Source: an uncultured Erysipelotrichaceae bacterium
GTDB taxonomy: Bacteria > Bacillota_I > Bacilli_A > Erysipelotrichales > Erysipelotrichaceae
Assembly (NCBI GenBank): GCA_902775735.1
Contig: CACYNH010000022.1
Coordinates: forward strand, 1-64,000
DNA: 64,000 nucleotides
Direction: 5' to 3'
Part shown: positions 1-64,000 of the stretch, in pieces
Position numbering within the stretch: the first letter of the stretch is position 1
How the letters are laid out: every line of letters starts with the position of its first letter
The notes under the pieces: generated by a model
What the model was told of the DNA's origin: nothing
The model's input: the letters and a program-made list of their open reading frames with translations, nothing else
Database searches by the model: none
Program-made: the position numbers and the translations under genes

Positions 1-57
1 AATATGAGCAAAGAAACTGTCAGACAATATATTCAGAACCAATACACAAAAGAATAA
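1..57 (+). CDS. C-terminal end of an IS200/IS605-type transposase (partial)
   Basis: Only the last 18 codons and the stop lie in the window; they read NMSKETVRQYIQNQYTKE. An ending of the form ETVxxYIxxQ is what I recall from Y1 HUH transposases (TnpA) of the IS200/IS605 family, which cut and join single-stranded DNA. A small hairpin, CATGT/ACATG at 85-102, lies just downstream and could belong to the right end of the element. The match is short, so the assignment is tentative. Confidence 0.45.
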   Translation, partial: NMSKETVRQYIQNQYTKE

Positions 58-185
58 GACTCTCTATAAGGCGCCATTCATCCCATGTCTGAAGACACAT
101 GCTTTCTGGACGGTTTCTTTAGTAAACGATTCGTCGGTTGACTCCTTTCCGGCAGATACATACGCTGATTGTGGAGGTGCTTATA

Positions 186-722
186 ATGAATATTGAGCAA
201 TTTGGCGCATATATCACAGAAAAAAGAAAAGAGCGGAATATGACCCAGAAAGACCTTGCTGAGAAGCTGAATGTGACACCGAAAGCGGTCAGCAGATGGG
301 AAAGATGTATCGGGTATCCGGATATCGAAAATATCGAAGCGCTTGCGTCAGCTCTGGGGGTCAGTGTTTTGAATCTATTTGCCTGCGGTGACACGGACGA
401 GAATATCGAAGCTGACGATATCATGAAGCTTGTTCATGATTCTGTAGAGATCGAAAGGAAAAACAATCGCATTCAGGAGAAAACCGTCAGCGGGATCGTG
501 GTTGCTGTGACCCTGCTTACCGGGTTTCTATTCTATGCCGGAGGATTCGGTAATACAGGCGGTTCCGTCTTTTTCGGATTATTGTCTTCCGGAATCATCG
601 TTTCCTTGTTTTATCTGTTTTCAGAAGAGGATGTCAGAAACAGGAAGATCTACGGATGCATACTGGCAGCATTCACGGTTACTGTGATGGGGATCCTTTT
701 GTTTGCTATACGTACAAAATAG
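186..722 (+). CDS. XRE-family regulator with C-terminal membrane helices
   Basis: This 178-residue protein begins MNIEQFGAYI at an ATG that follows a GGAGG site at 174. Residues 5-60 form a Cro/C1-type helix-turn-helix (KDLAEKLNVTPKAVSRWE). From about residue 95 come three hydrophobic helices, so it is probably a membrane-tethered DNA-binding protein. The frame stops soon after the third helix, while two more helices are encoded in another frame immediately downstream and overlapping. The intact protein may therefore have had five helices. Target genes are unknown. Confidence 0.8.
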   Translation: MNIEQFGAYITEKRKERNMTQKDLAEKLNVTPKAVSRWERCIGYPDIENIEALASALGVSVLNLFACGDTDENIEADDIMKLVHDSVEIERKNNRIQEKTVSGIVVAVTLLTGFLFYAGGFGNTGGSVFFGLLSSGIIVSLFYLFSEEDVRNRKIYGCILAAFTVTVMGILLFAIRTK

Positions 723-924
723 CTTCCAGCTTGAAACTTTCGCGATTCTTGCGGAAATCCAGATTGTCGCGGGAATCGTCATCTCAATCACTCTGGCGAA
801 GATGCTGTCCGGGAACTTTTCGCAAATGATCATTGCGCTCATCTGCGGATGGTTTGTCTGGGGGTTCGGACTGCTGCTGAGAGTGAAAATACGCAAAGCA
901 ATCATAAGTCTTGAGGAGAACTGA
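703..924 (+). pseudogene. Frame-shifted continuation of the XRE membrane regulator
   Basis: This frame starts with TTG at 703 inside the end of the preceding gene, has no ribosome site of its own, and encodes two further hydrophobic helices (about AEIQIVAGIVISITLAKML and MIIALICGWFVWGFGLLL) with a basic end. It is open from 688, so the two frames overlap over 688-722, which contains a TTTT run. I read it as the missing C-terminus of the regulator after a +1-type shift. A translationally coupled small membrane protein is the alternative. Confidence 0.5.
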
Positions 925-1088
925 ATCCATGCACGGTCTGCAGCTCCCTTTTGCGGGGATCCTGTGAAGCGGGATCCGCATCAGGAACAGCCCAGCTGCG
1001 GGATGATTTATTATCACGCAAAAAGATCCCGTCCATAGCTTGAAAGCAATGTGGGCGGGGTTTGCGATGGTTTGCAGGTGGCAAAGGA

Positions 1089-2852
1089 TTAATTGAAGAT
1101 CCCGTCCAGGATCCTTTCGAAATCCGTGCGGTTCTCCAGCTGACGAATGATGTCAAATGCCTGTGATACGTTATCTGTGATGATGCCGTCGGCTTTGCTT
1201 AAAAGGAAATGTTTCTGGGAGTCCCCCTCGTTCGGCGTCCATACAAGAACCTTCTTTCCCTGGGCATGGATTGCGTTCATGGCGTCGGCTGTGGCTGATT
1301 CTTCTTCCAGTCCGAGATAATCGCAGTTCAGCGCGGCGGTATTGCCGAAGGACAGGAATGTGAGGTAGCCTGTCTGGATTTCCGGATAGGTCTTTTCGGT
1401 ATAATCGATCAGATCATACTGCAGTGAGATCAGCACACACTGATCCTCCATGCCTGCTTCTTTGACAATTCTGACCGTATCGTCCGCCATCTGTCTGTCG
1501 GCGGTATTTCCTTTGAGTTCAATAAACAGAACAATTTTATCTCTGGAAGCTTCCAGCATTTCTTCCAGTGTGGGAACCGGTTCCCCGTTCACGGACAGTG
1601 CGCGGACTTCCTCGAGTGTCATGTCTTCAGGTTTTTTATTAACGCCGGCGGTGCGCTGAAACGTGGAATCATGGTTCAGCACATAATAGCCGTCCTTTGT
1701 GCGCTGGATGTCGATCTCACTGCCCCAGGCGCCAAGGGCTGCTGCTTTTTCAAGACCCGCCACGCAGTTTTCCGCCCCTTCGTTTCCCCCTGCCCTGTGG
1801 GCAATGACAGGACATGTGATCTGCGGCGGGAAGATCTCATCGAATGCTTTGTTTCCGTAATATGACACTGCCAGAACGCCGGCGATAAGCAGAATGCATG
1901 CCGCAATCATATATGGATGTCTGCGCCGTTCCATTGCCTCATATGAAATGTCGGGATTTTCTTTATACCGGTAATACAGTTCGGTGATGCGCATAAGATA
2001 GACCGGAACTGCCATGACGCCTGCGAAGGCAAAAACAGCCGCGGCGTTCAGACACATGGCCAGCACCATTCCCCGGTACATGCCTTCTGTTTTTATCACC
2101 AGAGGCAATAACATTAACGGCAGTACGAGAAGAAGAACAGCCAGCAGCACCATGATCAGTCCGAACAGGAGAAGATAGGAAAGATTATGCCTGATATAGC
2201 TCTTCCAGTTTTTCTTCATCAATGTGCGTGACTGTGAAAGCGATCCTTTGACAGGCAGATCCTCTAAAAGAATCCCGTGCAGTGAAAACAGATTGGCAAA
2301 GCCGATCAGTGTAAAAACAATAATGGCAATTGTATACAGGGTATTGTAAAGCGGCGTTGTCTCGATCACTGATGTGATGAACGTTGGAATGTACAGGTTC
2401 TCTGTCAATGAGATCGATATGCCGAATCCCAGGATCGGCGCCAGCAGCGCAATATACAGAACAATGCCGATGCCTGCCGGGCAGAAGAATCTGCGGATCT
2501 TCGCAATACTCTCTTTCATGCAGGCCCAGACGGTGGTATTCTCCTGCTTCAGCCGCTTCCCGCTGAACAGGATCATCGTATTCAGATCAAATGTCACATA
2601 AAGAAATAACGAAACCAGTGCCATCGCAATCAGCAGGATCCCCTGCCATGTTGTGAACAGGAACATGTAATCCCCGCTGCTGACCGCCACCCTGCCGGTC
2701 GAGTGCAGAGTCCGCAGCATCGCGGCTTTTAAGACAAACAGCAGGACGCCCAGCGCTGTCTTTGACACAAGCTGGTATTTCAGTATATCCGGGATTGCCT
2801 GCAGATAAGGCAATACTCTTTTCTTTCTCTTCTCCCGTTCCCTTTTCATCAT
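1089..2852 (-). CDS. Membrane glycerophosphodiester phosphodiesterase
   Basis: The 587-residue protein has an N-terminal half with about eight hydrophobic segments, matching the GDPD membrane-domain family. A C-terminal catalytic domain from about residue 345 opens with IAHRAGGNEGAEN and continues with SEIDIQ and LNHDSTFQRT. These are the His, Glu and Asp motifs of GDPD enzymes, which hydrolyse glycerophosphodiesters to glycerol-3-phosphate and an alcohol. An in-frame ATG lies further upstream at 3017, but that extension is not protein-like, so I start at MMKREREKRK although its ribosome site is weak. A lipid, teichoic acid or glycolipid precursor could be the substrate; this is inferred. Confidence 0.85.
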   Translation of the reverse strand: MMKREREKRKKRVLPYLQAIPDILKYQLVSKTALGVLLFVLKAAMLRTLHSTGRVAVSSGDYMFLFTTWQGILLIAMALVSLFLYVTFDLNTMILFSGKRLKQENTTVWACMKESIAKIRRFFCPAGIGIVLYIALLAPILGFGISISLTENLYIPTFITSVIETTPLYNTLYTIAIIVFTLIGFANLFSLHGILLEDLPVKGSLSQSRTLMKKNWKSYIRHNLSYLLLFGLIMVLLAVLLLVLPLMLLPLVIKTEGMYRGMVLAMCLNAAAVFAFAGVMAVPVYLMRITELYYRYKENPDISYEAMERRRHPYMIAACILLIAGVLAVSYYGNKAFDEIFPPQITCPVIAHRAGGNEGAENCVAGLEKAAALGAWGSEIDIQRTKDGYYVLNHDSTFQRTAGVNKKPEDMTLEEVRALSVNGEPVPTLEEMLEASRDKIVLFIELKGNTADRQMADDTVRIVKEAGMEDQCVLISLQYDLIDYTEKTYPEIQTGYLTFLSFGNTAALNCDYLGLEEESATADAMNAIHAQGKKVLVWTPNEGDSQKHFLLSKADGIITDNVSQAFDIIRQLENRTDFERILDGIFN

Positions 2853-3036
2853 TTCATATACTTTCGACAGTAATTGTAGCAGATGACAGCTCAGCGGTTG
2901 ACTCACGCAATGAGTTTTCCTGTTTTTTTCCTTAACGCTCAGACCTGGTGATTCAGAGAAACGGGAAGCCGGGATTTGCGGATATCCCGCAATATAATAC
3001 GGTATGACAAACCGCATTGTATTCAGGAGGCTTGAG

Positions 3037-3087
3037 ATGAAAAAACAGAATGTGTATCTGCCTGCCGGAATTGCAGTACCAGTTTAA
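3037..3087 (+). other. 16-codon ORF behind a perfect ribosome site (gene-start remnant?)
   Basis: AGGAGG at 3025-3030 is followed six bases later by ATG and 16 codons, MKKQNVYLPAGIAVPV. A +1 frame change would extend it with YQFNVLTGFLFYGLQS. That extension resembles the non-coding stretch upstream of pepD on the other strand (SSTGFFLYGLQEFF). It looks like the start of a gene lost by decay rather than a functional peptide, but a small peptide cannot be excluded. Confidence 0.35.
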
Positions 3088-3165
3088 TGTCCTCACCGGT
3101 TTTCTTTTTTATGGATTGCAGTCCTGAGAAATTCATATTCACACAGGACTGAAAACGGAAGAGTA

Positions 3166-4602
3166 TTACCTGCAGTTGGCAAGCACTTCAGTCAGAATCT
3201 CATAGGATCTGTCAAAGCTGGTCAGGTCAAGCTTTTCGTCAGGCGTATGTTCGCCTTCGGCGATGGGACCGTAGGTAATGATGTCCATGTCCGGAACCAA
3301 GCCTTTGAAGACGCCTGTTTCCAGACCGCCATGGGTTGCCCGCTCCACGAGTTCTTTTCCCCTTTCCGCAAGCACTTTGCGCAGCACTTCACGCAGTTCA
3401 GACTTCTCAGAATAATTCCATCCGGAATAGCGTTCGCCCACTTTAACTTCAAAGCCGAAAACAGAAGCCAGCAGTTCAAGCTTCGAGATCAGTGTGTCTG
3501 TATGTGAGGAAATGGCGGAGCGGATCAGATCCTCTATGATCAGCTGATCTTCCTCAGTGATGACGACCCCTGCGTTCAATGACGCGGAGGTAAGGCCGTC
3601 AAGTTTCAGGGAACGGTGCATGAGACCGTTTGGCATCAGGTACATATAATCGATGATATCCGCGCTGATCTTCTCTGTGATGCGGTATGGTTCAGGATCT
3701 GCTTTTGTCAGCTGTGCCCTGAAACCGGGATCGCTGAATTCGAGCTCTTCTTTGATTGCGGCTTCTGTTTTGTGGAGCGAGGCTTCGATTTCTTCAAACG
3801 GAAATGAAGAGACAAAAGTCACATCCGCTTCTCTTGGGATGGCGTTGTATTTGAGGCCGCCGCTGAATCTGACAAGCGAAAGAGCAATGCCGTTTAAGCT
3901 CATTTCCTTAAGGATTCTTGCCGCAAGAATATTGGAATTACCTCTTTCCAGATGAATCAGGCCGCCGGAATGGCCGCCAAGCAGGCCGCGTATTTCAAGG
4001 GTATAAGCAGGCAGGTCATTGGCTTCCTTCTGCAGGCTGTGAACGATCTGAACTCTTGCGCCGCCGGCGGAACTGACGGTTGTTTCCACTTCACCGCCGC
4101 TGTCAAGATTGATCAGCTTTCTTCCATGGAAGTCTTCCGCTTTAAGATTTGAGGCGCCGATCAGGCCGATCTCCTCCATGACTGTAAAGATGCACTGCAG
4201 AGGAGGATGTTTCAGTGTCTGATCGTCCAGTATTGCCAGCATGTACGCGGCGCCGCTGCCGTCGTCCGCGCCAAGGGTTGTGCCCTTCGCATGGAGCCAG
4301 CCCTCTTCGTCGACATACAGCTCTAATGGATCTCTTTCAAAATCATGGTCTGAATCCTTGTTCTTTTCATTGACCATGTCGATGTGTGCCTGCAGGATCA
4401 CAGGCGCGCAGTTTTCGTATCCTGGGGACGCCGGTTTGTCGACAAGCACATTGAACAGTTCATCCTGTCTGTATTGATAGCCGTGTTCTCTGGCGAAGTT
4501 CACAATGTAGTCGCTGAGCGCTTTCTCATTGCGGCTGCCATGGGGGATTTTTGTGGTTTCATTGAAATAGAAACAATGCTTTTTTGAAAGATCGAATTCC
4601 AT
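3166..4602 (-). CDS. pepD: Aminoacyl-histidine dipeptidase (PepD, M20 family)
   Basis: This 478-residue cytosolic metallopeptidase cleaves Xaa-His and other dipeptides. Metal and catalytic motifs are visible: ILQAHIDMVNEKN, TTLGADDGSGAAYML and MEEIGLIGASNLK, then a lid/dimerisation region and a C-terminal half with THGGLETG. Its length is close to that usual for PepD. I chose MEFDLSKKHC as the start because GGAGAAGGA lies seven bases upstream; a longer in-frame extension to 4785 contains degenerate sequence. It stands alone between decayed DNA on both sides. Confidence 0.92.
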   Translation of the reverse strand: MEFDLSKKHCFYFNETTKIPHGSRNEKALSDYIVNFAREHGYQYRQDELFNVLVDKPASPGYENCAPVILQAHIDMVNEKNKDSDHDFERDPLELYVDEEGWLHAKGTTLGADDGSGAAYMLAILDDQTLKHPPLQCIFTVMEEIGLIGASNLKAEDFHGRKLINLDSGGEVETTVSSAGGARVQIVHSLQKEANDLPAYTLEIRGLLGGHSGGLIHLERGNSNILAARILKEMSLNGIALSLVRFSGGLKYNAIPREADVTFVSSFPFEEIEASLHKTEAAIKEELEFSDPGFRAQLTKADPEPYRITEKISADIIDYMYLMPNGLMHRSLKLDGLTSASLNAGVVITEEDQLIIEDLIRSAISSHTDTLISKLELLASVFGFEVKVGERYSGWNYSEKSELREVLRKVLAERGKELVERATHGGLETGVFKGLVPDMDIITYGPIAEGEHTPDEKLDLTSFDRSYEILTEVLANCR

Positions 4603-4708
4603 GTTTTCCTTCTCCGTTTCTGAATCCATTATAAACCAGGCAGGCAGTTCGTGTTTATGGGCTGGAGTGTCAGCGGCCATATGATTGACTTCACCGAAGA
4701 ATTCCTGA

Positions 4709-5017
4709 AGGCCATACAGAAAAAATCCGGTTGAAGACAAAGGAACTGCCGGCTTACTACGGCAAGGCCGCCATCCCCCCTGCATTCAGGCAGTCCGGAA
4801 TACTGTCAATGCCAGCGGCATCTACGGGTATTTCCCGATCATTACAACCGATGCCGTTCTTAAGAAAATCGACGGGATGCTGTGTGAGGCGATCCGGATT
4901 ATTTCAACCGGAAAAAGAGGCAAAGGAAAATACCGTGTCTCTTATCAGACAATCCGGGAATGGGACTTCCGCAGTCTCTTTTCCCGCTGGTACAGGCATC
5001 TGAAGCGGGGAAAGTGA
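4709..5017 (+). pseudogene. Degenerate open frame of unknown origin in a gene-free stretch
   Basis: The 540 bases between pepD and the LicD gene hold no intact gene. On the plus strand a frame open from 4709 (after a TGA at 4706) runs to TGA at 5015-5017. It includes the protein-like stretch DAVLKKIDGMLCEAIRI and a very basic end, SLFSRWYRHLKRGK. It has no start codon with a ribosome site. A decayed mobile-element or reverse-transcriptase gene is possible from the basic, tryptophan-containing end, but I do not recognise it. From 5018 to 5144 I see nothing. Confidence 0.3.
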
Positions 5018-5144
5018 AAACTGTTCCCTCTTTCGGAACCAAGACGGATACAGCGAAGCCGCGGATCCTCGGATATGCATGTATGCAGAAAAACAAAAAA
5101 GACGGAGAATTTCTCCATCTCATGAGTCCTGAAAACTATGCTGT

Positions 5145-5975
5145 TCAGAGTCTGATTTCCTCGATGTGCTTGGCGTATTTCATGCCGGCCGGCGGCTCCT
5201 GCATGTAATCATCGCCATAGCATCTTCGCAGATACGCGTCGGTGTTGCTGGGCACCGGAAGATATGTGTCTTCAAACTTTACATACCTGGTCGGGAAGAG
5301 CTCGGATTTTTTGTAGTGATACGGGGGATAGAAGCCGTTCCATACCCAGGTAAGATCCAGACCGACGTATTCCGATTTTTCTTTTCTTGCCAGCTCTGAG
5401 TATTTTTCCGCATTTTTAAGAAACTGCTTTTTGATCAGAACCGGGTTGATATGAAGCAGGTTGTCCATAATCAGTTCCCCGGCCGTCAGGGCGTAGTTGC
5501 ATAAGCGGTACTGCAGTCCTGTGGATCTGTTCAGGCTGACGGTGTCATAGACAAACACATCCACGAACACCCCGTCGCAGCCGTCGTATCCCTGACAGCG
5601 GTTGGAAAGAAGGAAGTTCTTTTCGAGAAGATATGTCCCCTTCATGCGGATTTTGACGGCAGGGATCAGGACATTGTATCTTTTGTCCCTTTCAAAGCAC
5701 TGGAAGACATAGTGCTCAGGCAGATCGCGCTCCATCGCCTCCAGAAAGCGCTCATAGTCCTCCTTCATGATTCCGATATCCGCGTCATCGTCCCAGGGAA
5801 TAAACCCGCGGTGGCGGATTGCCCCGAGGGCTGTGCCGGAATCAAGAAAATAAGGAATATTGTTGCGGCGCATAAACGCATCGATATCTTTTAACATCTG
5901 CAGCAGGTATTCCTGCACATCCCGGACGGTGATCTGTGTGCCGTCGGGATTTTTCTTTATTTCATAGGTTTCCAT
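5145..5975 (-). CDS. LicD-family phosphotransferase
   Basis: The 276-residue protein carries the LicD signature YFLDSGTALGAIRHRGFIPWDDD around residues 43-65, with the DDDAD acidic cluster typical of the nucleotidyltransferase-fold LicD family. LicD proteins attach phosphocholine or related groups to cell-surface teichoic acids or glycans. The end (PPAGMKYAKHIEEIRL) also fits the family. No choline uptake or activation genes lie nearby, so the transferred group is unknown. It is monocistronic, with a weak hairpin (CCGGG/CCCGG near 6013) upstream. Confidence 0.85.
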   Translation of the reverse strand: METYEIKKNPDGTQITVRDVQEYLLQMLKDIDAFMRRNNIPYFLDSGTALGAIRHRGFIPWDDDADIGIMKEDYERFLEAMERDLPEHYVFQCFERDKRYNVLIPAVKIRMKGTYLLEKNFLLSNRCQGYDGCDGVFVDVFVYDTVSLNRSTGLQYRLCNYALTAGELIMDNLLHINPVLIKKQFLKNAEKYSELARKEKSEYVGLDLTWVWNGFYPPYHYKKSELFPTRYVKFEDTYLPVPSNTDAYLRRCYGDDYMQEPPAGMKYAKHIEEIRL

Positions 5976-6142
5976 ATGTATCCTGTCTCAGGTTTTCCGG
6001 TGTATAAAGATCCGGGAAAAACCCGGCGTCCTTACGGATGCCATGAGGCATGATATCACTATTCTCAGAATGTTCAATGGTCGTCTTTGTCTATTAATTG
6101 TTTCTTAATGATTTTCTTCGGATTGAGGGTATTTCCGCGCAC

Positions 6143-6170
6143 AGAAAAGGCAGTTTATGATGAACTGCCT
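6143..6170 (-). terminator. Terminator after the pyrophosphatase gene
   Basis: An inverted repeat, AGGCAGTT/AACTGCCT, with a seven-base loop is followed on the minus strand by TTTTCTGT. Confidence 0.8.
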
Positions 6171-6188
6171 GAGTGGATTCTGTGTGGA

Positions 6189-7313
6189 TCATTCCTGCGG
6201 ATATGCTTCAAGAATATCCGTGACTGCCGGCACAAGAGCCGCTTTTCTGGACATGTAGGGTCTTACGACGTAGGAGGTTCCGTCAAACTCACTCTCACTG
6301 CCGATGGCCAGCTGGAGCACTTCATCCGAAGCCCCATCAGCAGGAACGACGTAAGTGACGGAAAGATCGTCATGGAGAATACTGACTGCCGCAAAGGCCA
6401 TGTCCATTCCCTGCTTTTCTTTCGCCGCAGGCATCGCTTTCTTCATGCGCTCCGCCAGATCCTTCGCTGTTTCCTCGTCATAGGCGTTGACGCAGCCGAT
6501 GGAATATTTCTTTCCGCCGGCTTCATACTCTTTGTAATCGCTGAAGAAAATCTCCTCGTCGCTCATGCCCTCATAGGAAAGAAGCGCTTTGTACATTTCC
6601 TGATAGAAAGCGTCAAGGTCGGGAATCTTCGCGATTTCATTGAGGGCTTTGAGGGCTTCCCTGTCTGCGTTTGTCGCTGTGTCCGACTGCATGTTCTTGG
6701 TGTCGGAGAGAATTGAGCCGATCATCGCTGTGGCTGTCTGCTGATCCGGTTCAATGCCATAGTTCCGGAAGCGGATCCAGAGAATCGTGGCGGTGGAGCC
6801 GAGGGGACGGGCGTCATAGATCAGCTGGCTGCCGGTTGTGACGGCGCCGTCGGCGTGGTGGTCGATGATGGAAATGATGCGGGCGTCTTTGAGTCCTTCG
6901 GCGGATTGTGTGTATTCGCTGTGGTCAACCAGGATCATGTTCAGTCCGGAAGCGTCCTCAAGCAGTTCAGGCGTTTTGATGCCCGCTGATTTCAGGATGA
7001 ATTCCGATTCATGGTTGAGCGGTCCCAGCACAACCGGAACAGCGTCATAGCCAAGCTGTCTCATCAGGTAGGCGCAGGCGATGGAACTGCCCACAGTATC
7101 GGAATCCGGACTCTTGTGGCCGGTGACATAGATGGTTCCCTCAATGTCTTTAAGCCCGTCCAGTTTGCTCCTGTTAAGCATGATGTTGAATTCTTTTTCT
7201 TTCTGAACCTGTTGGTTCACTGAATTCTTTCCAAGGAAAAATCCGCCGGCAAGAGATGCCGCCACAAGTAAAAGTACGCAGACGTACGTGATCCATTTTC
7301 TGTTCTGATTCAT
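6189..7313 (-). CDS. Membrane-anchored family II (DHH) inorganic pyrophosphatase
   Basis: This 374-residue protein has the family II pyrophosphatase motifs: GHKSPDSDTVGS (about 65-76), VDHSE (129-133), DHHADG (151-156), SDTKN (about 203) and a C-terminal SRK. The family hydrolyses pyrophosphate with Mn2+ or Co2+ and is normally cytosolic, about 310 residues. Here residues 7-28 form a hydrophobic signal anchor (WITYVCVLLLVAASLAGGFF) before the DHH domain, so the enzyme should sit outside the membrane or be tethered to it. The start has AAAGGGGAT upstream. Some motif positions differ from the classical sequence (DHHA for DHHR), so the substrate could be another phosphoanhydride. Confidence 0.85.
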   Translation of the reverse strand: MNQNRKWITYVCVLLLVAASLAGGFFLGKNSVNQQVQKEKEFNIMLNRSKLDGLKDIEGTIYVTGHKSPDSDTVGSSIACAYLMRQLGYDAVPVVLGPLNHESEFILKSAGIKTPELLEDASGLNMILVDHSEYTQSAEGLKDARIISIIDHHADGAVTTGSQLIYDARPLGSTATILWIRFRNYGIEPDQQTATAMIGSILSDTKNMQSDTATNADREALKALNEIAKIPDLDAFYQEMYKALLSYEGMSDEEIFFSDYKEYEAGGKKYSIGCVNAYDEETAKDLAERMKKAMPAAKEKQGMDMAFAAVSILHDDLSVTYVVPADGASDEVLQLAIGSESEFDGTSYVVRPYMSRKAALVPAVTDILEAYPQE

Positions 7314-7394
7314 TTTAATATCCCCTTTATATGATTCGCCTGCCCATGCCGCTGAAGGCAGACCCTTTTCAGGGATGATGTTTACATGCATGTA

Positions 7395-7423
7395 ATTATA
7401 CAGCGGATTGATGGACGAATGAA
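7395..7423 (-). promoter_or_regulatory. Sigma-A-type promoter of the pyrophosphatase gene
   Basis: On the minus strand, TTCATT is separated by 17 bases from a perfect TATAAT, about 80 bases before the start codon. No fluoride riboswitch consensus is seen in the leader. Confidence 0.55.
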
Positions 7424-7470
7424 TATGGCACGTCTCAAATCTTAATGATTCAGCGCACGCGTCTGATGAT

Positions 7471-7501
7471 TAAAAAAACCGGCCTTATTGAAAAAGCCGG
7501 T
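7471..7501 (-). terminator. Terminator after the MBL hydrolase gene
   Basis: The stem ACCGGC/GCCGGT is followed on the minus strand by TTTTTTTA. Confidence 0.88.
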
Positions 7502-7527
7502 CAGAACTGTCGGTATGAAGTCTGAAA

Positions 7528-8367
7528 CTAAATCTCCACGCTTGTTCTGGGGAACTGCAGGAAACAATTGACGTCATGGGCCTCGCAGTACAGGGCGAGT
7601 TTATAGAAGACGGTTTCCGTCTTTTCGACAAATGAAGGCATCCTGAGGATCGGTCTGTCCAGCCCCGAGAAGAAATTGTCCCAGTGCAGCGGAATCACAA
7701 GGGACGGCTTTGTCTTTTCAACCGTTTCCTCAAAGAACTTCCTTTCGGTTTCTTCATCCGCTTTGGCAAGGCCTGCCACGCCCAGGAACAGAACATCGCA
7801 CGGATAATTGTCCAGCTGGTGTTCAATGTAATTGAAGCTCGGCCGGATCAGATACTTCTTTCCCTGATGTTCGACGTAGAAGTCATAGGAGCCGCCTTCT
7901 TTGTAGTCGCGCAGTTTCGCTCCGGCTGCCAGGGGCTTCTCAATGATTTCGCCGAGATCATTATTCAGGATTGTCGGTTTTGAATGAAGGGATTTAATGA
8001 CAGTGATTCTGAAATCATTGATCTGATATGTTTCTCCCGCTCTGAACTGATGAAGCTGCTCTTTCCTGACGCCTCTGCCCCTGCAGACATTCATCGCCGA
8101 AAGGCTTCCGTATACCATGGCGCCGGTCTGAATCGCCGTAAAGGGAACATCCATGACATGGTCATGGTGGGTGTGGGAGACAAAGATGGCCCGCAGTCTG
8201 TTCACTTTATGGATTCTGAGCATATCATTGGCAAGCTGCCGGTTGGTTTCCGCTCTGCCGCTGATGTATTTAAGCAGCGAAGGCCTGGTGAAATGGCAGT
8301 CGAAAAGAATCTGGTCTTTCCCGTCGTCGAATAACAGGGTTGTGGTTCCGAAAAATGTGACTTTCAT
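7528..8367 (-). CDS. MBL-fold metallo-hydrolase (UlaG/YtnP-like)
   Basis: The 279-residue protein starts MKVTFFGTTTLLFDDG, a beginning typical of small-molecule MBL hydrolases. It carries the metal-binding motif SHTHHDHVMD at about residues 76-85, and later a conserved LGVAGL and a final IPLHWDNF histidine. I start at 8367; an ATG two codons earlier is closer to the AGGAAAGAGAG ribosome site and is equally possible. The substrate is unknown; lactone or phosphodiester hydrolysis is typical of the superfamily. Confidence 0.82.
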   Translation of the reverse strand: MKVTFFGTTTLLFDDGKDQILFDCHFTRPSLLKYISGRAETNRQLANDMLRIHKVNRLRAIFVSHTHHDHVMDVPFTAIQTGAMVYGSLSAMNVCRGRGVRKEQLHQFRAGETYQINDFRITVIKSLHSKPTILNNDLGEIIEKPLAAGAKLRDYKEGGSYDFYVEHQGKKYLIRPSFNYIEHQLDNYPCDVLFLGVAGLAKADEETERKFFEETVEKTKPSLVIPLHWDNFFSGLDRPILRMPSFVEKTETVFYKLALYCEAHDVNCFLQFPRTSVEI

Positions 8368-8408
8368 AATCATCTCTCTTTCCTGTTCCATTTTAATGCA
8401 TGTGCTGA

Positions 8409-8435
8409 GAAAAAGCAGACACTTGTTATGTCTGC
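8409..8435 (-). terminator. Terminator after the membrane protein gene
   Basis: The stem GCAGACA/TGTCTGC with a seven-base loop is followed on the minus strand by TTTTTC. It separates this gene from the MBL hydrolase downstream. Confidence 0.85.
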
Positions 8436-8441
8436 CGCCTA

Positions 8442-9617
8442 TTAGAGAAGCACAAAGAGCCAGTGGGCCGCAATGCCGGCGCAAAGGCCGCCGAGTGTGT
8501 GGCTGAGGATCGCCTTGCCGATCAGGGGTTTGCAGTTGAGGGAATCCATCATGGAGGCGTGAGTGGAAAGATAGCCGCTCCAGCACATGCACATGGCGGT
8601 AAAGACCGCGATGTCGCCGGGGCTGAGAAGTCCTTTGGAAGCCAGTGTCGCCGTCAGGCTCAGAGCCGCTCCCGCCGCACCGAGCGAAGTGACCGGAACG
8701 CCGATTGCCTCAGGCGAGGAAAAGCCGAACATCGGTTTGAGAATGAAATCGATTTTCGAAGCAAGTGTTGGTAAAAGCCGGATGCCTTCATAGGCGGCCC
8801 CTGTGTATGTGCCCGCTTCGGAAGGACCGTTGATTAACATCATCACAATTGTGCAGATGATCAGGACGCCGGGAATGATCGAGATGCCCATCTTGACCCC
8901 GCTTTTCCCACCGTCCAGCACGGAAGCCATGATGCGGCTGCCGATGCCGCCGCTGCGGATCGGACGCATGCCTTCGGGAATTGTTCCCCCTTCCTCTTTG
9001 TCATACTGAATGTCCGCTTCATTGCCGTAATACTTTCTTGTGAACACCAGCATGACCCTTGTACTGACGATACTGCCGATAACCGCTCCCAGCAGCCCCA
9101 TGGCGACCGCTTTGCCAAGGGAAACAGACATCACAGGCGAAAGCGCGTACATGTATGTGCATACGATCAGTCCCATGCCGAAGGAAGTGCCAAGATTGGT
9201 CAGCGCGGGGAACTGGTATTTTTTAAAGCAGTGGCGGAAGCGTCTGTCTTCAGTCAGTGTCAGGATTGCAGGATTGTCGGAAAGAAATGTTGTGACAACG
9301 CCGAGAGCCGCGGCCCCGGGCAGTCCGAAGACCGGCGCCATGAGCGGCTGCAGGACGTAATTGGCCAGCGATACAAAGCCGAATTCCGATAAAAGCGATG
9401 AGACGGCGCCCATCAGCACACAGACCGCGGTGATGTAAAGAACCGTGTCAATTAAAAGCCGGTAGGCTGTATTCATCATTGTATTGATCGCGTTGGCCAG
9501 GCCCATCTGCAGCACAAACACACTGAAAAAGCAGAGAAGGACGATTGGAAATATAAAAGTTTCCGGACAGAGTTCCTTCACATAGGAAGATAAATTATCG
9601 TTTTCTTTTTGGTCCAT
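8442..9617 (-). CDS. CD0519/CD1768-type membrane protein with nucleoside-recognition (Gate) domains
   Basis: The 391-residue polytopic protein has about nine to ten hydrophobic helices. Segments such as TTFLSDNPAILTL and GFSSPEAIGVPVTSLGAAGA recall the Gate/nucleoside-recognition family seen in clostridial membrane proteins of unknown function. Such proteins are thought to move small solutes, but no substrate is established. I start at MDQKENDNLS rather than at a GTG eleven codons upstream because the extension is not protein-like; the ribosome site is weak. A terminator follows directly. Confidence 0.75.
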   Translation of the reverse strand: MDQKENDNLSSYVKELCPETFIFPIVLLCFFSVFVLQMGLANAINTMMNTAYRLLIDTVLYITAVCVLMGAVSSLLSEFGFVSLANYVLQPLMAPVFGLPGAAALGVVTTFLSDNPAILTLTEDRRFRHCFKKYQFPALTNLGTSFGMGLIVCTYMYALSPVMSVSLGKAVAMGLLGAVIGSIVSTRVMLVFTRKYYGNEADIQYDKEEGGTIPEGMRPIRSGGIGSRIMASVLDGGKSGVKMGISIIPGVLIICTIVMMLINGPSEAGTYTGAAYEGIRLLPTLASKIDFILKPMFGFSSPEAIGVPVTSLGAAGAALSLTATLASKGLLSPGDIAVFTAMCMCWSGYLSTHASMMDSLNCKPLIGKAILSHTLGGLCAGIAAHWLFVLL

Positions 9618-9725
9618 ATTGAGATGCCTCTGACAGTTACGACTGTCCACTGTTGTTCATTTCCATTGTAACAAAGACGATGGAAAAGCGACACAGTCAG
9701 AAACAGATTTGCACAAAGCGCATAA

Positions 9726-9755
9726 TTGAAGAATCAGGAATACATGGGGTATACT
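9726..9755 (+). promoter_or_regulatory. Promoter of the retron RNA and reverse transcriptase
   Basis: TTGAAG at 9726-9731, an 18-base spacer and TATACT at 9750-9755 predict transcription from about 9762, exactly where the left arm (a1) of the retron RNA begins. Confidence 0.7.
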
Positions 9756-9761
9756 GAAAAC

Positions 9762-9942
9762 GCACCAGCGTTACTCCGGCAATGCCGGTACCGTCAGCGA
9801 GCCGCTGCCGGGATGACAGTCCGCTGAAGCTTCGCCTTCAGCTCAATTCCCGATGCTCGCCGCAGTACAGCACACGTCCCGTGTGCACGCCCCGTAAAGG
9901 GGCTGAACTGCTGCTGCGCTTCAGAATATTCTCAAGTGGTGC
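9762..9942 (+). ncRNA. Retron msr-msd non-coding RNA (predicted)
   Basis: The 341-base gap before the reverse transcriptase folds as a retron template. Arm a1 GCACCA (9762-9767) pairs with a2 TGGTGC (9937-9942), and a1 is followed by GCG, so G9768 is the predicted branching guanosine. In the msr part are hairpins CCGGC/GCCGG (9776-9788), CAGCG/CGCTG (9795-9807) and a longer stem, CGGGA/TCCCG, enclosing GCTGAAG/CTTCAGC (9809-9852). The msd part is a forked stem: GCAGT-A-CAG pairs with CTG-A-ACTGC (9862-9911). It carries two tips, GCACACG/CGTGTGC and GCCCC/GGGGC. The a1/a2 duplex is short for a retron. Family boundaries are inferred by eye. Confidence 0.78.
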
Positions 9943-9958
9943 ATGAAGGGAGGAGTGT

Positions 9959-10891
9959 ATGATCGTCTATCGTGAATTATCCTCCCTTTCGCGTGATCTT
10001 GAAGTGTCTGTAAAGACTCTTTATTCCTTAAGCAATTCCATAAACAGGCATTACCATACCGTGCATATTCCGAAGAAGGACGGAGGCGTGCGCACTCTGC
10101 GGGTTCCCGATCCCCTTCTCAAACATGTGCAGCGGCGCATCGTCCAGGTTCTTTTAGCGCAGAGTGAGATTTCCCCCTACGCCACGGCGTATCATTACGG
10201 AGCTTCCATTAAGAAAAACGCGGCGGTCCATACCGGCAACGAAAAAGTTCTTCGGCTGGACATCCGTCAGTTCTTTGATCACATTCTGTTTTCCCAGGTC
10301 AAAGAGAAGGTCTTCGACTCTGAGCGTTACAGTGAACCCATCCGGGTATTATTGACAATCTTATGCTTTGACGGGGAAACTCTGCCCCAGGGCGCACCCA
10401 CTTCCCCATGGATCTCCAATATCATCCTCAAAGATTTCGACGATGCGGTTTCGGCTTTCTGCCGCTCTAAAGGAATCCATTACAGCCGCTATTGCGATGA
10501 CATGACATTCTCCGGTGAGTTTGATGAAAAGGCACTGAGTGAGTTTGTTTCTGATCAGTTAAAAAAGGAAGGTTTCTTCCTCAACCAGAAAAAGAGCCGT
10601 CTGATGAAGGCTTCTCAGCGTCAGTATACATGCGGGCTGGTTGTCAATGAAAAGGTCTCAGTCCCTTCCGCTGCCCGCCGGAAAATCCGGCAGGAAATGT
10701 ACATGATTCAAAAATACGGTCTTTCCTCCCATCTTGAAGCGGTTCACTTTGAAGGCAGTCAGGAGGAATATCTGAATTCCCTTCTGGGCCGCGTCAATTT
10801 TGTCCTCAGCATTGAAAAGAGAGAAGAGTTTCTGGAATACAGGAAAGCGCTTCTCGGGATGATCCGCAGGAATACGGACAGACACGCATGA
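9959..10891 (+). CDS. Retron reverse transcriptase
   Basis: This 310-residue RNA-directed DNA polymerase has retron hallmarks. NAAVH (87-91) is the retron-specific NAxxH motif. LRLDIRQFF follows with catalytic D101, then QGAPTSPWISN (144-154), RYCDDMTF with D180 and D181, and TCGLVVN (224-230) in the place of the retron VTG motif. There is no maturase or endonuclease domain, which argues against a group II intron. It starts at ATG 9959 behind AAGGGAGGAG, 16 bases after the a2 arm of the RNA, and is followed by a small membrane protein gene. Expected product: a branched RNA-DNA hybrid (msDNA). Confidence 0.93.
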   Translation: MIVYRELSSLSRDLEVSVKTLYSLSNSINRHYHTVHIPKKDGGVRTLRVPDPLLKHVQRRIVQVLLAQSEISPYATAYHYGASIKKNAAVHTGNEKVLRLDIRQFFDHILFSQVKEKVFDSERYSEPIRVLLTILCFDGETLPQGAPTSPWISNIILKDFDDAVSAFCRSKGIHYSRYCDDMTFSGEFDEKALSEFVSDQLKKEGFFLNQKKSRLMKASQRQYTCGLVVNEKVSVPSAARRKIRQEMYMIQKYGLSSHLEAVHFEGSQEEYLNSLLGRVNFVLSIEKREEFLEYRKALLGMIRRNTDRHA

Positions 10892-10894
10892 TGT

Positions 10895-10922
10895 TTGACA
10901 TTCAGACAGGATGTCATAAGAT
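10895..10922 (+). promoter_or_regulatory. Separate promoter with internal dyad before the 59-residue membrane protein
   Basis: TTGACA (10895-10900), a 16-base spacer and TAAGAT (10917-10922) form a strong sigma-A promoter right after the reverse transcriptase stop. The dyad TGACAT/ATGTCA (10896-10901 and 10911-10916) brackets the spacer and could be an operator. Confidence 0.6.
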
Positions 10923-10943
10923 ATTGGAAAACGGAGAACGTAT

Positions 10944-11123
10944 ATGAACAAAGAAACACTGGCAACTGCCGCGGTGAACGCGATTATAGTGGGACTCATC
11001 GGTTATGTGGTTCAGGCCTTCCTCCTGAAGGTTGAACAGGGAGCGGCGTTCAGATTTGCCCTGCTGGTCGGCGTGGCGGCAGGCCTCGGCTATTACCTTG
11101 GCAGGAAAAATCCTAAAAAGTAG
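10944..11123 (+). CDS. 59-residue two-helix membrane protein, candidate retron effector
   Basis: The protein starts MNKETLATAAVNAIIVGLIG, with GGAG seven bases before the ATG. It has two hydrophobic helices (about residues 12-28 and 37-54) joined by a short charged loop, KVEQGAAFR, and a basic tail RKNPKK. It lies 52 bases after the retron reverse transcriptase and is closed by a strong terminator. Two-helix membrane proteins are known effectors of the Ec48 (type IV) retron, but those are longer. I infer that this may be the toxic or membrane-acting partner of this retron. An unrelated small membrane protein is possible, since it also has its own promoter. Confidence 0.7.
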   Translation: MNKETLATAAVNAIIVGLIGYVVQAFLLKVEQGAAFRFALLVGVAAGLGYYLGRKNPKK

Positions 11124-11129
11124 AAACTT

Positions 11130-11160
11130 CAGGGATCATGATGAAGATCCCTGATTTTTT
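11130..11160 (+). terminator. Terminator closing the retron locus
   Basis: The perfect stem CAGGGATC/GATCCCTG is followed by ATTTTTTATT. Confidence 0.93.
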
Positions 11161-11213
11161 ATTAAACTGGCCTTTTTCCCTGAAGCCTGCGCTGAAAAAG
11201 TTCATAAATGTGC

Positions 11214-11244
11214 TTGACTGCACCCTAAGGGTACGGCTTACGGT
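11214..11244 (+). promoter_or_regulatory. MerR-type promoter with operator in a 19-base spacer
   Basis: TTGACT (11214-11219) and TACGGT (11239-11244) are 19 bases apart, and the palindrome ACCCTAAGGGT (11222-11232) sits in the spacer. This overlong spacer with a central operator is the classic MerR-family autoregulated layout. Confidence 0.7.
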
Positions 11245-11263
11245 ATGGGCAGGAGGTGTTCCC

Positions 11264-12124
11264 ATGTATATTAACGAAATCAGCGCAATCACAGAAACAA
11301 CAAAGAAAGCGATCGAGTATTACTGCGAAAAAGGACTGCTGAAGCCGGAGCAGTCGGAAAACGGATACCGTGTTTTCACTGAGGAGGATGTTTCATTGTT
11401 AAAGAAGATTTCCACCCTGCGCAGGCTTGGTCTCTCCGTCGGACAGATTCAGGACATCCTTAACGGGAATGAGGCAGAAGCTTTTTCCAAAGCCCTTCAG
11501 AAACAAAACAGCGCCATTGAAGAGCTGCGTGAGCAGAATGAACTGCTCAGAGAACTCAGTAAAGGCGGAAACTGGGAAAACATCAGGAACAGGACCAAAG
11601 CAATGGAAACCAGAAAGACCATCACGGACAGACTCACGGAATCTTTTCCCGGTCCCTACGGAAAGTTCCTTGCCGTGCATTTCGGCAGATTTCTCAGAGA
11701 GCCGCTTCAGAGTGAAGAAGCGAAGAGTGCTTATCGTGAAATCCTGGAGTTTCTGGATAGCACACAGTTTGAGATTCCGGATGACCTGGAGGAATTCATG
11801 GACGAACTTTCAAAAGATCCGGCGATCGATGAGGTGAGTGAAGCGTCTGAACAGGCCCTTTCTTCCGCTGCTGAAGATCCGGAAAGCTGGCTGCAGGCAA
11901 ACAGTGAAATCGTTGAGCAGTACATGCAGTTCGTTCAGTCGGAAGAATACAGAAACTCACCCGCGTACAGACTGAAGGAAGCACTGAAGAGCTTCTGTGA
12001 GGAATCCGGATATTATAATGTTTTCATTCCTGCCATGCGCAAACTCAGCCCTGCCTATGACGCGTATCAGACAAAACTGCATGAAGCAGATCAGGCCTTT
12101 ATGGAAAAATGGTCCGGGAAGTGA
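11264..12124 (+). CDS. MerR-family transcriptional regulator
   Basis: The 286-residue protein begins MYINEISAITETTKKAIEYY with GGAGGTG upstream. Residues 1-70 are a MerR winged helix (KGLLKPEQSENGYRVFTEED) followed by a coiled-coil dimerisation helix at about 75-110. The remaining 170 residues are helical, acidic and free of Cys clusters, so it is not a metal sensor of the classical type, and the ligand is unknown. The promoter in front has a MerR operator, so it probably regulates itself. No drug pump lies beside it; the neighbour upstream is the retron. Confidence 0.85.
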   Translation: MYINEISAITETTKKAIEYYCEKGLLKPEQSENGYRVFTEEDVSLLKKISTLRRLGLSVGQIQDILNGNEAEAFSKALQKQNSAIEELREQNELLRELSKGGNWENIRNRTKAMETRKTITDRLTESFPGPYGKFLAVHFGRFLREPLQSEEAKSAYREILEFLDSTQFEIPDDLEEFMDELSKDPAIDEVSEASEQALSSAAEDPESWLQANSEIVEQYMQFVQSEEYRNSPAYRLKEALKSFCEESGYYNVFIPAMRKLSPAYDAYQTKLHEADQAFMEKWSGK

Positions 12125-12135
12125 TCCCGGGCCAT
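12104..12135 (-). terminator. Terminator of the glnA-purF operon
   Basis: ATGGCCCGGG/CCCGGACCAT (one mismatch) is followed on the minus strand by TTTTTCC. It overlaps the end of the convergent MerR gene. Confidence 0.8.
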
Positions 12136-12145
12136 TTGTCTGTCT

Positions 12146-13552
12146 TCATATTTCCGACAGCTTTCTTTCGAAGCGGTTTTTGCCGGAACTGCGGGGAACT
12201 TCCGTCGGATAGTTTCCGTCAAAGCAGGCACTGCAGTAAGAATGCGGGCACAGCTCACGAAGACTTTCCAGCGGCAGATAGCCAAGTGAATCCGCGCCGA
12301 TCATGCGGGCGGTATCCTCCGGGCTGTGATGGGCGGCGATCAGATTCCCGCTTGAATCTATGTCGGTTCCGTAGAAACACGGATGCAGAAACGGCGGTGC
12401 GCAGACCCGCAGATGAACTTCCTTCGCGCCCGCTTCCCTGAGAAGAGAAACAATCCTTTCAGCGGTGGTGCCGCGGACGATGGAATCGTCAATCAGCACC
12501 GCTTTTTTGTTTCTGACGCAGGATTCCGTCACGGACAGCTTGATCCGGACCTGGTCATTGCGGTGATCCGGCGCGATGAATGTCCGGCCGATGTACTTGT
12601 TTTTGATCAGGGCGTTTTCAAACGGAATGCCGGAAGCGCGGCTGTAGCCGATCGCCGCGTCAATTCCCGAATCCGGCACGCCGATCACAAGATCCGCGCC
12701 GACCGGATTGATTCCGGCAAGAATCTCCCCTGCCTTTACACGCGAGGCATGAACAGACATGCCGTCGATGACTGAATCAGGTCTGGCAAAGTAGATATAT
12801 TCGAAAATGCAGAATCTCTGTTCCGCTTTATGGCAGTGTTCCGTGCGGGAAATGATTCCATTTTTGGTAAAGACGAGGATTTCCCCGGGCATGAGATCAC
12901 GGATCAGTGTTCCTCCGGCAGCGGCGATGGCGCAGCTTTCGGAAGCGATGAGATATGTCCCGTCTTCTCTTTTCCCATAACAAAGGGGCCGGAAGCCATG
13001 CGGATCGCGGGCCGCAATCAGCTTGCGGGGCGACATGAGCACAAGCGAGTAAGCTCCTTCAAAGCTGTTCATCGCTTCGCTTAAGGCGTCTTCAATGCTG
13101 GGCACCCTGAGCCTGTGCCCGGTGATGAGATAGGCAATGGTTTCGGTGTCGCTGGTCGTATGGAAAATGGCGCCGGACAGCTCCAGTCTGTCGCGCAGTT
13201 TCGCAGCGTTGGCAAGATTGCCGTTATGGGCGAGTGCCATTCTTCCCTTCTGGTGATTGACCAGAAGCGGCTGAACATTGGCCGCCGCGTTTGAGCCGGT
13301 TGTGGCATAGCGTGTATGGCCGACAGCCATACAGCCCTCAGGAAAAGCGTTCAGAGCCTGTTCATTGAAAACTTCCGAAACAAGGCCGGGCGCTTTATGG
13401 CACACAAAGGTGCCGTCATCATTGATGACAATTCCGCAGCTCTCCTGGCCTCTGTGCTGCAAAGCGTAAAGTCCGGCGCAGACAATCCTGCTGACATCAG
13501 ACGGATGATCTGCGAAAACGCCGAACACGCCGCATTCTTCATGGATACTCAT
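12146..13552 (-). CDS. purF: Amidophosphoribosyltransferase
   Basis: This enzyme makes phosphoribosylamine from PRPP and glutamine, the first step of purine synthesis. The sequence MSIHEECGVFGVF places the N-terminal nucleophile Cys at residue 7 after a short propeptide. The PRPP loop is VLIDDSIVRGTT and the end carries YCSACFDGNYP, as in the Fe-S-containing Bacillus-type enzymes. At 468 residues it has normal length. It is the last gene of the glnA-ANTAR-gltB-gltD operon, 16 bases after gltD. No other pur gene lies near, so its coupling is to glutamine supply rather than to a purine operon. Confidence 0.96.
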   Translation of the reverse strand: MSIHEECGVFGVFADHPSDVSRIVCAGLYALQHRGQESCGIVINDDGTFVCHKAPGLVSEVFNEQALNAFPEGCMAVGHTRYATTGSNAAANVQPLLVNHQKGRMALAHNGNLANAAKLRDRLELSGAIFHTTSDTETIAYLITGHRLRVPSIEDALSEAMNSFEGAYSLVLMSPRKLIAARDPHGFRPLCYGKREDGTYLIASESCAIAAAGGTLIRDLMPGEILVFTKNGIISRTEHCHKAEQRFCIFEYIYFARPDSVIDGMSVHASRVKAGEILAGINPVGADLVIGVPDSGIDAAIGYSRASGIPFENALIKNKYIGRTFIAPDHRNDQVRIKLSVTESCVRNKKAVLIDDSIVRGTTAERIVSLLREAGAKEVHLRVCAPPFLHPCFYGTDIDSSGNLIAAHHSPEDTARMIGADSLGYLPLESLRELCPHSYCSACFDGNYPTEVPRSSGKNRFERKLSEI

Positions 13553-13568
13553 TTCATCGCCCCGCTCT

Positions 13569-15020
13569 TCAGATCAGATTGGTATATCCCATCATCCACT
13601 CATCCGCTTCCCTTGCGCATTCCAGTCCTTCCTTTATTGCCCAGACAACAAGGGATGCTCCCCTGTGCATGTCGCCGCAGCTGAAGATGCCCTCCACGCT
13701 TGAGGCATAGCTGTTTTCTTCTGAAGCCACTGTATTGCGTGCGCTCAGCTCAATTCCCATTGAAAGCGGCAGTTCTGTTTCGCAGCCGGTGAAACCGGCG
13801 GCGATGATCAGCAGATCGCAGGGAAGGATTTCTCTTTCCTCACTGAGCACCGGCCTGCCTTCCTCAAAACGGATGGAGGCTGTTTCCACTGCCTTCAGCA
13901 CGCCCTCTTCCGCGATCAGGGAAGTGACTGTTTTTGAGAAGATTCGGGGATCCTTTCCAAAGACATGGGCCGCTTCTTCCTGCCCGTAATCGGTTTTCAG
14001 CACCTTCGGCCACTCAGGCCAGGGGTTGTCTTCTCTTCTTTCCAGAGGCGGGGAAGGCATCATTTCGATCTGGATCACGGAAGCGCATTTCTGGCGGATG
14101 GCAGTGGCCACGCAGTCATTGCCGGTGTCCCCGCCGCCGAGAATCACAATGTTTCTGCCTTCCGCGTTCACAGCCGGCAGACCGGGAAGACTCCTGGTTG
14201 TTTCGGAAAGATAGTCGACGGCTTTGATCACTCCTTTGGTTCCTTCAATTCCTTCAATGTCCGGCATTCTTGCCTGTGAAGCGCCGCAGGCAAGGATCAC
14301 GGCGTCGTATGTTTCTTTTAATTCCTGCAGGGAAATATCCTTTCCGGCACAGACGCCGGTGCGGAACTCCACGCCTTCTTCCGCCATGAGGGCAATCCTG
14401 CGCGCAATGACTTTTTTATCAAGCTTCATATTAGGAATCCCGAACATCAGCAGACCGCCGGGTTTCTCATTTCTTTCAAAGACGGTCACGTGATGGCCTC
14501 TATGGTTCAGGCGGTAAGCCGCCGCCAGACCTGAGGGACCGCTGCCGATGACGGCCACTTTCTTTGAAGAGCGGACCGGGATCTCTGCCGGTCTGATCAG
14601 GTTCTGAGCGAAACCGGTTTCGGCAAGCCAGCGCTCGTTGTCCCTGACTGTGACCGGTTCGCCGTCATATCCGTTGATGCATGCCTTTTCGCACAAGGCG
14701 GGACACACTCTGCCGGTGAATTCGGGAAACGGATTTGTCTTGAGCAGTCTTCTTAAAGCGTGCTCATCATTTTCGCGGTAAATCTGGTCATTCCATTCCG
14801 GGATCAGATTGTGAAGCGGACAGCCGGTGACCATCCCCTTCAGTCTGATCGCCGACTGGCAGTAGGGAACGCCGCAGTTCATACAGCGGGCGGCCTGTTT
14901 CCGTCTTTCTTCCGTTTTTGAGGAAAGGCGGATCTCGTTATAGTCATTGATTCTTTCGGAGCATGCGCGCTCGCTGTCTTCTCTTCTTGAGTAGAGAAGA
15001 AATCCGTCCGGTTTTCCCAT
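13569..15020 (-). CDS. gltD: Glutamate synthase small subunit
   Basis: The 483-residue NADPH-oxidising subunit of GOGAT feeds electrons through FAD and Fe-S centres to GltB. The N-terminal Cys motifs CMNCGVPYC and GCPLHNLIPEWN are present. So are the FAD fold VAVIGSGPSGLAAAYRL and the NADPH fold NIVILGGGDTGNDCVATA. The last residues keep the FAD contact IFSCGDMHRGASLVVWAI. I start at the second ATG of ATGATG because GGAGG then lies six bases upstream. It overlaps the gltB stop codon, indicating translational coupling. Confidence 0.96.
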   Translation of the reverse strand: MGKPDGFLLYSRREDSERACSERINDYNEIRLSSKTEERRKQAARCMNCGVPYCQSAIRLKGMVTGCPLHNLIPEWNDQIYRENDEHALRRLLKTNPFPEFTGRVCPALCEKACINGYDGEPVTVRDNERWLAETGFAQNLIRPAEIPVRSSKKVAVIGSGPSGLAAAYRLNHRGHHVTVFERNEKPGGLLMFGIPNMKLDKKVIARRIALMAEEGVEFRTGVCAGKDISLQELKETYDAVILACGASQARMPDIEGIEGTKGVIKAVDYLSETTRSLPGLPAVNAEGRNIVILGGGDTGNDCVATAIRQKCASVIQIEMMPSPPLERREDNPWPEWPKVLKTDYGQEEAAHVFGKDPRIFSKTVTSLIAEEGVLKAVETASIRFEEGRPVLSEEREILPCDLLIIAAGFTGCETELPLSMGIELSARNTVASEENSYASSVEGIFSCGDMHRGASLVVWAIKEGLECAREADEWMMGYTNLI

Positions 15021-18000
15021 CATGCACCTCCGTGTGTCCGCGTCAGTTCGGCAAAAGCCGCCATTTCGGCGTTCTGCCGGCTGATGCCCTGCTCTTCGTA
15101 ATGGGAGATTCTTTCGACGATTGCCTGGTATGGCGCCGCGATGATCTTCTTGAAATGCGGCAGCCATTCCTCTTCATTGTCCAGAATCTTCCTTGCCTTG
15201 GGTGATCCGGTTTCCCGGTAATAGTCCTCCAGGATTTCCCGCAGCTGATGGATATCGTATCTGTCTGTGACTTCCTTTAAAACAAGCGGTCCGGAACTGA
15301 TCCGGCGGTACAGGCTGTGGTGTTCATCGAGCACATAGGCGATGCCCCCGCTCATGCCGGCCGCGAAGTTCTTTCCGGTTTCCCCGAGAATGACGGCAAC
15401 GCCGCCGGTCATGTATTCAAGCCCATGGTCGCCGCATCCTTCACAGACGGCTCTCGCGCCGCTGTTGCGCACACAGAAACGCTCGCCCGCGATGCCGGCG
15501 AAATAGGCGGTTCCCCCTGTTGCCCCATAGAGAGCGACGTTGCCGGTGATGATATTCTGATCCCATTCGAAGGAGGCGTCCTCTTTGGGATGAATGATGA
15601 TCTTTCCGCCCGAGAGTCCCTTTCCCACGTAGTCATTGGCGTCGCCTTGCAGCTTCAGCGTCAGTCCTTTGGGAATGAAGGCGCCGAATGACTGGCCGGC
15701 GGAGCCTGTGCATTCCACGGTCCATGTATCGTCCGGTTCCGGTTCTCTGCGTGTCTGAATGATTTCTGAGCCGAGCAGTGTTCCCGCTGTGCGGTCAGAT
15801 GCGTTCAGCTGAATCCGGATCTGTCTTTTCTTCTTTGACTTCAGGCAGGAATGATACCAGGGAATCAGGGTTTTCATGTCGGCTGTGTTTTCCAGGCCGA
15901 AATCAAACTCATGCCCTTTTGTACAGTGGAGAGGAAGGCTTTCCTTCAGTTCTTCCGCGTACGGCATGCCGGACGGTGTGATCAGCAGATCGCTTCTGCC
16001 GATGAGTTCATCCATGGTCCGGATTCCGAGGGAAGCCATGATACGGCGGACTTCTTCGGCGATCATCAGCATATAGTTCATGACATGTTCCGGTTTTCCT
16101 TTGAAGCGGGCGCGGAGGGCCTCGTTCTGGGTCGCGATGCCGAACGGACATGTGTCTTTTGAACAGACCCGCATCATCATGCAGCCAAGGGAAACGAGGG
16201 GTCCGCTGGCAAAGCCGAACTCCTCGGCGCCGAGCATCGCCGCAATCGCGACGTCGCGGCCGCTCATGAGTTTGCCGTCTGCCTGCAGGATGACATGTTC
16301 ACGGAGATTGTTTTCGGCAAGGCAGCGGTGGGCTTCGATGATTCCCGCTTCCCATGGCAGGCCGGCGTGATGAATTGAGCTGTACGGCGCGGCGCCGGTA
16401 CCGCCGTCACTGGACGAGATGAGAATGACCCCTGCTCCGGCTTTGGCGACGCCGCAGGCAACGGTGCCGACTCCCTTTTCGCTGACAAGCTTGACGGAAA
16501 TGCGGGCATTGCGGTTTGCGTTTTTCAGGTCATAGATCAGCTGGGCCAGATCCTCGATCGAGTAGATATCGTGATGAGGCGGCGGCGAGATCAGGGCGAC
16601 GCCGGGCGTTGAGCAGCGGGTCGCGGCAACCCATGGATAGACCTTGTTTGCCGGCAGGTGCCCTCCTTCTCCGGGTTTTGCGCCCTGGGCCATCTTGATC
16701 TGGATTTCCTTCGCGCTGTTCAGGTATTCAATATTGACGCCGAAGCGGCCGGAAGCGATCTGCTTGACGGCGGAATTGCGGATGGTTCCGAAACGCGCCG
16801 GATCTTCTCCGCCCTCGCCTGTATTGGAGCGGGCGCCGAGCCGGTTCATGGCTTCCGCCATTGTTTCGTGGGCTTCTTTTGAAATGGAGCCGAAGGACAT
16901 GGCGCCGGTATTGAAGCGCTTCACGATTTCTTCTGCCGCCTCGACTTCTTCAAGCGGTACCGGAACCTTGTCTTTGACAAAAGAATATGTGTCGCGCAGA
17001 TGATGCGGCGACATGGCGTACAGCAGCTCTGTGTAATGTTCAAAATCTTCGTATTTTCCGCTTCTGCAGGCTGTCTGAAGGGCCGTGATCACTTCCGGTG
17101 AATAGAGATGGCTTTCGGCCGCGTGATTGGAACGCAGACCATGGCTGCCGGTGGAATCGAGGGTCGTGTCAACCGAAAGGCCGAGCGGATCAAAGGCGTG
17201 GGAATGGCGGTAGAGAATATCCTTTTCAATGTCATGGATTGTGATGGGTCCGCCGTCGGAAACAGTGCCGGAGAAATACCTGTCAATCACATCGTCACTG
17301 AGGCCAAGCGATTCAAAGATTCTCGCAGACTGGTAGGACTGGATGGTGGAGACGCCCATTTTGGCGGCGATTTTGACAATGCCGTCACGGATGGCGCTGT
17401 TGTAGTCGTCGATGGCGGTGTGATAGTCCTTGTCGAGAATGCCAAGGTCAATCAGCTCAACGATGCACTCCTGGGCAAGATAGGGATGAACGGCTCCGGC
17501 GCCGAATCCGAGCAGGGCGGCGCAGTCATGGACGGTGCATGGTTCCCCGCTCTCCACGATCAGCGACACCTTTGTGCATTTTTTTGTGCGCACCATGTGC
17601 TGTTCAGCCGCCGAAACCGCCAGCAGGGCCGGGATGGGCAGATGGTTTTCATCGACGCCGCGGTCGCTTAAAACAAGAATGTTCGCCCCGGCCGTATAAG
17701 CCCTGTCGCAGCTGAAGCACAGCTGTTCCACGGCTTTTTCCAGTGATGTGCTGGGATAGTACAGCATACTGATCACGGCGCACTTCAGGCCGGGCTGGTT
17801 CAGCGCCTTGATCTTCATCATGTCGGTGCCGGTCAGGATCGGATTGTTGATTTCAAGAACCCCGCAGTTGGCGCTTTTCTCTTCGAGAAGATTTCCCTGC
17901 GAGCCGAGATAGACGGCTGTGTCGGTGACGATTTTTTCCCGGATCGAGTCAATCGGCGGATTGGTCACCTGGGCAAAGCGCTGGTAAAAGTAACCGGACA

Positions 18001-19504
18001 GTTTGACATGCGGGCCTGCATACATCGCAAGCGGCGTGTCATGGCCCATTGAGGCGGTCGGTTCGGAAGCGCTGTTTGCCATGTGGTAAAGGACATCCAT
18101 GACGTCCTCATAGGAATAGCCGAAAACCTTGTAGAGCTTGTCGCGGGTTTTCTGGTCATGGGAAGGCAGCCGGTGGTTGGGAATCGGCAGGCTGCTGAGT
18201 TTTTTCAGGTGCAGGCTCAGCCATTCGCCGTAGGGGTTGGCATTGATATAGGTGTTTTTGCATTCCTCATCGTCGATGATCCGTTTCCTGACGGTATCGG
18301 CCAGAAGAATCCTGCCCGGCATCAGGCGGGACTTTTTGACGATATGCGCTTCATCAAAGTCAAGGACGCCGACTTCCGAGGAAAGGATGAGCCTGTTGTC
18401 ATCCGTGACATAGTATCTTGCCGGTCTGAGTCCGTTTCTGTCGAGGCAGGCGCCCAGTCTTTCACCGTCGGTGAAGATGACCGCCGCCGGGCCGTCCCAG
18501 GGTTCCATCATGGTCGCGTAGTAATGATAGAAATCCTTTTTGTCCTTGAAGATGGAATTGTTATTGCGCCATGGTTCGGGAATCATGATCATTAACGCCA
18601 GCGGCAGATCAATGCCGCTCATGTACATGAACTCAAGGGTATTGTCGACCATAGCGGAATCGGAACCGTCATCGCTGATCACCGGATAGATCCTGTCGAT
18701 ATAGGGCTCATTCATCTCCGAATGCATGGTTTCCTCACGCGCAAGCATCCGGTCGTGGTTGCCGGAGATTGTGTTGATTTCGCCGTTATGGGCGATCATC
18801 CGGTACGGATGGGCACGGTTCCAGCTCGGGTTGGTGTTGGTGGAAAAGCGGGAATGGACAACAGCGATCGCCGTTTCGAAATCCTCCGACTGCAGGTCTC
18901 TGTAAAACTGCCGCAGCTGGGAAACAAGAAACATTCCCTTGTATACGACAGTGCGGGAGGAAAGAGAAACGATATAGGCGCTGTCGTTGCCCTGTTCGAA
19001 TTCCCTTCTTGCCACATAGAGAAGCCGGTCGAACGCAAGCCCCTTCTCACAGTCCTGCGGCTTTGCCAGAAAGACCTGGCGGATGACAGGCATACTGTCG
19101 AGCGCTTTCTTTCCGAGAATTTCACTGTTTACCGGCACATCGCGCCAGCCGAGCACCTTCATGCCGTATTTTTCGGCAATGACGCCGAGCATCCGGCAGG
19201 AGATGACCCGGGAAACCTGGCTGCTGTAAAAAAAGAACATACCGACGCCGTACTCTCCTTCATCAGGCAGCTCAATGCCCTCTTCCGCCGCGGCTTTGCG
19301 GAAGAAGCGGTGGGAAATCTGCAGAAGAATTCCGACGCCGTCGCCGACTTCGCCGCTGGCGTCCTTGCCGGCCCTGTGGCCCAGATGTTCCACAATTGTA
19401 AGAGCATCGTCCACCGCCGCATGCGTCTGGGTGCCGTCGATATTTACAACGGCGCCGATGCCGCAGGAATCATGATCGATTGTCTGGTTCTGTTTTCCCC
19501 TCAT
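15020..19504 (-). CDS. gltB: Glutamate synthase large subunit
   Basis: This 1,494-residue enzyme converts 2-oxoglutarate and glutamine to two glutamates. The N-terminal nucleophile is the Cys in DSCGIGAVVNIDG. The central FMN domain has EIQIKMAQGAKPGEGG and the 3Fe-4S motif CMMMRVCSKDTCPFGIATQ. The C-terminal GXGXG beta-helix is seen as repeated G-rich blocks around GDANDYVGKGLSGG. It starts behind GGGAGGAG. A short leader hairpin separates it from the ANTAR gene upstream, and it overlaps gltD downstream. Confidence 0.97.
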   Translation of the reverse strand: MRGKQNQTIDHDSCGIGAVVNIDGTQTHAAVDDALTIVEHLGHRAGKDASGEVGDGVGILLQISHRFFRKAAAEEGIELPDEGEYGVGMFFFYSSQVSRVISCRMLGVIAEKYGMKVLGWRDVPVNSEILGKKALDSMPVIRQVFLAKPQDCEKGLAFDRLLYVARREFEQGNDSAYIVSLSSRTVVYKGMFLVSQLRQFYRDLQSEDFETAIAVVHSRFSTNTNPSWNRAHPYRMIAHNGEINTISGNHDRMLAREETMHSEMNEPYIDRIYPVISDDGSDSAMVDNTLEFMYMSGIDLPLALMIMIPEPWRNNNSIFKDKKDFYHYYATMMEPWDGPAAVIFTDGERLGACLDRNGLRPARYYVTDDNRLILSSEVGVLDFDEAHIVKKSRLMPGRILLADTVRKRIIDDEECKNTYINANPYGEWLSLHLKKLSSLPIPNHRLPSHDQKTRDKLYKVFGYSYEDVMDVLYHMANSASEPTASMGHDTPLAMYAGPHVKLSGYFYQRFAQVTNPPIDSIREKIVTDTAVYLGSQGNLLEEKSANCGVLEINNPILTGTDMMKIKALNQPGLKCAVISMLYYPSTSLEKAVEQLCFSCDRAYTAGANILVLSDRGVDENHLPIPALLAVSAAEQHMVRTKKCTKVSLIVESGEPCTVHDCAALLGFGAGAVHPYLAQECIVELIDLGILDKDYHTAIDDYNSAIRDGIVKIAAKMGVSTIQSYQSARIFESLGLSDDVIDRYFSGTVSDGGPITIHDIEKDILYRHSHAFDPLGLSVDTTLDSTGSHGLRSNHAAESHLYSPEVITALQTACRSGKYEDFEHYTELLYAMSPHHLRDTYSFVKDKVPVPLEEVEAAEEIVKRFNTGAMSFGSISKEAHETMAEAMNRLGARSNTGEGGEDPARFGTIRNSAVKQIASGRFGVNIEYLNSAKEIQIKMAQGAKPGEGGHLPANKVYPWVAATRCSTPGVALISPPPHHDIYSIEDLAQLIYDLKNANRNARISVKLVSEKGVGTVACGVAKAGAGVILISSSDGGTGAAPYSSIHHAGLPWEAGIIEAHRCLAENNLREHVILQADGKLMSGRDVAIAAMLGAEEFGFASGPLVSLGCMMMRVCSKDTCPFGIATQNEALRARFKGKPEHVMNYMLMIAEEVRRIMASLGIRTMDELIGRSDLLITPSGMPYAEELKESLPLHCTKGHEFDFGLENTADMKTLIPWYHSCLKSKKKRQIRIQLNASDRTAGTLLGSEIIQTRREPEPDDTWTVECTGSAGQSFGAFIPKGLTLKLQGDANDYVGKGLSGGKIIIHPKEDASFEWDQNIITGNVALYGATGGTAYFAGIAGERFCVRNSGARAVCEGCGDHGLEYMTGGVAVILGETGKNFAAGMSGGIAYVLDEHHSLYRRISSGPLVLKEVTDRYDIHQLREILEDYYRETGSPKARKILDNEEEWLPHFKKIIAAPYQAIVERISHYEEQGISRQNAEMAAFAELTRTHGGA

Positions 19505-19541
19505 ATTACTCCTCCCGTTTTTCCCCTTTGAAAGCCGGAAG

Positions 19542-19561
19542 CCGGGATCAGAAGATCCCGG
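19542..19561 (-). promoter_or_regulatory. Stable hairpin between the ANTAR gene and gltB
   Basis: CCGGGATC/GATCCCGG with a four-base loop lies 38 bases before gltB. It is not followed by a U run, so it may be an RNA-processing or attenuation element rather than a simple terminator. Confidence 0.5.
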
Positions 19562-19568
19562 TCGTTCC

Positions 19569-20102
19569 TTATGGTTGTTCTGAATTTTCAGCGATGATCC
19601 GCTGCGCCACTTTCGCCATGGGCAGCCCGAGATTCATGCTGAGACGCTGCAGATAGCGGTGGGCTTCCGCTTCATCCATCTGTTTCTGTTCCATGAGCTG
19701 TTCTTTGGCGGCGCGGATCGTTTCCCGGTCTGATTCGGGGCGTCTGGGCATCCGCTGATAATGCAGCTGCGCCAGCATGTCCGCCCAGGCGATCAGGACG
19801 GATTTGTTCACCGGCATAGCCTGGCGGAAGATCTTCTCCGAACTGATCTGGGCAAACTGGTCAGGCCGGCACAGACACAGGATTTCCACATGTTCATTGA
19901 GATCGCCCGCCACCTCGTCGAGCGATCTGTTTCTTAACCGTACGCCGGCGATGAGGACGCCGTCCTGGATCATCCTGAATGTGCGTCTGACTTCATCCGC
20001 GGATGAACAGGTGCGGATCACTTCATAGCCGCTTTCCCTCAGAAGCGAGGCGATCCGTTCGGCAGTTTCCCTGTCATGGAACGCGACTGCGAATTTTGTC
20101 AT
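19569..20102 (-). CDS. ANTAR-domain RNA-binding regulator with degenerate receiver domain
   Basis: Residues 1-110 of this 177-residue protein resemble a response-regulator receiver. The usual phospho-acceptor Asp strand reads DGVLIAGVRLRN, without the Asp, so phosphorylation is unlikely. Residues 118-172 form an ANTAR domain (AKEQLMEQKQMDEAEAHRYL, LGLPMAKVAQRII). ANTAR proteins bind paired RNA hairpins and prevent terminator formation. Its place between glnA and gltB, and the leader terminators in front of glnA and amt, suggest it controls nitrogen genes, possibly sensing a ligand or PII protein. That link is inferred. Confidence 0.85.
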   Translation of the reverse strand: MTKFAVAFHDRETAERIASLLRESGYEVIRTCSSADEVRRTFRMIQDGVLIAGVRLRNRSLDEVAGDLNEHVEILCLCRPDQFAQISSEKIFRQAMPVNKSVLIAWADMLAQLHYQRMPRRPESDRETIRAAKEQLMEQKQMDEAEAHRYLQRLSMNLGLPMAKVAQRIIAENSEQP

Positions 20103-20110
20103 GGCAGTTC

Positions 20111-21439
20111 TCAGTACATCATCAGATATTCATTGATTTCCCATTCAGAAACCGAGGTGCGGTACGCGTCCCACTCGGCATACTTGCCGGCGCTGTACTG
20201 GCTGATGATATGGGAACCGAGTGTATCGCAGACAACTTTGTCCTCAAGCATGAGATCAACCGCTTCCTTCAGGTTTGCCGGCAGGCTTTCGATGCCTTTT
20301 TCTTTTCTCTCCTCTTCATTCATCACGAAGATGTTTTCAAGGACTTCTTCCGGCGGCGTCAGGCCGCGCTCAATTCCATCGAGACCGGCAGCCAGGCAGA
20401 CCGCCAGTTCCAGATAAGGATTGCAGGAAGGATCCGGACATCTCAGTTCGACTCTTGTCGCCTGGCCGCGGGCTGCAGGAATGCGGATCAGGGCGGAACG
20501 ATTGGAAGCGGACCAGGAAATATAGCAGGGAGCCTCGTAGCCGGGCACCAGACGCTTGTAGCTGTTGACCAGCGGGTTGGTGATGGCGCTCATGGAGCGG
20601 ATATGCTCAAGAATGCCGGCGATGAAGGCGTACGCCTCTCTGGAAAGGCCTCTCTTGTCGGAAGGATCGGCGAAGATGTTGACGCCGTCTTTGAATAATG
20701 ACATGTTTGTATGCATGCCGCTGCCGTTGATGCCGTAGATCGGCTTGGGCATGAAGGTCGCGTGCAGGCCGTTCTTCTGGGCGATTGTCTTGACCGCCAG
20801 TTTGAATGTCATGACATTGTCGGCTGTTCTTAAAGCGTCGCCGTATTTGAAGTCGATCTCATGCTGGCCGCGGGCCACTTCATGATGGCTGGCTTCAACC
20901 TCATAGCCCATCTTTTCAAGCATCAGGCAGATCTCACGTCTTGTGGAGCCGCCGTGATCGAGCGGGTCAAGATCGAAATAGCCGGCGTCGTCGCTTGTCT
21001 TAGTAGTCGGCTGGCCGTTCTCATCGGTCTCAAACAGGAAGAATTCACATTCCGGACCGACATTGAAGGAGTAGCCCTTCTCCGCGGCTTTTGCGAGTTC
21101 CTTTTTCAGAACACTGCGGGGATCGCCGGCAAACGGTGTGCCGTCCGGGTTGTAAACATCGCAGATGAGTCTGGCGACACGGGCCTGGGACGGTCTCCAG
21201 GGAAGCACGGCATAGGAATCAAGATCGGGATGAAGATACATGTCGGACTCGTTGATCCTGACAAAACCCTCAATGGAGCTGCCGTCGATCATGATTTCGT
21301 TGTTGACGGCTTTCTGGATCTGGGATGAGGTGATCGCGACATTTTTCAGTCTTCCGAAAATGTCGGTGAACTGCATGCGGATAAATTCCACATCGCCTTC
21401 TTCAACCATTCTGATGATGTCTTCTTTTGTGTAGCTCAT
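20111..21439 (-). CDS. glnA: Glutamine synthetase type I (GSI-alpha)
   Basis: This 442-residue enzyme makes glutamine from glutamate, ammonia and ATP. Conserved blocks are IDGSSIEGFVRI, GPECEFFLFE, HHEVARGQHEID, NGSGMHTNMSLF and LVPGYEAPCYISWSASNRSALIRIP. There is no 25-residue GSI-beta insertion and no adenylylation-site NLYDLPPEE. This fits the Firmicute alpha type, which is controlled by feedback and regulators. It starts at MSYTKEDIIR with AGGAGGAAG upstream. It is the first gene of the operon and has its own promoter plus a leader hairpin. Confidence 0.97.
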   Translation of the reverse strand: MSYTKEDIIRMVEEGDVEFIRMQFTDIFGRLKNVAITSSQIQKAVNNEIMIDGSSIEGFVRINESDMYLHPDLDSYAVLPWRPSQARVARLICDVYNPDGTPFAGDPRSVLKKELAKAAEKGYSFNVGPECEFFLFETDENGQPTTKTSDDAGYFDLDPLDHGGSTRREICLMLEKMGYEVEASHHEVARGQHEIDFKYGDALRTADNVMTFKLAVKTIAQKNGLHATFMPKPIYGINGSGMHTNMSLFKDGVNIFADPSDKRGLSREAYAFIAGILEHIRSMSAITNPLVNSYKRLVPGYEAPCYISWSASNRSALIRIPAARGQATRVELRCPDPSCNPYLELAVCLAAGLDGIERGLTPPEEVLENIFVMNEEERKEKGIESLPANLKEAVDLMLEDKVVCDTLGSHIISQYSAGKYAEWDAYRTSVSEWEINEYLMMY

Positions 21440-21460
21440 ACTCTTCTTCCTCCTGGTCAA

Positions 21461-21507
21461 TAAAACAAAAGAGCAAAGGAAACCCGCTGTCCGGGCACCT
21501 TTGCTCT
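21461..21507 (-). terminator. Leader terminator of glnA
   Basis: On the minus strand, AGAGCAAAGG and CCTTTGCTCT form a perfect ten-base-pair stem followed by TTTTGTTTT. It begins about ten bases after the predicted transcription start and ends 22 bases before the glnA start codon. A terminator here should stop most transcripts unless something prevents it. Confidence 0.8.
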
Positions 21508-21517
21508 AACAGTGTCT

Positions 21518-21546
21518 ATAGTAAATATCCGAATGTAACTTGTCAA
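21518..21546 (-). promoter_or_regulatory. glnA promoter
   Basis: On the minus strand, TTGACA, 17 bases and TACTAT form a strong sigma-A promoter just downstream of dapL. The following leader is short and dominated by the terminator hairpin. Confidence 0.75.
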
Positions 21547-21554
21547 TATCTTTT

Positions 21555-22745
21555 TCAGAAATATTTTTCATTTCTGAGAAGGACGATTCTTCTGCCCGCT
21601 TCCTTCACATCTTCCTCATTTGCGAACATGGAGAAACGGATCCACCCTTCCCCGCTTGCGCCGAATCCGGCGCCCGGCGTCGCGACAATCTCAGCCTGTT
21701 TCAGCAGGATGTCAAAAACCTCCCAGCTGCCGAGAGGATCCGGACACTTCATCCAGATGTACGGCGAGTTCTTCCCGCCGGCATAGGAAAGCCCAGCTTC
21801 CTCCAGCGCCTTCATAAAATTATGCGCGTTTGCGCGATAGACCTCATGGAGTTCCCTGACTTCCTTCTGCCCTTCCTCGCTGAACACCGCCAATGCCCCT
21901 TTCTGCAGAATATAAGAGACGCCGTTGGTGCGGGTCGTGCGGTTGCGAACCCACATCGCGTTGAGCGAAAGGCCGTCCCGCTCCAGAGCCGTCGGAATGA
22001 CGGTATAGCCGCATCTGGTTCCGGTGAATCCGGCAGTTTTGGAAAGTGAGGAAATCTCGATGGCGCATTCTTTTGCCCCTTTGATTTCATAAACGCTGCG
22101 GGGAATGTTTTCCTCCGTGATAAAGGATTCATAGGCGGCGTCAAAAAGAATGACCGACTTTGTCTTAACGGCATACGCGATCCACTCTTCAAGACATTCC
22201 CGTGTGCAGACGGCGCCGGTGGGATTGTCCGGCGAACAGAGATAGATCAGGGCCTGTATCTCCTTTTCAGGAGGAACCGGCAGGAAGTCCTCTGTCATGC
22301 GGGGAAAAATGATCTCTCTGCCATCCATGACATTGGCGTCCGCGTAGGCCGGATAAGCGGGTTCGGGAATCATTGCCGGAAGACTCTTATCAAATAAATG
22401 AAGAATGTCGCCGAATTCATCGCTGGCGCCGCTGGAGACAAAGACCTCGCTTTCATCCACGGGAATGTTTCTTTTCTGATACCACTTTGCGATGGCAAGG
22501 CGCAGCTGTGAGTCGCCGCACTCGGGCATGTAGCCGTGAAAGGTTTCCGCGTGAGCCTGCTCTTCAACCGCTTCATGGAGCGCTTTGATCACAGACGGCG
22601 TCAGGGGCTGAGTCACATCGCCGATGCCCAGGCGCAGAATCATCTTTCCCGGGTTTTCTTTACTCCATTCTTCCACCCGTCTGCGGATATCCGCGAAAAG
22701 ATAGGATTCTTTCACTTTCATGTAATTCAGATTCATGCAGATCAT
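21555..22745 (-). CDS. dapL: LL-diaminopimelate aminotransferase-like enzyme
   Basis: This 396-residue PLP-dependent class I aminotransferase has the Schiff-base lysine in SLSKTAGFTGTRCGY and the substrate-binding SPDNPTGAVCT. The start region YMKVKESYLFADIRRRV is characteristic of DapL, which makes LL-DAP directly from tetrahydrodipicolinate and glutamate. It overlaps dapF (ATGA), so the two successive steps LL-DAP and meso-DAP are made together. The start at 22745 has AGGAG upstream; an ATG three codons later is also possible. Confidence 0.93.
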   Translation of the reverse strand: MICMNLNYMKVKESYLFADIRRRVEEWSKENPGKMILRLGIGDVTQPLTPSVIKALHEAVEEQAHAETFHGYMPECGDSQLRLAIAKWYQKRNIPVDESEVFVSSGASDEFGDILHLFDKSLPAMIPEPAYPAYADANVMDGREIIFPRMTEDFLPVPPEKEIQALIYLCSPDNPTGAVCTRECLEEWIAYAVKTKSVILFDAAYESFITEENIPRSVYEIKGAKECAIEISSLSKTAGFTGTRCGYTVIPTALERDGLSLNAMWVRNRTTRTNGVSYILQKGALAVFSEEGQKEVRELHEVYRANAHNFMKALEEAGLSYAGGKNSPYIWMKCPDPLGSWEVFDILLKQAEIVATPGAGFGASGEGWIRFSMFANEEDVKEAGRRIVLLRNEKYF

Positions 22746-23551
22746 TTTCTGCCCACTCCTTCCATTTCAATTTCAGCCTCATAAACAAATTCCGCCGGAC
22801 CTCTCATAAGGAATTCCCCGTTTTCTTCTTTTGTGAATTCCAGCATCCCGCCGTCCAGTTCCACAAGAACAGGCTGATCTGCGGGCGCCATGCCTGTATG
22901 TATGGCCGCGGCAGCGCTGGCTGTGGCGCCGGTGCCGCAGGCCATGGTCACTCCGCTCCCTCTCTCCCAGACCCGCATGCGCAGTGTACCGCCGCTTCGC
23001 ACATGGACAAACTCGCAGTTGACCCCGTCCGGAAACATTGAATGGTGTTCAATGAGGGAGCCGATCTTCTCCGGCAGTGAAAGTCCCTCTTCATCAGTAA
23101 AAATCACAGCGTGGGGATTGCCGGTGCTGACCGGATACAGGGTATATGTCTGCCCCTTGATTTCAATTTTCTGAGGCGGGCTAACTGTGACGGTTCCCAT
23201 GTTCACGGAAACGGATGTGACTTTGCCTCTGTGAACATCAAGGTGCAGTTTCCGGATGCCTGAGCGGGTTTCGATGAGAAGATCCGTTTTTCTGCTCAGT
23301 CCTTTTTCATAGATATATCTGCCGACACAGCGGATGCCGTTGCCGCACATGAGCGCTTCGGAACCGTCGGCGTTGAAGATGCGCATGCCGAAGTCGGCAG
23401 TGTCAGAGCGGGTGATATAGATCAGGCCGTCTGAGCCGATGCCATAGTGGCGGTCGGAAAGAAGAATGCTTAACTGCGAAACATTGGCTGGAACCTCTTC
23501 ATGGAAGTAGAGATAGTCATTGCCGAGTCCCTGCATTTTTGTGAATTTCAT
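22742..23551 (-). CDS. dapF: Diaminopimelate epimerase
   Basis: The 269-residue enzyme converts LL-DAP to meso-DAP for lysine and peptidoglycan. Both catalytic cysteines are present, in ALMCGNGIRCVGRY and VTMACGTGATASAAAA. It begins MKFTKMQGLGNDYLYF, a typical DapF opening, with AAGGAGAG before the ATG. It lies 13 bases after asnB and overlaps dapL, forming asnB-dapF-dapL. The whole unit probably depends on the T-box promoter in front of asnB. Confidence 0.96.
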   Translation of the reverse strand: MKFTKMQGLGNDYLYFHEEVPANVSQLSILLSDRHYGIGSDGLIYITRSDTADFGMRIFNADGSEALMCGNGIRCVGRYIYEKGLSRKTDLLIETRSGIRKLHLDVHRGKVTSVSVNMGTVTVSPPQKIEIKGQTYTLYPVSTGNPHAVIFTDEEGLSLPEKIGSLIEHHSMFPDGVNCEFVHVRSGGTLRMRVWERGSGVTMACGTGATASAAAAIHTGMAPADQPVLVELDGGMLEFTKEENGEFLMRGPAEFVYEAEIEMEGVGRK

Positions 23552-23564
23552 AAGACTCTCCTTT

Positions 23565-25148
23565 TCAGATCCCGCTGGCGCCGTAGTTGGAAAGAACCCT
23601 GGCGCTTGGATCATTGACGTCGCAGCCCTGCCATTCTCTGTTGGGCATCCAGTAGTCCGCGATCATTTCCGCCTGGCCGGGATAGTGCTTTTCAAACAGT
23701 TCGCGGTAAAGAAGGCTCTCTTTGGTAAACGGCGGGCAGTAAGTGTAAGCGGAAGACTTTTCAATGAACTCTTCATCGGTATAAAGGGTTTCTGCGTATT
23801 CTTTGATGTCATCGACCATCGAGTGGCCCACAGCGTCCGAGAAAGCCGCTTTCTGTCTCCACAGGATTTCTTCAGGAAGAATATGATCGTCTTCAAATGC
23901 TTTTCTCAGCAAGTACTTGCCCATGTGATGGCGGTTCATTTTGAGGATGGGATCAATTGCCATGGCGTAGCGGACGAATTTGAGATCACCGAAAGGGACC
24001 CTGGCTTCCAGGGAGTTGACGGAAATGCAGCGGTCAGCCCGCAATACGTCATACATGTGCAGTTCGCGGATTCTTTTCTCCGCTTCTTTCTGGAAGGAGT
24101 TGGCGTCAGGCGCGAAATCTGTATACTTGTATCCAAAAAGCTCATCAGAGATTTCTCCGGTCAGCAGAACCCGGATATCCGTGTTTTCGTGGATATATTT
24201 ACAGACAAGGTACATTCCCATGGAAGCCCTGATCGTTGTGATGTCCCATGTGCCAAGAAGTTTTACGACTTCCTCCAGGGAGGAAAGAACCTGTTCTTTT
24301 GTCATGATAACTTCGGTGTGGTCAGAGCCGATATACTCAGAAACCATGCGGGCGTATCTGAGGTCGATCGCGTCGGTGTCCATGCCGATGGCAAATGTCT
24401 TAATGGGATGGGAGCTGAGCTTTTGGGCGATGGCGCAGACCAGCGAGGAATCAAGGCCGCCGGAAAGCAGGAAGCCAACCGGTGCGTCGGCGTCCAGGCG
24501 TTTTTCAACCGCTTCGCACAGCAGTCTGTTCAGTTTATGGGAGATGGCCTCTTCATCCTTCATCGTGAACTGGCCGACGGCAGCCGGATCGCAATAGCGC
24601 ACAAAACCGTCCTTTTCACTCCAGTAGTGGCCAGGCGGAAACGGCAGGATTGTATCGCATAAGCCTTTCAGGTTTTTCGGCTCACTGGCAAAGGCATAAG
24701 AGCCATCCGCAAGTGTGCCGTAATACAGCGGACGGATCCCGATCGGATCCCTGGCGGCGATGATCATGTCTTCCTTATGGTCATAGATGATCATGGCAAA
24801 TTCAGCGTCGAGGGTTTTGAAGAGATCGGTTCCGTATTCGTAATAAAGAGGCAGAATGATTTCACAGTCAGAACCCGAGACAAGCGGAAAGTCTTCCATA
24901 AGTCTTTCCCGGACCGGCCTGAAGCCGTACAGCTCGCCGTTGCACACAGCGTAATCGCCGTTCATCTCAAACGGCTGCATTCCCTTTTCATCCAGTCCCA
25001 TGATGGCTAAACGGTGGAAGCCCATCCAGCCTTTCGGGATTTCAATCAGCCGGCTCATGTCCGGGCCTCTTGATTTTGTCTCGTCAAAGCATTTTTTCAT
25101 TGTGTCATAGGGAACATCTTTGGAAAGTACAGTGAAGATCGAACACAT
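23565..25148 (-). CDS. asnB: Asparagine synthase (glutamine-hydrolysing)
   Basis: This 527-residue enzyme amidates aspartate with glutamine nitrogen and ATP. The N-terminal nucleophile Cys2 is in MCSIFTVLSK, and the glutaminase domain has CNGELYGF. The synthetase P-loop is LLSGGLDSSLVCAIA. The start follows GGAGGTG. The upstream leader is a T-box, so expression should rise when tRNA-Asn is uncharged. It heads asnB-dapF-dapL; all three draw on the aspartate and glutamate family. Confidence 0.96.
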   Translation of the reverse strand: MCSIFTVLSKDVPYDTMKKCFDETKSRGPDMSRLIEIPKGWMGFHRLAIMGLDEKGMQPFEMNGDYAVCNGELYGFRPVRERLMEDFPLVSGSDCEIILPLYYEYGTDLFKTLDAEFAMIIYDHKEDMIIAARDPIGIRPLYYGTLADGSYAFASEPKNLKGLCDTILPFPPGHYWSEKDGFVRYCDPAAVGQFTMKDEEAISHKLNRLLCEAVEKRLDADAPVGFLLSGGLDSSLVCAIAQKLSSHPIKTFAIGMDTDAIDLRYARMVSEYIGSDHTEVIMTKEQVLSSLEEVVKLLGTWDITTIRASMGMYLVCKYIHENTDIRVLLTGEISDELFGYKYTDFAPDANSFQKEAEKRIRELHMYDVLRADRCISVNSLEARVPFGDLKFVRYAMAIDPILKMNRHHMGKYLLRKAFEDDHILPEEILWRQKAAFSDAVGHSMVDDIKEYAETLYTDEEFIEKSSAYTYCPPFTKESLLYRELFEKHYPGQAEMIADYWMPNREWQGCDVNDPSARVLSNYGASGI

Positions 25149-25168
25149 AAAACGGCACCTCCGGGTTC

Positions 25169-25426
25169 GGCAGACATCCTGAAATGATTCAGGACGAAGG
25201 CTGCCTCTCCGTGGTGCCACCTGATTTGCTTCTCAAGGTTCCATCAAACCATTGCGGGGATAACGTGCCGCTCTTCACGCCTTCCCTACTGGTCACCATT
25301 GACGTTCAGGTCGGACTTGGAAGTGTTTTTCCATGCCGGTTTCATACGGAATTTCCATCATCGCCCGCTCTCTTGGAATGAAATAACGGCTGTACTCCTC
25401 TTCCGCTTCGCTTTTTCTATGCATGC
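25169..25426 (-). promoter_or_regulatory. T-box leader of asnB (Asn specifier)
   Basis: Most of the 560 bases between asnB and amt on the minus strand is a T-box. The stem I base carries AGAGGAGTACAG, then AGAGAGCGGGCGATGATGG in the distal arm. An AAC codon in TGAACGTCAATGG is the likely specifier for asparagine. The T-box sequence GGTGGCACCACGG lies at 25209-25222. The last hairpin, GGCAG/CTGCC containing TCCTGAA/TTCAGGA (25169-25205), has no U run after it. GGCACC in the T-box is complementary to GGTGCC in the asnB ribosome site, so control may be on translation. Confidence 0.85.
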
Positions 25427-25456
25427 ATTCTATTCCCGCTTTCCCGCTCCCGTCAA
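25427..25456 (-). promoter_or_regulatory. asnB T-box promoter
   Basis: On the minus strand, TTGACG, 18 bases and TAGAAT lie directly before the T-box stem I. Confidence 0.65.
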
Positions 25457-25562
25457 GAAGTTTTCAAAAATATTTTCTGAAATTTATTTCATTCTTTTCG
25501 GGAGCCCCTTTAATAAGGATAGCGGAGCTGAAACGGTAAAAAACATGCAGAAAAAAAAGGCG

Positions 25563-25591
25563 TTGACAGCTATATCCCGGGTGTGTAATAT
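25563..25591 (+). promoter_or_regulatory. amt promoter
   Basis: A near-consensus sigma-A promoter: TTGACA, exactly 17 bases, TAATAT. Transcription should start near 25598. Confidence 0.85.
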
Positions 25592-25601
25592 GTACGCATT
25601 G

Positions 25602-25637
25602 AGGCAAGGGTGCCAATCCGGTACCCCTGCCTTTTCC
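25602..25637 (+). terminator. Terminator-like hairpin in the amt leader
   Basis: AGGCAAGGGTGCC pairs with GGTACCCCTGCCT and is followed by TTTTCC, only a few bases after the predicted start of transcription. GGGGAACCGG at 25654-25663 is nearly complementary to its 3-prime arm and could form a competing structure. Confidence 0.65.
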
Positions 25638-25711
25638 TGTTAAAAAGGCTTATGGGGAACCGGATTTCACAGCTGTGACCAATGATCTTTCAAAAGATTC
25701 AGGAGGAAAGA

Positions 25712-27463
25712 ATGATGGATGAAACACTGCGGACACTCGTAAGCTCGGAAGTATTCAGCGTCTGGTTTCTGGCCGGAGCCGCGCTGGTCTTCTGGATGCA
25801 GGCAGGCTTCGCGATGGTCGAAGCGGGCTTCACAAGAGCCAAAAACACCGGAAACATTCTGATGAAGAACCTGATGGATTTCTGCATCGGAACGATCGTC
25901 TTCATACTGATCGGCTATGGTCTTCTCATGGGAGAGGATCTGGCCGGTCTCATCGGAAAACCGGGATTTGATCTGTTCTGTGCCTATTCAGGATTTGATT
26001 ATTCCGCTTTTGTCTTCAACCTTGTTTTCTGCGCCACCACCGCGACGATTGTTTCGGGAGCGATGGCGGAAAGGACAAAGTTCCTGTCATACTGTGTTTA
26101 CTCGGCTGTTATCTCGGCTCTGATCTATCCCATTGAGGCGCACTGGATCTGGGGCGGCGGCTGGCTTTCCCAGCTTGGCTTCCATGATTTTGCCGGCTCC
26201 TGCGCCATTCATATGGTCGGAGGAATCTCCGCTCTGATCGGGGCGAAGATGCTGGGGCCAAGAATCGGCAAGTACCAGAAGGACAGTGACGGGAAAATCG
26301 TCAAAGTCAACGCGATTCCCGGCCATAACATCACATTCGGTGCACTTGGGTGCTTTATCCTCTGGGTGGGCTGGTACGGATTCAACGGCGCGGCTGCCAC
26401 TGATGTGCCGCAGCTGGGTTCCATCTTTCTGACCACAACCATCGCCCCTTCCGCCGCGACTGTCGTCTGTATGATCTTCACATGGCTCAGATACGGCAAA
26501 CCGGATGTCTCCATGTGTCTCAACGCTTCGCTGGCAGGCCTGGTCGCGATTACCGCAGGATGTGACGTGACTGACGCATTCGGTTCACTGATCATCGGCT
26601 CAGTCGCAGGTCTGCTGGTTGTCTTCGGTGTCTGGCTGCTGGACAGTGTCCTGCATATCGATGATCCGGTCGGCGCGGTCGCTGTGCACTTCTGCAACGG
26701 GCTCTGGGGAACGATTGCGGTCGGTCTGTTTGCGACGGACGCGGCTCCTGCCTACGCGATCGCCGATCAAGGCGGCGCTGTGATGAAAGGACTCTTCTAT
26801 GGCGGCGGTCTGAAACTTCTCGGCATTCAGCTGGGCGGCGTCTTGAGCGTGGCGCTCTGGACAGCCGTCACCATGACCTGTGTCTTCCTTGGCATCAAAG
26901 CCATCTTCGGACTGCGCGTCAGCCGGGAAGAGGAACAGCTTGGCCTGGATGTGACGGAGCACGGTCTGGTCAGCGCCTACGCGGGATTTGCGATGGTGCC
27001 GGAATATCTTGAAGAAGGCCCTGTCACTGTTTCTGAAACAGTTCCTGCCTTTGCGGAAAGTGAACCGGCGCCGGTTTATGCAAAGAAAGAATCTGTCCCC
27101 GGCACGCCGAAGATTTCCAAAGTCGAAATCGTCTGCCGAGAAGCTTATGTAGAGCCGCTTAAAAACGCGCTGGTCGGCATCGGCATCACAGGCATGACAA
27201 TCACCCATGTGCTTGGCTGCGGCGCCCAGAAAGGAAAGCCCGAATATTACAGAGGCGTGGCGACGGAAGCCAGCCTGCTGCCGAAGGTGCAGTTCGATAT
27301 CGTTGTTTCCAAAGTGCCTGTAAGGGCAGTCATTGAAACAGCGAAGAAAGTTCTCTACACCGGTCATATCGGAGATGGCAAGATCTTCGTCTATGACGTG
27401 GAGAATGTCGTCAAGGTCCGTACATCCGAGGAGGGTTATGACGCCCTCCAGGATGTTGAATAG
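25712..27463 (+). CDS. Ammonium transporter fused to a PII (GlnK-like) domain
   Basis: Residues 1-430 are an Amt channel with about 11 helices (FWMQAGFAMVEAGFTRAKNT, HIVGG-type HMVGGISALIGA, FNGA). After a linker rich in Glu, Pro and Ala comes a PII domain at 467-583 (GITGMTITHVLGCGAQKGKP, LPKVQFDIVV, GHIGDGKIFVYDV). PII proteins gate Amt channels by plugging them according to ATP, ADP and 2-oxoglutarate. The T-loop reads EYYRGVATEAS, with no Tyr at the usual modified position 51, so uridylylation is unlikely. AGGAGG precedes the ATG pair at 25712 and 25715. Confidence 0.93.
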   Translation: MMDETLRTLVSSEVFSVWFLAGAALVFWMQAGFAMVEAGFTRAKNTGNILMKNLMDFCIGTIVFILIGYGLLMGEDLAGLIGKPGFDLFCAYSGFDYSAFVFNLVFCATTATIVSGAMAERTKFLSYCVYSAVISALIYPIEAHWIWGGGWLSQLGFHDFAGSCAIHMVGGISALIGAKMLGPRIGKYQKDSDGKIVKVNAIPGHNITFGALGCFILWVGWYGFNGAAATDVPQLGSIFLTTTIAPSAATVVCMIFTWLRYGKPDVSMCLNASLAGLVAITAGCDVTDAFGSLIIGSVAGLLVVFGVWLLDSVLHIDDPVGAVAVHFCNGLWGTIAVGLFATDAAPAYAIADQGGAVMKGLFYGGGLKLLGIQLGGVLSVALWTAVTMTCVFLGIKAIFGLRVSREEEQLGLDVTEHGLVSAYAGFAMVPEYLEEGPVTVSETVPAFAESEPAPVYAKKESVPGTPKISKVEIVCREAYVEPLKNALVGIGITGMTITHVLGCGAQKGKPEYYRGVATEASLLPKVQFDIVVSKVPVRAVIETAKKVLYTGHIGDGKIFVYDVENVVKVRTSEEGYDALQDVE

Positions 27464-27499
27464 TCCTGAATACTTACGGACACATACTCGCATGTGCAA

Positions 27500-27527
27500 G
27501 GCCGCCCCTTTGTCCCGGGCGGTTTTG
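27500..27527 (+). terminator. Terminator after amt
   Basis: CCGCCC/GGGCGG stem followed by TTTTGC. Confidence 0.8.
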
Positions 27528-27613
27528 CATTCTGTCTGATTCATCTGAAAATAAAGAAGCTCACATGCCTTATAGTAATGTCATAGATCTTTTTCAAAGA
27601 GCGGAGGTAAAAA

Positions 27614-27943
27614 ATGGAATCGGTTTTTGTTCCGGCAGCACTGGGAATCCTGATCAGCCTGATCGGCATCATGAATATGAAGGGAAATATTTCTTCCCTG
27701 CACTGGTATCACCGCTCAAGGGTCAAAGAGGAAGACAGACTTCCTTTTGGCAGGAAAGTGGGTCTTGGCACGATCATCATCGGCTGCGCTGTGATTCTCA
27801 ACGCATGTTCTGAATTTGCGTATATAAAGACCGGCAATCCCGTACTGCAATTCTATGGCGGCGTGATTCCTGCCTGCGGGCTTGGGGCGGGATTGATCCT
27901 GATTGTCTGCGCGATGGTCCGTTACAACAAAGGAATCTTCTGA
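27614..27943 (+). CDS. Small three-helix membrane protein (DUF3784-like)
   Basis: The 109-residue protein starts MESVFVPAALGILISLIGIM behind GGAGGTAAAAA. It has three hydrophobic helices, with a basic loop HWYHRSRVKEEDR between the first and second. The layout recalls DUF3784 proteins, which have no known function. It is a single gene between amt and the OYE-type flavoenzyme. Confidence 0.65.
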   Translation: MESVFVPAALGILISLIGIMNMKGNISSLHWYHRSRVKEEDRLPFGRKVGLGTIIIGCAVILNACSEFAYIKTGNPVLQFYGGVIPACGLGAGLILIVCAMVRYNKGIF

Positions 27944-28029
27944 ACATTGACAGCTGCGTTTGGCGCTTTTTGCCGTAACTGCAGGGATGAGTGGCTGTGA
28001 GACCGGCCATTTAACAGAAAGAAAACAAT

Positions 28030-28060
28030 GAGCCCGGCTCAATTTAATGAAGCCGGGCTC
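28030..28060. terminator. Bidirectional terminator between convergent genes
   Basis: The perfect stem GAGCCCGGCT/AGCCGGGCTC is flanked by T-rich sequence on both strands (TTCTTCGT on plus, ATTGTTTTC on minus). Confidence 0.85.
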
Positions 28061-28091
28061 TTCTTCGTAATGTGAGATTTGTAAGGTTTGA

Positions 28092-30065
28092 TCAGATGCT
28101 GTTGGCGGCGGCGTAAGCTTCCGCGACTGCCTTAAGGATGTTGGCTGCGCCGGTTGCGTCACCGACGGTGCAGACGGCAAGACCGGAATCCTTCAGTTCA
28201 TCCGCGAGTTTGTTGACAGGTCTGAAACCGAGGGCGTTGATCATGGTGTCGGCAGGAATGCTTTCCTTTGTGCCGTCCGCTTTTTCGACAATGACCTCAC
28301 CGTCTCCGAATTCGACGACCTTTGTATTGGTCATCAGGTTTACATGGCGGGCAGCGAATTCCGCCTGCATCATCATGATATTGGGCAGAGGCGCAGCGGC
28401 ACCGGCAGCCATGATATTGCCGAGAGCTTCGACGATCGTGACGTCTTTGCCCTTCTGCACTTCGTCATAGGCAATTTCGCATCCGACAAGTCCGCCGCCG
28501 GCAATGACGATCTTACTGCCGAGCTTTTCGGGATTGTCGATCGCGTCAAGGGCGGTGATTGTTTTTTCAAGGCCCGGAATCGGCGGCATGGACGTCACGG
28601 AACCGGTGGCGATGATGACAGCGTCCGCGTTCATTGCCTTGATGTCATCGGCTGTGACTTCTTTTTCCATGAAGACCTTGACGCCGAAATCTTTCAGTTC
28701 TCTCTGATACCATTCGTTCAGCCGGGCGACTTCCTTCTTGAAGGGATGGGTGCCGGCTTCAATGATGTGGCCGCCGAGCCTGTCTGTCTTTTCAAACAGG
28801 CAGACTTCATAGCCTCTTCTGGCTGCGGTTCTGGCCGCTTCCATACCGGCGATGCCGCCGCCGATGACGGCGACTTTCTTTTCGCCTTCGCCCGGTCTGA
28901 GATCGAGTTCAAGCTCATTTGCGGCAATCGGGTTGACGGCGCAGGTCATCGGTTTCTGATCCATGCACACGCTCTTGAAGCAGCCGGCGTTGCAGGCGAT
29001 GCAGGGACGGATTTTGTCCAGTTCACCATTGATCGCTTTTTTCGGATAATCAGGATCGGCGATGCCCGGACGGCCGAGTGTGATTGCGTCAAACTTACCG
29101 GCTTCGACCGCTTCGGCGCAGGCTGCCGCGTCGTTCATCCGCCCGCCGCAGATGACCGGAATGTTCACTGCTTCGGTGCACTTCTTTGCCATGTCGAACA
29201 TAAAGCTCTGGGGGATGTACATCGGCGGGCAGGCATACCAGAAGGAATCATAGACGCCGGTATCAACGCTCAGATAGTCATAGCCATAGGATTCCAGAAG
29301 CTTTGCGCACTCAATGCTTTCTTCAATGGTTCTGCCCTTTTCGCCTTCCGCTGTGAGCAGGCCCACGTTGGCGCCTTTGACATAGGTTTCAAGGGAGAAG
29401 CGCATGCCGACGGGGAAGTCTTCGCCGCAGGCTTTCTTGACGCCTTCGACGATTTCACGGGCTGCCCTTAACATGTTTTCCCAGCTTCCGCCGTATTCGT
29501 CGGTTCTTCTGTTGAAGCACTTCATCGCGAACTGATCCAGGAGGTAGCCCCAGTGCATGGCGTGGACTTCAATTCCATCCCAGCCGCTTTCTTTGACAAG
29601 AACAGCAGCCTCGATGAACTGTTCGATTTTTTTATGAATCTGTTCGACTGTCAGTTCGGGAGCGATCTGATCAGCGGTGCCGAAGACGATGTTTTCGGAT
29701 GGTGACGGTAACATCGGATAGTTTCTGCCAAGGCCGAGGGTGAGCTGGGCGAACATCTTTGCGCCATGGGCATGAACGGCGTCAAGAAGTTCTTTTGAGC
29801 TTTCTCTGAAGGCTTCGGGAGCGGCGGTGATGACCGGGCCGGTCGCGGCGTACGGGTCAACCTGACCGTCGGTGGACATCGCGCCTGTTAACAAAAGACC
29901 GAAGTCTCCCTTTGCCCTGTCTTCCATGTAGCGGATGAATTTCGGAGTGATCCTGCCTTTGTCATCCCATTGGGTGGCAGTGGTCACAGGTGAAAAGGCA
30001 TACCTGTTTTTGATGGTGACGTTTCCAATCTGAAAAGGTGTTCCGAGAATGCTGAAATCAGTCAT
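28092..30065 (-). CDS. Old yellow enzyme-type NADH:flavin oxidoreductase with Fe-S and FAD domains
   Basis: This 657-residue enzyme is built like 2,4-dienoyl-CoA reductase and BaiCD/BaiH-type enoate reductases. Residues 1-345 are an FMN TIM barrel (LGTPFQIGNVTIKNRYAFSP, EVHAMHWGYLLDQF). Next comes a 4Fe-4S motif in CIACNAGCFKSVC, then an FAD fold VAVIGGGIAGMEAARTAARR and an NADH fold IVIAGGGLVGCEIAYDE. It reduces an activated double bond or related group; the substrate is unknown. It is divergent from a ROK regulator and MATE pump, which may respond to or export the same compound. Confidence 0.9.
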   Translation of the reverse strand: MTDFSILGTPFQIGNVTIKNRYAFSPVTTATQWDDKGRITPKFIRYMEDRAKGDFGLLLTGAMSTDGQVDPYAATGPVITAAPEAFRESSKELLDAVHAHGAKMFAQLTLGLGRNYPMLPSPSENIVFGTADQIAPELTVEQIHKKIEQFIEAAVLVKESGWDGIEVHAMHWGYLLDQFAMKCFNRRTDEYGGSWENMLRAAREIVEGVKKACGEDFPVGMRFSLETYVKGANVGLLTAEGEKGRTIEESIECAKLLESYGYDYLSVDTGVYDSFWYACPPMYIPQSFMFDMAKKCTEAVNIPVICGGRMNDAAACAEAVEAGKFDAITLGRPGIADPDYPKKAINGELDKIRPCIACNAGCFKSVCMDQKPMTCAVNPIAANELELDLRPGEGEKKVAVIGGGIAGMEAARTAARRGYEVCLFEKTDRLGGHIIEAGTHPFKKEVARLNEWYQRELKDFGVKVFMEKEVTADDIKAMNADAVIIATGSVTSMPPIPGLEKTITALDAIDNPEKLGSKIVIAGGGLVGCEIAYDEVQKGKDVTIVEALGNIMAAGAAAPLPNIMMMQAEFAARHVNLMTNTKVVEFGDGEVIVEKADGTKESIPADTMINALGFRPVNKLADELKDSGLAVCTVGDATGAANILKAVAEAYAAANSI

Positions 30066-30201
30066 AATGATCTCCTCTTTCCGTAATGGTTCTCTGATTT
30101 CAGTTTAGCGGTTTAAATACAGCTGAATCAATTCACATTTTCGGTTCAAATGTCAGTTAATTCCTGATCTGCTTTTTATTTTGTCAATTTATGACTTTTT
30201 A

Positions 30202-30230
30202 TTGACGGAAGTGTCTGCGGTGATTAAGAT
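30202..30230 (+). promoter_or_regulatory. Promoter of the ROK regulator, close to its start codon
   Basis: TTGACG, 17 bases, TAAGAT. The ATG begins seven bases after the -10 element, so the transcript would start at or next to the initiation codon. Confidence 0.6.
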
Positions 30231-30236
30231 TAGTTC

Positions 30237-31193
30237 ATGGCAAACACCAGTGATCTGAAAAGCGAAAATATACAGAGAGTCCGCAAATGCTTTTATTCCG
30301 CCGGTTCTCTTTCGATGAGCCAGGCTGAAAAAATGAGCGGTCTTTCGCACGGAAGCGTGATCAATGTCTTCCGGACGCTGGAGGAAAGCGGCGAGATTCT
30401 GCTGAGTGAAAAGACCGGCACATCGGTCGGACGCAAGACGCATCACTATATCCTGAATCCTGAATTCAGGCACTTCCTGGCGATTGACATCAAAAGAACA
30501 TCCGGAGGCTTTGAGTCCCGGAGCTGGCGGATGAATCTCAGGGGTGAGGAAACGGATGTGCGCACACACGCCTTCCCTGCCATGGATGACAGCTATCTTC
30601 ATATGGAAATTGAATCCATGATGAAGGACTATTCAGACACCGACATGATCCTGATCAGCACGCCTGGCGTATGCGCTGCCGGCGTGATCACCAACGGGGA
30701 AATATTCTCAATGGATATCGGCTCATGGATCACAGAAAAATACCAGGTGCCCTACGTGGTGGAAAATGACGTCAATGTCGCCGCCATCGGTTTTTCCGGC
30801 GGCCATCCGGAAAGTGAAAACATTGCGGTCATCTACCAGGCTGAACAGGGAATGTTCGGCTGCGGCATCCTGATCGGCGGCAGGCTCTACAACGGCTTTT
30901 CGCACGCGGCCGGTGAACTGAGATATCTTCCCTACATGGAGGAAAGAAAAAAAGAACCGCCGGAAATCCTTCTGAAGGAAATGATTCTTTCGGTGGCGGC
31001 AGTCCTGAATCCGAATATCATCGGCTATGCCAGCGATCCGGTGAAAGAAGCGCCGGATTTTGAAAATGAGATTCCTTCAAGGCACATGCCTTCCATCATC
31101 CACATTGACGATCTTGACGCATACCGCAGAAAAGGACTTTACTCAATCGGTATGTACAATATGGCAGAAAAAAATAAGGGGAATGACAAATGA
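30237..31193 (+). CDS. ROK-family transcriptional regulator
   Basis: The 318-residue protein has an N-terminal winged helix (MSQAEKMSGLSHGSVINVFR) and a shortened ROK sugar-kinase-like domain with GGRLYNGFSHAAGELRY. The CxCGxxGC zinc motif of many ROK repressors is absent and the protein is shorter than the usual 380-400 residues. ROK regulators commonly sense sugars. It is divergent from the OYE-type enzyme and overlaps the MATE gene by ATGA. No ribosome site is visible and the promoter almost touches the ATG. Confidence 0.85.
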   Translation: MANTSDLKSENIQRVRKCFYSAGSLSMSQAEKMSGLSHGSVINVFRTLEESGEILLSEKTGTSVGRKTHHYILNPEFRHFLAIDIKRTSGGFESRSWRMNLRGEETDVRTHAFPAMDDSYLHMEIESMMKDYSDTDMILISTPGVCAAGVITNGEIFSMDIGSWITEKYQVPYVVENDVNVAAIGFSGGHPESENIAVIYQAEQGMFGCGILIGGRLYNGFSHAAGELRYLPYMEERKKEPPEILLKEMILSVAAVLNPNIIGYASDPVKEAPDFENEIPSRHMPSIIHIDDLDAYRRKGLYSIGMYNMAEKNKGNDK

Positions 31194-32557
31194 AACAGAA
31201 AACACAGGTTGACCTTCTGCACGGTCCGATCATGAAGTCACTGATCATCTTCATGATTCCGATTCTGATCTCCAACATCTTCCAGCAGCTCTACAACACC
31301 GTCGACACCGCGATTGTCGGCAACTTCCTGGGTGAATCATCCCTGGCTGCCATCGGTTCGGTCGCGGCCGTCTTTGAAATGATGGTCTCCTTCTGCAACT
31401 CCCTTGGCAACGGCTTCTCGATTGTCTGCGGAAGAGCGTTCGGTTCGGGCGATCCGGACAGAATGAAGCAGGCTGTCGCCTCTTCACTGATCATCGGCGT
31501 CCTGACAATCATTGTCCTGACCGTGCTCGGCATCTTCGGCTTAAGGCCTCTGCTGGAGCTCATCCACACGCCGGCGGAAGTCATTGAGGAAGCACACACC
31601 TACATCCATATCATCGCTCTGGGCCTGATTGTCATGTTCCTGTACAACCTGGCTTCCTGCATGTTAAGGGCGATCGGCAACTCGGTCATGCCGCTTGTGT
31701 TCCTGATCATCTCCTCCCTGCTCAACATCTTCCTCGATGTCCTGTTCATCACAACCTTCCATATGGGCGTTGCCGGCGCAGCGATCGCCACAGTCGCCGC
31801 CCAGGGCGTCTCGGTTGTCTTATGCATTATCTATATTCTGAAATACACACAGGTTCTTGTGCCGGGAGCGAAACACTTCCGCTTTGATAAGGAACTGTAT
31901 GGCGATGTCGGCGGTCAGGGCTACGCCATGGCGTTAATGGGATCCATCGTTTCCGTCGGCTCGATCATCCTGCAGTCCGGCATCAACAGCCTCGGCACTG
32001 AAATCATTGCCGGCCATGTCGCCGCAAGAAAGCTCTACATGCTGGGCAATATGCCGTTCATGTCGATGAGCGTGGCGGTCAGCGCGTTCATTTCCCAGAA
32101 CAAAGGCGCCAACCAGGGCGACAGAATTCTCAGGGCAATGCGCGACGCTTATATCTACGACTTTGTCTTAGCGGCGGTCGTCTCCGTGATCTTCTTCCTC
32201 ACCGCGCCCAGGCTTGTCCAGATGATCTCCGGATCCACCAATCCGGTCATCATCAATAACGGCTCCAAGATGCTCTATATCGTCGGTCCTTTCTATGCCG
32301 TGCTCGGCGTTCTGATCCAGACAAGATTCGCTCTGCAGGGCATCGGCTCAAAGCTGATTCCGATGATCTCTTCCGTGATTGAGCTGATCGGCAAGATCCT
32401 CTTCGTTTATATCTTCATTCCGAAGTTCCAGTACAACGCTGTCGTCTGGTGCGAACCGCTCATCTGGGTGGCGATGACAGCCCAGCTGCTCTACGCGTTC
32501 AACACAAATGCGTATGTAAAGAGTATCCGGGCAGAACAGAAACAGGCAGCCGCATAA
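31190..32557 (+). CDS. MATE-family efflux transporter
   Basis: This 455-residue, 12-helix exporter starts MKQKTQVDLLHGPIMKSLII and contains the MATE-typical QLYNTVDTAIVGNFLG and MPFMSMSVAVSAFISQNKGANQGDR. MATE proteins export cationic drugs or metabolites using Na+ or H+ gradients. AGGGGA precedes the ATG, which overlaps the stop of the ROK regulator, so the two are co-expressed. Substrate unknown. Confidence 0.93.
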   Translation: MKQKTQVDLLHGPIMKSLIIFMIPILISNIFQQLYNTVDTAIVGNFLGESSLAAIGSVAAVFEMMVSFCNSLGNGFSIVCGRAFGSGDPDRMKQAVASSLIIGVLTIIVLTVLGIFGLRPLLELIHTPAEVIEEAHTYIHIIALGLIVMFLYNLASCMLRAIGNSVMPLVFLIISSLLNIFLDVLFITTFHMGVAGAAIATVAAQGVSVVLCIIYILKYTQVLVPGAKHFRFDKELYGDVGGQGYAMALMGSIVSVGSIILQSGINSLGTEIIAGHVAARKLYMLGNMPFMSMSVAVSAFISQNKGANQGDRILRAMRDAYIYDFVLAAVVSVIFFLTAPRLVQMISGSTNPVIINNGSKMLYIVGPFYAVLGVLIQTRFALQGIGSKLIPMISSVIELIGKILFVYIFIPKFQYNAVVWCEPLIWVAMTAQLLYAFNTNAYVKSIRAEQKQAAA

Positions 32558-32567
32558 AACCAATTGA

Positions 32568-32594
32568 GGATCCGTATCACGCGGATCCTTTTTT
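32568..32594 (+). terminator. Terminator after the MATE gene
   Basis: GGATCCG/CGGATCC stem followed by TTTTTT. Confidence 0.9.
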
Positions 32595-32610
32595 CATGCG
32601 GCTTCCATAT

Positions 32611-32632
32611 GAAAGGACACCTTCCGGTGCCC
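32611..32632 (-). terminator. Weak terminator after glmS
   Basis: On the minus strand, GGGCACC and GGTGTCC pair around a GGAA loop (one G-U pair), followed by TTTC. Confidence 0.5.
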
Positions 32633-32641
32633 TCTTCGTTG

Positions 32642-34480
32642 TCATTCAACTGTGACGCTCTTGGCGAGGTTTCTCGGCTTGTCGACATTGAGACCTCTTG
32701 CGACGGAAAGGTAATAGCCTAACAGCTGCAGAGGAATAATGGCGAGCGATGTGGCGAAGTTCTGGTCTGTCTTTGGAATGTAGACCGTGAAATCGGCGGT
32801 GTCTTCGATCGAGTAGTTGCCATAGGATGTAAGTCCCATCAGGTAAGCGCCTCTTGATTTGACCTCGACCATGTTGGAGCGGGTCTTTTCAAACAGTCTG
32901 TTCTGGGTGCACACGCCGACAACCAGAGTGCCGTTTTCAACCAGGGAAATCGTGCCGTGCTTGAGTTCGCCGGCCGCATAGGCTTCGGAGTGGACGTATG
33001 AGATTTCCTTCATTTTGAGGGAACCTTCCATAGAAATCGCGTAGTCGATTCCGCGGCCGATGAAGAACATGTCCTTCGCGTTGGAATACTTGGCCGCAAA
33101 CCACTGGATTCTTTCCTTGTCCTCGAGGATCCTTTCCATTTTGGCGGGCAGTGTTTCCATTTCCGCAATCAGCTCACTGTATCTTTCTTCCTCGATGGTG
33201 TTTCTGACATGGGCAAACTGGATGGCAAGGGCGTAGACGGCGATCAGCTGTGCGCTGTAGGCCTTGGTTGTCGCGACGGCGATTTCCGGTCCTGCCAGTG
33301 TGTAGAACACATGGTCCGCTTCTCTTGCGATTGAGGAGCCGACAACATTGATGATGCCAAGAGTCCGGATTCCCTTCTCTTTCGCTAAGCGCAGTGCGGC
33401 TAAAGAATCGGCGGTTTCGCCGGACTGGGAAATGACGATGACAAGGTCATTCTCATTGAGCAATGGATTGCGGTAGCGGAATTCGGAAGCCAGTTCCACC
33501 CGGACCGGAATTCTGGCGAGATCCTCAAAGATATACTGACCGGCCATACCGACATGGTAGGCGCTGCCGCAGGCGACGATGATCACCTGAGTGATCCCGG
33601 CGATGATGTCATCGGTCAGTCCGGTTTCCTGCAGGCTGATTTTTCCCTCATGGATGATCGATCCGATTGTGTCTCTGGCGGCTTTGGGCTGTTCATGGAT
33701 TTCCTTGATCATGAAATGCTCGAAGCCGTTTTTCTCTGCCGCTTCGGCGTCCCAGGTGACTTCTTTGGGTTCGATTTCCACTTCTTCCCTGTCGAGGTCA
33801 AAGAATTTCACCTCACCTTTGGTGAGTTTTGCGATCTGCTGGTTGCCGATGTAATAAACCCTGCGGGTGTGCTTCAGAATGGCCGGCACATCGCTGGCGG
33901 CGAAGCTTTCGCCCTCTTTGACGCCGATGATCAGCGGCGAGTCTTTTCTGGCGCAGTAGATCTCATCGGGATAATCCTTGAACATGACGACCAGGGCATA
34001 GGAACCCCTGATTCTGATCATGGCTCTGGCGATGGAATCCACCGGTCCGCCATGGTATTTCTTCATGTAGTAGTCGATGAGCTTGATCGCGACTTCGGTG
34101 TCGGTATCGGAATAGAATTTATAGTCATGGCGGAGCAGTTTCTCTTTGAGCTCCTGGTAGTTTTCGATAATGCCGTTATGGACGCCGGTCACATTCCTGT
34201 CATCGCTGATATGGGGATGGGCGTTGTTTTCCGACGGTTCGCCATGGGTGGCCCATCTGGTATGGCCGATACCGCAGGTGCCGGAAAGCGCGCGGCCCTC
34301 GTCGGTTTTTTCCGAAAGAATCCGCAGTCTCCCCTTGGCTTTGACGATTTCAATATCATTTGATCCGCTGCGGACTGCGAGGCCTGAAGAGTCATAGCCC
34401 CGGTATTCAAGTTTTTCAAGTCCGTCAAGAAGAATCGGCGCAGCCTGGCTGCTGCCGTTATAGCCGACAATACCGCACAT
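32642..34480 (-). CDS. glmS: Glutamine-fructose-6-phosphate aminotransferase
   Basis: This 612-residue enzyme makes glucosamine-6-phosphate for cell wall synthesis. Cys2 in MCGIVGYNGS is the glutaminase nucleophile, and GIGHTRWATHGEPSENNAHPH is the Gln-binding block. Two SIS domains (VIIVACGSAYHVG, MFFIGRGIDYAIS) hold fructose-6-phosphate, and the end LAKSVTVE is standard. AAGGAGGATT lies before the ATG. The promoter is so close that there is no room for a glmS ribozyme, and none of its conserved sequence is present. Confidence 0.97.
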   Translation of the reverse strand: MCGIVGYNGSSQAAPILLDGLEKLEYRGYDSSGLAVRSGSNDIEIVKAKGRLRILSEKTDEGRALSGTCGIGHTRWATHGEPSENNAHPHISDDRNVTGVHNGIIENYQELKEKLLRHDYKFYSDTDTEVAIKLIDYYMKKYHGGPVDSIARAMIRIRGSYALVVMFKDYPDEIYCARKDSPLIIGVKEGESFAASDVPAILKHTRRVYYIGNQQIAKLTKGEVKFFDLDREEVEIEPKEVTWDAEAAEKNGFEHFMIKEIHEQPKAARDTIGSIIHEGKISLQETGLTDDIIAGITQVIIVACGSAYHVGMAGQYIFEDLARIPVRVELASEFRYRNPLLNENDLVIVISQSGETADSLAALRLAKEKGIRTLGIINVVGSSIAREADHVFYTLAGPEIAVATTKAYSAQLIAVYALAIQFAHVRNTIEEERYSELIAEMETLPAKMERILEDKERIQWFAAKYSNAKDMFFIGRGIDYAISMEGSLKMKEISYVHSEAYAAGELKHGTISLVENGTLVVGVCTQNRLFEKTRSNMVEVKSRGAYLMGLTSYGNYSIEDTADFTVYIPKTDQNFATSLAIIPLQLLGYYLSVARGLNVDKPRNLAKSVTVE

Positions 34481-34508
34481 GGTGGAATCCTCCTTAAAAA
34501 CATGCATT

Positions 34509-34537
34509 ATTATACTATGACACGTTAATCCGGTGAA
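34509..34537 (-). promoter_or_regulatory. glmS promoter
   Basis: On the minus strand, TTCACC, 17 bases and perfect TATAAT lie 29 bases upstream of the start codon. Confidence 0.65.
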
Positions 34538-34613
34538 GTTACCGGAAGAGGAAATCCTCAATTATTTTCATTTTTGATGATTGTTTTCAGAAAATGTTTT
34601 CAAAGATGAGCGG

Positions 34614-34640
34614 AAAAAAAGCCGGCTCTGCGACCGGCTT
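34614..34640 (-). terminator. Terminator after the cyclase-family gene
   Basis: AGCCGG/CCGGCT stem followed on the minus strand by TTTTTTT. Confidence 0.85.
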
Positions 34641-34646
34641 GAAAGA

Positions 34647-35411
34647 TTACTGTTTCGGTGTGATGGCGACAGCACGCACCGGCAGACCGGTTGCCCCTTC
34701 GATCCGCGGCCACATGACCAGGATCAGTGCTCCGGCGGGAGCGACTTTGTCGAGGTTGTCGAGAACTTCAACCTGCAGTTTGCCGGAGTCAAGCACATAG
34801 CGCTCGCAGGCAAGATCTTCGGCCTTGGCGGCTTCGGCGGAGGCGTCGGTATCGAGTGTCTCATGGCCGTTGGCGGCGGCGTTTCTTTCTTCATAGATGT
34901 ACTTCAGCGCTTCCATGGACCAGCCGGGGAAGTTTTCAGAGCCGTCTTCGGCGATACCGGAGAGCTTGTCCATATCCGGCCAGTTCTTTGACCAGTCGGT
35001 TCTTAAAGCGACAAACGCGCCGTCGGGAATCTGTCCGTATTTTTCCTCATAGGCGACGATATCTGCTTTCCTGACCGCGTAGTGAACATCTTCCTTCACC
35101 TTGTCAGTGATGTCGATCACGCATAAGGGATACATCATACTTTCAACGGAATAGGATTCGGAAAGCTTGGCGTTCTTGATGAAGTGGCCCGGGAAGTCGA
35201 TGTGGGTGCCGAACTGGCCCGGGAATTTGAATGTCTGGATCAGGCATTCCAGCATCGGATTGCCCCAGTCGAAAACTGTCTTTGCCACGTCCACGGAACC
35301 GGCCGGAATTCCCGACCATACCGGGCTGTCGTTGTTCATTGAATGGGAGAGTTCCACCCATTCATAGTCGTTTCTGAGCTCTTCGGCGAGCTGCCATAAT
35401 CTGTATGCCAT
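34647..35411 (-). CDS. Cyclase-family (kynurenine formamidase-like) metal hydrolase
   Basis: The 254-residue protein has the family metal motif QFGTHIDFPGHF at about residues 66-77 and the early WVELSHSMNNDSPVW. Members hydrolyse arylformamides or isatin, or act on other cyclic amides, using Mn2+ or Zn2+. A distal acidic residue pair, NFPGWSMEAL, also fits. The gene stands alone upstream of glmS in the same direction and has its own terminator. The substrate is unknown; no tryptophan degradation genes are nearby. Confidence 0.82.
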   Translation of the reverse strand: MAYRLWQLAEELRNDYEWVELSHSMNNDSPVWSGIPAGSVDVAKTVFDWGNPMLECLIQTFKFPGQFGTHIDFPGHFIKNAKLSESYSVESMMYPLCVIDITDKVKEDVHYAVRKADIVAYEEKYGQIPDGAFVALRTDWSKNWPDMDKLSGIAEDGSENFPGWSMEALKYIYEERNAAANGHETLDTDASAEAAKAEDLACERYVLDSGKLQVEVLDNLDKVAPAGALILVMWPRIEGATGLPVRAVAITPKQ

Positions 35412-35636
35412 AGATCCTCCTGCGGTTATACTGTTCTTATTGTAGCGCTTTTTTTCTTATTTCTGAGTGATGAACACCGGTAATCGGAAAAAAGAATAAG
35501 ACGGCAATTCTTAAGAAACGCCGGGCCGTTGACAAAATGGGCAAATGCCACTTTTCAGCATGCAATATATGCTACAGTGGAAACATGAATACAGGCATTC
35601 TCTTTTGAAAAAAGCCTGTCTGAAAGGAAAACGCTC

Positions 35637-35873
35637 ATGTGGAGGAAATTACTGGATCTCGGCGACCGGTATGCGGCAAAAAGCAGCTGGAAGGATTTCG
35701 CCCTTGTCAAATTCTGCCTGTTTGCGATGGGACTCGCGGCGGGAACCTTTGTGCCCAAAGAGCACAGAAAACCTGTGCTTGCCGGCTGCGCGGCTGTCTT
35801 TACAGCGACATACATCCCTTTAATGGCGAAACTGTTTAAAACCGCTTTGGAAAAAAATGAGGAAGCGCAGTGA
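35637..35873 (+). CDS. Small conserved membrane protein
   Basis: This 78-residue protein begins MWRKLLDLGDRYAAKSSWKD, with GAAAGGAAAA upstream. It has two hydrophobic stretches (KFCLFAMGLAAGTFVP and LAGCAAVFTATYIPLMAKLF) around a KEHRKP turn. Similar Firmicute proteins are uncharacterised. A hairpin, ACAGGC/GCCTGT, and a seven-codon reading frame lie in its leader (35585-35620). It precedes two lipoprotein genes. Confidence 0.7.
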   Translation: MWRKLLDLGDRYAAKSSWKDFALVKFCLFAMGLAAGTFVPKEHRKPVLAGCAAVFTATYIPLMAKLFKTALEKNEEAQ

Positions 35874-35899
35874 GGCTGCTTTGAGGAAAGAGTGAATAT

Positions 35900-36268
35900 A
35901 TGAAAAAAGTCAGAATTCTTATTACGGCACTGTTTGCCTTCCTCCTGATGGTTTCCGCGTCAGGCTGCACAAAGAAAGAAGAACTGTTCGGCGTCTGGAA
36001 ATACACGAATGAAGAGACTGGAAACGGCGCGGTTTATGAACTGCGGGATGACGGAACCGGAAGCTATACGATCATTTCAGGCGGAACTGAAACTGCCTAT
36101 GAGATTCACTACAATGTGGAAAGAAACCATCTGCTTTTCGTTTTCACAAATCATGAGAAGTTCACCGGGGACGATCTTTTCGACACTGAATTCAAACTGA
36201 AGGATGCCGATACCCTTCTCATCAAGGACGGCGCCGGCAACAAGCTTCCCTTCATCCGGCAGAAATAA
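35900..36268 (+). CDS. Small lipoprotein, first of two paralogues
   Basis: The 122-residue protein has a lipoprotein signal peptide ending in the lipobox SASGC at residue 24. A mature domain starts ELFGVWKYTNEETGNGAVYEL and ends KLPFIRQK. The W-x-Y opening and D-DG-G strand pattern match small beta-barrel-like lipoproteins related to DUF5640. It shares length and layout with the next gene, so the two arose by tandem duplication. Function unknown; outer face of the membrane. Confidence 0.8.
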   Translation: MKKVRILITALFAFLLMVSASGCTKKEELFGVWKYTNEETGNGAVYELRDDGTGSYTIISGGTETAYEIHYNVERNHLLFVFTNHEKFTGDDLFDTEFKLKDADTLLIKDGAGNKLPFIRQK

Positions 36269-36316
36269 CATACGGAACAATCAGATTGGCATGCATGTAT
36301 AGAAAACATCCTTACA

Positions 36317-36325
36317 GTGCTATAC
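36317..36325 (+). promoter_or_regulatory. Extended -10 promoter of the second lipoprotein
   Basis: TGCTATACT has the TGn extension before TATACT; no good -35 box is seen. Confidence 0.45.
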
Positions 36326-36349
36326 TTGCGGTGAAAGGAGACAGTCATT

Positions 36350-36718
36350 ATGAAACAGTTCAGAAAACTGCTCACGGTTCTCTTCGCTTTCATCCTCACC
36401 CTTTCCATCGCCGGCTGTTCCGCAAAGTCAGGCAATTCACTGGCCGGCAAATGGGAATACAGGGATGAAGACATGGGAATCGTCACCACCTATGATCTGA
36501 AAGAAGACGGCACAGGCACCTGTACGATGGATGTCGCCGGCAATAAAGCCGAAAGCGCCCTGACTTATGAAGCGAAAAACAGCCATCTGACTGTGACTTT
36601 TGAGAGCAGTGAGGCGTTTGATTCGGAGGGGTCTGACTTTGAATTCACCCTCAAAGATGATCAGACACTGATCCTCAAAGACGCTTCCGGTCAGGAATCC
36701 GAATACATCAGACAGTGA
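36350..36718 (+). CDS. Small lipoprotein, second of two paralogues
   Basis: Also 122 residues, with lipobox SIAGC. The mature part reads SLAGKWEYRDEDMGIVTTYDL and ends SEYIRQ, parallel to the preceding protein. AAAGGAG precedes the ATG. It has a separate extended -10 promoter and a terminator, so the two paralogues can be expressed independently. Function unknown. Confidence 0.8.
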   Translation: MKQFRKLLTVLFAFILTLSIAGCSAKSGNSLAGKWEYRDEDMGIVTTYDLKEDGTGTCTMDVAGNKAESALTYEAKNSHLTVTFESSEAFDSEGSDFEFTLKDDQTLILKDASGQESEYIRQ

Positions 36719-36729
36719 AATACAGCCAG

Positions 36730-36753
36730 AGATCCCTGCCGGGATCTTTTTAT
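36730..36753 (+). terminator. Terminator after the lipoprotein pair
   Basis: AGATCCC/GGGATCT stem with a TGCC loop followed by TTTTATT. Confidence 0.85.
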
Positions 36754-36851
36754 TGTGCGCGCTCTTTTGAACAGAGATCACATCATGTAATAATTGAAAC
36801 AGAAGAATTGTCAGCGGCCGCAGAGCTTTCCGCGGTCAGAAAGGAACAAAT

Positions 36852-37802
36852 ATGCTGAAAAATCCTTTTAACGCAGTTTCACCTGAACAGGCAGCCGCGC
36901 TTTCCGCAAAGAAACCGTCTCTCCCCTTTAATCCGTCCCCGCTGATTTCAAAACATCCGAAAGAAGGTCGCCTTCTGCCAGTTGAGCCGCTGAAGGTTTT
37001 TGACAATGTCTGGTGGATGGGATCGAAAGCGGTCGGCGCGATTGTGATCGACACCGGCGAAGGATATCTCATGATTGACTCCGGCAGTAATGATGAAGAA
37101 GCCGCGTGGATTCAGGAAAGTTATAAAAAGATGGGACTGGATCCTTCCATGATCCAGCTGATCGTCATCAGCCACGAACACTTCGACCACTACGGCGGAC
37201 TGCCATACTTCAAAAAGGAAGTCTGCCCGAAGGCTTATACGGCCATGAGCAGAACCGGATGGAATCTCCTGCAGACGGTCCCGACGGAGTTCGCCTTTAC
37301 ACAGCCCCGTCCGGAAAGCATCGATATCATGATTGACGACGGTCTTTGTCTGAAGCTTGGCAATACGGAACTTCTCTGTGTTTCCACGCCCGGCCACAGC
37401 GCCGGCTGTGTCTCCTTCATCTTCAATTCATCCCTGCACGGTAAAGAGCTTTCCGTCGGCGTCATGGGCGGCTCGGCTGTGTGGCCTGATTTCCCCGAAG
37501 CCAGAATGTACGAAAGCTCGATCGAATATTTCAGACTGTATACGGATCTTCTGGAATGCAATGCCTTTACCGCTGTCCACCAGCCGGAAGAGGAACTGGA
37601 CCGCGTCAGGGCTCATTGGAACGCTTCAGCAGTCCATCCATGGGTATGCCCGGAAGAAGAATTTGATCAGGCATACCTGCAGGGATTCCGTGACAGGGTT
37701 CAAAGCGCAGTTTACGGCGGAAAGATGTTACCATATGTGATGCCTGACGGCAGACCTGAAGGAAGCCCTCTTCCCGAAAGGAAATATCGCTTTTTCATGT
37801 GA
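36852..37802 (+). CDS. MBL-fold metallo-hydrolase (subclass B3-like)
   Basis: The 316-residue protein has the zinc motif VISHEHFDHYGGL at about residues 100-112 and STPGHSAGCVSF with the third His ligand. The overall order resembles B3-type metallo-beta-lactamase-like proteins. There is no signal peptide, so it should act in the cytosol, which does not fit a true beta-lactamase. Its start follows AGAAAGGAAC. It stands alone. The substrate is unknown. Confidence 0.82.
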   Translation: MLKNPFNAVSPEQAAALSAKKPSLPFNPSPLISKHPKEGRLLPVEPLKVFDNVWWMGSKAVGAIVIDTGEGYLMIDSGSNDEEAAWIQESYKKMGLDPSMIQLIVISHEHFDHYGGLPYFKKEVCPKAYTAMSRTGWNLLQTVPTEFAFTQPRPESIDIMIDDGLCLKLGNTELLCVSTPGHSAGCVSFIFNSSLHGKELSVGVMGGSAVWPDFPEARMYESSIEYFRLYTDLLECNAFTAVHQPEEELDRVRAHWNASAVHPWVCPEEEFDQAYLQGFRDRVQSAVYGGKMLPYVMPDGRPEGSPLPERKYRFFM

Positions 37803-37814
37803 AAAAGCACACCT

Positions 37815-37869
37815 GCAACCGGCAGTTGACATATATGAAACCCCGTTTGGTGGTTCCGCAACCGGCAGA
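37815..37869. repeat. Pair of 11-base direct repeats before the XRE gene
   Basis: GCAACCGGCAG occurs at 37815-37825 and 37859-37869, 44 bases apart. The second copy lies just upstream of a possible -10 box, TAAAAT (37875-37880). The pair may be binding sites for the downstream regulator. Confidence 0.5.
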
Positions 37870-37904
37870 TCGCCTAAAATACAGCCATCAAGGAGGAAAA
37901 ACAC

Positions 37905-38519
37905 ATGAAACTCGCAGACAGAATCCTGGAGTTAAGAAAGAAGAAAGGAATATCGCAGGAGGAACTGGCGGATCAGCTGGGCGTCAGCCGGCAGTCGGTC
38001 TCCAAATGGGAATCCGAACAGAGTGTTCCCGAGATGGAAAAGATTATCCAGATGAGTGATTATTTCGAAGTGACCACTGATTATCTTCTGAAAGGAATCG
38101 ATCCTGCTTCATCGAATGGAAAAGGAAAGAACCTGGGCAATGTACTTTCCCTGCTGGCGCCGTTTATGGCCTGGACGGGATTCATCACATCGCTGGCATT
38201 CTGGCATGAATACCAGAACGCGTTTTCGGTAATGAGCGGTTTTCTCTGGATGGCGGCTTCCGCCGTTGTGATCTATACCGCAAAACTCAACGGACTCATT
38301 GACAGTAAAGCGGTGAACCGCTACTGGCTGATTTCATTTCCGGCCGTAAGTATCTTTGTTCTGTCGGTCTTCTGGAATCTGATCTTTTCACCGGGCGTCA
38401 CAGCTCCCTTCCCGCTGATTTCAGCTGACCGGCTGACTTTCTTCGGCATCTTCGCTCTGATCGCGGTATCTCTGAATATCGCCGTTGAAATCATGCTGTA
38501 CAAAAACATCAGGAAGTAA
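37905..38519 (+). CDS. XRE-family regulator with membrane C-terminus
   Basis: This 204-residue protein starts [20 protein letters not shown] behind AAGGAGG. Residues 1-60 are a Cro/C1 helix-turn-helix ([20 protein letters not shown]) and [12 protein letters not shown] follows, as in many Firmicute regulators. Residues 75-200 contain four hydrophobic helices, suggesting a membrane-tethered sensor. It is preceded by paired direct repeats and followed by a GNAT gene 41 bases away. Confidence 0.85.
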
Positions 38520-38560
38520 TCCATATTGTCTTAAACGAACGAAAGCAGAAGGAGAAACCG

Positions 38561-39187
38561 ATGGCCTTTGTCATTAAAGCACTGACACCTGATCTTACCG
38601 AAGCGTACCTGGACTTTTTTGACCGGCGCGCTTTTTCGGACGGATCTCCATATTATCCCTGCTACTGCAATGCCTTCAATCTTGGCATGACAGAAATCAG
38701 TGAACTGAGAAAACAGGCACAGCTGCAGGGCGGCGGTACGGAGGGATGGAAGCAGACACTGCGTGAATCAGCTGCCGCAATGGTAAGAAGCGGCAGGATC
38801 AAAGGATATCTGGCCTTTGAAGGAGATCAGGCAGCCGCCTGGTGCAATGCGAATGACCGCGCAAACTATTGCCGGACCGGTGAGTTTGACCTGGATGACC
38901 TGCCGGAAGAGAATGCTTCCTGTGAGCTGCCGCCTTACGGGCAGATTAAATCCGTCGTCTGCTTTGCGGTCAGTCCGCAATACCGCGGCAGAGGACTGGC
39001 CTCAATGTTACTGGAAAGGTTTCTGGCTGACGCAAAAAGCGAAGGCTATGCATTTGCGGAAGGATACCCTTCCGTCAATACGGAAGAGCCGCCATTTACC
39101 GGGCCAAAGCATCTGTTTGAGAAAGCCGGCTTTGAAGAGTATGCCCGCAATGACCATACAATTGTTATGAGAAAAGCTCTGAAATAA
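38561..39187 (+). CDS. GNAT-family N-acetyltransferase
   Basis: The 208-residue protein has the acetyl-CoA loop VVCFAVSPQYRGRGLASMLL at about residues 129-148 and a late conserved GPKHLFEKAGFEEYARND, both GNAT features. The N-terminal part has CYCNAF and a W-C-N segment common in a broad family of uncharacterised acetyltransferases. The acceptor is unknown. It probably shares transcription with the XRE regulator upstream. Confidence 0.85.
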   Translation: MAFVIKALTPDLTEAYLDFFDRRAFSDGSPYYPCYCNAFNLGMTEISELRKQAQLQGGGTEGWKQTLRESAAAMVRSGRIKGYLAFEGDQAAAWCNANDRANYCRTGEFDLDDLPEENASCELPPYGQIKSVVCFAVSPQYRGRGLASMLLERFLADAKSEGYAFAEGYPSVNTEEPPFTGPKHLFEKAGFEEYARNDHTIVMRKALK

Positions 39188-39194
39188 CAAAATT

Positions 39195-39227
39195 CCCACG
39201 GGCATGACGTCCGTGGGCTGTTTTTTG
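39195..39227. terminator. Bidirectional terminator between convergent genes
   Basis: CCCACGG/CCGTGGG stem followed by TTTTTTG on plus and AATTTTG on minus. Confidence 0.85.
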
Positions 39228-39243
39228 TGATGATGGGGTTTCT

Positions 39244-40284
39244 TCAGTTCCTGCTGAAAGCTGCTTTGATATATTCTGTATCCCTGCGTTCAATGTCAAA
39301 CTGATTCAGCTGAACGGAAGGATTCTTACCGTCCAGGACATGAACAGTCTGATTCTGATCGATCAGGTAGATGCGGCTGTCATCCGCGGTCATTGTATTG
39401 AATGATCCCGCAAATGTATATTCCTGCAATTTCCCGGTGCTGATTTCAAATCTTGTGATCAGGACATCGTTTCTTTCCATCGCTTCCACGATCAGGACAT
39501 GATCGTCATCCTGGAAATACGGAATCCCGTCAGGAGAGAACGGAAGTTCAAGGCAGCTGACAGTCGCTGTATCCGGCTCAAGGATGAACAGCGATCTCAA
39601 AGGTGTTTCCCCTGCCATATGCTGGACGATCACTGCCGTCTTCCCGTTGAAATTGTCATAGAATATATTGCCGACTGTATCATCGAGAAGAACCACTTCC
39701 AGTTTGAGATTCAGCTGATCGCCAAAGAAGGAAGCCTTCAGATCTGTTGACTCCCTGACTGTCAGCAGACAGACGCCGTTTTCTGAAGCGGCCAGTCCCC
39801 TGACAATTCCATCTTCCTGCTTATCGGAAGTCTTCTTCATGGTTTCTGTATCCAGTTTTTCAAGGACCGCTTTGGCGCCGGTTCCGTTTTCGGTATGGGC
39901 AAAGTACAGCGCCTGGCTGCCGGCGGCAGTAAAGGCAGCCGGTTCTTTTGTCAGGACATATGCCTCAGCGGAATTTCTGCTGAGCTGGTACAGTGTCTTT
40001 GCGGGCCTGAAGTCTTTGTTGTCAAATCCCGACACAAGCCACACGCTGTCACTGTTTTCAGGCAGCGGATGTTCAGAATCCGCCAGCGGAAGATCCAGGG
40101 AAACTGAGCCGGTTTCCCCGGTTTCATCAAAGAAGACCGCCCTTCCTGTTTTGTTGTTGACATCTGTTACTGTGACACCTGCCTGCCAGTTTTCCGGCAG
40201 TTCAAAGTCCGCTTTTTTCATCGACGGCTTTGCGGAACATCCGCCGAGCACTGCCATCATGATCAGGCACATCAGTTTTTTCAT
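39244..40284 (-). CDS. Lipoprotein, probably beta-propeller-like
   Basis: This 346-residue protein has a lipoprotein signal MKKLMCLIMMAVLGGC with lipobox Cys at residue 16. The rest is a series of short strands with repeated features such as IPYFQDDDHVLIVEAMERND and RIYLIDQNQTVHVLDGKN, a pattern usual in beta-propellers. I do not recognise the family. A longer start at 40374 is unlikely because AGAGGAC sits before the chosen ATG. Surface-exposed; function unknown. Confidence 0.7.
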   Translation of the reverse strand: MKKLMCLIMMAVLGGCSAKPSMKKADFELPENWQAGVTVTDVNNKTGRAVFFDETGETGSVSLDLPLADSEHPLPENSDSVWLVSGFDNKDFRPAKTLYQLSRNSAEAYVLTKEPAAFTAAGSQALYFAHTENGTGAKAVLEKLDTETMKKTSDKQEDGIVRGLAASENGVCLLTVRESTDLKASFFGDQLNLKLEVVLLDDTVGNIFYDNFNGKTAVIVQHMAGETPLRSLFILEPDTATVSCLELPFSPDGIPYFQDDDHVLIVEAMERNDVLITRFEISTGKLQEYTFAGSFNTMTADDSRIYLIDQNQTVHVLDGKNPSVQLNQFDIERRDTEYIKAAFSRN

Positions 40285-40544
40285 TTGATTCTGTCCTCTT
40301 TCTGTAGTTAATTTTGAAGATCTGCAGGCCGCTGCAGATCCGGCTGTTTCATGTATTTCCCTGCAGAATTCCATGATTCCTGCGGCAAAAGGAGCCGGAG
40401 GATGATGATCAGCACTGTCTGAAGCATAACATATTGGTCAGCGTTCTTTATAGTTCGCGGGCTGAACTCCCCGATATCCGGGCTGATGCGGACAGCAATC
40501 ACTTCAGTTCATGTGAATTAACGTTTTTCAGATTCAGACAGGTT

Positions 40545-42179
40545 TCAGTCCCATCTGCTGACAAGCTTGCTGAGCTCCTTGAGGAACTTCTTCAGCTCGC
40601 TGTTTTTCGAATTCTTTCTCTTTTCGATCAGGCGGACCAGCTTCTGTCCCTTCTCCATCAGCTCGTTGTAGTATTTATTCTGGCTGTAGGTATCCTGTTC
40701 CCTTTCCTGATCCTTTTTGATCATTTCTTTCTTTTCTTCCGCGTTGAGTGCTCTTTCAGGATCTTCCGTTTTCAGATATCTGTTTTCCAGCAGGTCAAAA
40801 ACATATCCCGAATACGGGGCAGAGGCCTCATATCCGTATTCTCCCCGCAGCAGCTGTGCGTACGCGGCAGCGACTGTGGCCTCGCCATGGACAATAAATA
40901 CGGCTTGCGGTTTTTCCGGGTTGTCATTCAGCCAGTGAACCAGGCCGTTCTGATCGGCATGGGCGCTGACATCCTGCAGCTGGACAATCTGCGCCGCGAC
41001 ATGGATATCCTCGCCGAAAATCCTTACGTCCTTTTCACCGTCAATCAGCCTTCTGCCCAGTGTGTCCTCCGCCTGATATCCGGCAAAGGCAACCGTGCAT
41101 TCCGGCCGCCAGAGGTTGTGCTTGAGATGGTGCTTGATCCTGCCGCTGGAACACATGCCGGAGGCACTGAGAATCACTGCCGGCTTTGTGGATGTGTTGA
41201 GCTGTTTGGATTCTTCCACATCGATGACCATTTTGAGATTCGGGAAGACCAGCGGATGGCCGCCCTCATGAATGATCTTCATGGCTTCCTCATCATAATA
41301 GCCAAAGACATTCTCCTCAAAGATCGCGGTCGCTTCCTCCGCCAGCGGGCTGTCCAGGAATACATCGAAGTCTTTGTAGGAAACCAGGTTTCTTTCCAGG
41401 ATTTCACGGATGAAATACAGGATTTCCTGTGTTCTTCCGACGGCAAAGGCAGGAATGACCACATTGCCGCCCCTGGCGAAAGTGCGGTTCATGATCTCCG
41501 CGAGCTGGCTGACCGGATCAGCCGCCTTTTCATGAAGACGGTCGCCGTAGGTGCTTTCGGTAATGACATAGTCCGTTGTTTGGCGGGCTGTGGGATCATT
41601 GACAATCGGCATGCCGGTATTGCCGAGGTCGCCGGTATAGGCAAGTGTTCTTGTCTGTCCGTTTTCCTGCAGTGTCAGATAGGTGATGGCGCTGCCGAGG
41701 ATATGGCCGCCGTCCTCGTATCTGGCGCTGACGCCTTCCGCCGGGCTGAATGTCTCCCCGTATTTTACGGTTTTGAAGTACAGCATGGCGATTTCCGCTT
41801 CTTTCACTGTATACAGCGGCTTCTCCTGTTTCCTCCCGCTTCGTTTCGCCTTGCGGTTTGCCCACTCCGCTTCCGATTCCTGGATATGCGCTGAATCCTT
41901 CAGCATGATCTCACACAGCTGCCTGGTGGCCTCCGTGCACCATATAATGCCATGGAATCCGTCGCTGATCAGTTTCGGCAGCAGTCCCGAATGGTCAATA
42001 TGCGCGTGCGACAGCAGAACGGCGTCGATTTCTCCGGGCGGGACCGGAAGTTCTTCATTGACATAAATGTCCCTTCCCTGTTCCATGCCGCAGTCAAGCA
42101 TGATATATCTGCCGCCGATTTCAATCACATGGCAGCTTCCTGTTACTTCGCGGTCAGCGCCGATAAAATATAACTTCAT
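40545..42179 (-). CDS. MBL/beta-CASP RNA-processing nuclease
   Basis: The 544-residue protein has the metallo-beta-lactamase motifs LSHAHIDHSGLLP and GGHILGSAI, then LAYTGDLGN. The beta-CASP blocks are IPAFAVGRTQE, ILSASGMCSSGRI and HAD in SAHADQNGL, with the final His in IFVIHGE-type FIVHGEA. Such enzymes process RNA 3-prime or internal ends. The C-terminal 70 residues are a charged helical extension (EEKKEMIKKDQEREQDTYSQ) not part of the catalytic core. It is monocistronic with its start at 42179. Confidence 0.9.
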   Translation of the reverse strand: MKLYFIGADREVTGSCHVIEIGGRYIMLDCGMEQGRDIYVNEELPVPPGEIDAVLLSHAHIDHSGLLPKLISDGFHGIIWCTEATRQLCEIMLKDSAHIQESEAEWANRKAKRSGRKQEKPLYTVKEAEIAMLYFKTVKYGETFSPAEGVSARYEDGGHILGSAITYLTLQENGQTRTLAYTGDLGNTGMPIVNDPTARQTTDYVITESTYGDRLHEKAADPVSQLAEIMNRTFARGGNVVIPAFAVGRTQEILYFIREILERNLVSYKDFDVFLDSPLAEEATAIFEENVFGYYDEEAMKIIHEGGHPLVFPNLKMVIDVEESKQLNTSTKPAVILSASGMCSSGRIKHHLKHNLWRPECTVAFAGYQAEDTLGRRLIDGEKDVRIFGEDIHVAAQIVQLQDVSAHADQNGLVHWLNDNPEKPQAVFIVHGEATVAAAYAQLLRGEYGYEASAPYSGYVFDLLENRYLKTEDPERALNAEEKKEMIKKDQEREQDTYSQNKYYNELMEKGQKLVRLIEKRKNSKNSELKKFLKELSKLVSRWD

Positions 42180-42250
42180 GGTTTCCTCCTGACAGATTGT
42201 ATATTTCCCTATTGAGATTGTTTTCTTCTCTTCAATTATAGTGGAAGCTG

Positions 42251-42282
42251 AAGAAACCGGTGAAGCTGATCACCGGTTTCTT
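42251..42282 (-). terminator. Long perfect hairpin after the DUF3737 gene
   Basis: AAGAAACCGGTGA pairs perfectly with TCACCGGTTTCTT. The T-rich part is inside the stem, so termination may be moderate. On plus it runs into TTCATATT. Confidence 0.6.
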
Positions 42283-42314
42283 TTCATATTCAATTTCAAT
42301 TTTTACAGCTGGTG

Positions 42315-43151
42315 TCAGGCAGCGACAGTCACTGTGCCCATTGCCTGGGGGATGTTCATGATCAGCTCGCCGAGGGCCGGCACTGTGATATGGCCGCTCT
42401 TCGGGTTCTTGATGCTGATCAGGGGTGAGACGATCTGGGCCTCGACGTCGCTTCTTTCAAAGGCAAGGTCGGAATCGATCATTTCGCAGTTGATCATCTT
42501 CAGGCCTTCGCAGTAGCACAGCGGCTGGGTGCCGATGATTTTGCAGTTTTCAAAGGTGATGTTTTCACTGTACCAGGCAAGATATTCACCTTTGATCGTG
42601 CTGTTGCGAACAACGACATTCTTCGCGTGCCAGAAAGCGTCCTTGGTGTCAAAATTGCAGTTTTCAATGACGGAGTCGGTGATGTACTGGAAGGAATACT
42701 TGCCTTTGAATGTCACATTGTCAAAGTGCAGATGATCGGAGCGCATCATGAAGTATTCACTTTCAGCGGTGCTGTCTTTCATATCGATGCCTGAAACGGA
42801 CCAGCCGAATTCCGGAGAGACAATGTCGCTGTTTTCAATTGTGACGTCCGCGCATTCGCGGAGCGCCTTGATGCCGTGCATCTTTGTATTCCTGATTGTG
42901 ATGTCTCGGGAATACCATAACGCGGCTCTGGCCTTGTCTGTCATCTCACTGTTTTCAATAGTCAGGCCATGATCATGCCAGAACGGGTAGCGCAGGTTGA
43001 AATAACTGTCTCTGACTGTGATATTGCGGCATTCCTTGAGCGCGCTCTCACCGTCCGCCGGGCCGTCGAAACGGGAGCTGATTACCTCTGTATCTTCAAT
43101 CGCATATAAAGCTCTTTCTTCATCGAAAGTTCTGTTTTCAATTCTTTTCAT
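42315..43151 (-). CDS. DUF3737 beta-helix protein
   Basis: The 278-residue protein consists of a right-handed parallel beta-helix of pentapeptide-like turns (ENCNFDTKDAFWHAKNVVVR, NSTIKGEYLAWYSENITFEN) typical of DUF3737. Proteins of this family are often found in Lachnospiraceae, lactobacilli and relatives, and no activity is established. There is no signal peptide. A Trp/His-rich column (FWHDHG, FWHAKN, LAWYSE) could form a sugar-binding face; this is inferred. Confidence 0.85.
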   Translation of the reverse strand: MKRIENRTFDEERALYAIEDTEVISSRFDGPADGESALKECRNITVRDSYFNLRYPFWHDHGLTIENSEMTDKARAALWYSRDITIRNTKMHGIKALRECADVTIENSDIVSPEFGWSVSGIDMKDSTAESEYFMMRSDHLHFDNVTFKGKYSFQYITDSVIENCNFDTKDAFWHAKNVVVRNSTIKGEYLAWYSENITFENCKIIGTQPLCYCEGLKMINCEMIDSDLAFERSDVEAQIVSPLISIKNPKSGHITVPALGELIMNIPQAMGTVTVAA

Positions 43152-43257
43152 ATCCGTGCACCTCCCTAATGCACTCTTATTAAAGCGCGCTTTTGATCTA
43201 TATACAAATACCTATAATTCATATTGCGTTATTCATAAAATGAATAGTTATAAAGAA

Positions 43258-43282
43258 AACAAAAACCCGGAAGATCCGGGCT
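43258..43282 (-). terminator. Terminator of the sigma/anti-sigma operon
   Basis: CCCGG/CCGGG stem followed on the minus strand by TTTTTGTTTTC. Confidence 0.8.
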
Positions 43283-43347
43283 CTGTTGGTGCGCCTGTGT
43301 TAATGACGGCAATACTTTTGGGTATGGAAATATTGTTCTGACAATGA

Positions 43348-43959
43348 TCAGTGCACACTTTCCGCTATTGCGGCGGCTTCCTCAGGAATGATGCCCTGAC
43401 TCAGGCTGACCGCATAGCTGTATCCGTTTTCCGTCCAGATCAGCAGTCTGCACAGCCCTTCATCGCCTTTGAGTATGACTGTTTTTCCGGCCGCCTGGAT
43501 CTCTGTTTCTGTTTCCCAGGTGTTGTAGTCACCGCTGATATCATCACTGCCTTCTGCCTTGCGGATATGCATTCTCACCTCATCCGACGCATCGCAATAG
43601 GCTGCGTCAATGAGGGAATTATTGTAGACGGCAATTTCCGAAAGCTTCAGGTCTTTATATGTCTCAGGGCACTCCAGCGCGAACCCTGTCAATGCTTCGG
43701 CTTCCTGCATGCTTTCACATACGGTGTACGGTCTTGCGATCGTCACGTCGGGATTACCCGGAGTTCCCTGCTGGGCAGGTCTGAGCACCCGGGGCAGGAT
43801 GAACGCCATCAGCAATACTGCAAACGCTCCTGCCAGCATTCTGGCATTGAACCAGCCGAATGCTTTCTTTTCTTTCGGAAGATATCCCTGGGGAGCGGCT
43901 TCCAGGATGAAATCATCGCTGATATCGGTGAATGCCTTCAGCATTGTTTCCTTCTTCAT
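43348..43959 (-). CDS. Putative membrane anti-sigma factor
   Basis: The 203-residue protein has a cytosolic N-terminus (residues 1-38), one transmembrane helix (MLAGAFAVLLMAFILPRVL) and an extracytoplasmic domain ending in ENGYSYAVSLSQGIIPEEAA, similar to DUF4367-type sensor domains. Its start overlaps the stop of the sigma gene (ATGA), the usual arrangement for a sigma and its membrane partner. The signal sensed is unknown. Confidence 0.75.
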   Translation of the reverse strand: MKKETMLKAFTDISDDFILEAAPQGYLPKEKKAFGWFNARMLAGAFAVLLMAFILPRVLRPAQQGTPGNPDVTIARPYTVCESMQEAEALTGFALECPETYKDLKLSEIAVYNNSLIDAAYCDASDEVRMHIRKAEGSDDISGDYNTWETETEIQAAGKTVILKGDEGLCRLLIWTENGYSYAVSLSQGIIPEEAAAIAESVH

Positions 43960-44426
43960 ATGCTGTATCCCTCCTCTTCAAGGTATAACTTCAGTTTTTC
44001 TCTTGTCCGCGAGAGAGTCATCTTGACATTGCTGTCGGACATGCGGTTCTCCTTTGCGATTTCCTTAACGGACATCATGTACCAGTATCTCTGCACAAAG
44101 ACTGTTCTTATCAGTTCACCCAGTTCATCAAGACATGCGTCCGTTTCGTTTCCGCCGCGTTTTTCCGCAGTGAGTTTTTCATAGAGATTAATGGAGATGT
44201 TGCGGCAGATTTTCCCGAGATATGTGCTCAGCTTTTCGGGCCTCTGCGGAGGCAGTGAGTTCCAGGTCTGCAGGTAAGTGTCATTGACGCATTCTTCCAT
44301 GTCTTCTTTGTTTGTGACAATGCTGAAGGCGATCTTTCTGCAGTATTTCCCGTACTTCCTGTCCGTCTCTGTGATGGCATTTTCATTTCTGTCCCAGTAC
44401 ATTTCAACGATTTCAAAGTCTTCCAT
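43956..44426 (-). CDS. ECF-like sigma factor with an internal deletion
   Basis: Region 2 is normal (residues 1-75: VEMYWDRNENAITETDRKYG, EDMEECVNDTYLQTWNSLPP, YLGKICRNISINLYEKLTAE). Region 4 is recognisable by RTVFVQRYWYMMSVKEIAKE and the helix SDSNVKMTLSRTREKLK. Between them, the sequence joins CLDELGEL directly to IRTVFVQRYW. In relatives about 33 residues (a linker and the first helix of region 4) lie here, giving about 189 residues instead of 156. The frame is intact. Either this lineage has a shortened sigma or the protein is impaired. Confidence 0.8.
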   Translation of the reverse strand: MEDFEIVEMYWDRNENAITETDRKYGKYCRKIAFSIVTNKEDMEECVNDTYLQTWNSLPPQRPEKLSTYLGKICRNISINLYEKLTAEKRGGNETDACLDELGELIRTVFVQRYWYMMSVKEIAKENRMSDSNVKMTLSRTREKLKLYLEEEGYSI

Positions 44427-44501
44427 ATCTCAGCTTATACATGATATGCATGTATGTTCAGCGGTTAAAACCTGTGCGTGAATATATGCCGCCTGCGCTT
44501 C

Positions 44502-44843
44502 TTATTCCTCGATATCCAGAATAGTCACAGTTCCGTCCAGTGCCTTATGGATGGTGACTGTCACTGTCTTCTTCTCCGCACCCGGACGTACGATTCTGCT
44601 TTCTGCTTTGAACTTATAGTTTGTTCCGTTGACAATCTGTGTTTCAATCAGATCAATTGCCTTATAGTCAACGCCGATCAGTTTTTCTGTCGCTTCATCG
44701 AAGAGCTCCTGTGCTTCCGGTGCGATCTCTGTTTCTTCAACAGCGGTCCATCCGCCAAGGATCTGTGTGTCTGCTGTGTTATTCATAGCTGTTCCTGTCA
44801 ATAATGCGATTACGGCTGCGCCTGCGAACATTGTCTTGAACAT
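44502..44843 (-). CDS. Secreted stefin-like cystatin, copy 1
   Basis: This 113-residue protein has a signal peptide (MFKTMFAGAAVIALLTGTAM) followed by a cystatin/stefin domain. It shows a Gly-Gly near the mature N-terminus (ILGGWT), an alpha helix (APEAQELFDEATEKLIG), the cysteine protease-binding loop QIVNGTNYKFKAES and a last strand, TIHKALDGTVTIL. Stefins insert the QxVxG loop and N-terminal Gly into papain-like proteases. The target could be a host, rival or self protease. A near-identical copy lies upstream with the same leader sequence. Confidence 0.8.
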   Translation of the reverse strand: MFKTMFAGAAVIALLTGTAMNNTADTQILGGWTAVEETEIAPEAQELFDEATEKLIGVDYKAIDLIETQIVNGTNYKFKAESRIVRPGAEKKTVTVTIHKALDGTVTILDIEE

Positions 44844-44895
44844 TTTGTTATCCTCCCGGGCTCTTTCTTTGCCCTTACACCTCTATACACACACC
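44844..44895 (-). repeat. Duplicated leader of the cystatin genes
   Basis: The roughly 50 bases before copy 1 repeat almost exactly before copy 2 (45301-45352): ribosome site GGGAGGATAAC, then GAGCCCGGGAGG and TGTATAGAGGTG. The tandem unit is about 457 bases. A hairpin, GTCACA/TGTGAC, lies between the genes at 44923-44940. Confidence 0.75.
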
Positions 44896-44955
44896 TCTAT
44901 ACACAGTTTTGAGTATTGTCACGTCACAGTTTTTTGTGACTTTTTTTGTTTTTTT

Positions 44956-45300
44956 TTATTCAGCGATATCGAGAATTGTCACAGTTCCGTCCAGTGCCTT
45001 ATGGATGGTGACTGTTACTGTCTTCTTTTCCGCGCCCGGACGTACGACTCTGCTTTCTGCCTTGAACCTGTAGTTTGTTCCGTTGACGATCTGGGTTTCA
45101 ATCAGCTCAACTGCCTCATAGTCAACGCCGATCAGCTTGTCAGTTGCTTCATCAAAGATCTCCTGAACTTCCGGCGCGATCTCTGTTTCTTCTGTGGCTG
45201 TCCATCCGCCAAGGATCTGTGTGTCTGCTGTGTTATTCATAGCTGCTGCTCCTGTCAATAATGCGATTACGGCTGCGCCTGCGAACATTGTCTTGAACAT
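44956..45300 (-). CDS. Secreted stefin-like cystatin, copy 2
   Basis: The 114-residue paralogue of the neighbouring cystatin has the same signal peptide, ILGGWT, QIVNGTNYRFKAES and TIHKALDGTVTIL. Substitutions lie mostly on the helix (PEVQEIFDEATDKLIG) and outside the protease-binding loop. GGGAGGATAACAAA precedes the ATG. Conservation of the inhibitory segments in both copies implies selection for function rather than decay. Confidence 0.8.
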   Translation of the reverse strand: MFKTMFAGAAVIALLTGAAAMNNTADTQILGGWTATEETEIAPEVQEIFDEATDKLIGVDYEAVELIETQIVNGTNYRFKAESRVVRPGAEKKTVTVTIHKALDGTVTILDIAE

Positions 45301-45355
45301 TTTGTTATCCTCCCGGGCTCTTTCTTTGCCCTTACACCTCTATACACATCTGCGC

Positions 45356-45388
45356 AAAATAAAAAGTTATCAGTATACCGCTGATAAC
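45356..45388 (-). terminator. Terminator after the glutaredoxin-like gene
   Basis: GTTATCAG/CTGATAAC perfect stem followed on the minus strand by TTTTTATTTT. Confidence 0.92.
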
Positions 45389-45422
45389 CACTCGTTCAAC
45401 ACAAACTGTTTATAGGTCTCCC

Positions 45423-45743
45423 TCAGCATCCTTTTCTGTCCAGGCTGCAAGTCTGGTTCAGTGAGGATTCGGGAATGAAGATTTCGTAATTGTTTTCCTT
45501 TAACCATGTTTCCCAGTCAGTCCAGACCCTGCCGTTTTCCTCAACAAGGGCAGGAAGACCGATGTCATTGACCGCCTTGAGATGGTCAAAGACGGGATCG
45601 CTGTCGCGCAGTGCCAGGAAAGCGCCGAGATTGCCAAGGCTTTCCAGAATATCGACAAAATCATAAGTGACCCGGTTGCGGTCGAGATTCTCTTTCAGAA
45701 CCATGCAGTAAGGACATTTATAAGAGCCGTAAACTTTGATCAT
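45423..45743 (-). CDS. Glutaredoxin-like protein
   Basis: The 106-residue protein starts MIKVYGSYKCPYCMVLKENL with the redox motif CPYC at residues 10-13, and keeps the later cis-Pro in DIGLPALVEENG. It should reduce disulphides or glutathione-like mixed disulphides in the cytosol. A C-terminal extension with two more Cys (NQTCSLDRKGC) is unusual. The start is set by GGAGGAACACACATC. The EamA transporter lies upstream in the same direction. Confidence 0.85.
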   Translation of the reverse strand: MIKVYGSYKCPYCMVLKENLDRNRVTYDFVDILESLGNLGAFLALRDSDPVFDHLKAVNDIGLPALVEENGRVWTDWETWLKENNYEIFIPESSLNQTCSLDRKGC

Positions 45744-45792
45744 GATGTGTGTTCCTCCGTTAATCCAATGGTAACCAACGCAGGCTGTTTTT

Positions 45793-46659
45793 TCAAACAG
45801 TCTGCCTTTTCTGCGCGATGGCTTCTTTAATGTTGTAATACATGATGCCGCAGAGGACAATGGCTGCTCCGATGAAGGAAAGCGTGCCGAGTTTTTCACC
45901 ATAGAAGACCGCCACAAGAACAGGATTCAGGATTGGTTCAAGGGCGTTGATGATGGAGGCGGTCAGCGGATCGATATACTTTGTGCCGGTCGTGAAGAAG
46001 ATATAGGCCAAACCCACCTGCACCGCACCAAGGAAGAAGACGGATAACAGGACAGGCATGGAAAAGTCGGTTTCCTTAAGTACCAGCGGCGAAAGGAAGA
46101 TGCCGCAAAGCAGCTGACCGAAGAAGACAGAGGATAAAGCGTCGCCTTTTTCAAAGCTGTTGAGCATGAAGACCCCGGCATAGAAGATGCCTGACAGCAT
46201 AGCGATCGCATCGCCCAGCCATTTGCCGGTGGAAAGGCCTTCAAAGAAGAAACAGAGAATGCCGATAAAGACGATCAGTAAGGAGATGATTCCTGTTCTG
46301 CTCGGTTTCTTACCGAAGAAGAGATAGACCATGACCATGATCCAGACCGGTGCGGTGTACTGCAGGATGATTGTGTTTCCGGCGGTGGTGAGCTTGTTGG
46401 CAATGGCGTAGCAGGTGGTGACGCCTGCCATGGAAACGGCGCCGACAAGGACGGTCGGATTGAATTTCAGTTTATGATGCGTGACAAGAATATAAATGCC
46501 GATCACCATCGCGGCAATGAGGTTTCTTGCCCCGTTGATGGCAAGCGCGTTCCAGGGGATCACCTTCATGAACAGACCGCCGGTCGCAAAGCACACCGAA
46601 GCTGCCAGCACCATGTAAATGGCGTAATGCCTGATCTCCTTTGTCTTTGTGTCTGTCAT
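45793..46659 (-). CDS. EamA/DMT-family membrane transporter
   Basis: This 288-residue protein has ten predicted helices in two EamA repeats (GGLFMKVIPWNALAINGARN in the first; TKYIDPLTASIINALEPILN in the second), as in RhaT/YdcZ-type drug/metabolite transporters. The substrate is unknown. A perfect TATAAT with a TTCTGA -35 box lies upstream. Confidence 0.88.
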   Translation of the reverse strand: MTDTKTKEIRHYAIYMVLAASVCFATGGLFMKVIPWNALAINGARNLIAAMVIGIYILVTHHKLKFNPTVLVGAVSMAGVTTCYAIANKLTTAGNTIILQYTAPVWIMVMVYLFFGKKPSRTGIISLLIVFIGILCFFFEGLSTGKWLGDAIAMLSGIFYAGVFMLNSFEKGDALSSVFFGQLLCGIFLSPLVLKETDFSMPVLLSVFFLGAVQVGLAYIFFTTGTKYIDPLTASIINALEPILNPVLVAVFYGEKLGTLSFIGAAIVLCGIMYYNIKEAIAQKRQTV

Positions 46660-46688
46660 GCCCGTCTCCCCTCTTTATTTACCACGGC

Positions 46689-46717
46689 ATTATAGCATTG
46701 CCGGCATGTCATCAGAA
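46689..46717 (-). promoter_or_regulatory. Promoter of the EamA transporter
   Basis: On the minus strand, TTCTGA, 17 bases and TATAAT. Confidence 0.5.
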
Positions 46718-46777
46718 AACAAATGCATGGATGATCCGAAAAATGCATTGCAGGTATTCTGTTTGGGAAAAGACATT

Positions 46778-49042
46778 CTATTCAGGACTGTGCCGTTCAA
46801 TCTGAGGCATGATTGTTTCTATGAAATATTCTTCGGTCAATGGCTGATCGTAATCCCAGTCGATGACCTGAATGCGATGTGCTCTGCAGCGGGAACGCTT
46901 TCTGGCGTCGCGCTCTCTGTTTCTTCTGTTTCCCTCTTCTCCGCCGAAGAATTCCACCGGTTCATAGTGCTGTTTTCCCTGATATTCAATGGCAGTGTTT
47001 CTGGAAGGAATAAAGATGTCGAGTCTCTGGTAATACAGGAAATCCGGCTGGTACTGGAACCTGGCGTCGGGATAATGCTTCAGCACAATGGAATAAGCCT
47101 TCTGTTCGGATTTCCATCTGGGATTGGTGAGTCCTTCGGCGATGAGGTGTTCATAGATTTCGTCGTTTTTCTTCCGGATGGTTTTATGGTAATCCTGAAG
47201 AAGCTTTTTGAGATCCGCATCCTGGATAGCGCGCAGACTCCGGTATTCCTCTTTGTAGAGATTGACCTGATACATGAGTTCCTCAATCTTCGCGACGCGG
47301 TGATATTCAAGCAGAAACTGTATGGCCGGATCGGATTTCATTGAATCGTATTGGGTGAACAGGACGCCATGGGACATGGCAAGCTGTTCAATGAGCGGAT
47401 AATTCTTTCTTTCGATCCTGATGACATATTCATCATTGCCAAGGGACTTCGGCTCATAATAAAGACCGGCCAGGTAATGTTCGATGTCTCCCCTTCTGTC
47501 ATTGGGATAGTGATAACGGAATTCGATCTTTGATCTGCCTTTGACGGGAAGAATCCAGACGCCGCTGTTCTTTGTTTCACTGACCAGTTCATCAATCTGC
47601 GCATGCAGGTCTTTGAGGATGTCCCGCTTTCTTTTTTCGCGGATCTTCTCTTTTTCCCTGCGCGTGCAGGTTTCATCGCTTTCCATGAGCTGCTGTTCTT
47701 TGGCAAAGACGGCGGCGTTTGTTTTAAGACCGGCGAAAAGAGGATATTTCTCCATATATTCTTCAAAGCTTTCCAGAGCGAGGAACGCTTTGATCCTGTC
47801 TTCTTCCGGATCTTTTTTCACTTCCAGCATGGCGCGTACATTGACGGCTGTCGGCTCCACGTCATAAGGCCATTCGATCAGGCGGACATTGTTTTCTTCG
47901 CACAGTTTCTTTTTCTTCTGATCCAGCTCCCATCTGTGGATGAGCGCTTCCTCCCCGCCGAAGAATTCCACTTTCCGGTAATGCTGGACGCCCTGGTATT
48001 CGATGCCTGTTTTCAATGAAGGAATATACATGTCAAGGCTCTGCAGATCCAGCCACTGCGGTCTGTATTGATACAGTGTATCGGGATATTTTCTGCGGAT
48101 GGCCTGGAATAAGGAGAGTTCGTGTTTCCATCTGGGTTTGATGATTCCCTTTTCCGTCAGTTCTGTTCTGATTCTGGTTCTTTCCAGTTTCCAGTCTGTT
48201 TTAAAGCCGTCTTTTTCTTCATAGAGTGAAAGATCGGCATACCACCACTGGAAGAGCGGCATGATATAGCGGGTCAGGTTTTCAAAGAATTCCAGTTCGC
48301 ATCTGAAATAGCCCTTTTCAAGAATGTGGGCGATATTTCTTCTGACCTGAACTGTTTTGAGGGGATTGATGTAATACGGCAGTGCGCCCTGGTAGACGGC
48401 TGTTTTGTCCGGCAGGTATGGCGAGCGCAGAACGATGTCGTTTTCCTGCAAATGTGTCTGATACCAGGCAAGGGAATAGTCATAAAGGCTTAAGCTGCCG
48501 AAGAAATCATCCGTGCCGCCGCCATAGACCAGGTGGTACATGAGCAGGACTGTGTCCATGTCTTCCTTGTCGAAGACAGCCAGGTAATGGAGTTTTTCTT
48601 CATCAGGAAACAGATTCTGTATCGGTCTGAAGACCTTCGCTTTTTTACAGACTTCGCTGATGACAAAGAACTGGGAGGAAAAGCTTTCGGTGAAAATGAA
48701 GCAGGCTTCACGGTCAGTGTCGAACTCTTCAAACTGCTTCATGAAGGATCTGACGTAAGGATTGATTTCAACGGGATCTCTTTCCTGCAGGAGTTTCATC
48801 GTCTCATAGCGGTAAGGCAGGTCGCTGAGGGAAAGCTGGATCAGGAATCGGTCGTAATTGTTTTCAATATATTCTTCCCTGACTTCCTCGAAGTCTTCTT
48901 TATAGTGCTCATGTTCACTGAGGATTGTTTCAAGGTCAGTGAATGTTGTCATCTCATGGTATTTCGGATGGCGCTGCCATAACATGTTCAGACGGTCAAA
49001 GGAATATTCGTATTCTGGTTTTTGATGTACCTGATATCCCAT
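46778..49042 (-). CDS. Protein with two tandem VSR/EDxHD-like nuclease domains
   Basis: The 754-residue protein has an N-terminal 285 residues I do not recognise. Two copies of a PD-(D/E)XK-type module then appear at about 295-405 and 630-745. Each has PRWK(H/S)E, YQYRP or FQYQP, then SLDMYIPS or RLDIFIPS, IEYQGxQHY and VEFFGGEE. Candidate active residues are E308, D337, E348, H354 and E646, D675, E686, H692. This pattern matches phage-type VSR/EDxHD homing or repair nucleases, normally one domain per protein. A charged coiled-coil segment (about 450-490) links the modules. No methyltransferase or helicase is nearby. Confidence 0.75.
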   Translation of the reverse strand: MGYQVHQKPEYEYSFDRLNMLWQRHPKYHEMTTFTDLETILSEHEHYKEDFEEVREEYIENNYDRFLIQLSLSDLPYRYETMKLLQERDPVEINPYVRSFMKQFEEFDTDREACFIFTESFSSQFFVISEVCKKAKVFRPIQNLFPDEEKLHYLAVFDKEDMDTVLLMYHLVYGGGTDDFFGSLSLYDYSLAWYQTHLQENDIVLRSPYLPDKTAVYQGALPYYINPLKTVQVRRNIAHILEKGYFRCELEFFENLTRYIMPLFQWWYADLSLYEEKDGFKTDWKLERTRIRTELTEKGIIKPRWKHELSLFQAIRRKYPDTLYQYRPQWLDLQSLDMYIPSLKTGIEYQGVQHYRKVEFFGGEEALIHRWELDQKKKKLCEENNVRLIEWPYDVEPTAVNVRAMLEVKKDPEEDRIKAFLALESFEEYMEKYPLFAGLKTNAAVFAKEQQLMESDETCTRREKEKIREKRKRDILKDLHAQIDELVSETKNSGVWILPVKGRSKIEFRYHYPNDRRGDIEHYLAGLYYEPKSLGNDEYVIRIERKNYPLIEQLAMSHGVLFTQYDSMKSDPAIQFLLEYHRVAKIEELMYQVNLYKEEYRSLRAIQDADLKKLLQDYHKTIRKKNDEIYEHLIAEGLTNPRWKSEQKAYSIVLKHYPDARFQYQPDFLYYQRLDIFIPSRNTAIEYQGKQHYEPVEFFGGEEGNRRNRERDARKRSRCRAHRIQVIDWDYDQPLTEEYFIETIMPQIERHSPE

Positions 49043-49119
49043 GGCTGTCCTCCCTTTTCACGCAGTTCCATTATAGAACAAAGATGATCAGGGCATCTGT
49101 ACAGTGCTGTGTACAGAGA

Positions 49120-49157
49120 AAAAGAAAAATCCGGACTCCCATGCGGGGATGTCCGGA
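49120..49157 (-). terminator. Terminator after pflB
   Basis: On the minus strand, TCCGGACATCCC/GGGAGTCCGGA stem followed by TTTTTCTTTTTC. Confidence 0.9.
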
Positions 49158-49174
49158 CTGTTGCGTGAATCGGA

Positions 49175-51424
49175 TCAGAGTGTGCCGTGGCAGGTTCTGG
49201 CGATGACGTCGAGCTGCTGCTCTCTTGTCAGATCGATGAACTTGACCGCGTAGCCGCTGACACGGATGGTGAAGTTTGCGTATTCAGGCTTTTCAGGATG
49301 TTCCATGCAGTCGATGAGCTTCTCGGTGCCGAAGACGTTGACATTGAGGTGATGGGCTCCCTGCAGGAAGTAGCCGTCAAGAACGCTGACCAGCTTGTCG
49401 CGTCTTTCCTCATCGTCATGACCGAGAGCTGAAGGGCTGATGGTCTGGGTGTTGGAAATGCCGTCAAGAGCGTATTCATAAGGCAGCTTGGCAACGGAGT
49501 TCAGGGAAGCCAGGAGGCCGCTCTTTTCCGCGCCGTAGGCAGGGTTGGCGCCTGGGGAGAGAGGCTCCCCTGCTTTTCTGCCGTCAGGCATCGCGCCGGT
49601 GTTCTTGCCATAGACAACGTTGGAAGTGATTGTCAGGATGGAAGTTGTCGGCTCGGAGTTTCTGTATGTGTGATGGGCAGCGACCTTGGACATGAATGTC
49701 TTTAACAGCCAGACAGCGATTTCATCGGCACGGTCGTCATCGTTGCCGTAGCGTGGGAAGTCGCCTTCGATCTCATAATCAACGACGATGCCGTCCTCAT
49801 TGCGGACCGGTGTGACCTTTGCGTACTTGATCGCGCTGAGCGAGTCAACGACATGGGAGAAGCCGGCGATCCCGGTGGCGAAGGTTCTTCTGACGTTGGT
49901 GTCGATCAGAGCCATTTCAGCCGCTTCATAGTAGTACTTGTCGTGCATGAAGTGGATGAGGTTGAGGATGTTGACATAAAGGCCTGCCAGCCAGCTCATC
50001 ATGGCGTCATATTTTTCCATGACCTCATCGAATTCCAGAGGTCCGTCGCCTGTGATCGGACGGTACTTGGGACCGATCTGCTCATGGGTCTTTTCATCGA
50101 TGCCGCCGTTGATCGCGTACAGCAGGCACTTGGCGAGGTTTGCCCTGGCGCCGAAGAACTGCATTTCCTTGCCGGTCTGGGTGGCGGAAACACAGCAGCA
50201 GATGCTGTAATCGTCGCCCCATACAGGTCTCATGACACAGTCGTTTTCATACTGGATCGAGCTGGTGGAAATGGAAATCTTTGTGGCGTATCTGCGGAAG
50301 TTCATCGGCAGACGCGGGGAATAGAGAACTGTCAGGTTCGGTTCGGGTGCCGGGCCCATGTTTTCCAGTGTGTGCAGGAAACGGAAGTCATTCTTTGTGA
50401 CAAGCGCTCTGCCGTCGCCGCCCATGCCGCCGACTTCCAGTGTTGCCCAGACAGGGTCGCCGGAGAACAGTTCATTGTAGGAAGCGATACGGGCGAACTT
50501 GACCATTCTCAGCTTCAGAACGAAGTGGTCGATGAGCTCCTGCGCTTCTTTTTCGGTGAGGGTGCCCTCTTCAAGATCTCTCTGGATGTAGATATCCAGG
50601 AATGTGGAGACACGGCCGACGGACATCGCGGCGCCGTTCTGTGACTTGATCGCTGCCAGGTAGCCGAAGTAGAGCCACTGGACCGCTTCTTTGGCGTTCT
50701 TTGCCGGCTGGGAAATATCGAAGCCGTAGGAGGCAGCCATCTTCTTCATCTTCTGCAGGGCGCGGATCTGGTCGGAGATCTCTTCTCTGAGTCTGACGAC
50801 TTCTTCCGTCATATCGCCGCCGCCTGTGTACTTCTGGTCGCGCTGCTTCATGTGGATCAGGTAGTCAATACCGTAAAGAGCCACACGGCGGTAGTCGCCG
50901 ACGATTCTGCCTCTGCCGTATGTGTCGGGCAGACCGGTGATGATCTTGGCGTGGCGCGCCTTCATCATTTCCGGTGTGTAGGCGTCAAAGACGCCCTGGT
51001 TGTGTGTCTTGTGGTAAGTGTTGAAAATGTAGTGCAGTTCAGCGTTCGGCGTGTAGCCGTATTCCTTGCAGGCGGACTCAGCCATGCGGATGCCGCCGTA
51101 AGGCATGAAGGCTCTCTTTAAGGGCTTGTCTGTCTGCAGACCGACGATCTGCTCAAGTTCCTTCATGGAATCATCAATGTAGGCTGCCCCATAGGCGTCG
51201 ACGTCGGAAACAATGTCGGTTTCCATGTCGAGCACACCGCCCTTTTCACGTTCGGCTTTCTGCAGTTCCTGGACTTTTGCCCAGAGTCTGTCTGTCGCTT
51301 CGGTGGATCCTTCGAGGAATGATTCATCGCCATGATATTCTGTGTAGTTGTTCTGGATGAAATCACGGACGTTGACTTCCTGGACCCAGCGGGTTCCTTC
51401 GAACCCTCTCCATTCTTCTCTCAT
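49175..51424 (-). CDS. pflB: Formate C-acetyltransferase (pyruvate formate-lyase)
   Basis: This 749-residue glycyl-radical enzyme cleaves pyruvate with CoA to acetyl-CoA and formate. The catalytic Cys pair is in [20 protein letters not shown], and the radical Gly is in the C-terminal [13 protein letters not shown]. It starts [18 protein letters not shown] behind AAGGAGACC, the usual PflB opening. PflA and an Fnr-type regulator are encoded 3 kb away, and an FNR box lies upstream. Confidence 0.97.
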
Positions 51425-51453
51425 TTTTACGGTCTCCTTTTTTTACCACGGTT

Positions 51454-51495
51454 AAAATAATGGATTCTGAAACCGCAATCCTTGACTGAAATCAA
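51454..51495 (-). promoter_or_regulatory. FNR-type box and -10 element of pflB
   Basis: CTTGATTTCAGTCAAG on the minus strand (core TTGAC-N4-ATCAA at 51482-51495) is a near-perfect FNR site. Its centre lies about 41.5 bases before the start expected from the -10 TATTTT at 51454-51459, the class II activator position. Confidence 0.75.
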
Positions 51496-51529
51496 GTTAG
51501 CGCAAATTTGAAGATTTGTTTTCCGGAGA

Positions 51530-51544
51530 GTGACAAATTGTCAC
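51530..51544. promoter_or_regulatory. Perfect 15-base palindrome between pflB and pyk
   Basis: GTGACAAATTGTCAC lies about 90 bases upstream of the predicted pflB start and about 63 bases upstream of a possible pyk start. It does not match FNR, CRP or Rex spacing exactly, so the binding protein is unknown. Confidence 0.65.
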
Positions 51545-51647
51545 ATACTTTTCACTTCTGACCATAGGAGTCTGGAGCGGATTTTGGTAAAATAAAAACG
51601 GCCGTGAAACATTTCATTGAAAGAAATATCTAAGGAGGACTGCCACT

Positions 51648-53063
51648 GTGCGCAAAACAAAAATTGTCTGTACCATCGGACCTGCCAGTGAATCGGAAGA
51701 GGTTCTGCGTGAGCTCTGTCTTGCCGGAATGAACGTCGCAAGACTCAACTTCTCGCATGGAACCCATGAAGAACATCTGGAAAGAATCAAGAGAATCAAG
51801 AAAGTCAGGGAGGAGCTTGGCCTGCCGATCGCGATCATGCTGGACACCAAGGGACCTGAATTCAGAATCGGAACATTCAAAGACGGAAAAGTCATGCTGG
51901 AAAAAGGCAGCACATTCACCTTCACGACAGAAGAGATTGAAGGCGATGAGTCCATCGTTTCCGTCAGCTATAAAAACCTCGCCAACGAACTGGATCCGGG
52001 CGACAGAATCCTTCTGAACAACGCCCTTCTGGAATTCGAGGTCGTCTCCACTGACGGCGTGAAGATCGAAACTAAGGTTCTTGCCGGCGGCGAACTCAGC
52101 AACCGCAAGTCCATGAGCTTCCCCGGCAAGCATATGCAGCAGGTCTATCTGTCCGAACAGGACAAGAGCGACATCGCCTTCGGCGTTGCCAATGACATCG
52201 ACTTTATCGCCTGCTCGTTCGTCTCCGTCAAGCAGGACCTCGTGGACGTTCATGATCTGCTGAAGTCCCTGGGCAAGGACGACACAGTCGAACTGATCGC
52301 CAAGATCGAAAACCAGTCCGGCTATGACAACATTGATGAGATCTGCACGGAATGCGACGGCATCATGGTTGCCAGAGGCGACATGGGCGTTGAAGTCGCC
52401 TTTGAACTCCTGCCGGCAATCCAGAAGGATCTGATTTCCCGCTGCCGCATGATCGGCAAGCGCGTCATCACCGCAACTGAAATGCTGGAATCCATGATTC
52501 ATAATCCCAGACCGACGAGAGCCGAAACATCCGACGTCGCCAACGCTGTCTATGACGGCACCAGCGCTGTCATGTTATCCGGTGAAACCGCGGCCGGTTC
52601 CTATCCGGTTCTCGCAGTGAAGGCAATGGCAAAAATTGCTGAAGCTGCGGAAAAATCGATCGACTACAAAACCAATTTCTACCGCAACGGATTTGAAATC
52701 CAGAATGACATGGACGCCATCTCCCACGCCACATGCACAATGGCGATGGACGTCAACGCCAAAGCGATCACAGCCTGCACAATGTCAGGCAGAATCGCCA
52801 AGATGGTTTCCCGCTTCCGCTGCCCGGTTGATATTATCGGTCTGACAACAAGTGAAAAGACATGGCGCTCACTGGCACTGTCATGGGGCGTCACGCCGAA
52901 GATGTGCGAAATCTTCCCTTCCACCGAAGTGCTCTTCTATATGGCAAGAAAGACCGCCATCGACACAATGGATCTGAAAGCCGGTGACAAAGTCGTCATT
53001 ACCGGTGCCGGTGTTGCCGGCCAGTCCGGCGGCGCCAACCTGATCAAGGTTGAAACAATCTGA
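51648..53063 (+). CDS. pyk: Pyruvate kinase
   Basis: The 471-residue glycolytic enzyme makes pyruvate and ATP from phosphoenolpyruvate. It begins with GTG (MRKTKIVCTIGPASE) behind AAGGAGG. Hallmarks are NFSHGTHEEH, IMLDTKGPE, MVARGDMGVE and the active-site ITATEMLESMIHNPRPTRAE. It lacks the extra C-terminal PEP-utiliser domain of Bacillus-type enzymes. It is divergent from pflB, so the shared 220 bases may coordinate making and using pyruvate. Confidence 0.97.
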   Translation: MRKTKIVCTIGPASESEEVLRELCLAGMNVARLNFSHGTHEEHLERIKRIKKVREELGLPIAIMLDTKGPEFRIGTFKDGKVMLEKGSTFTFTTEEIEGDESIVSVSYKNLANELDPGDRILLNNALLEFEVVSTDGVKIETKVLAGGELSNRKSMSFPGKHMQQVYLSEQDKSDIAFGVANDIDFIACSFVSVKQDLVDVHDLLKSLGKDDTVELIAKIENQSGYDNIDEICTECDGIMVARGDMGVEVAFELLPAIQKDLISRCRMIGKRVITATEMLESMIHNPRPTRAETSDVANAVYDGTSAVMLSGETAAGSYPVLAVKAMAKIAEAAEKSIDYKTNFYRNGFEIQNDMDAISHATCTMAMDVNAKAITACTMSGRIAKMVSRFRCPVDIIGLTTSEKTWRSLALSWGVTPKMCEIFPSTEVLFYMARKTAIDTMDLKAGDKVVITGAGVAGQSGGANLIKVETI

Positions 53064-53070
53064 ATCCGAA

Positions 53071-53125
53071 AAAGCCCTGCAGAGTAAGATGCATCATAAC
53101 GCATCCGCGCCTGCGGGCTTTTTTG
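53071..53125 (+). terminator. Terminator after pyk
   Basis: A branched hairpin, AGCCCTGCAG with CTGCGGGCT enclosing GATGC/GCATC, followed by TTTTTT. Confidence 0.8.
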
Positions 53126-53132
53126 TGCTTTC

Positions 53133-53163
53133 CAAAAAAACTGTCCGGGTTTAACCGGACAGT
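53133..53163 (-). terminator. Terminator after the VanY gene
   Basis: ACTGTCCGG/CCGGACAGT stem followed on the minus strand by TTTTTTT. Confidence 0.92.
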
Positions 53164-53182
53164 CATAAGAAGAATGTTTGGA

Positions 53183-54244
53183 TTAATAGCCGAAGGAGAC
53201 GATTTCCCAGCTGCCTTCCTCATCGCAGCCAAGATACCACTGGTAGTCTTTGTAATCCGCATCAGGATTGAGGGCGCCGCTGTTTTCCCTGGGTGAATGG
53301 AAGTTCATAAGGAACTCGGCCGCTTTGACGCAGGTTGTTCCTTCCGACAGTTCGTTGATGAAATCAAGGGTTTCCTGATTTGCCTTTTCATCGCCGGCAT
53401 AGGTCAGGGACTGCAGCTCGCTGCCGTTCCAGGCGGCAAACTGGCACTTGATCAGAATTGCCATCTCATTGAGTTCCTCTTCTGTGTAGAGAGAGGATGT
53501 GCCGAGATTGATCTCCGGTTCTGTTTCTTTGGCAACCCCGAGGTATCCTTCCAGGGTGATTCCCTTTTCGGTGATTTCGGCTGCTGTTGCCGGATCGGCG
53601 ATGTAGCGGATGTGCCAGGGCTCATAGGCGTAGCCGGTCATGTGTTCCTTTTCGGGAAGATAGCGAAGGATGAATCCGTACTTCGCGAGCTTTTCGTGGA
53701 TCTTTTCCCAGATTTCAGGATAAGTGACGAGGTCTTCGTTGTAGATGATGTCCTTGCCGTCGACGATCAGATAGAGATCCAGGGCCAGACCTGTGTGGTG
53801 CTCTGAACAGCCGGGCTTGGCGACGATTTTGGCGGCGTAGTCGGCGCCGTATTCAGCGGTGAAGTCATCCATGATCTTCTGCTGTGCTTCCACACTTCTT
53901 CTTGCGGAATCCAGATCGACATAAATGCCTTCATCTTCAAGTTCTTTTTTCAGATCGAGATAAGCGTGATAGGCGTTGACTTCAACTTCGACGTCTTCGC
54001 CGATGGAATTTGTGAAGTGCTCTGTCTGAAGTTTTTCCTCCCAGTCAGAGGGCAGCGGGTTGAGTTTGTTAACCAGAACCATGTAATCCATTGTGTAAGC
54101 GGCCGCGGTTTCTGCATCCGCGGTTTCTTCCGGTATTTCTTCTTTGGCGGTGTCTTCCTGCACAGCTTCGTTTGCCTTGCAGCCTGTGAGTGTCTGAAGC
54201 AGAACGAATGCGGCGAGAACCGCGCTGATCTTTTTTGCGTTCAT
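53183..54244 (-). CDS. VanY-type D-Ala-D-Ala carboxypeptidase lipoprotein
   Basis: The 353-residue protein has a lipoprotein signal with lipobox TLTGC, an acidic linker and a VanY peptidase domain from about residue 95. Zinc and catalytic residues are in SEHHTGLALDLYL and YEPWHIRYI, and SARRSVEAQQKIMDDF is also typical. It trims D-Ala from peptidoglycan stem peptides outside the membrane. A further C-terminal 110-residue extension precedes the stop. The start follows AAGGAGAAAAC. No vancomycin operon is present. Confidence 0.9.
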   Translation of the reverse strand: MNAKKISAVLAAFVLLQTLTGCKANEAVQEDTAKEEIPEETADAETAAAYTMDYMVLVNKLNPLPSDWEEKLQTEHFTNSIGEDVEVEVNAYHAYLDLKKELEDEGIYVDLDSARRSVEAQQKIMDDFTAEYGADYAAKIVAKPGCSEHHTGLALDLYLIVDGKDIIYNEDLVTYPEIWEKIHEKLAKYGFILRYLPEKEHMTGYAYEPWHIRYIADPATAAEITEKGITLEGYLGVAKETEPEINLGTSSLYTEEELNEMAILIKCQFAAWNGSELQSLTYAGDEKANQETLDFINELSEGTTCVKAAEFLMNFHSPRENSGALNPDADYKDYQWYLGCDEEGSWEIVSFGY

Positions 54245-54329
54245 GCGTTTTCTCCTTTTCAAAGCGGACATTATTATAATTGAAGTAATTGTACAATACG
54301 CACGGGATTAAGATTCCGGAACTGACAGT

Positions 54330-55070
54330 TTATTTCAAAGCGGAACGCAGAAGATCCTGGGCATTCTGTGCTTCTTCAGGAGATGGAGACTTCACGTCTT
54401 TGAGATGATACGGATAGCCGAGCTTTTCCCACTTGTAAGCGCCCATGGAATGGTAAGGAAGCACTTCAACTTTTCTGACATTGTTCAGGGTGGAGATGAA
54501 GTCCGCTGTTTTTCTGAGATCTTCAGGATCATCGGTTAAGCCGGGCACAAGAACATAGCGGATCCAGACGGGCTTATGGATGTCACTGAGATACCGGAAC
54601 ATCTCTTTGATATTGTCATTGGGCCTGCCTGTGAGCCGGATGTGTTTTTCCCTGTCGTAGTGCTTGATGTCCATTAAAAGCAGGTCGGTATATTTCATCA
54701 GTTCCTCAAACTGTGAAAACCAGGGCTCTTCCTTTGTGAAGGGCTGGCCGGCTGTGTCGATGCAGGTGGAGACGCCTTTCATTTTCGCTTTTCTGAAAAG
54801 ATCGGTGAGGAATTCCATCTGCAGCAAGGGCTCCCCGCCGCTGACTGTGATGCCGCCGTCTTCTCCCCAGTAGGTTTTATAGCGCAGGGCCTGTTTCAGG
54901 ATTTCATCGGCGCTTCTCTGATCATCGCTCCCCTTTTCCCATGTGTCGGCGTTATGGCAGTACATGCAGCGCAGATCGCAGCCCTTAAGGAAAACGATGA
55001 AGCGGATGCCGGGACCGTCGACGGAACCGAATGTTTCGATGGAGTGGATATTGCCTTTGATGTCAGTCAT
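54330..55070 (-). CDS. pflA: Pyruvate formate-lyase activating enzyme
   Basis: This 246-residue radical-SAM enzyme creates the glycyl radical on PflB. The cluster motif is CDLRCMYC in FLKGCDLRCMYCHNADTW, and the SAM-binding GGEP occurs in GITVSGGEPLLQ. The opening GNIHSIETFGSVDGPGIRF is characteristic of PflA. It overlaps the Fnr-type regulator gene (ATGA) and is the second gene of that operon, 3 kb upstream of pflB in the same orientation. Confidence 0.96.
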   Translation of the reverse strand: MTDIKGNIHSIETFGSVDGPGIRFIVFLKGCDLRCMYCHNADTWEKGSDDQRSADEILKQALRYKTYWGEDGGITVSGGEPLLQMEFLTDLFRKAKMKGVSTCIDTAGQPFTKEEPWFSQFEELMKYTDLLLMDIKHYDREKHIRLTGRPNDNIKEMFRYLSDIHKPVWIRYVLVPGLTDDPEDLRKTADFISTLNNVRKVEVLPYHSMGAYKWEKLGYPYHLKDVKSPSPEEAQNAQDLLRSALK

Positions 55071-55771
55071 GAAAGCTCCTCAAATAAATTCTGCAGGCCG
55101 TTTCTGTCGGTGACCAGCACCCTGCCCCTGCCGGTTCTTCTGATCAGGCTCATTTTCTCAAGTTTCGTCAGGTTGCGGCTGACGGTTTCGGGTCTTAAGC
55201 GCACCGCGGAAGCGATGTCTTCCAGCTTGAGATGGATTTCCGGACCGACGCAGCGCAGGTCCCGGTCCAGCAGGAAGCCGGCCAGGCGCTTTGCCGGATT
55301 ATTAATAGAGAGAAGCAGAGCGATTTCATTGAGCTCCGCCACTCTTCTGCCAAGCTCGGCGACCAGTCCGACAGCGGCAGCCGGGTATTTTGAAAGAATA
55401 TCAGTGAAAGCAGTGCGGTCGATCAGACACAGTTCCACATCCGTTAAAGCGGTGGCGCTGTAGGGAAAGACAGTCTGCTTTTCCTGCAGGGTGTCCCAGA
55501 TCACTTCGCCCTGATGGAGAATGTCAAGAATCCTCTCATCCCCGTTCTGATCGATTCTTCCGATTTTGATGCGGCCGCTCTGGATGATCATGATCACCTC
55601 TGACGAATCTCCTTCACTGAAGACGATTTCCCCTTTGGAAACGTATTTATGCCGCATGGACTCCGCCACTTCATTCTGAACTTCTTCGGGCAGATTGCCC
55701 AGCACCGGCAGACTGCCGATGCATACTGAATTTGTGCAGTCATCACATTTGTGACCGTTGTAGTTTGCCAT
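55067..55771 (-). CDS. Fnr-type Crp-family regulator with N-terminal Fe-S cysteines
   Basis: The 234-residue protein starts MANYNGHKCDDCTNSVCIGS. C9, C12, C17 and the internal C115 (DVELCLIDR) are placed like the 4Fe-4S ligands of FNR. A cyclic-nucleotide-like fold is followed by a recognition helix RPETVSRNLTKLE, whose E-x-x-S-R is that of FNR and predicts TTGAT-type half-sites. Such a site precedes pflB. It should activate under anaerobic conditions. It is transcribed with pflA. Confidence 0.9.
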   Translation of the reverse strand: MANYNGHKCDDCTNSVCIGSLPVLGNLPEEVQNEVAESMRHKYVSKGEIVFSEGDSSEVIMIIQSGRIKIGRIDQNGDERILDILHQGEVIWDTLQEKQTVFPYSATALTDVELCLIDRTAFTDILSKYPAAAVGLVAELGRRVAELNEIALLLSINNPAKRLAGFLLDRDLRCVGPEIHLKLEDIASAVRLRPETVSRNLTKLEKMSLIRRTGRGRVLVTDRNGLQNLFEELS

Positions 55772-55855
55772 AACTAACCTCTTTCGGTGTTAAGGTACCA
55801 CAAATTTAAATGATATGAAAAGAAAACTGATTCAGTTCTTTTCTGCCCTGCGCAA

Positions 55856-55889
55856 TAAAAAACTCCTTCCCTGTTTATACGGAAGAAGC
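55856..55889 (-). terminator. Terminator after the esterase gene
   Basis: On the minus strand, CTTCTTCC/GGAAGGAG (one G-U pair) followed by TTTTTTATT. Confidence 0.85.
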
Positions 55890-55896
55890 TGTGGTC

Positions 55897-56640
55897 TTAT
55901 CTGATTTTTTCAAGGAATTGTCCGACTGCCGCCATGACCTGATCCAGATGGCTGTGATAGCAATGGTCGTCGCCTTTGATGATGACAAGGCGGGCGTCTT
56001 TGTATTTTGCGGCTGCGTCAATGGAATACTGCACCGGCACAGCTGTATCAGCGGTGCCATGGACCAGCAGGACCGGTTTTGTGAAGCGGGCGATGGCTTC
56101 ATCTTCACGGATCAATTGCGCAGTGCGGAAGTAGTTTCCTTTCAGGCGCAGATCTTTGTAGTGAAGGACTTCGGGGATATGATCCGGATCAAATGTCATC
56201 CCCAGCATCCCGCCTTTGCGGGCGCCGTCGAGGATCACGAGTGCCGGTGACATCGGAATGATTGCTTTGATGAGATCCGCTTCCATGCCTGCCAGCAGGA
56301 TCGTTAACAGGCCGCCCTGGGAATGTCCGCACAGAACAATGTCCGAGACGAAATCCAGCGTTTTTGCGTAATCGATGACGGCCATACCGCCGGTGATCCA
56401 CTTGAAAAGTGTGTGGTCTTCAAATTCACCCTCACTTTTCCCATGCCCGTACTGATCAACGCGCAGAACCGCGTAACCTGCCGAAAGAGCCGTGTCTTTT
56501 GCGGCGGTGATATGATCTTCCTCCATGTGTCCGCTTAAGCCGTGGAAAAGAATCATGAGCGGGCATCTATCTGTATTTTCCGGCAGATCGAGCTTTGCGT
56601 GAAGCCTGATGCCGTCGTTTTCAATATAAAATTCTTCCAT
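55897..56640 (-). CDS. Alpha/beta hydrolase (feruloyl/cinnamoyl esterase-like)
   Basis: The 247-residue protein has the nucleophile elbow GHSQGG at about residues 104-109, the oxyanion segment LFHGLSGHMEEDH, Asp in VLLVHGTADTAVPV and His in GDDHCYHSH. The order and length match bacterial cinnamoyl esterases of the LJ0536 type, which act on plant phenolic esters. There is no signal peptide. The real substrate is unknown; similar folds also hydrolyse other short esters. Single gene. Confidence 0.82.
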   Translation of the reverse strand: MEEFYIENDGIRLHAKLDLPENTDRCPLMILFHGLSGHMEEDHITAAKDTALSAGYAVLRVDQYGHGKSEGEFEDHTLFKWITGGMAVIDYAKTLDFVSDIVLCGHSQGGLLTILLAGMEADLIKAIIPMSPALVILDGARKGGMLGMTFDPDHIPEVLHYKDLRLKGNYFRTAQLIREDEAIARFTKPVLLVHGTADTAVPVQYSIDAAAKYKDARLVIIKGDDHCYHSHLDQVMAAVGQFLEKIR

Positions 56641-56683
56641 ATAACAATCCCCTTTTCAATCATATAGGGGATTTCGCGGATTG

Positions 56684-58153
56684 TCAGTCAATTTTCCGGT
56701 TCAGAGGAATATCGTAGGACCAGGGATTGATCTGTTCATAGGTATAGGCTGCGGCGAAGACGTCCTCGTCCCTGAACTTTCTGCCGATGATCTGCAGACC
56801 CACGGGCAGTCCGTCTTTTGTTAAGCCTGCCGGAATGGAAGCGGCGGGATTGCCGGTGAAGTTTTCGAAGAAAGTTTCACAGAAACCGATTAACGGTTCC
56901 GTTTTCTGTCCGCTCACTGTGTCCGGTCCTTTTGTGTTGTGATCGGTTCTGTTTTTAACAGGCGGGCAGACGGTAACCGGGGAAAGGATGATGTCGAAGT
57001 CTTTGAAGACCTCCTCCTGCGCGTCGAGAATTTCGGTTCTCCATTCGTTCATCATCCGCAGATCCATGACCGAGCCGTGTGTGATCTTCTCATTCCAGTA
57101 AATGAATTCTTCGGGAATTTCATCGCGGTGATCCCGGATCAGATCAAAGCCCTTCTGTTTCCAGAGCTCCATGTCAGTGGCGGTGTCAAAGCAGATGGAA
57201 CGGCACCACATTTCGGCATATTCATTCTGGGTATGGGCGAAATGAAACTCAGCCGGTTCGACTTTCACGCCTGCCTTTTCCATCAGCAATGCGGTGTCAC
57301 GGACAATCTGTCTGACCTCCTCATCGACGGTGAAGATGCCGAAGTCAGCGGTAAAGCCGATCCGCATGCCTTTGATGTCTTTCTTCATCAGTTCAGTGAA
57401 ATCGCGTTTTGGAAGCGGAACGCTGTGCGGGTCTCTCGGGTCATAGCCCTGCATATAGTTCAGCATAATTGCGCTGTCTTCGACTGTTTTTGTGATCGCG
57501 CCGTTGAAGCAGTAAGGATGGGACGCCGACCAGCCGTCGGGGCGGTTGACCTGGGGAACGGTGCCGATGGAGTTTTTATATCCGAAGCAGCCGCACCAGG
57601 AGGCGGGGATGCGGATCGATCCGCCTCCGTCCGAGCCTTCGCCGATCAGAATCATACCGTCCGCCACCGCCGCCGCGCTGCCGCCTGAGGAGCCGCCGGA
57701 ATTGTATCCGGGTTTAAACGGGGTTGAGGTCGGACCGTACATGACGTTGTCGGTGGTGCCCCGGAAAGCAAACGCCGGGGCGTTGGTTTTGCCTATTGCG
57801 ATGGCGCCGGCTCTATGAGCTGCCGCATAGAAGGCGGAATCTTCGGGATCTATGGCAATCAGTGACTTCACGCCGCCATGGGAATTCGTCCAGCCTTTTT
57901 TTGAAGGCAGGAAGTCTTTAAGGGCGATGGGAACGCCGGTCAGCGGGCCGCAGTCCTCCCCTTTTGCCAGTCTTTCTTCAAGCAGCTTTGCCTCATGAAG
58001 GGCGTCTTCGAATTTTGTATAGGTGAACGCGTTAATGGACGCGTTTCTTGTTTTGATTCTTTCAATGAAATATTCAATTGTCTCAGTGGGGGAAACTTCT
58101 TTTCTGTTAATCAGTCTTCCCAGTTCTGTCGCGGAAAGGGTTTCCAGCTTCAT
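56684..58153 (-). CDS. Amidase-signature family amidase
   Basis: This 489-residue enzyme has the Ser-cisSer-Lys triad of the amidase family: K in GVPIALKDF, and the Ser residues in PGYNSGGSSGGSAAAVADG and GSDGGGSIRIPASWCG. The rest resembles GatA-like hydrolases, but no gatB or gatC is adjacent, so a stand-alone amide hydrolase is more likely than the tRNA amidotransferase subunit. Its start overlaps the stop of the VUT transporter gene upstream (ATGA), forming an operon. Confidence 0.88.
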   Translation of the reverse strand: MKLETLSATELGRLINRKEVSPTETIEYFIERIKTRNASINAFTYTKFEDALHEAKLLEERLAKGEDCGPLTGVPIALKDFLPSKKGWTNSHGGVKSLIAIDPEDSAFYAAAHRAGAIAIGKTNAPAFAFRGTTDNVMYGPTSTPFKPGYNSGGSSGGSAAAVADGMILIGEGSDGGGSIRIPASWCGCFGYKNSIGTVPQVNRPDGWSASHPYCFNGAITKTVEDSAIMLNYMQGYDPRDPHSVPLPKRDFTELMKKDIKGMRIGFTADFGIFTVDEEVRQIVRDTALLMEKAGVKVEPAEFHFAHTQNEYAEMWCRSICFDTATDMELWKQKGFDLIRDHRDEIPEEFIYWNEKITHGSVMDLRMMNEWRTEILDAQEEVFKDFDIILSPVTVCPPVKNRTDHNTKGPDTVSGQKTEPLIGFCETFFENFTGNPAASIPAGLTKDGLPVGLQIIGRKFRDEDVFAAAYTYEQINPWSYDIPLNRKID

Positions 58154-58908
58154 GCGTTTCCTCCGGCATGCGCTTCTTTGAGATGGATGAGATAGGTTTC
58201 ACCGACATTCTCTTTTTCCCATGATTTTGAAACTCTGTAGCCGACGGGTGAGAAAACCGCCTCGAAAGCAAGCTCGATAATCATGGAAGTGATGGAGCAG
58301 ATCAGCACCTGCGGCCATGTCCAGCCGAAGAAGACATGGGAGACAAGAGCGGAGAAAACAAAGTTGTCGACAAACTGTGCCAGGCATGTGGACACAAGAC
58401 TTCTTAAAGCGAATCCGGAGAATCTTCCGTTGTCGCTTCTTTCGCCGATCCACTGGTTGGTGAAAGCGTTGACCAGTGAGGACGCGGCCAGAGCGATGGA
58501 AGAGCCAAGCACGATGTACCAGGCACCGGCAAATGTGGAATCAACGCCGGCGTTGATCATTTCCCCGACGGCCGGATCAGCTGCCGAATAATAGGCGGCC
58601 CAGCGTCCCGGCGTCTGCATAAGCAGCCAGAACAGAACGGCACAGAAAATGTTCACCGCCATCGCGAAGATGGACAGACGCGCCGAAGCCTTCGCGCCGA
58701 AGCGCTTGCACACACAGTCCATGCACAGGAAGGATACCCACGAAAGTGCCAGACCGCAGTTCAGACAGAAATAGTCAGAGCGGTAGAGCTCTCTTGAAGC
58801 CAGCAGGTTCATGAGCACCACGGACAAAACAAAAGCAGCGGTCACCATGGAGGGAATGCTGCGGAGAAGGATTGTATACTCTTTCCGTATACGTTCAAAA
58901 TAATGCAT
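58150..58908 (-). CDS. VUT/YhhQ-family queuosine precursor transporter
   Basis: The 252-residue protein has six to seven hydrophobic helices. Motifs of the VUT (DUF165) family are present: NLLASRELYR, SSLVNAFTNQWIGERSDNG and a late AQFVDNFVFSALVSH. Family members import queuine or preQ precursors for tRNA modification. The leader contains a compact hairpin with an A-rich tail before the ribosome site that resembles a preQ1 riboswitch. It is cotranscribed with the amidase. Confidence 0.85.
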   Translation of the reverse strand: MHYFERIRKEYTILLRSIPSMVTAAFVLSVVLMNLLASRELYRSDYFCLNCGLALSWVSFLCMDCVCKRFGAKASARLSIFAMAVNIFCAVLFWLLMQTPGRWAAYYSAADPAVGEMINAGVDSTFAGAWYIVLGSSIALAASSLVNAFTNQWIGERSDNGRFSGFALRSLVSTCLAQFVDNFVFSALVSHVFFGWTWPQVLICSITSMIIELAFEAVFSPVGYRVSKSWEKENVGETYLIHLKEAHAGGNA

Positions 58909-58914
58909 AAAAAA

Positions 58915-58970
58915 ACTCTCCTTTGGTTTTAATGTTTTACGAGCAGGATATCGGACCCGAACTGCTCGGC
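58915..58970 (-). promoter_or_regulatory. Possible preQ1-like leader element of the VUT transporter
   Basis: On the minus strand, GAGCAG/CTGCTC closes a loop beginning TTCGGGTCC, followed by an A-rich tail (TAAAACATTAAAACC) and AAAGGAGAG. Loop bases TCC could pair with GGA of the ribosome site. This resembles the preQ1-I H-type pseudoknot, but the CACCC-type core is not exact. A TATAAT box lies upstream at 58989-58994. Confidence 0.4.
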
Positions 58971-59055
58971 CGTGAAAACAGCGAATTCATTATACAGCAA
59001 TACAGAGGAAATACGCCACTGTCTTATCCGGCTTTGATTCTTCTTTTCTCTCCGG

Positions 59056-59082
59056 CAAAAAAACCGGCACATTCGTACCGGT
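59056..59082 (-). terminator. Terminator after the DUF2812 gene
   Basis: ACCGG/CCGGT stem followed on the minus strand by TTTTTTTG. Confidence 0.85.
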
Positions 59083-59085
59083 TCA

Positions 59086-60291
59086 TCATGACTCAGGGTG
59101 CACACTGCCGATCAGCTTCTGAAGTATTTCCGATGTGACATACTCTTCAGGTCCGCGGCTTGCGTGCAGGCTGCCGGAGACAATCCTGTTTCCCTTGCGG
59201 AAGACAAACAGGATGAGTCCGTTTTCATCTTCCGTGCCTGAGATTTCATCACATCCGCTGAACCGCTGTGCGAAAGCAGGATCGCCATAGTCACCGGCGT
59301 ATTCCTTATACAGGCGTTCCGCGACAAAGTCATATCGGGTGTCATGGTAATTCAGGTCCATAAAGCAGCTCAGTGTGCCTTCCCCCTGTTTGAGATACGC
59401 GTCTTCCGTCCAGATGTAATTGTCCTTTGAAAGCAGATCGCTGTAATGGCGCATTGTATTGAGTGTCGGAAACTGCCTGCGCAGACTTTCAATCGCAAAA
59501 CTGCTCATGACATACTCAGCCTCCGGATCGATATCGGAAACGGTCATAAACGGCGGGTCTTCCTGATGGTCTTTGAGGCTGATCCTGCCGGCGTCTCCTG
59601 CCTCAGCGGCAGCCATTGCCAGCAAAGCGGCAGCCAGAAGTGTGTACATGCAGAATCTCATGATTATGAAAATCCTGTAAACCGGAGCGGTCGGGCGCCA
59701 GTCTTTTTCATGGTGAAAAGGCTCTCCCTTTTCCAGTTTTGACGCTTCGGTATAAAGCCTGACACATTCAGACAGATGGCCGATGACGCCTGCTATGGCA
59801 AACGGAATGGCGGCAATGAAGATCCATGAGCCTGTCCGGATCATCATCTGCATGAAGTGTGAAGAAAACAGGAATCCGTAGAACAGAAACGGCACGCAGG
59901 CTCTTAACAGCTGCACAGTTCTGACCCTGGCCAGATCCATCCGGATGATGGATTCTGTCTGCGGATCGGAATGCAGCTCAGCGGTTCCTTCATGGGCAAA
60001 GACGAAATACTGTCTGTGGGAAGCGGTCAGCTTCCATCCGGCTTCCTCAAGGAAAGCGATTTTGTCATTGCGGTTATTCTCATCGAGAATCTCATCGGTA
60101 TTGAGAAGATAAGCGGACGGCTCAAACCGGTAGGTCATGGTTTTCGCTTTACCGGTTTCAAACTGTGCTGTAAGCATCCCGATGCTGTTGGTTTTGAGGA
60201 AGAGCCCTTCTGCCGCGCAGTCTTTGAACCAGGTTTCAAGCTTTGCGATGTCATATGAGGGACATGGCAGGATTTTCCTCACGATACTCAT
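59086..60291 (-). CDS. DUF2812 membrane protein
   Basis: This 401-residue protein opens with a DUF2812 domain (residues 1-125: KLETWFKDCAAEGLFLKTNS, FLEEAGWKLTASHRQYFVF). Three hydrophobic helices follow, then a second soluble part with RYDFVAERLYKEYAGDYGD. DUF2812 genes commonly follow PadR regulators, as here. The start codon lies inside the PadR gene (41-base overlap), with GGATGGAAAG upstream, indicating coupling. The function of the family is unknown; it may sense membrane or cell-envelope state. Confidence 0.82.
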   Translation of the reverse strand: MSIVRKILPCPSYDIAKLETWFKDCAAEGLFLKTNSIGMLTAQFETGKAKTMTYRFEPSAYLLNTDEILDENNRNDKIAFLEEAGWKLTASHRQYFVFAHEGTAELHSDPQTESIIRMDLARVRTVQLLRACVPFLFYGFLFSSHFMQMMIRTGSWIFIAAIPFAIAGVIGHLSECVRLYTEASKLEKGEPFHHEKDWRPTAPVYRIFIIMRFCMYTLLAAALLAMAAAEAGDAGRISLKDHQEDPPFMTVSDIDPEAEYVMSSFAIESLRRQFPTLNTMRHYSDLLSKDNYIWTEDAYLKQGEGTLSCFMDLNYHDTRYDFVAERLYKEYAGDYGDPAFAQRFSGCDEISGTEDENGLILFVFRKGNRIVSGSLHASRGPEEYVTSEILQKLIGSVHPES

Positions 60292-60601
60292 AGCTTTCCA
60301 TCCTTTCCGCGTCTTCAAGGCACAGGGCAAGCCGCTCTTTTTCCTGTAAGTAAACCTGTTTTCCGTAACCTGTGAGCCTGTAGGTTCTCTTCCTGCCACT
60401 GACAGCGGTTTCTTCGATCAGGCCTTCTTTGAGGAATTTTGAAAGAATTGTGTAGAGTGTTGCCGGACCGATCTCCATTCTTGACTCAGTCAGACCGGAG
60501 ATACATGCGGCAATGTCCTGCCCGCACATCTCCCCTTTTGAAAGAGCCATGAGTATATAGAACATGGAGTCCGTCAGGACCTGCATTGATTTTCTGGGCA
60601 T
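60251..60601 (-). CDS. PadR-family transcriptional regulator
   Basis: The 116-residue protein has the PadR winged helix (LTDSMFYILMALSKGEMCGQ, IGPATLYTILSKFLKEGLIE, GRKRTYRLTGYGKQ) and a short dimerisation helix. It starts MPRKSMQVLT behind GAGGAGG. Two 17-base palindromes overlap its promoter region, so autoregulation is likely. It controls the overlapping DUF2812 gene and possibly others. Confidence 0.9.
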   Translation of the reverse strand: MPRKSMQVLTDSMFYILMALSKGEMCGQDIAACISGLTESRMEIGPATLYTILSKFLKEGLIEETAVSGRKRTYRLTGYGKQVYLQEKERLALCLEDAERMESYEYREENPAMSLI

Positions 60602-60614
60602 ATGCGCCTCCTCA

Positions 60615-60664
60615 ATATCGTTTAACGATATTATCTTCACAATCACAATATCATATAACGATAT
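60615..60664. promoter_or_regulatory. Two PadR operators
   Basis: ATATCGTTTAACGATAT (60615-60631) and ATATCATATAACGATAT (60648-60664) are palindromic 17-base sites, 33 bases centre to centre, just upstream of the PadR gene. Confidence 0.75.
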
Positions 60665-60717
60665 AAAGCGTAAAGATCTCTCTGAGTGAACTCTGCAGCT
60701 TCAGGATACCGCTTCAT

Positions 60718-60775
60718 ATTTAACGCGCGTCAAATACACGATATTACATCTATAAATATTTGACGATCGTCAAAT
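60718..60775. promoter_or_regulatory. Paired 18-base palindromes flanking a possible promoter
   Basis: ATTTAACGCGCGTCAAAT (60718-60735) and the perfect ATTTGACGATCGTCAAAT (60758-60775) are 40 bases apart centre to centre, with TATAAA (60751-60756) between them. They precede the HipA-like remnant and differ from the PadR sites. Confidence 0.7.
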
Positions 60776-60792
60776 AAGAACAGGAGGTGCAT

Positions 60793-60996
60793 ATGAGGAC
60801 TGAAATCATCCGTGAACTGCAGGATCTGACCTGGCTGCGCTGGTCGCATATCCGTTCTTCAGGCGGAACTGCCGGGACATTGCTGAAATCTGAGTCCGTT
60901 CTCAACGGCAGAAAAATCTATTACAAAGGGATCCGCCCTTCCGCATGTTTCGTATGCGGTCCAGGTGAATCCCTTTTCATCTGTTTTCCGGTATAG
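60793..60996 (+). pseudogene. N-terminal remnant of a HipA-like gene
   Basis: After AGGAGG at 60782-60787, ATG starts a frame MRTEIIRELQDLTWLRWSHI that continues LLKSESVLNGRKIYYK. This matches the start of small HipA-like kinase-domain proteins, as I recall them. After residue 45 the sequence loses similarity (GIRPSACFVCGPGE) and stops at 67 residues, next to the end of the convergent oxidoreductase gene. It therefore looks truncated by deletion. The promoter and operators remain intact. Confidence 0.5.
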
Positions 60997-60998
60997 GA

Positions 60999-63803
60999 TT
61001 ATTTCTTTACGATCTTGATGGCGCCTTTGACCAGGTTCGCCGCAATCTTTGCGCCGCGGGCAGCCGCGTAAGCGCCGACATACGGGAACTTGTCCTCGCA
61101 TCTGACCATCTTTGAAGCACCTGGCAGGTCTCTTTCCAGATGGATCGCATCGAATTCGCATCTTGTTGTGCAGAGTCCGCATCCGATGCAGCGGTTGAGA
61201 TCAACGACTGTACGGCCGCAGGACAGGCATCTGCCTGCTTCCTTTTTCACCTGCTCATCGGTGAGCGGGAGTCTGGTATCGGCGAATGTTGTCTTCGGAC
61301 TCACGCCGGTTGTGCCCGGAGTCTGTCTGCCGGCGTTGTCATAGCCGTGGATGACAACTTCGTCCTTGTTCAGTTCGATGAACTGACGCAGGTCTCTGTT
61401 GATGGTGAGCGACTGGCCTTCATGGACATGTCTGTGCATGGACTCGCAGCCCATCTTGCCGTCCGCGATCGCGTCGATCGCAAACTTCGCGCCGTGGCCG
61501 ATATCGCCGCCGACGAAGATGTCGGGATCGTCTGTCTGGAATGTGACAGGATCATGGATGACAGTGCCGTTGGGTCTTGTCTGCACCTTTGTGTCTTTGA
61601 GCAGATCGCCCCAGACAGCGGACTGGCCGATGGCTTCAAGAACATTCTCACATTCGACTGTGATTGTCTCGTTTTCATCGTAAACCGGAGCGAATCTGTG
61701 ATTTTCATCATAGACTCTGACGCACTTTTTGAAGACGACCGCTGCCGCTTTGCCATCCTTTGTGAGGATTTCCTTCGGACCCCAGCCGTTGAGGATTTCG
61801 ATGCCTTCCTCTTTTGCCTCGGCGACTTCGTCGGCTGCCGCGGGCATTTCGTTTTCACCCTCTAAGCACAGCATTGTGACTTTGCCGTCTGCTGTTCTGA
61901 GCGCTGTTCTTGCGACGTCGATGGCGACGTTGCCGCCGCCGATGACGACTGTATCGCCATGGAGCTTGACGGTATTGTCAAGGCTGACTCTCTTCAGGAA
62001 GCTGACGCCGGACTCTACGCCCTCAGCCTCTTCGCCAGGCACGCCTGCGCTTCTGCCGCCCTGTAAGCCGATGGCGAGATAGAACGCCTTGTAGCCCTGC
62101 TCTTTAAGCTGGCTGATTGTGATGTCTTTGCCGATTTCAACGCCGGTTCTGAATTCGACGCCCATTGTCTTAAGGACATCGATTTCCGCTTCCAGAACGC
62201 TCTTTTCAAGACGGAAGTTCGGGATGCCGAGGGTTAACATGCCGCCGAGTCTGTCTTCTTTTTCAAAGACGGTGACGTCATAGCCTCTTGTTCTGAGGTA
62301 ATAGGCGGCGCTCATGCCGGCGGGACCGGCGCCGATGACCGCCATTTTGTAATCTTCGCCCCACATCTTTCCCTCGTCGTTTTCGCAGACGGGGATGTAA
62401 CGCATGTCAGCGCTGAGTTCTTTGGCGGCGATGGCCTTCTTGATTTCATCAATGGCGACCGGAGCGTCGATGATGCCTCTGGTGCAGGCGTCTTCGCAGC
62501 GGCGGTTGCAGATAGCGCCGCAGACTGCCGGGAACGGGTTGTCCTGCTTGATGAGCTTTAAAGCGTCCATCCAGCGGCCTTCTTTTGCCATCCTGACATA
62601 GCCCTGAACGGCTAAATGAGCCGGGCAGGCTGTCTTACAGGGGGATGTGCCTGTTTCGTAGCAGTTGATTTTGGAATCTTCACGGTAATTGGGATTCCAC
62701 TTTGTGGCGGGCCACGCCTTGCCGTCGGGCAGTTCGGAAACCGGATAGCTCACTTCGCCATGGGTGGTGCAGAGCTTCTGACCGAGCTTGGCGGCGCCGA
62801 CCGGGCAGACCTCGACGCACTTGCCGCAGGCCACGCACTTTTCAGCCTCGACGTGGGCGCGGTAAGCGGAACGGGACATGTTGGGTGTGTTGTAAAGCTG
62901 GGAAGTGCGGATCGCGTTGCAGACGCCGGGGGCGCAGTTGCAGATGCCGACGATCTTGTCTTCGCCGTCGATGTTGGTGATCTGATGAACGAAGCCGTGG
63001 CGCTCTGCTCTTTCGAAGATTTCCATCGCTTCCTCGTAAGTGATGTAGCGGCCGGTTCCGCGGTTGACGCAGTATTCGGCCATATCGCCGACGCCGACGC
63101 AGAATTCGCCGTTGATTTCGCCGGAGCCTTCGTTTCTCATGGTCTGCTGCTTGCGGCAGGTGCACTGGCCGACGGAGTATTTGTCATATTTGGAGAGCCA
63201 GTGGGAAATGTGCTCGACGGGAACAGATTTGTTTTCGTGTTCGATCGCCTTTTCAACCGGGATGACATGCATACCGACGCCGTCTCCGCCTAAAGGAATC
63301 ATCTGGGTGATTCCTTCCAGCGGCATCTGGGTCATGAGGTTGAAGAATGAGGCGAGTTCGGGATGCTCGGCTGTGAGCTGGTCGTTCATCATCATGAATT
63401 CAGCGATGCCGGGAACGAAGATCGGCACGTCATACTGCATGTGTCCGTCCGCGTTTTCGCGGTTGGATTCCAGGACGCCGATCCAGAGAAGATGATCAAT
63501 CATGTTCATTGTGTCTTCCATGGACATGCCGTTCATTTCAGCGAGCTGTTCCGCGTCATAGTTGACACGGCACTTTTTGAAGCTCAGAAGGAACTTTGCC
63601 TCTTCCTTTGTGAGCACCGCGTCGAGAGCCCAGTATTCCGGGTCGTCTGTCTTCATGGTGTTGGTGTATTTAACAAGATAGCGGTCGGTGATCATTGTAC
63701 CGAGCTTCAGGATCAGCTTTTCCTTTTCCTTGTCGGGGGCTGTATAGTCAGGACGCTGCCGGAAGTCCGCGGCGTTGACCATTCTGTTGAGCTGGTCTTT
63801 CAT
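60999..63803 (-). CDS. Large GltD-like FAD/NAD(P) oxidoreductase with two ferredoxin regions
   Basis: This 934-residue protein has an N-terminal helix-turn-helix-like part (about 60-115), a Cys-rich stretch (CTCRKQ, CNCAPGVC) and a ferredoxin motif, CVACGKCVEVCPVGA (C323-C333). A GltD-like Fe-S/FAD/NADPH core follows (CNRRCEDACTRG, MAVIGAGPAGMSAAYYLRTR, VIGGGNVAIDVARTALR). A C-terminal ferredoxin-like module has CIGCGLCTTRCEFDAI. It likely moves electrons between NAD(P)H and ferredoxin or a partner. It starts behind GAGGAGGAC and follows another flavoenzyme gene. Partner and substrate unknown. Confidence 0.85.
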   Translation of the reverse strand: MKDQLNRMVNAADFRQRPDYTAPDKEKEKLILKLGTMITDRYLVKYTNTMKTDDPEYWALDAVLTKEEAKFLLSFKKCRVNYDAEQLAEMNGMSMEDTMNMIDHLLWIGVLESNRENADGHMQYDVPIFVPGIAEFMMMNDQLTAEHPELASFFNLMTQMPLEGITQMIPLGGDGVGMHVIPVEKAIEHENKSVPVEHISHWLSKYDKYSVGQCTCRKQQTMRNEGSGEINGEFCVGVGDMAEYCVNRGTGRYITYEEAMEIFERAERHGFVHQITNIDGEDKIVGICNCAPGVCNAIRTSQLYNTPNMSRSAYRAHVEAEKCVACGKCVEVCPVGAAKLGQKLCTTHGEVSYPVSELPDGKAWPATKWNPNYREDSKINCYETGTSPCKTACPAHLAVQGYVRMAKEGRWMDALKLIKQDNPFPAVCGAICNRRCEDACTRGIIDAPVAIDEIKKAIAAKELSADMRYIPVCENDEGKMWGEDYKMAVIGAGPAGMSAAYYLRTRGYDVTVFEKEDRLGGMLTLGIPNFRLEKSVLEAEIDVLKTMGVEFRTGVEIGKDITISQLKEQGYKAFYLAIGLQGGRSAGVPGEEAEGVESGVSFLKRVSLDNTVKLHGDTVVIGGGNVAIDVARTALRTADGKVTMLCLEGENEMPAAADEVAEAKEEGIEILNGWGPKEILTKDGKAAAVVFKKCVRVYDENHRFAPVYDENETITVECENVLEAIGQSAVWGDLLKDTKVQTRPNGTVIHDPVTFQTDDPDIFVGGDIGHGAKFAIDAIADGKMGCESMHRHVHEGQSLTINRDLRQFIELNKDEVVIHGYDNAGRQTPGTTGVSPKTTFADTRLPLTDEQVKKEAGRCLSCGRTVVDLNRCIGCGLCTTRCEFDAIHLERDLPGASKMVRCEDKFPYVGAYAAARGAKIAANLVKGAIKIVKK

Positions 63804-63826
63804 TGAATGTCCTCCTCAATATGGGA

Positions 63827-64000
63827 TCAGAAGAATCTTCCGATCAGGTCGCGGGATGCGGCGCATGTGTCTTCCATGTCGCCGAAGCTGATAATTTCAC
63901 CTGCGTAGTAGGTGTTCTGCTTACCCTGCATTTCCTCGAGCTTGTCGTACCAGCCGGCAGCGTAGTCTTCAGGAGAAACATGCGGGCAGTAGTATGTCTC
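63827..64000 (-). CDS. C-terminal end of a flavin amine oxidase-like protein (partial)
   Basis: The last 57 codons are visible and end NTYYAGEIISFGDMEDTCAA followed by SRDLIGRFF. This ending, with a GE-x-x-SFGD-type FAD contact, is typical of NAD(P)-binding/amine oxidase-like flavoproteins. It lies 23 bases upstream of the large oxidoreductase, in the same direction, so the two are probably an operon. The rest is outside the window. Confidence 0.6.
   Translation of the reverse strand, partial: ETYYCPHVSPEDYAAGWYDKLEEMQGKQNTYYAGEIISFGDMEDTCAASRDLIGRFF

What the first reader, a model, noticed from the sequence alone, without database searches (positions are those of the whole stretch)
44502..45352. 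Tandem secreted stefin-like cystatins in a bacterium
Two near-identical proteins with signal peptides carry the hallmarks of animal and plant stefins: N-terminal Gly-Gly, QIVNGTNY inhibitor loop and a VHKxL-like strand. The signal peptide and duplication, leaders included, point to secreted cysteine protease inhibitors, possibly against host cathepsins or rival proteases.
Basis: partly seen in the sequence, partly recalled or inferred. Interest (0 to 1): 0.72.

Follow-up and report, generated by a model that had tools for sequence, protein, structure and literature searches.

The report
Secreted bacterial cystatins under sigma-factor control
A bacterium of the Erysipelotrichaceae carries two copies of a secreted protein built like animal and plant cystatins (inhibitors of papain-type proteases), and in its relatives these genes share a promoter and an operon with a dedicated stress sigma factor, suggesting an inducible shield against protease attack.

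Summary
Two 113/114-aa ORFs (44502-44843 and 44956-45300, minus strand, 90% identical, no Cys) carry a hydrophobic leader, LGGW, QIVNGTNY and TIHKALDG. Pfam's cystatin model misses them, but a profile of 26 relatives hits cystatins first in the PDB, and AlphaFold2 (pLDDT about 93-96 over the domain) gives the complete cystatin fold, matching stefin B and tarocystatin as solved with papain. Conserved columns fall mainly in the inhibitor motifs. Bacterial stefins have been known since 2009, so the kind is not new. New is the setting. In nine genomes of three genera the cystatin gene(s) are followed by an ECF sigma factor gene and, in the eight not cut by a contig end, a membrane protein with a DUF4367-like domain; that domain is also fused to cystatins. 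A promoter-like motif (TGTGACC-N15-CTGTGTAT) occurs 31 times in 60 congeneric genomes (reversed control: 2), nearly always before cystatin, sigma or DUF4367-like genes, including cystatin genes away from sigma genes. I infer a cystatin regulon: an inducible, secreted anti-protease response. Inhibition, target protease and inducing signal are untested. This genome's own sigma factor lacks about 30 residues and may be impaired.

The parts
44956..45300 (-). Cystatin-like protein copy 2 (114 aa, P0002), upstream copy
44502..44843 (-). Cystatin-like protein copy 1 (113 aa, P0001), directly upstream of the sigma factor gene
44899..44928 (-). ECF-type promoter-like site TGTGACG-N15-CTGTGTAT in the gap between the two copies, 55 nt before the ATG of copy 1
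   Evidence: the only match with under 2 mismatches in this genome
45301..45348 (-). Duplicated leader of copy 2, identical to 44844-44891; contains the -10-like TGTGTAT (45342-45348) but no matching -35 element
44844..44891 (-). Duplicated leader of copy 1 (ribosome-binding site GGGAGGATAACAAAATG)
45366..45388 (-). Hairpin GTTATCAGCGGTATACTGATAAC followed by a T-rich run: likely terminator of the gene upstream, lying where the -35 region of copy 2 would be
   Evidence: read from the sequence
43956..44426 (-). ECF-type sigma factor (156 aa); lacks about 30 residues between regions 2 and 4 that its homologues have
   Evidence: (TIGR02937 62 bits, cut-off 42.9)
43348..43959 (-). Single-pass membrane protein with a DUF4367-like outer domain, probable anti-sigma factor or sensor; its start codon overlaps the sigma stop codon (ATGA)

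Best explanation
The two genes encode small secreted cystatin-superfamily proteins, closest in build to type 1 (stefin-like), that most likely inhibit papain-type cysteine proteases outside the cell by the usual cystatin wedge: the N-terminal Gly-Gly trunk, the QIVNG hairpin and the second hairpin (KALDG) plug the active-site cleft. They belong to a small regulon: an ECF sigma factor encoded in the same operon, with a DUF4367-like membrane protein as its probable anti-sigma factor, drives the cystatin genes and its own operon from TGTGACC-N15-CTGTGTAT promoters. Shown by sequence or model: fold, motif conservation, conserved gene order, domain fusion, shared promoter motif. Inferred: inhibition, the sigma/anti-sigma relation, and that an outside threat (proteolysis or envelope damage) is the signal. 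The likeliest targets are exogenous cysteine proteases met in the gut or rumen, because the only papain-type enzyme found in this genome is a PepC-like (C1-like family) peptidase without an evident signal peptide.
For: Fold: model over 24 sequences, pLDDT about 93-96 for residues 41-114, cystatin topology. 3ima tarocystatin-papain Z 9.8; CsStefin-1 Z 9.7; stefin B-papain Z 9.0; most top rows are cystatin superfamily or monellin. Foldseek top: sialostatin L2, probability 1.00. Sequence: profile A2 against the PDB has cystatins as its top 16 rows, best E 2.1e-5. Conserved columns lie mainly in the inhibitor motifs. Gene order cystatin, sigma, DUF4367-like in G000, G203, G256, G156, G200, G188, G202, G221, and cystatin-sigma at a contig end in G247; three genera. 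DUF4367-like domain fused to cystatin in L011, L013, L018, L022, L023, L029. Promoter motif: 31 sites in 60 genomes, control 2. Sites not used to derive the motif lie before sigma genes (L087, L095, L108, L109), further cystatins (L092, L093, L103, L104) and a DUF4367-like lipoprotein followed by sigma (L115); a TGTAACC variant sits before DUF4367-like, sigma, DUF4367-like in a second genus (L121, L122). Own genome: the PF00112 search found only a PF03051 peptidase.
Against: No inhibition data. Pfam cystatin stays below its cut-off (13.0 against 22.2 bits). No promoter activity or sigma binding was measured; the motif was first read from cystatin upstream regions, so those sites are circular. 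The window's own sigma lacks about 30 residues and copy 2 lacks a good -35 element, so regulation may be broken here. The DUF4367-like protein matches no Pfam model. Several two-domain lipoprotein relatives (L059, L060) show neither the motif nor a neighbouring sigma gene.
Confidence: 0.7

Rival explanations
1. Host-directed effector: the cystatins are secreted to inhibit animal host lysosomal or extracellular cathepsins, as the first reader suggests and as proposed for bacterial stefins in 2009.
For: Cystatin fold and motifs intact; published proposal of host-directed emergency inhibitors (PMC2784779).
Against: Nothing specific to host contact was seen. Many relatives look like lipoproteins with a lipobox Cys (e.g. 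L012, L013, L019), i.e. kept on the cell, which fits self-protection better. One named close relative comes from a RUG-series assembly (that RUG means rumen is my own knowledge).
Confidence: 0.2
2. Control of bacterial cysteine proteases: the cystatins protect against secreted papain-family enzymes of the same or neighbouring bacteria.
For: Two congeneric genomes encode papain-family proteins with a leader (G150, 478 aa; G272), and G150 carries at least three cystatin genes.
Against: This genome has only a PepC-like peptidase without an evident leader; the genome is 86% complete, so absence is not firm. Papain-family hits and cystatins do not track each other obviously across the genus (not tested statistically).
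Confidence: 0.25
3. Cystatin fold without protease inhibition: the secreted cystatin is a signalling ligand or decoy for the DUF4367-like sensor domain and sets the sigma factor's activity; other cystatin folds (monellin) have lost inhibition.
For: The DUF4367-like domain is both on the membrane protein and fused to cystatins; both are candidate regulon members.
Against: The strictly conserved columns are mainly those of the inhibitory wedge, which a ligand role does not require. Fusion and co-regulation do not show binding.
Confidence: 0.15

Closest known systems
Stefins / type 1 cystatins (e.g. human stefin A and B, CsStefin-1; MEROPS I25)
   Same: About 85-residue single domain, cystatin topology, N-terminal Gly, QxVxG, no cysteines, no PW in the second loop; stefin B Z 9.0, 26% identity
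   Different: Secreted here, while classical stefins lack a signal peptide; bacterial; below the Pfam cystatin cut-off
Secreted type 1 cystatin of Fasciola hepatica (6i1m)
   Same: Best PDB sequence hit (E 2.1e-5 with profile); secreted; VGG, QVVAGTNYKF
   Different: Animal parasite protein; different organism and regulation
Bacterial stefins and cystatins of Kordis and Turk 2009 (PMC2784779)
   Same: Stefin-type proteins in bacteria with QxVxG, patchy distribution, proposed emergency inhibitors
   Different: The paper lists Firmicutes stefins in Clostridia only; no ECF sigma operon, shared promoter or DUF4367-like fusion appears in the parts of it read here
SigV-RsiV lysozyme response (PMC4183432, PMC5014341)
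   Same: ECF sigma with a membrane partner, and a response that protects against a foreign hydrolase
   Different: Here the putative sensor domain is DUF4367-like and the products are protease inhibitors; the signal is unknown

Membership tests
Cystatin superfamily (MEROPS I25) | Cystatin fold: helix wrapped by an antiparallel sheet, QxVxG hairpin between strands 2 and 3 | tested here: met
   (predicted model)
Cystatin superfamily (MEROPS I25) | N-terminal Gly and QxVxG motif, conserved among relatives | tested here: met
Cystatin superfamily (MEROPS I25) | Sequence match to Pfam PF00031 above the curated cut-off (a detection threshold, not a biochemical feature) | tested here: not met
   13.0 bits against 22.2 for the window domain; best relative E 8.4e-4
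Cystatin superfamily (MEROPS I25) | Reversible tight inhibition of papain-type proteases | not testable with these tools
   no assay possible
Stefin (type 1 cystatin) | No disulfides, no Pro-Trp in the second loop, about 100-aa single domain | tested here: met
   no Cys, no PW; 113/114 aa
Stefin (type 1 cystatin) | No signal peptide (intracellular) | tested here: not met
   hydrophobic N-terminal leader in both copies (by eye). So stefin-like, not filed as a classical stefin; some unicellular eukaryote stefins have also gained a leader (PMC2784779)
Type 2 cystatin | Two disulfides and PW motif | tested here: not met
   no cysteine, no PW
ECF sigma factor | Sigma regions 2 and 4 without region 3 | tested here: met
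   TIGR02937 62.2 bits, cut-off 42.9; Pfam regions 2 and 4 above cut-off; but about 30 residues missing between them
Anti-sigma factor | Membrane protein encoded next to the sigma gene that binds and holds the sigma factor | tested here: inconclusive
   adjacent with overlapping start/stop and one hydrophobic span; binding not testable
DUF4367 (PF14285) | Match above the curated cut-off | tested here: not met
   no hit for the window protein; homologous fusions 15.2-16.8 bits against 22.1; called DUF4367-like for that reason

The most novel reading that the evidence does not exclude
An inducible bacterial anti-protease immunity circuit: the DUF4367-like membrane protein senses protease attack (being cut, or binding the protease), frees its ECF sigma factor, and the cell covers its surface and surroundings with a set of cystatins; a protease counterpart of the SigV-RsiV lysozyme response, possibly against the digestive proteases of protozoan grazers.
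Probability: 0.3. Interest if true: 0.82.

Novelty: new variant of a known kind. Interest (0 to 1): 0.58.

Why it matters
Bacterial stefins were noticed in 2009 and guessed to be emergency inhibitors, but no regulation was offered in the papers found here. A family with a dedicated sigma factor, a shared promoter and a sensor-domain fusion turns that guess into a testable circuit, with a defined inducer screen and defined products. It also bears on protein turnover and protozoal grazing in the rumen, where cysteine peptidases matter (PMC6908469), and it shows that Pfam-based annotation misses this family.

Tried and rejected
Pfam and NCBIfam scans of the two proteins gave nothing useful. PF00031 searched through 21 related genomes gave no match over its cut-off. 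The first structure model with 4 sequences was weak (pLDDT 61.8); its matches were superseded by the 24-sequence model. Spread beyond the family: a profile search of 392 genomes of the phylum found only members of the same family at E 1e-4, so no wider distribution in the phylum is claimed; viral contigs gave 18 distant relatives. A different, longer promoter pattern over 196 family genomes found 3 sites, two of them at sigma operons, so the motif as written is mainly a feature of this genus. Four genus-wide promoter hits have no fitting downstream gene (L088, L089 inside a gene; L100, L106 with a longer spacer inside a repeated gene) and others sit at contig ends. Papers: none held mentions DUF4367, and the one paper with both 'ECF sigma factor' and 'cystatin' has each term once and concerns egg white. 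The source of the gene (transfer from eukaryotes or older bacterial descent) was not resolved: 85 residues are few and no eukaryote set was at hand.

Full report
Observation. The two ORFs lie exactly where described on the minus strand. Their proteins are 113 and 114 aa, 90% identical, with a hydrophobic leader, a mature N-terminus probably near MNNTADTQILGGW, QIVNGTNY, TIHKALDG and no cysteine. The 48 nt before each start codon are identical, so the duplication includes the ribosome-binding region. The nearest relative, G247 (94% to copy 2), shows one match followed by a sigma gene at the contig end, so the tandem pair looks like a recent local duplication.

Family. Neither protein reaches any Pfam model when scanned whole; the trimmed domain scores 13 bits against a cut-off of 22.2 for cystatin. 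But 67 of 295 genomes of the order encode relatives, all in this genome's own family, often several per genome and often as two tandem domains in what looks like a lipoprotein. In 26 such domains the invariant columns are mainly the N-terminal Gly-Gly and the Q, G, N and Y of QxVxGxNY; 7 of 12 near-invariant columns fall in 10 motif columns of 87 (P 1.4e-5). A profile from these sequences searched against the PDB has cystatins as its top 16 rows (best 6i1m, a secreted type 1 cystatin, E 2.1e-5; stefin A 0.005).

Structure. With four sequences AlphaFold2 gave a weak model of the right topology. With 24 sequences, 20 of them from viral-contig loci, residues 41-114 have pLDDT about 93-96 and the order is strand, helix, four strands, with the QIVNG turn between strands 2 and 3. 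VIA-align's top rows are mostly plant, tick, amoeba and human cystatins and stefins plus monellin, a known cystatin fold: potato multicystatin Z 10.1 (2.2 A, 80 residues), tarocystatin from its papain complex Z 9.8 (2.0 A, 77), stefin B from its papain complex Z 9.0 (2.7 A, 78). Foldseek's first seven rows are cystatin-superfamily proteins. A fold does not prove inhibition, but the fold together with selectively conserved wedge residues makes it the likeliest function.

Setting. Downstream on the same strand lie an ECF sigma factor gene (43956-44426; TIGR02937 62 bits) and, overlapping its stop codon, a single-span membrane protein (43348-43959). The outer part of that protein is 32-34% identical to a domain fused behind cystatin domains in other genomes; those fusions touch PF14285, DUF4367, below its cut-off. 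The order cystatin(s), sigma, DUF4367-like protein occurs in eight genomes (G000, G203, G256, G156, G200, G188, G202, G221) and cystatin-sigma at a contig end in a ninth (G247), in three genera. In G188, G202 and G221 the cystatin itself carries the fused domain.

Promoter. Upstream regions of many of the cystatin genes share TGTGACC-N15-CTGTGTAT, typically about 40-50 nt before the start codon (base counts). In 60 genomes of the genus the pattern occurs 31 times, the reversed control twice. Some of those sites were used to find the motif, so the fair test is the others: they sit before sigma genes (four), further cystatin or fusion genes (four) and a DUF4367-like lipoprotein gene followed by sigma (one), while four have no fitting downstream gene. 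Cystatin genes with no sigma gene beside them in the stretch fetched (three in a 17-kb contig of G150, one in G200) carry it as well. In a second genus a TGTAACC variant precedes DUF4367-like, sigma, DUF4367-like. I therefore infer an ECF regulon made of cystatins, DUF4367-like proteins and the sigma operon itself. In the window the site is at 44899-44928, the only such site in this genome.

Caveats in this genome. The sigma protein lacks about 30 residues between regions 2 and 4 that six homologues have, which may impair it or be an assembly error; copy 2 keeps the -10-like element but has a terminator-like hairpin where the -35 element should be.

Target. The only papain-type enzyme found with PF00112 in this genome is a PF03051 (PepC-like) peptidase with no evident leader, so an outside enzyme is the likelier target; the genome is 86% complete. 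Two congeners encode papain-family proteins with leaders. Cysteine peptidases are important in rumen protozoa and bacteria (PMC6908469), and one close relative is a RUG-series assembly, but the habitat of this genome was not established.

Known and new. Stefins in bacteria, and the idea that they are emergency inhibitors, were published in 2009 (PMC2784779), with Firmicutes examples only in Clostridia. No paper found links cystatins to ECF sigma factors (one incidental hit), and none mentions DUF4367, within an open-licence library only. The nearest regulatory parallel is SigV-RsiV, where the membrane partner is a lysozyme receptor. I rate this a new variant of a known kind.

Noticed in passing
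window 43956-44426: The ECF sigma factor lacks about 30 residues between regions 2 and 4 (LDELGELI joined to RTVFVQRYW) present in six homologues: real deletion, possibly impairing it, or an assembly error.
   Followed up: partly
L079, L072, L085, L082/L083 (viral contigs): Tandem two-domain stefin-like proteins without an obvious leader in IMG/VR contigs, one of 275 kb; single-domain 'LVGGWTPYHKLTP' stefins in several others. Phage-borne or host flank not decided.
   Followed up: no
L015:1357-3189 and L080:3-5252: Cystatin-like domains attached to large proteins: one with List_Bact repeat and Hint domains, one at the C-terminus of a frame of 1750 aa on a viral contig.
   Followed up: no
L065:907-2343 (-), L064:1-2409 (-): Congeneric genomes G150 and G272 encode leader-bearing papain-family proteins, possible targets for the cystatins.
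   Followed up: partly
L025:932-2053, L026:1150-2196: Cystatin domains combined with lipocalin-like and DUF4430-like domains in one protein (just below cut-off).
   Followed up: no
window 44880-44905: A short tandem repeat (TGTGTATAGAGG twice) doubles the -10-like element in front of copy 1.
   Followed up: no
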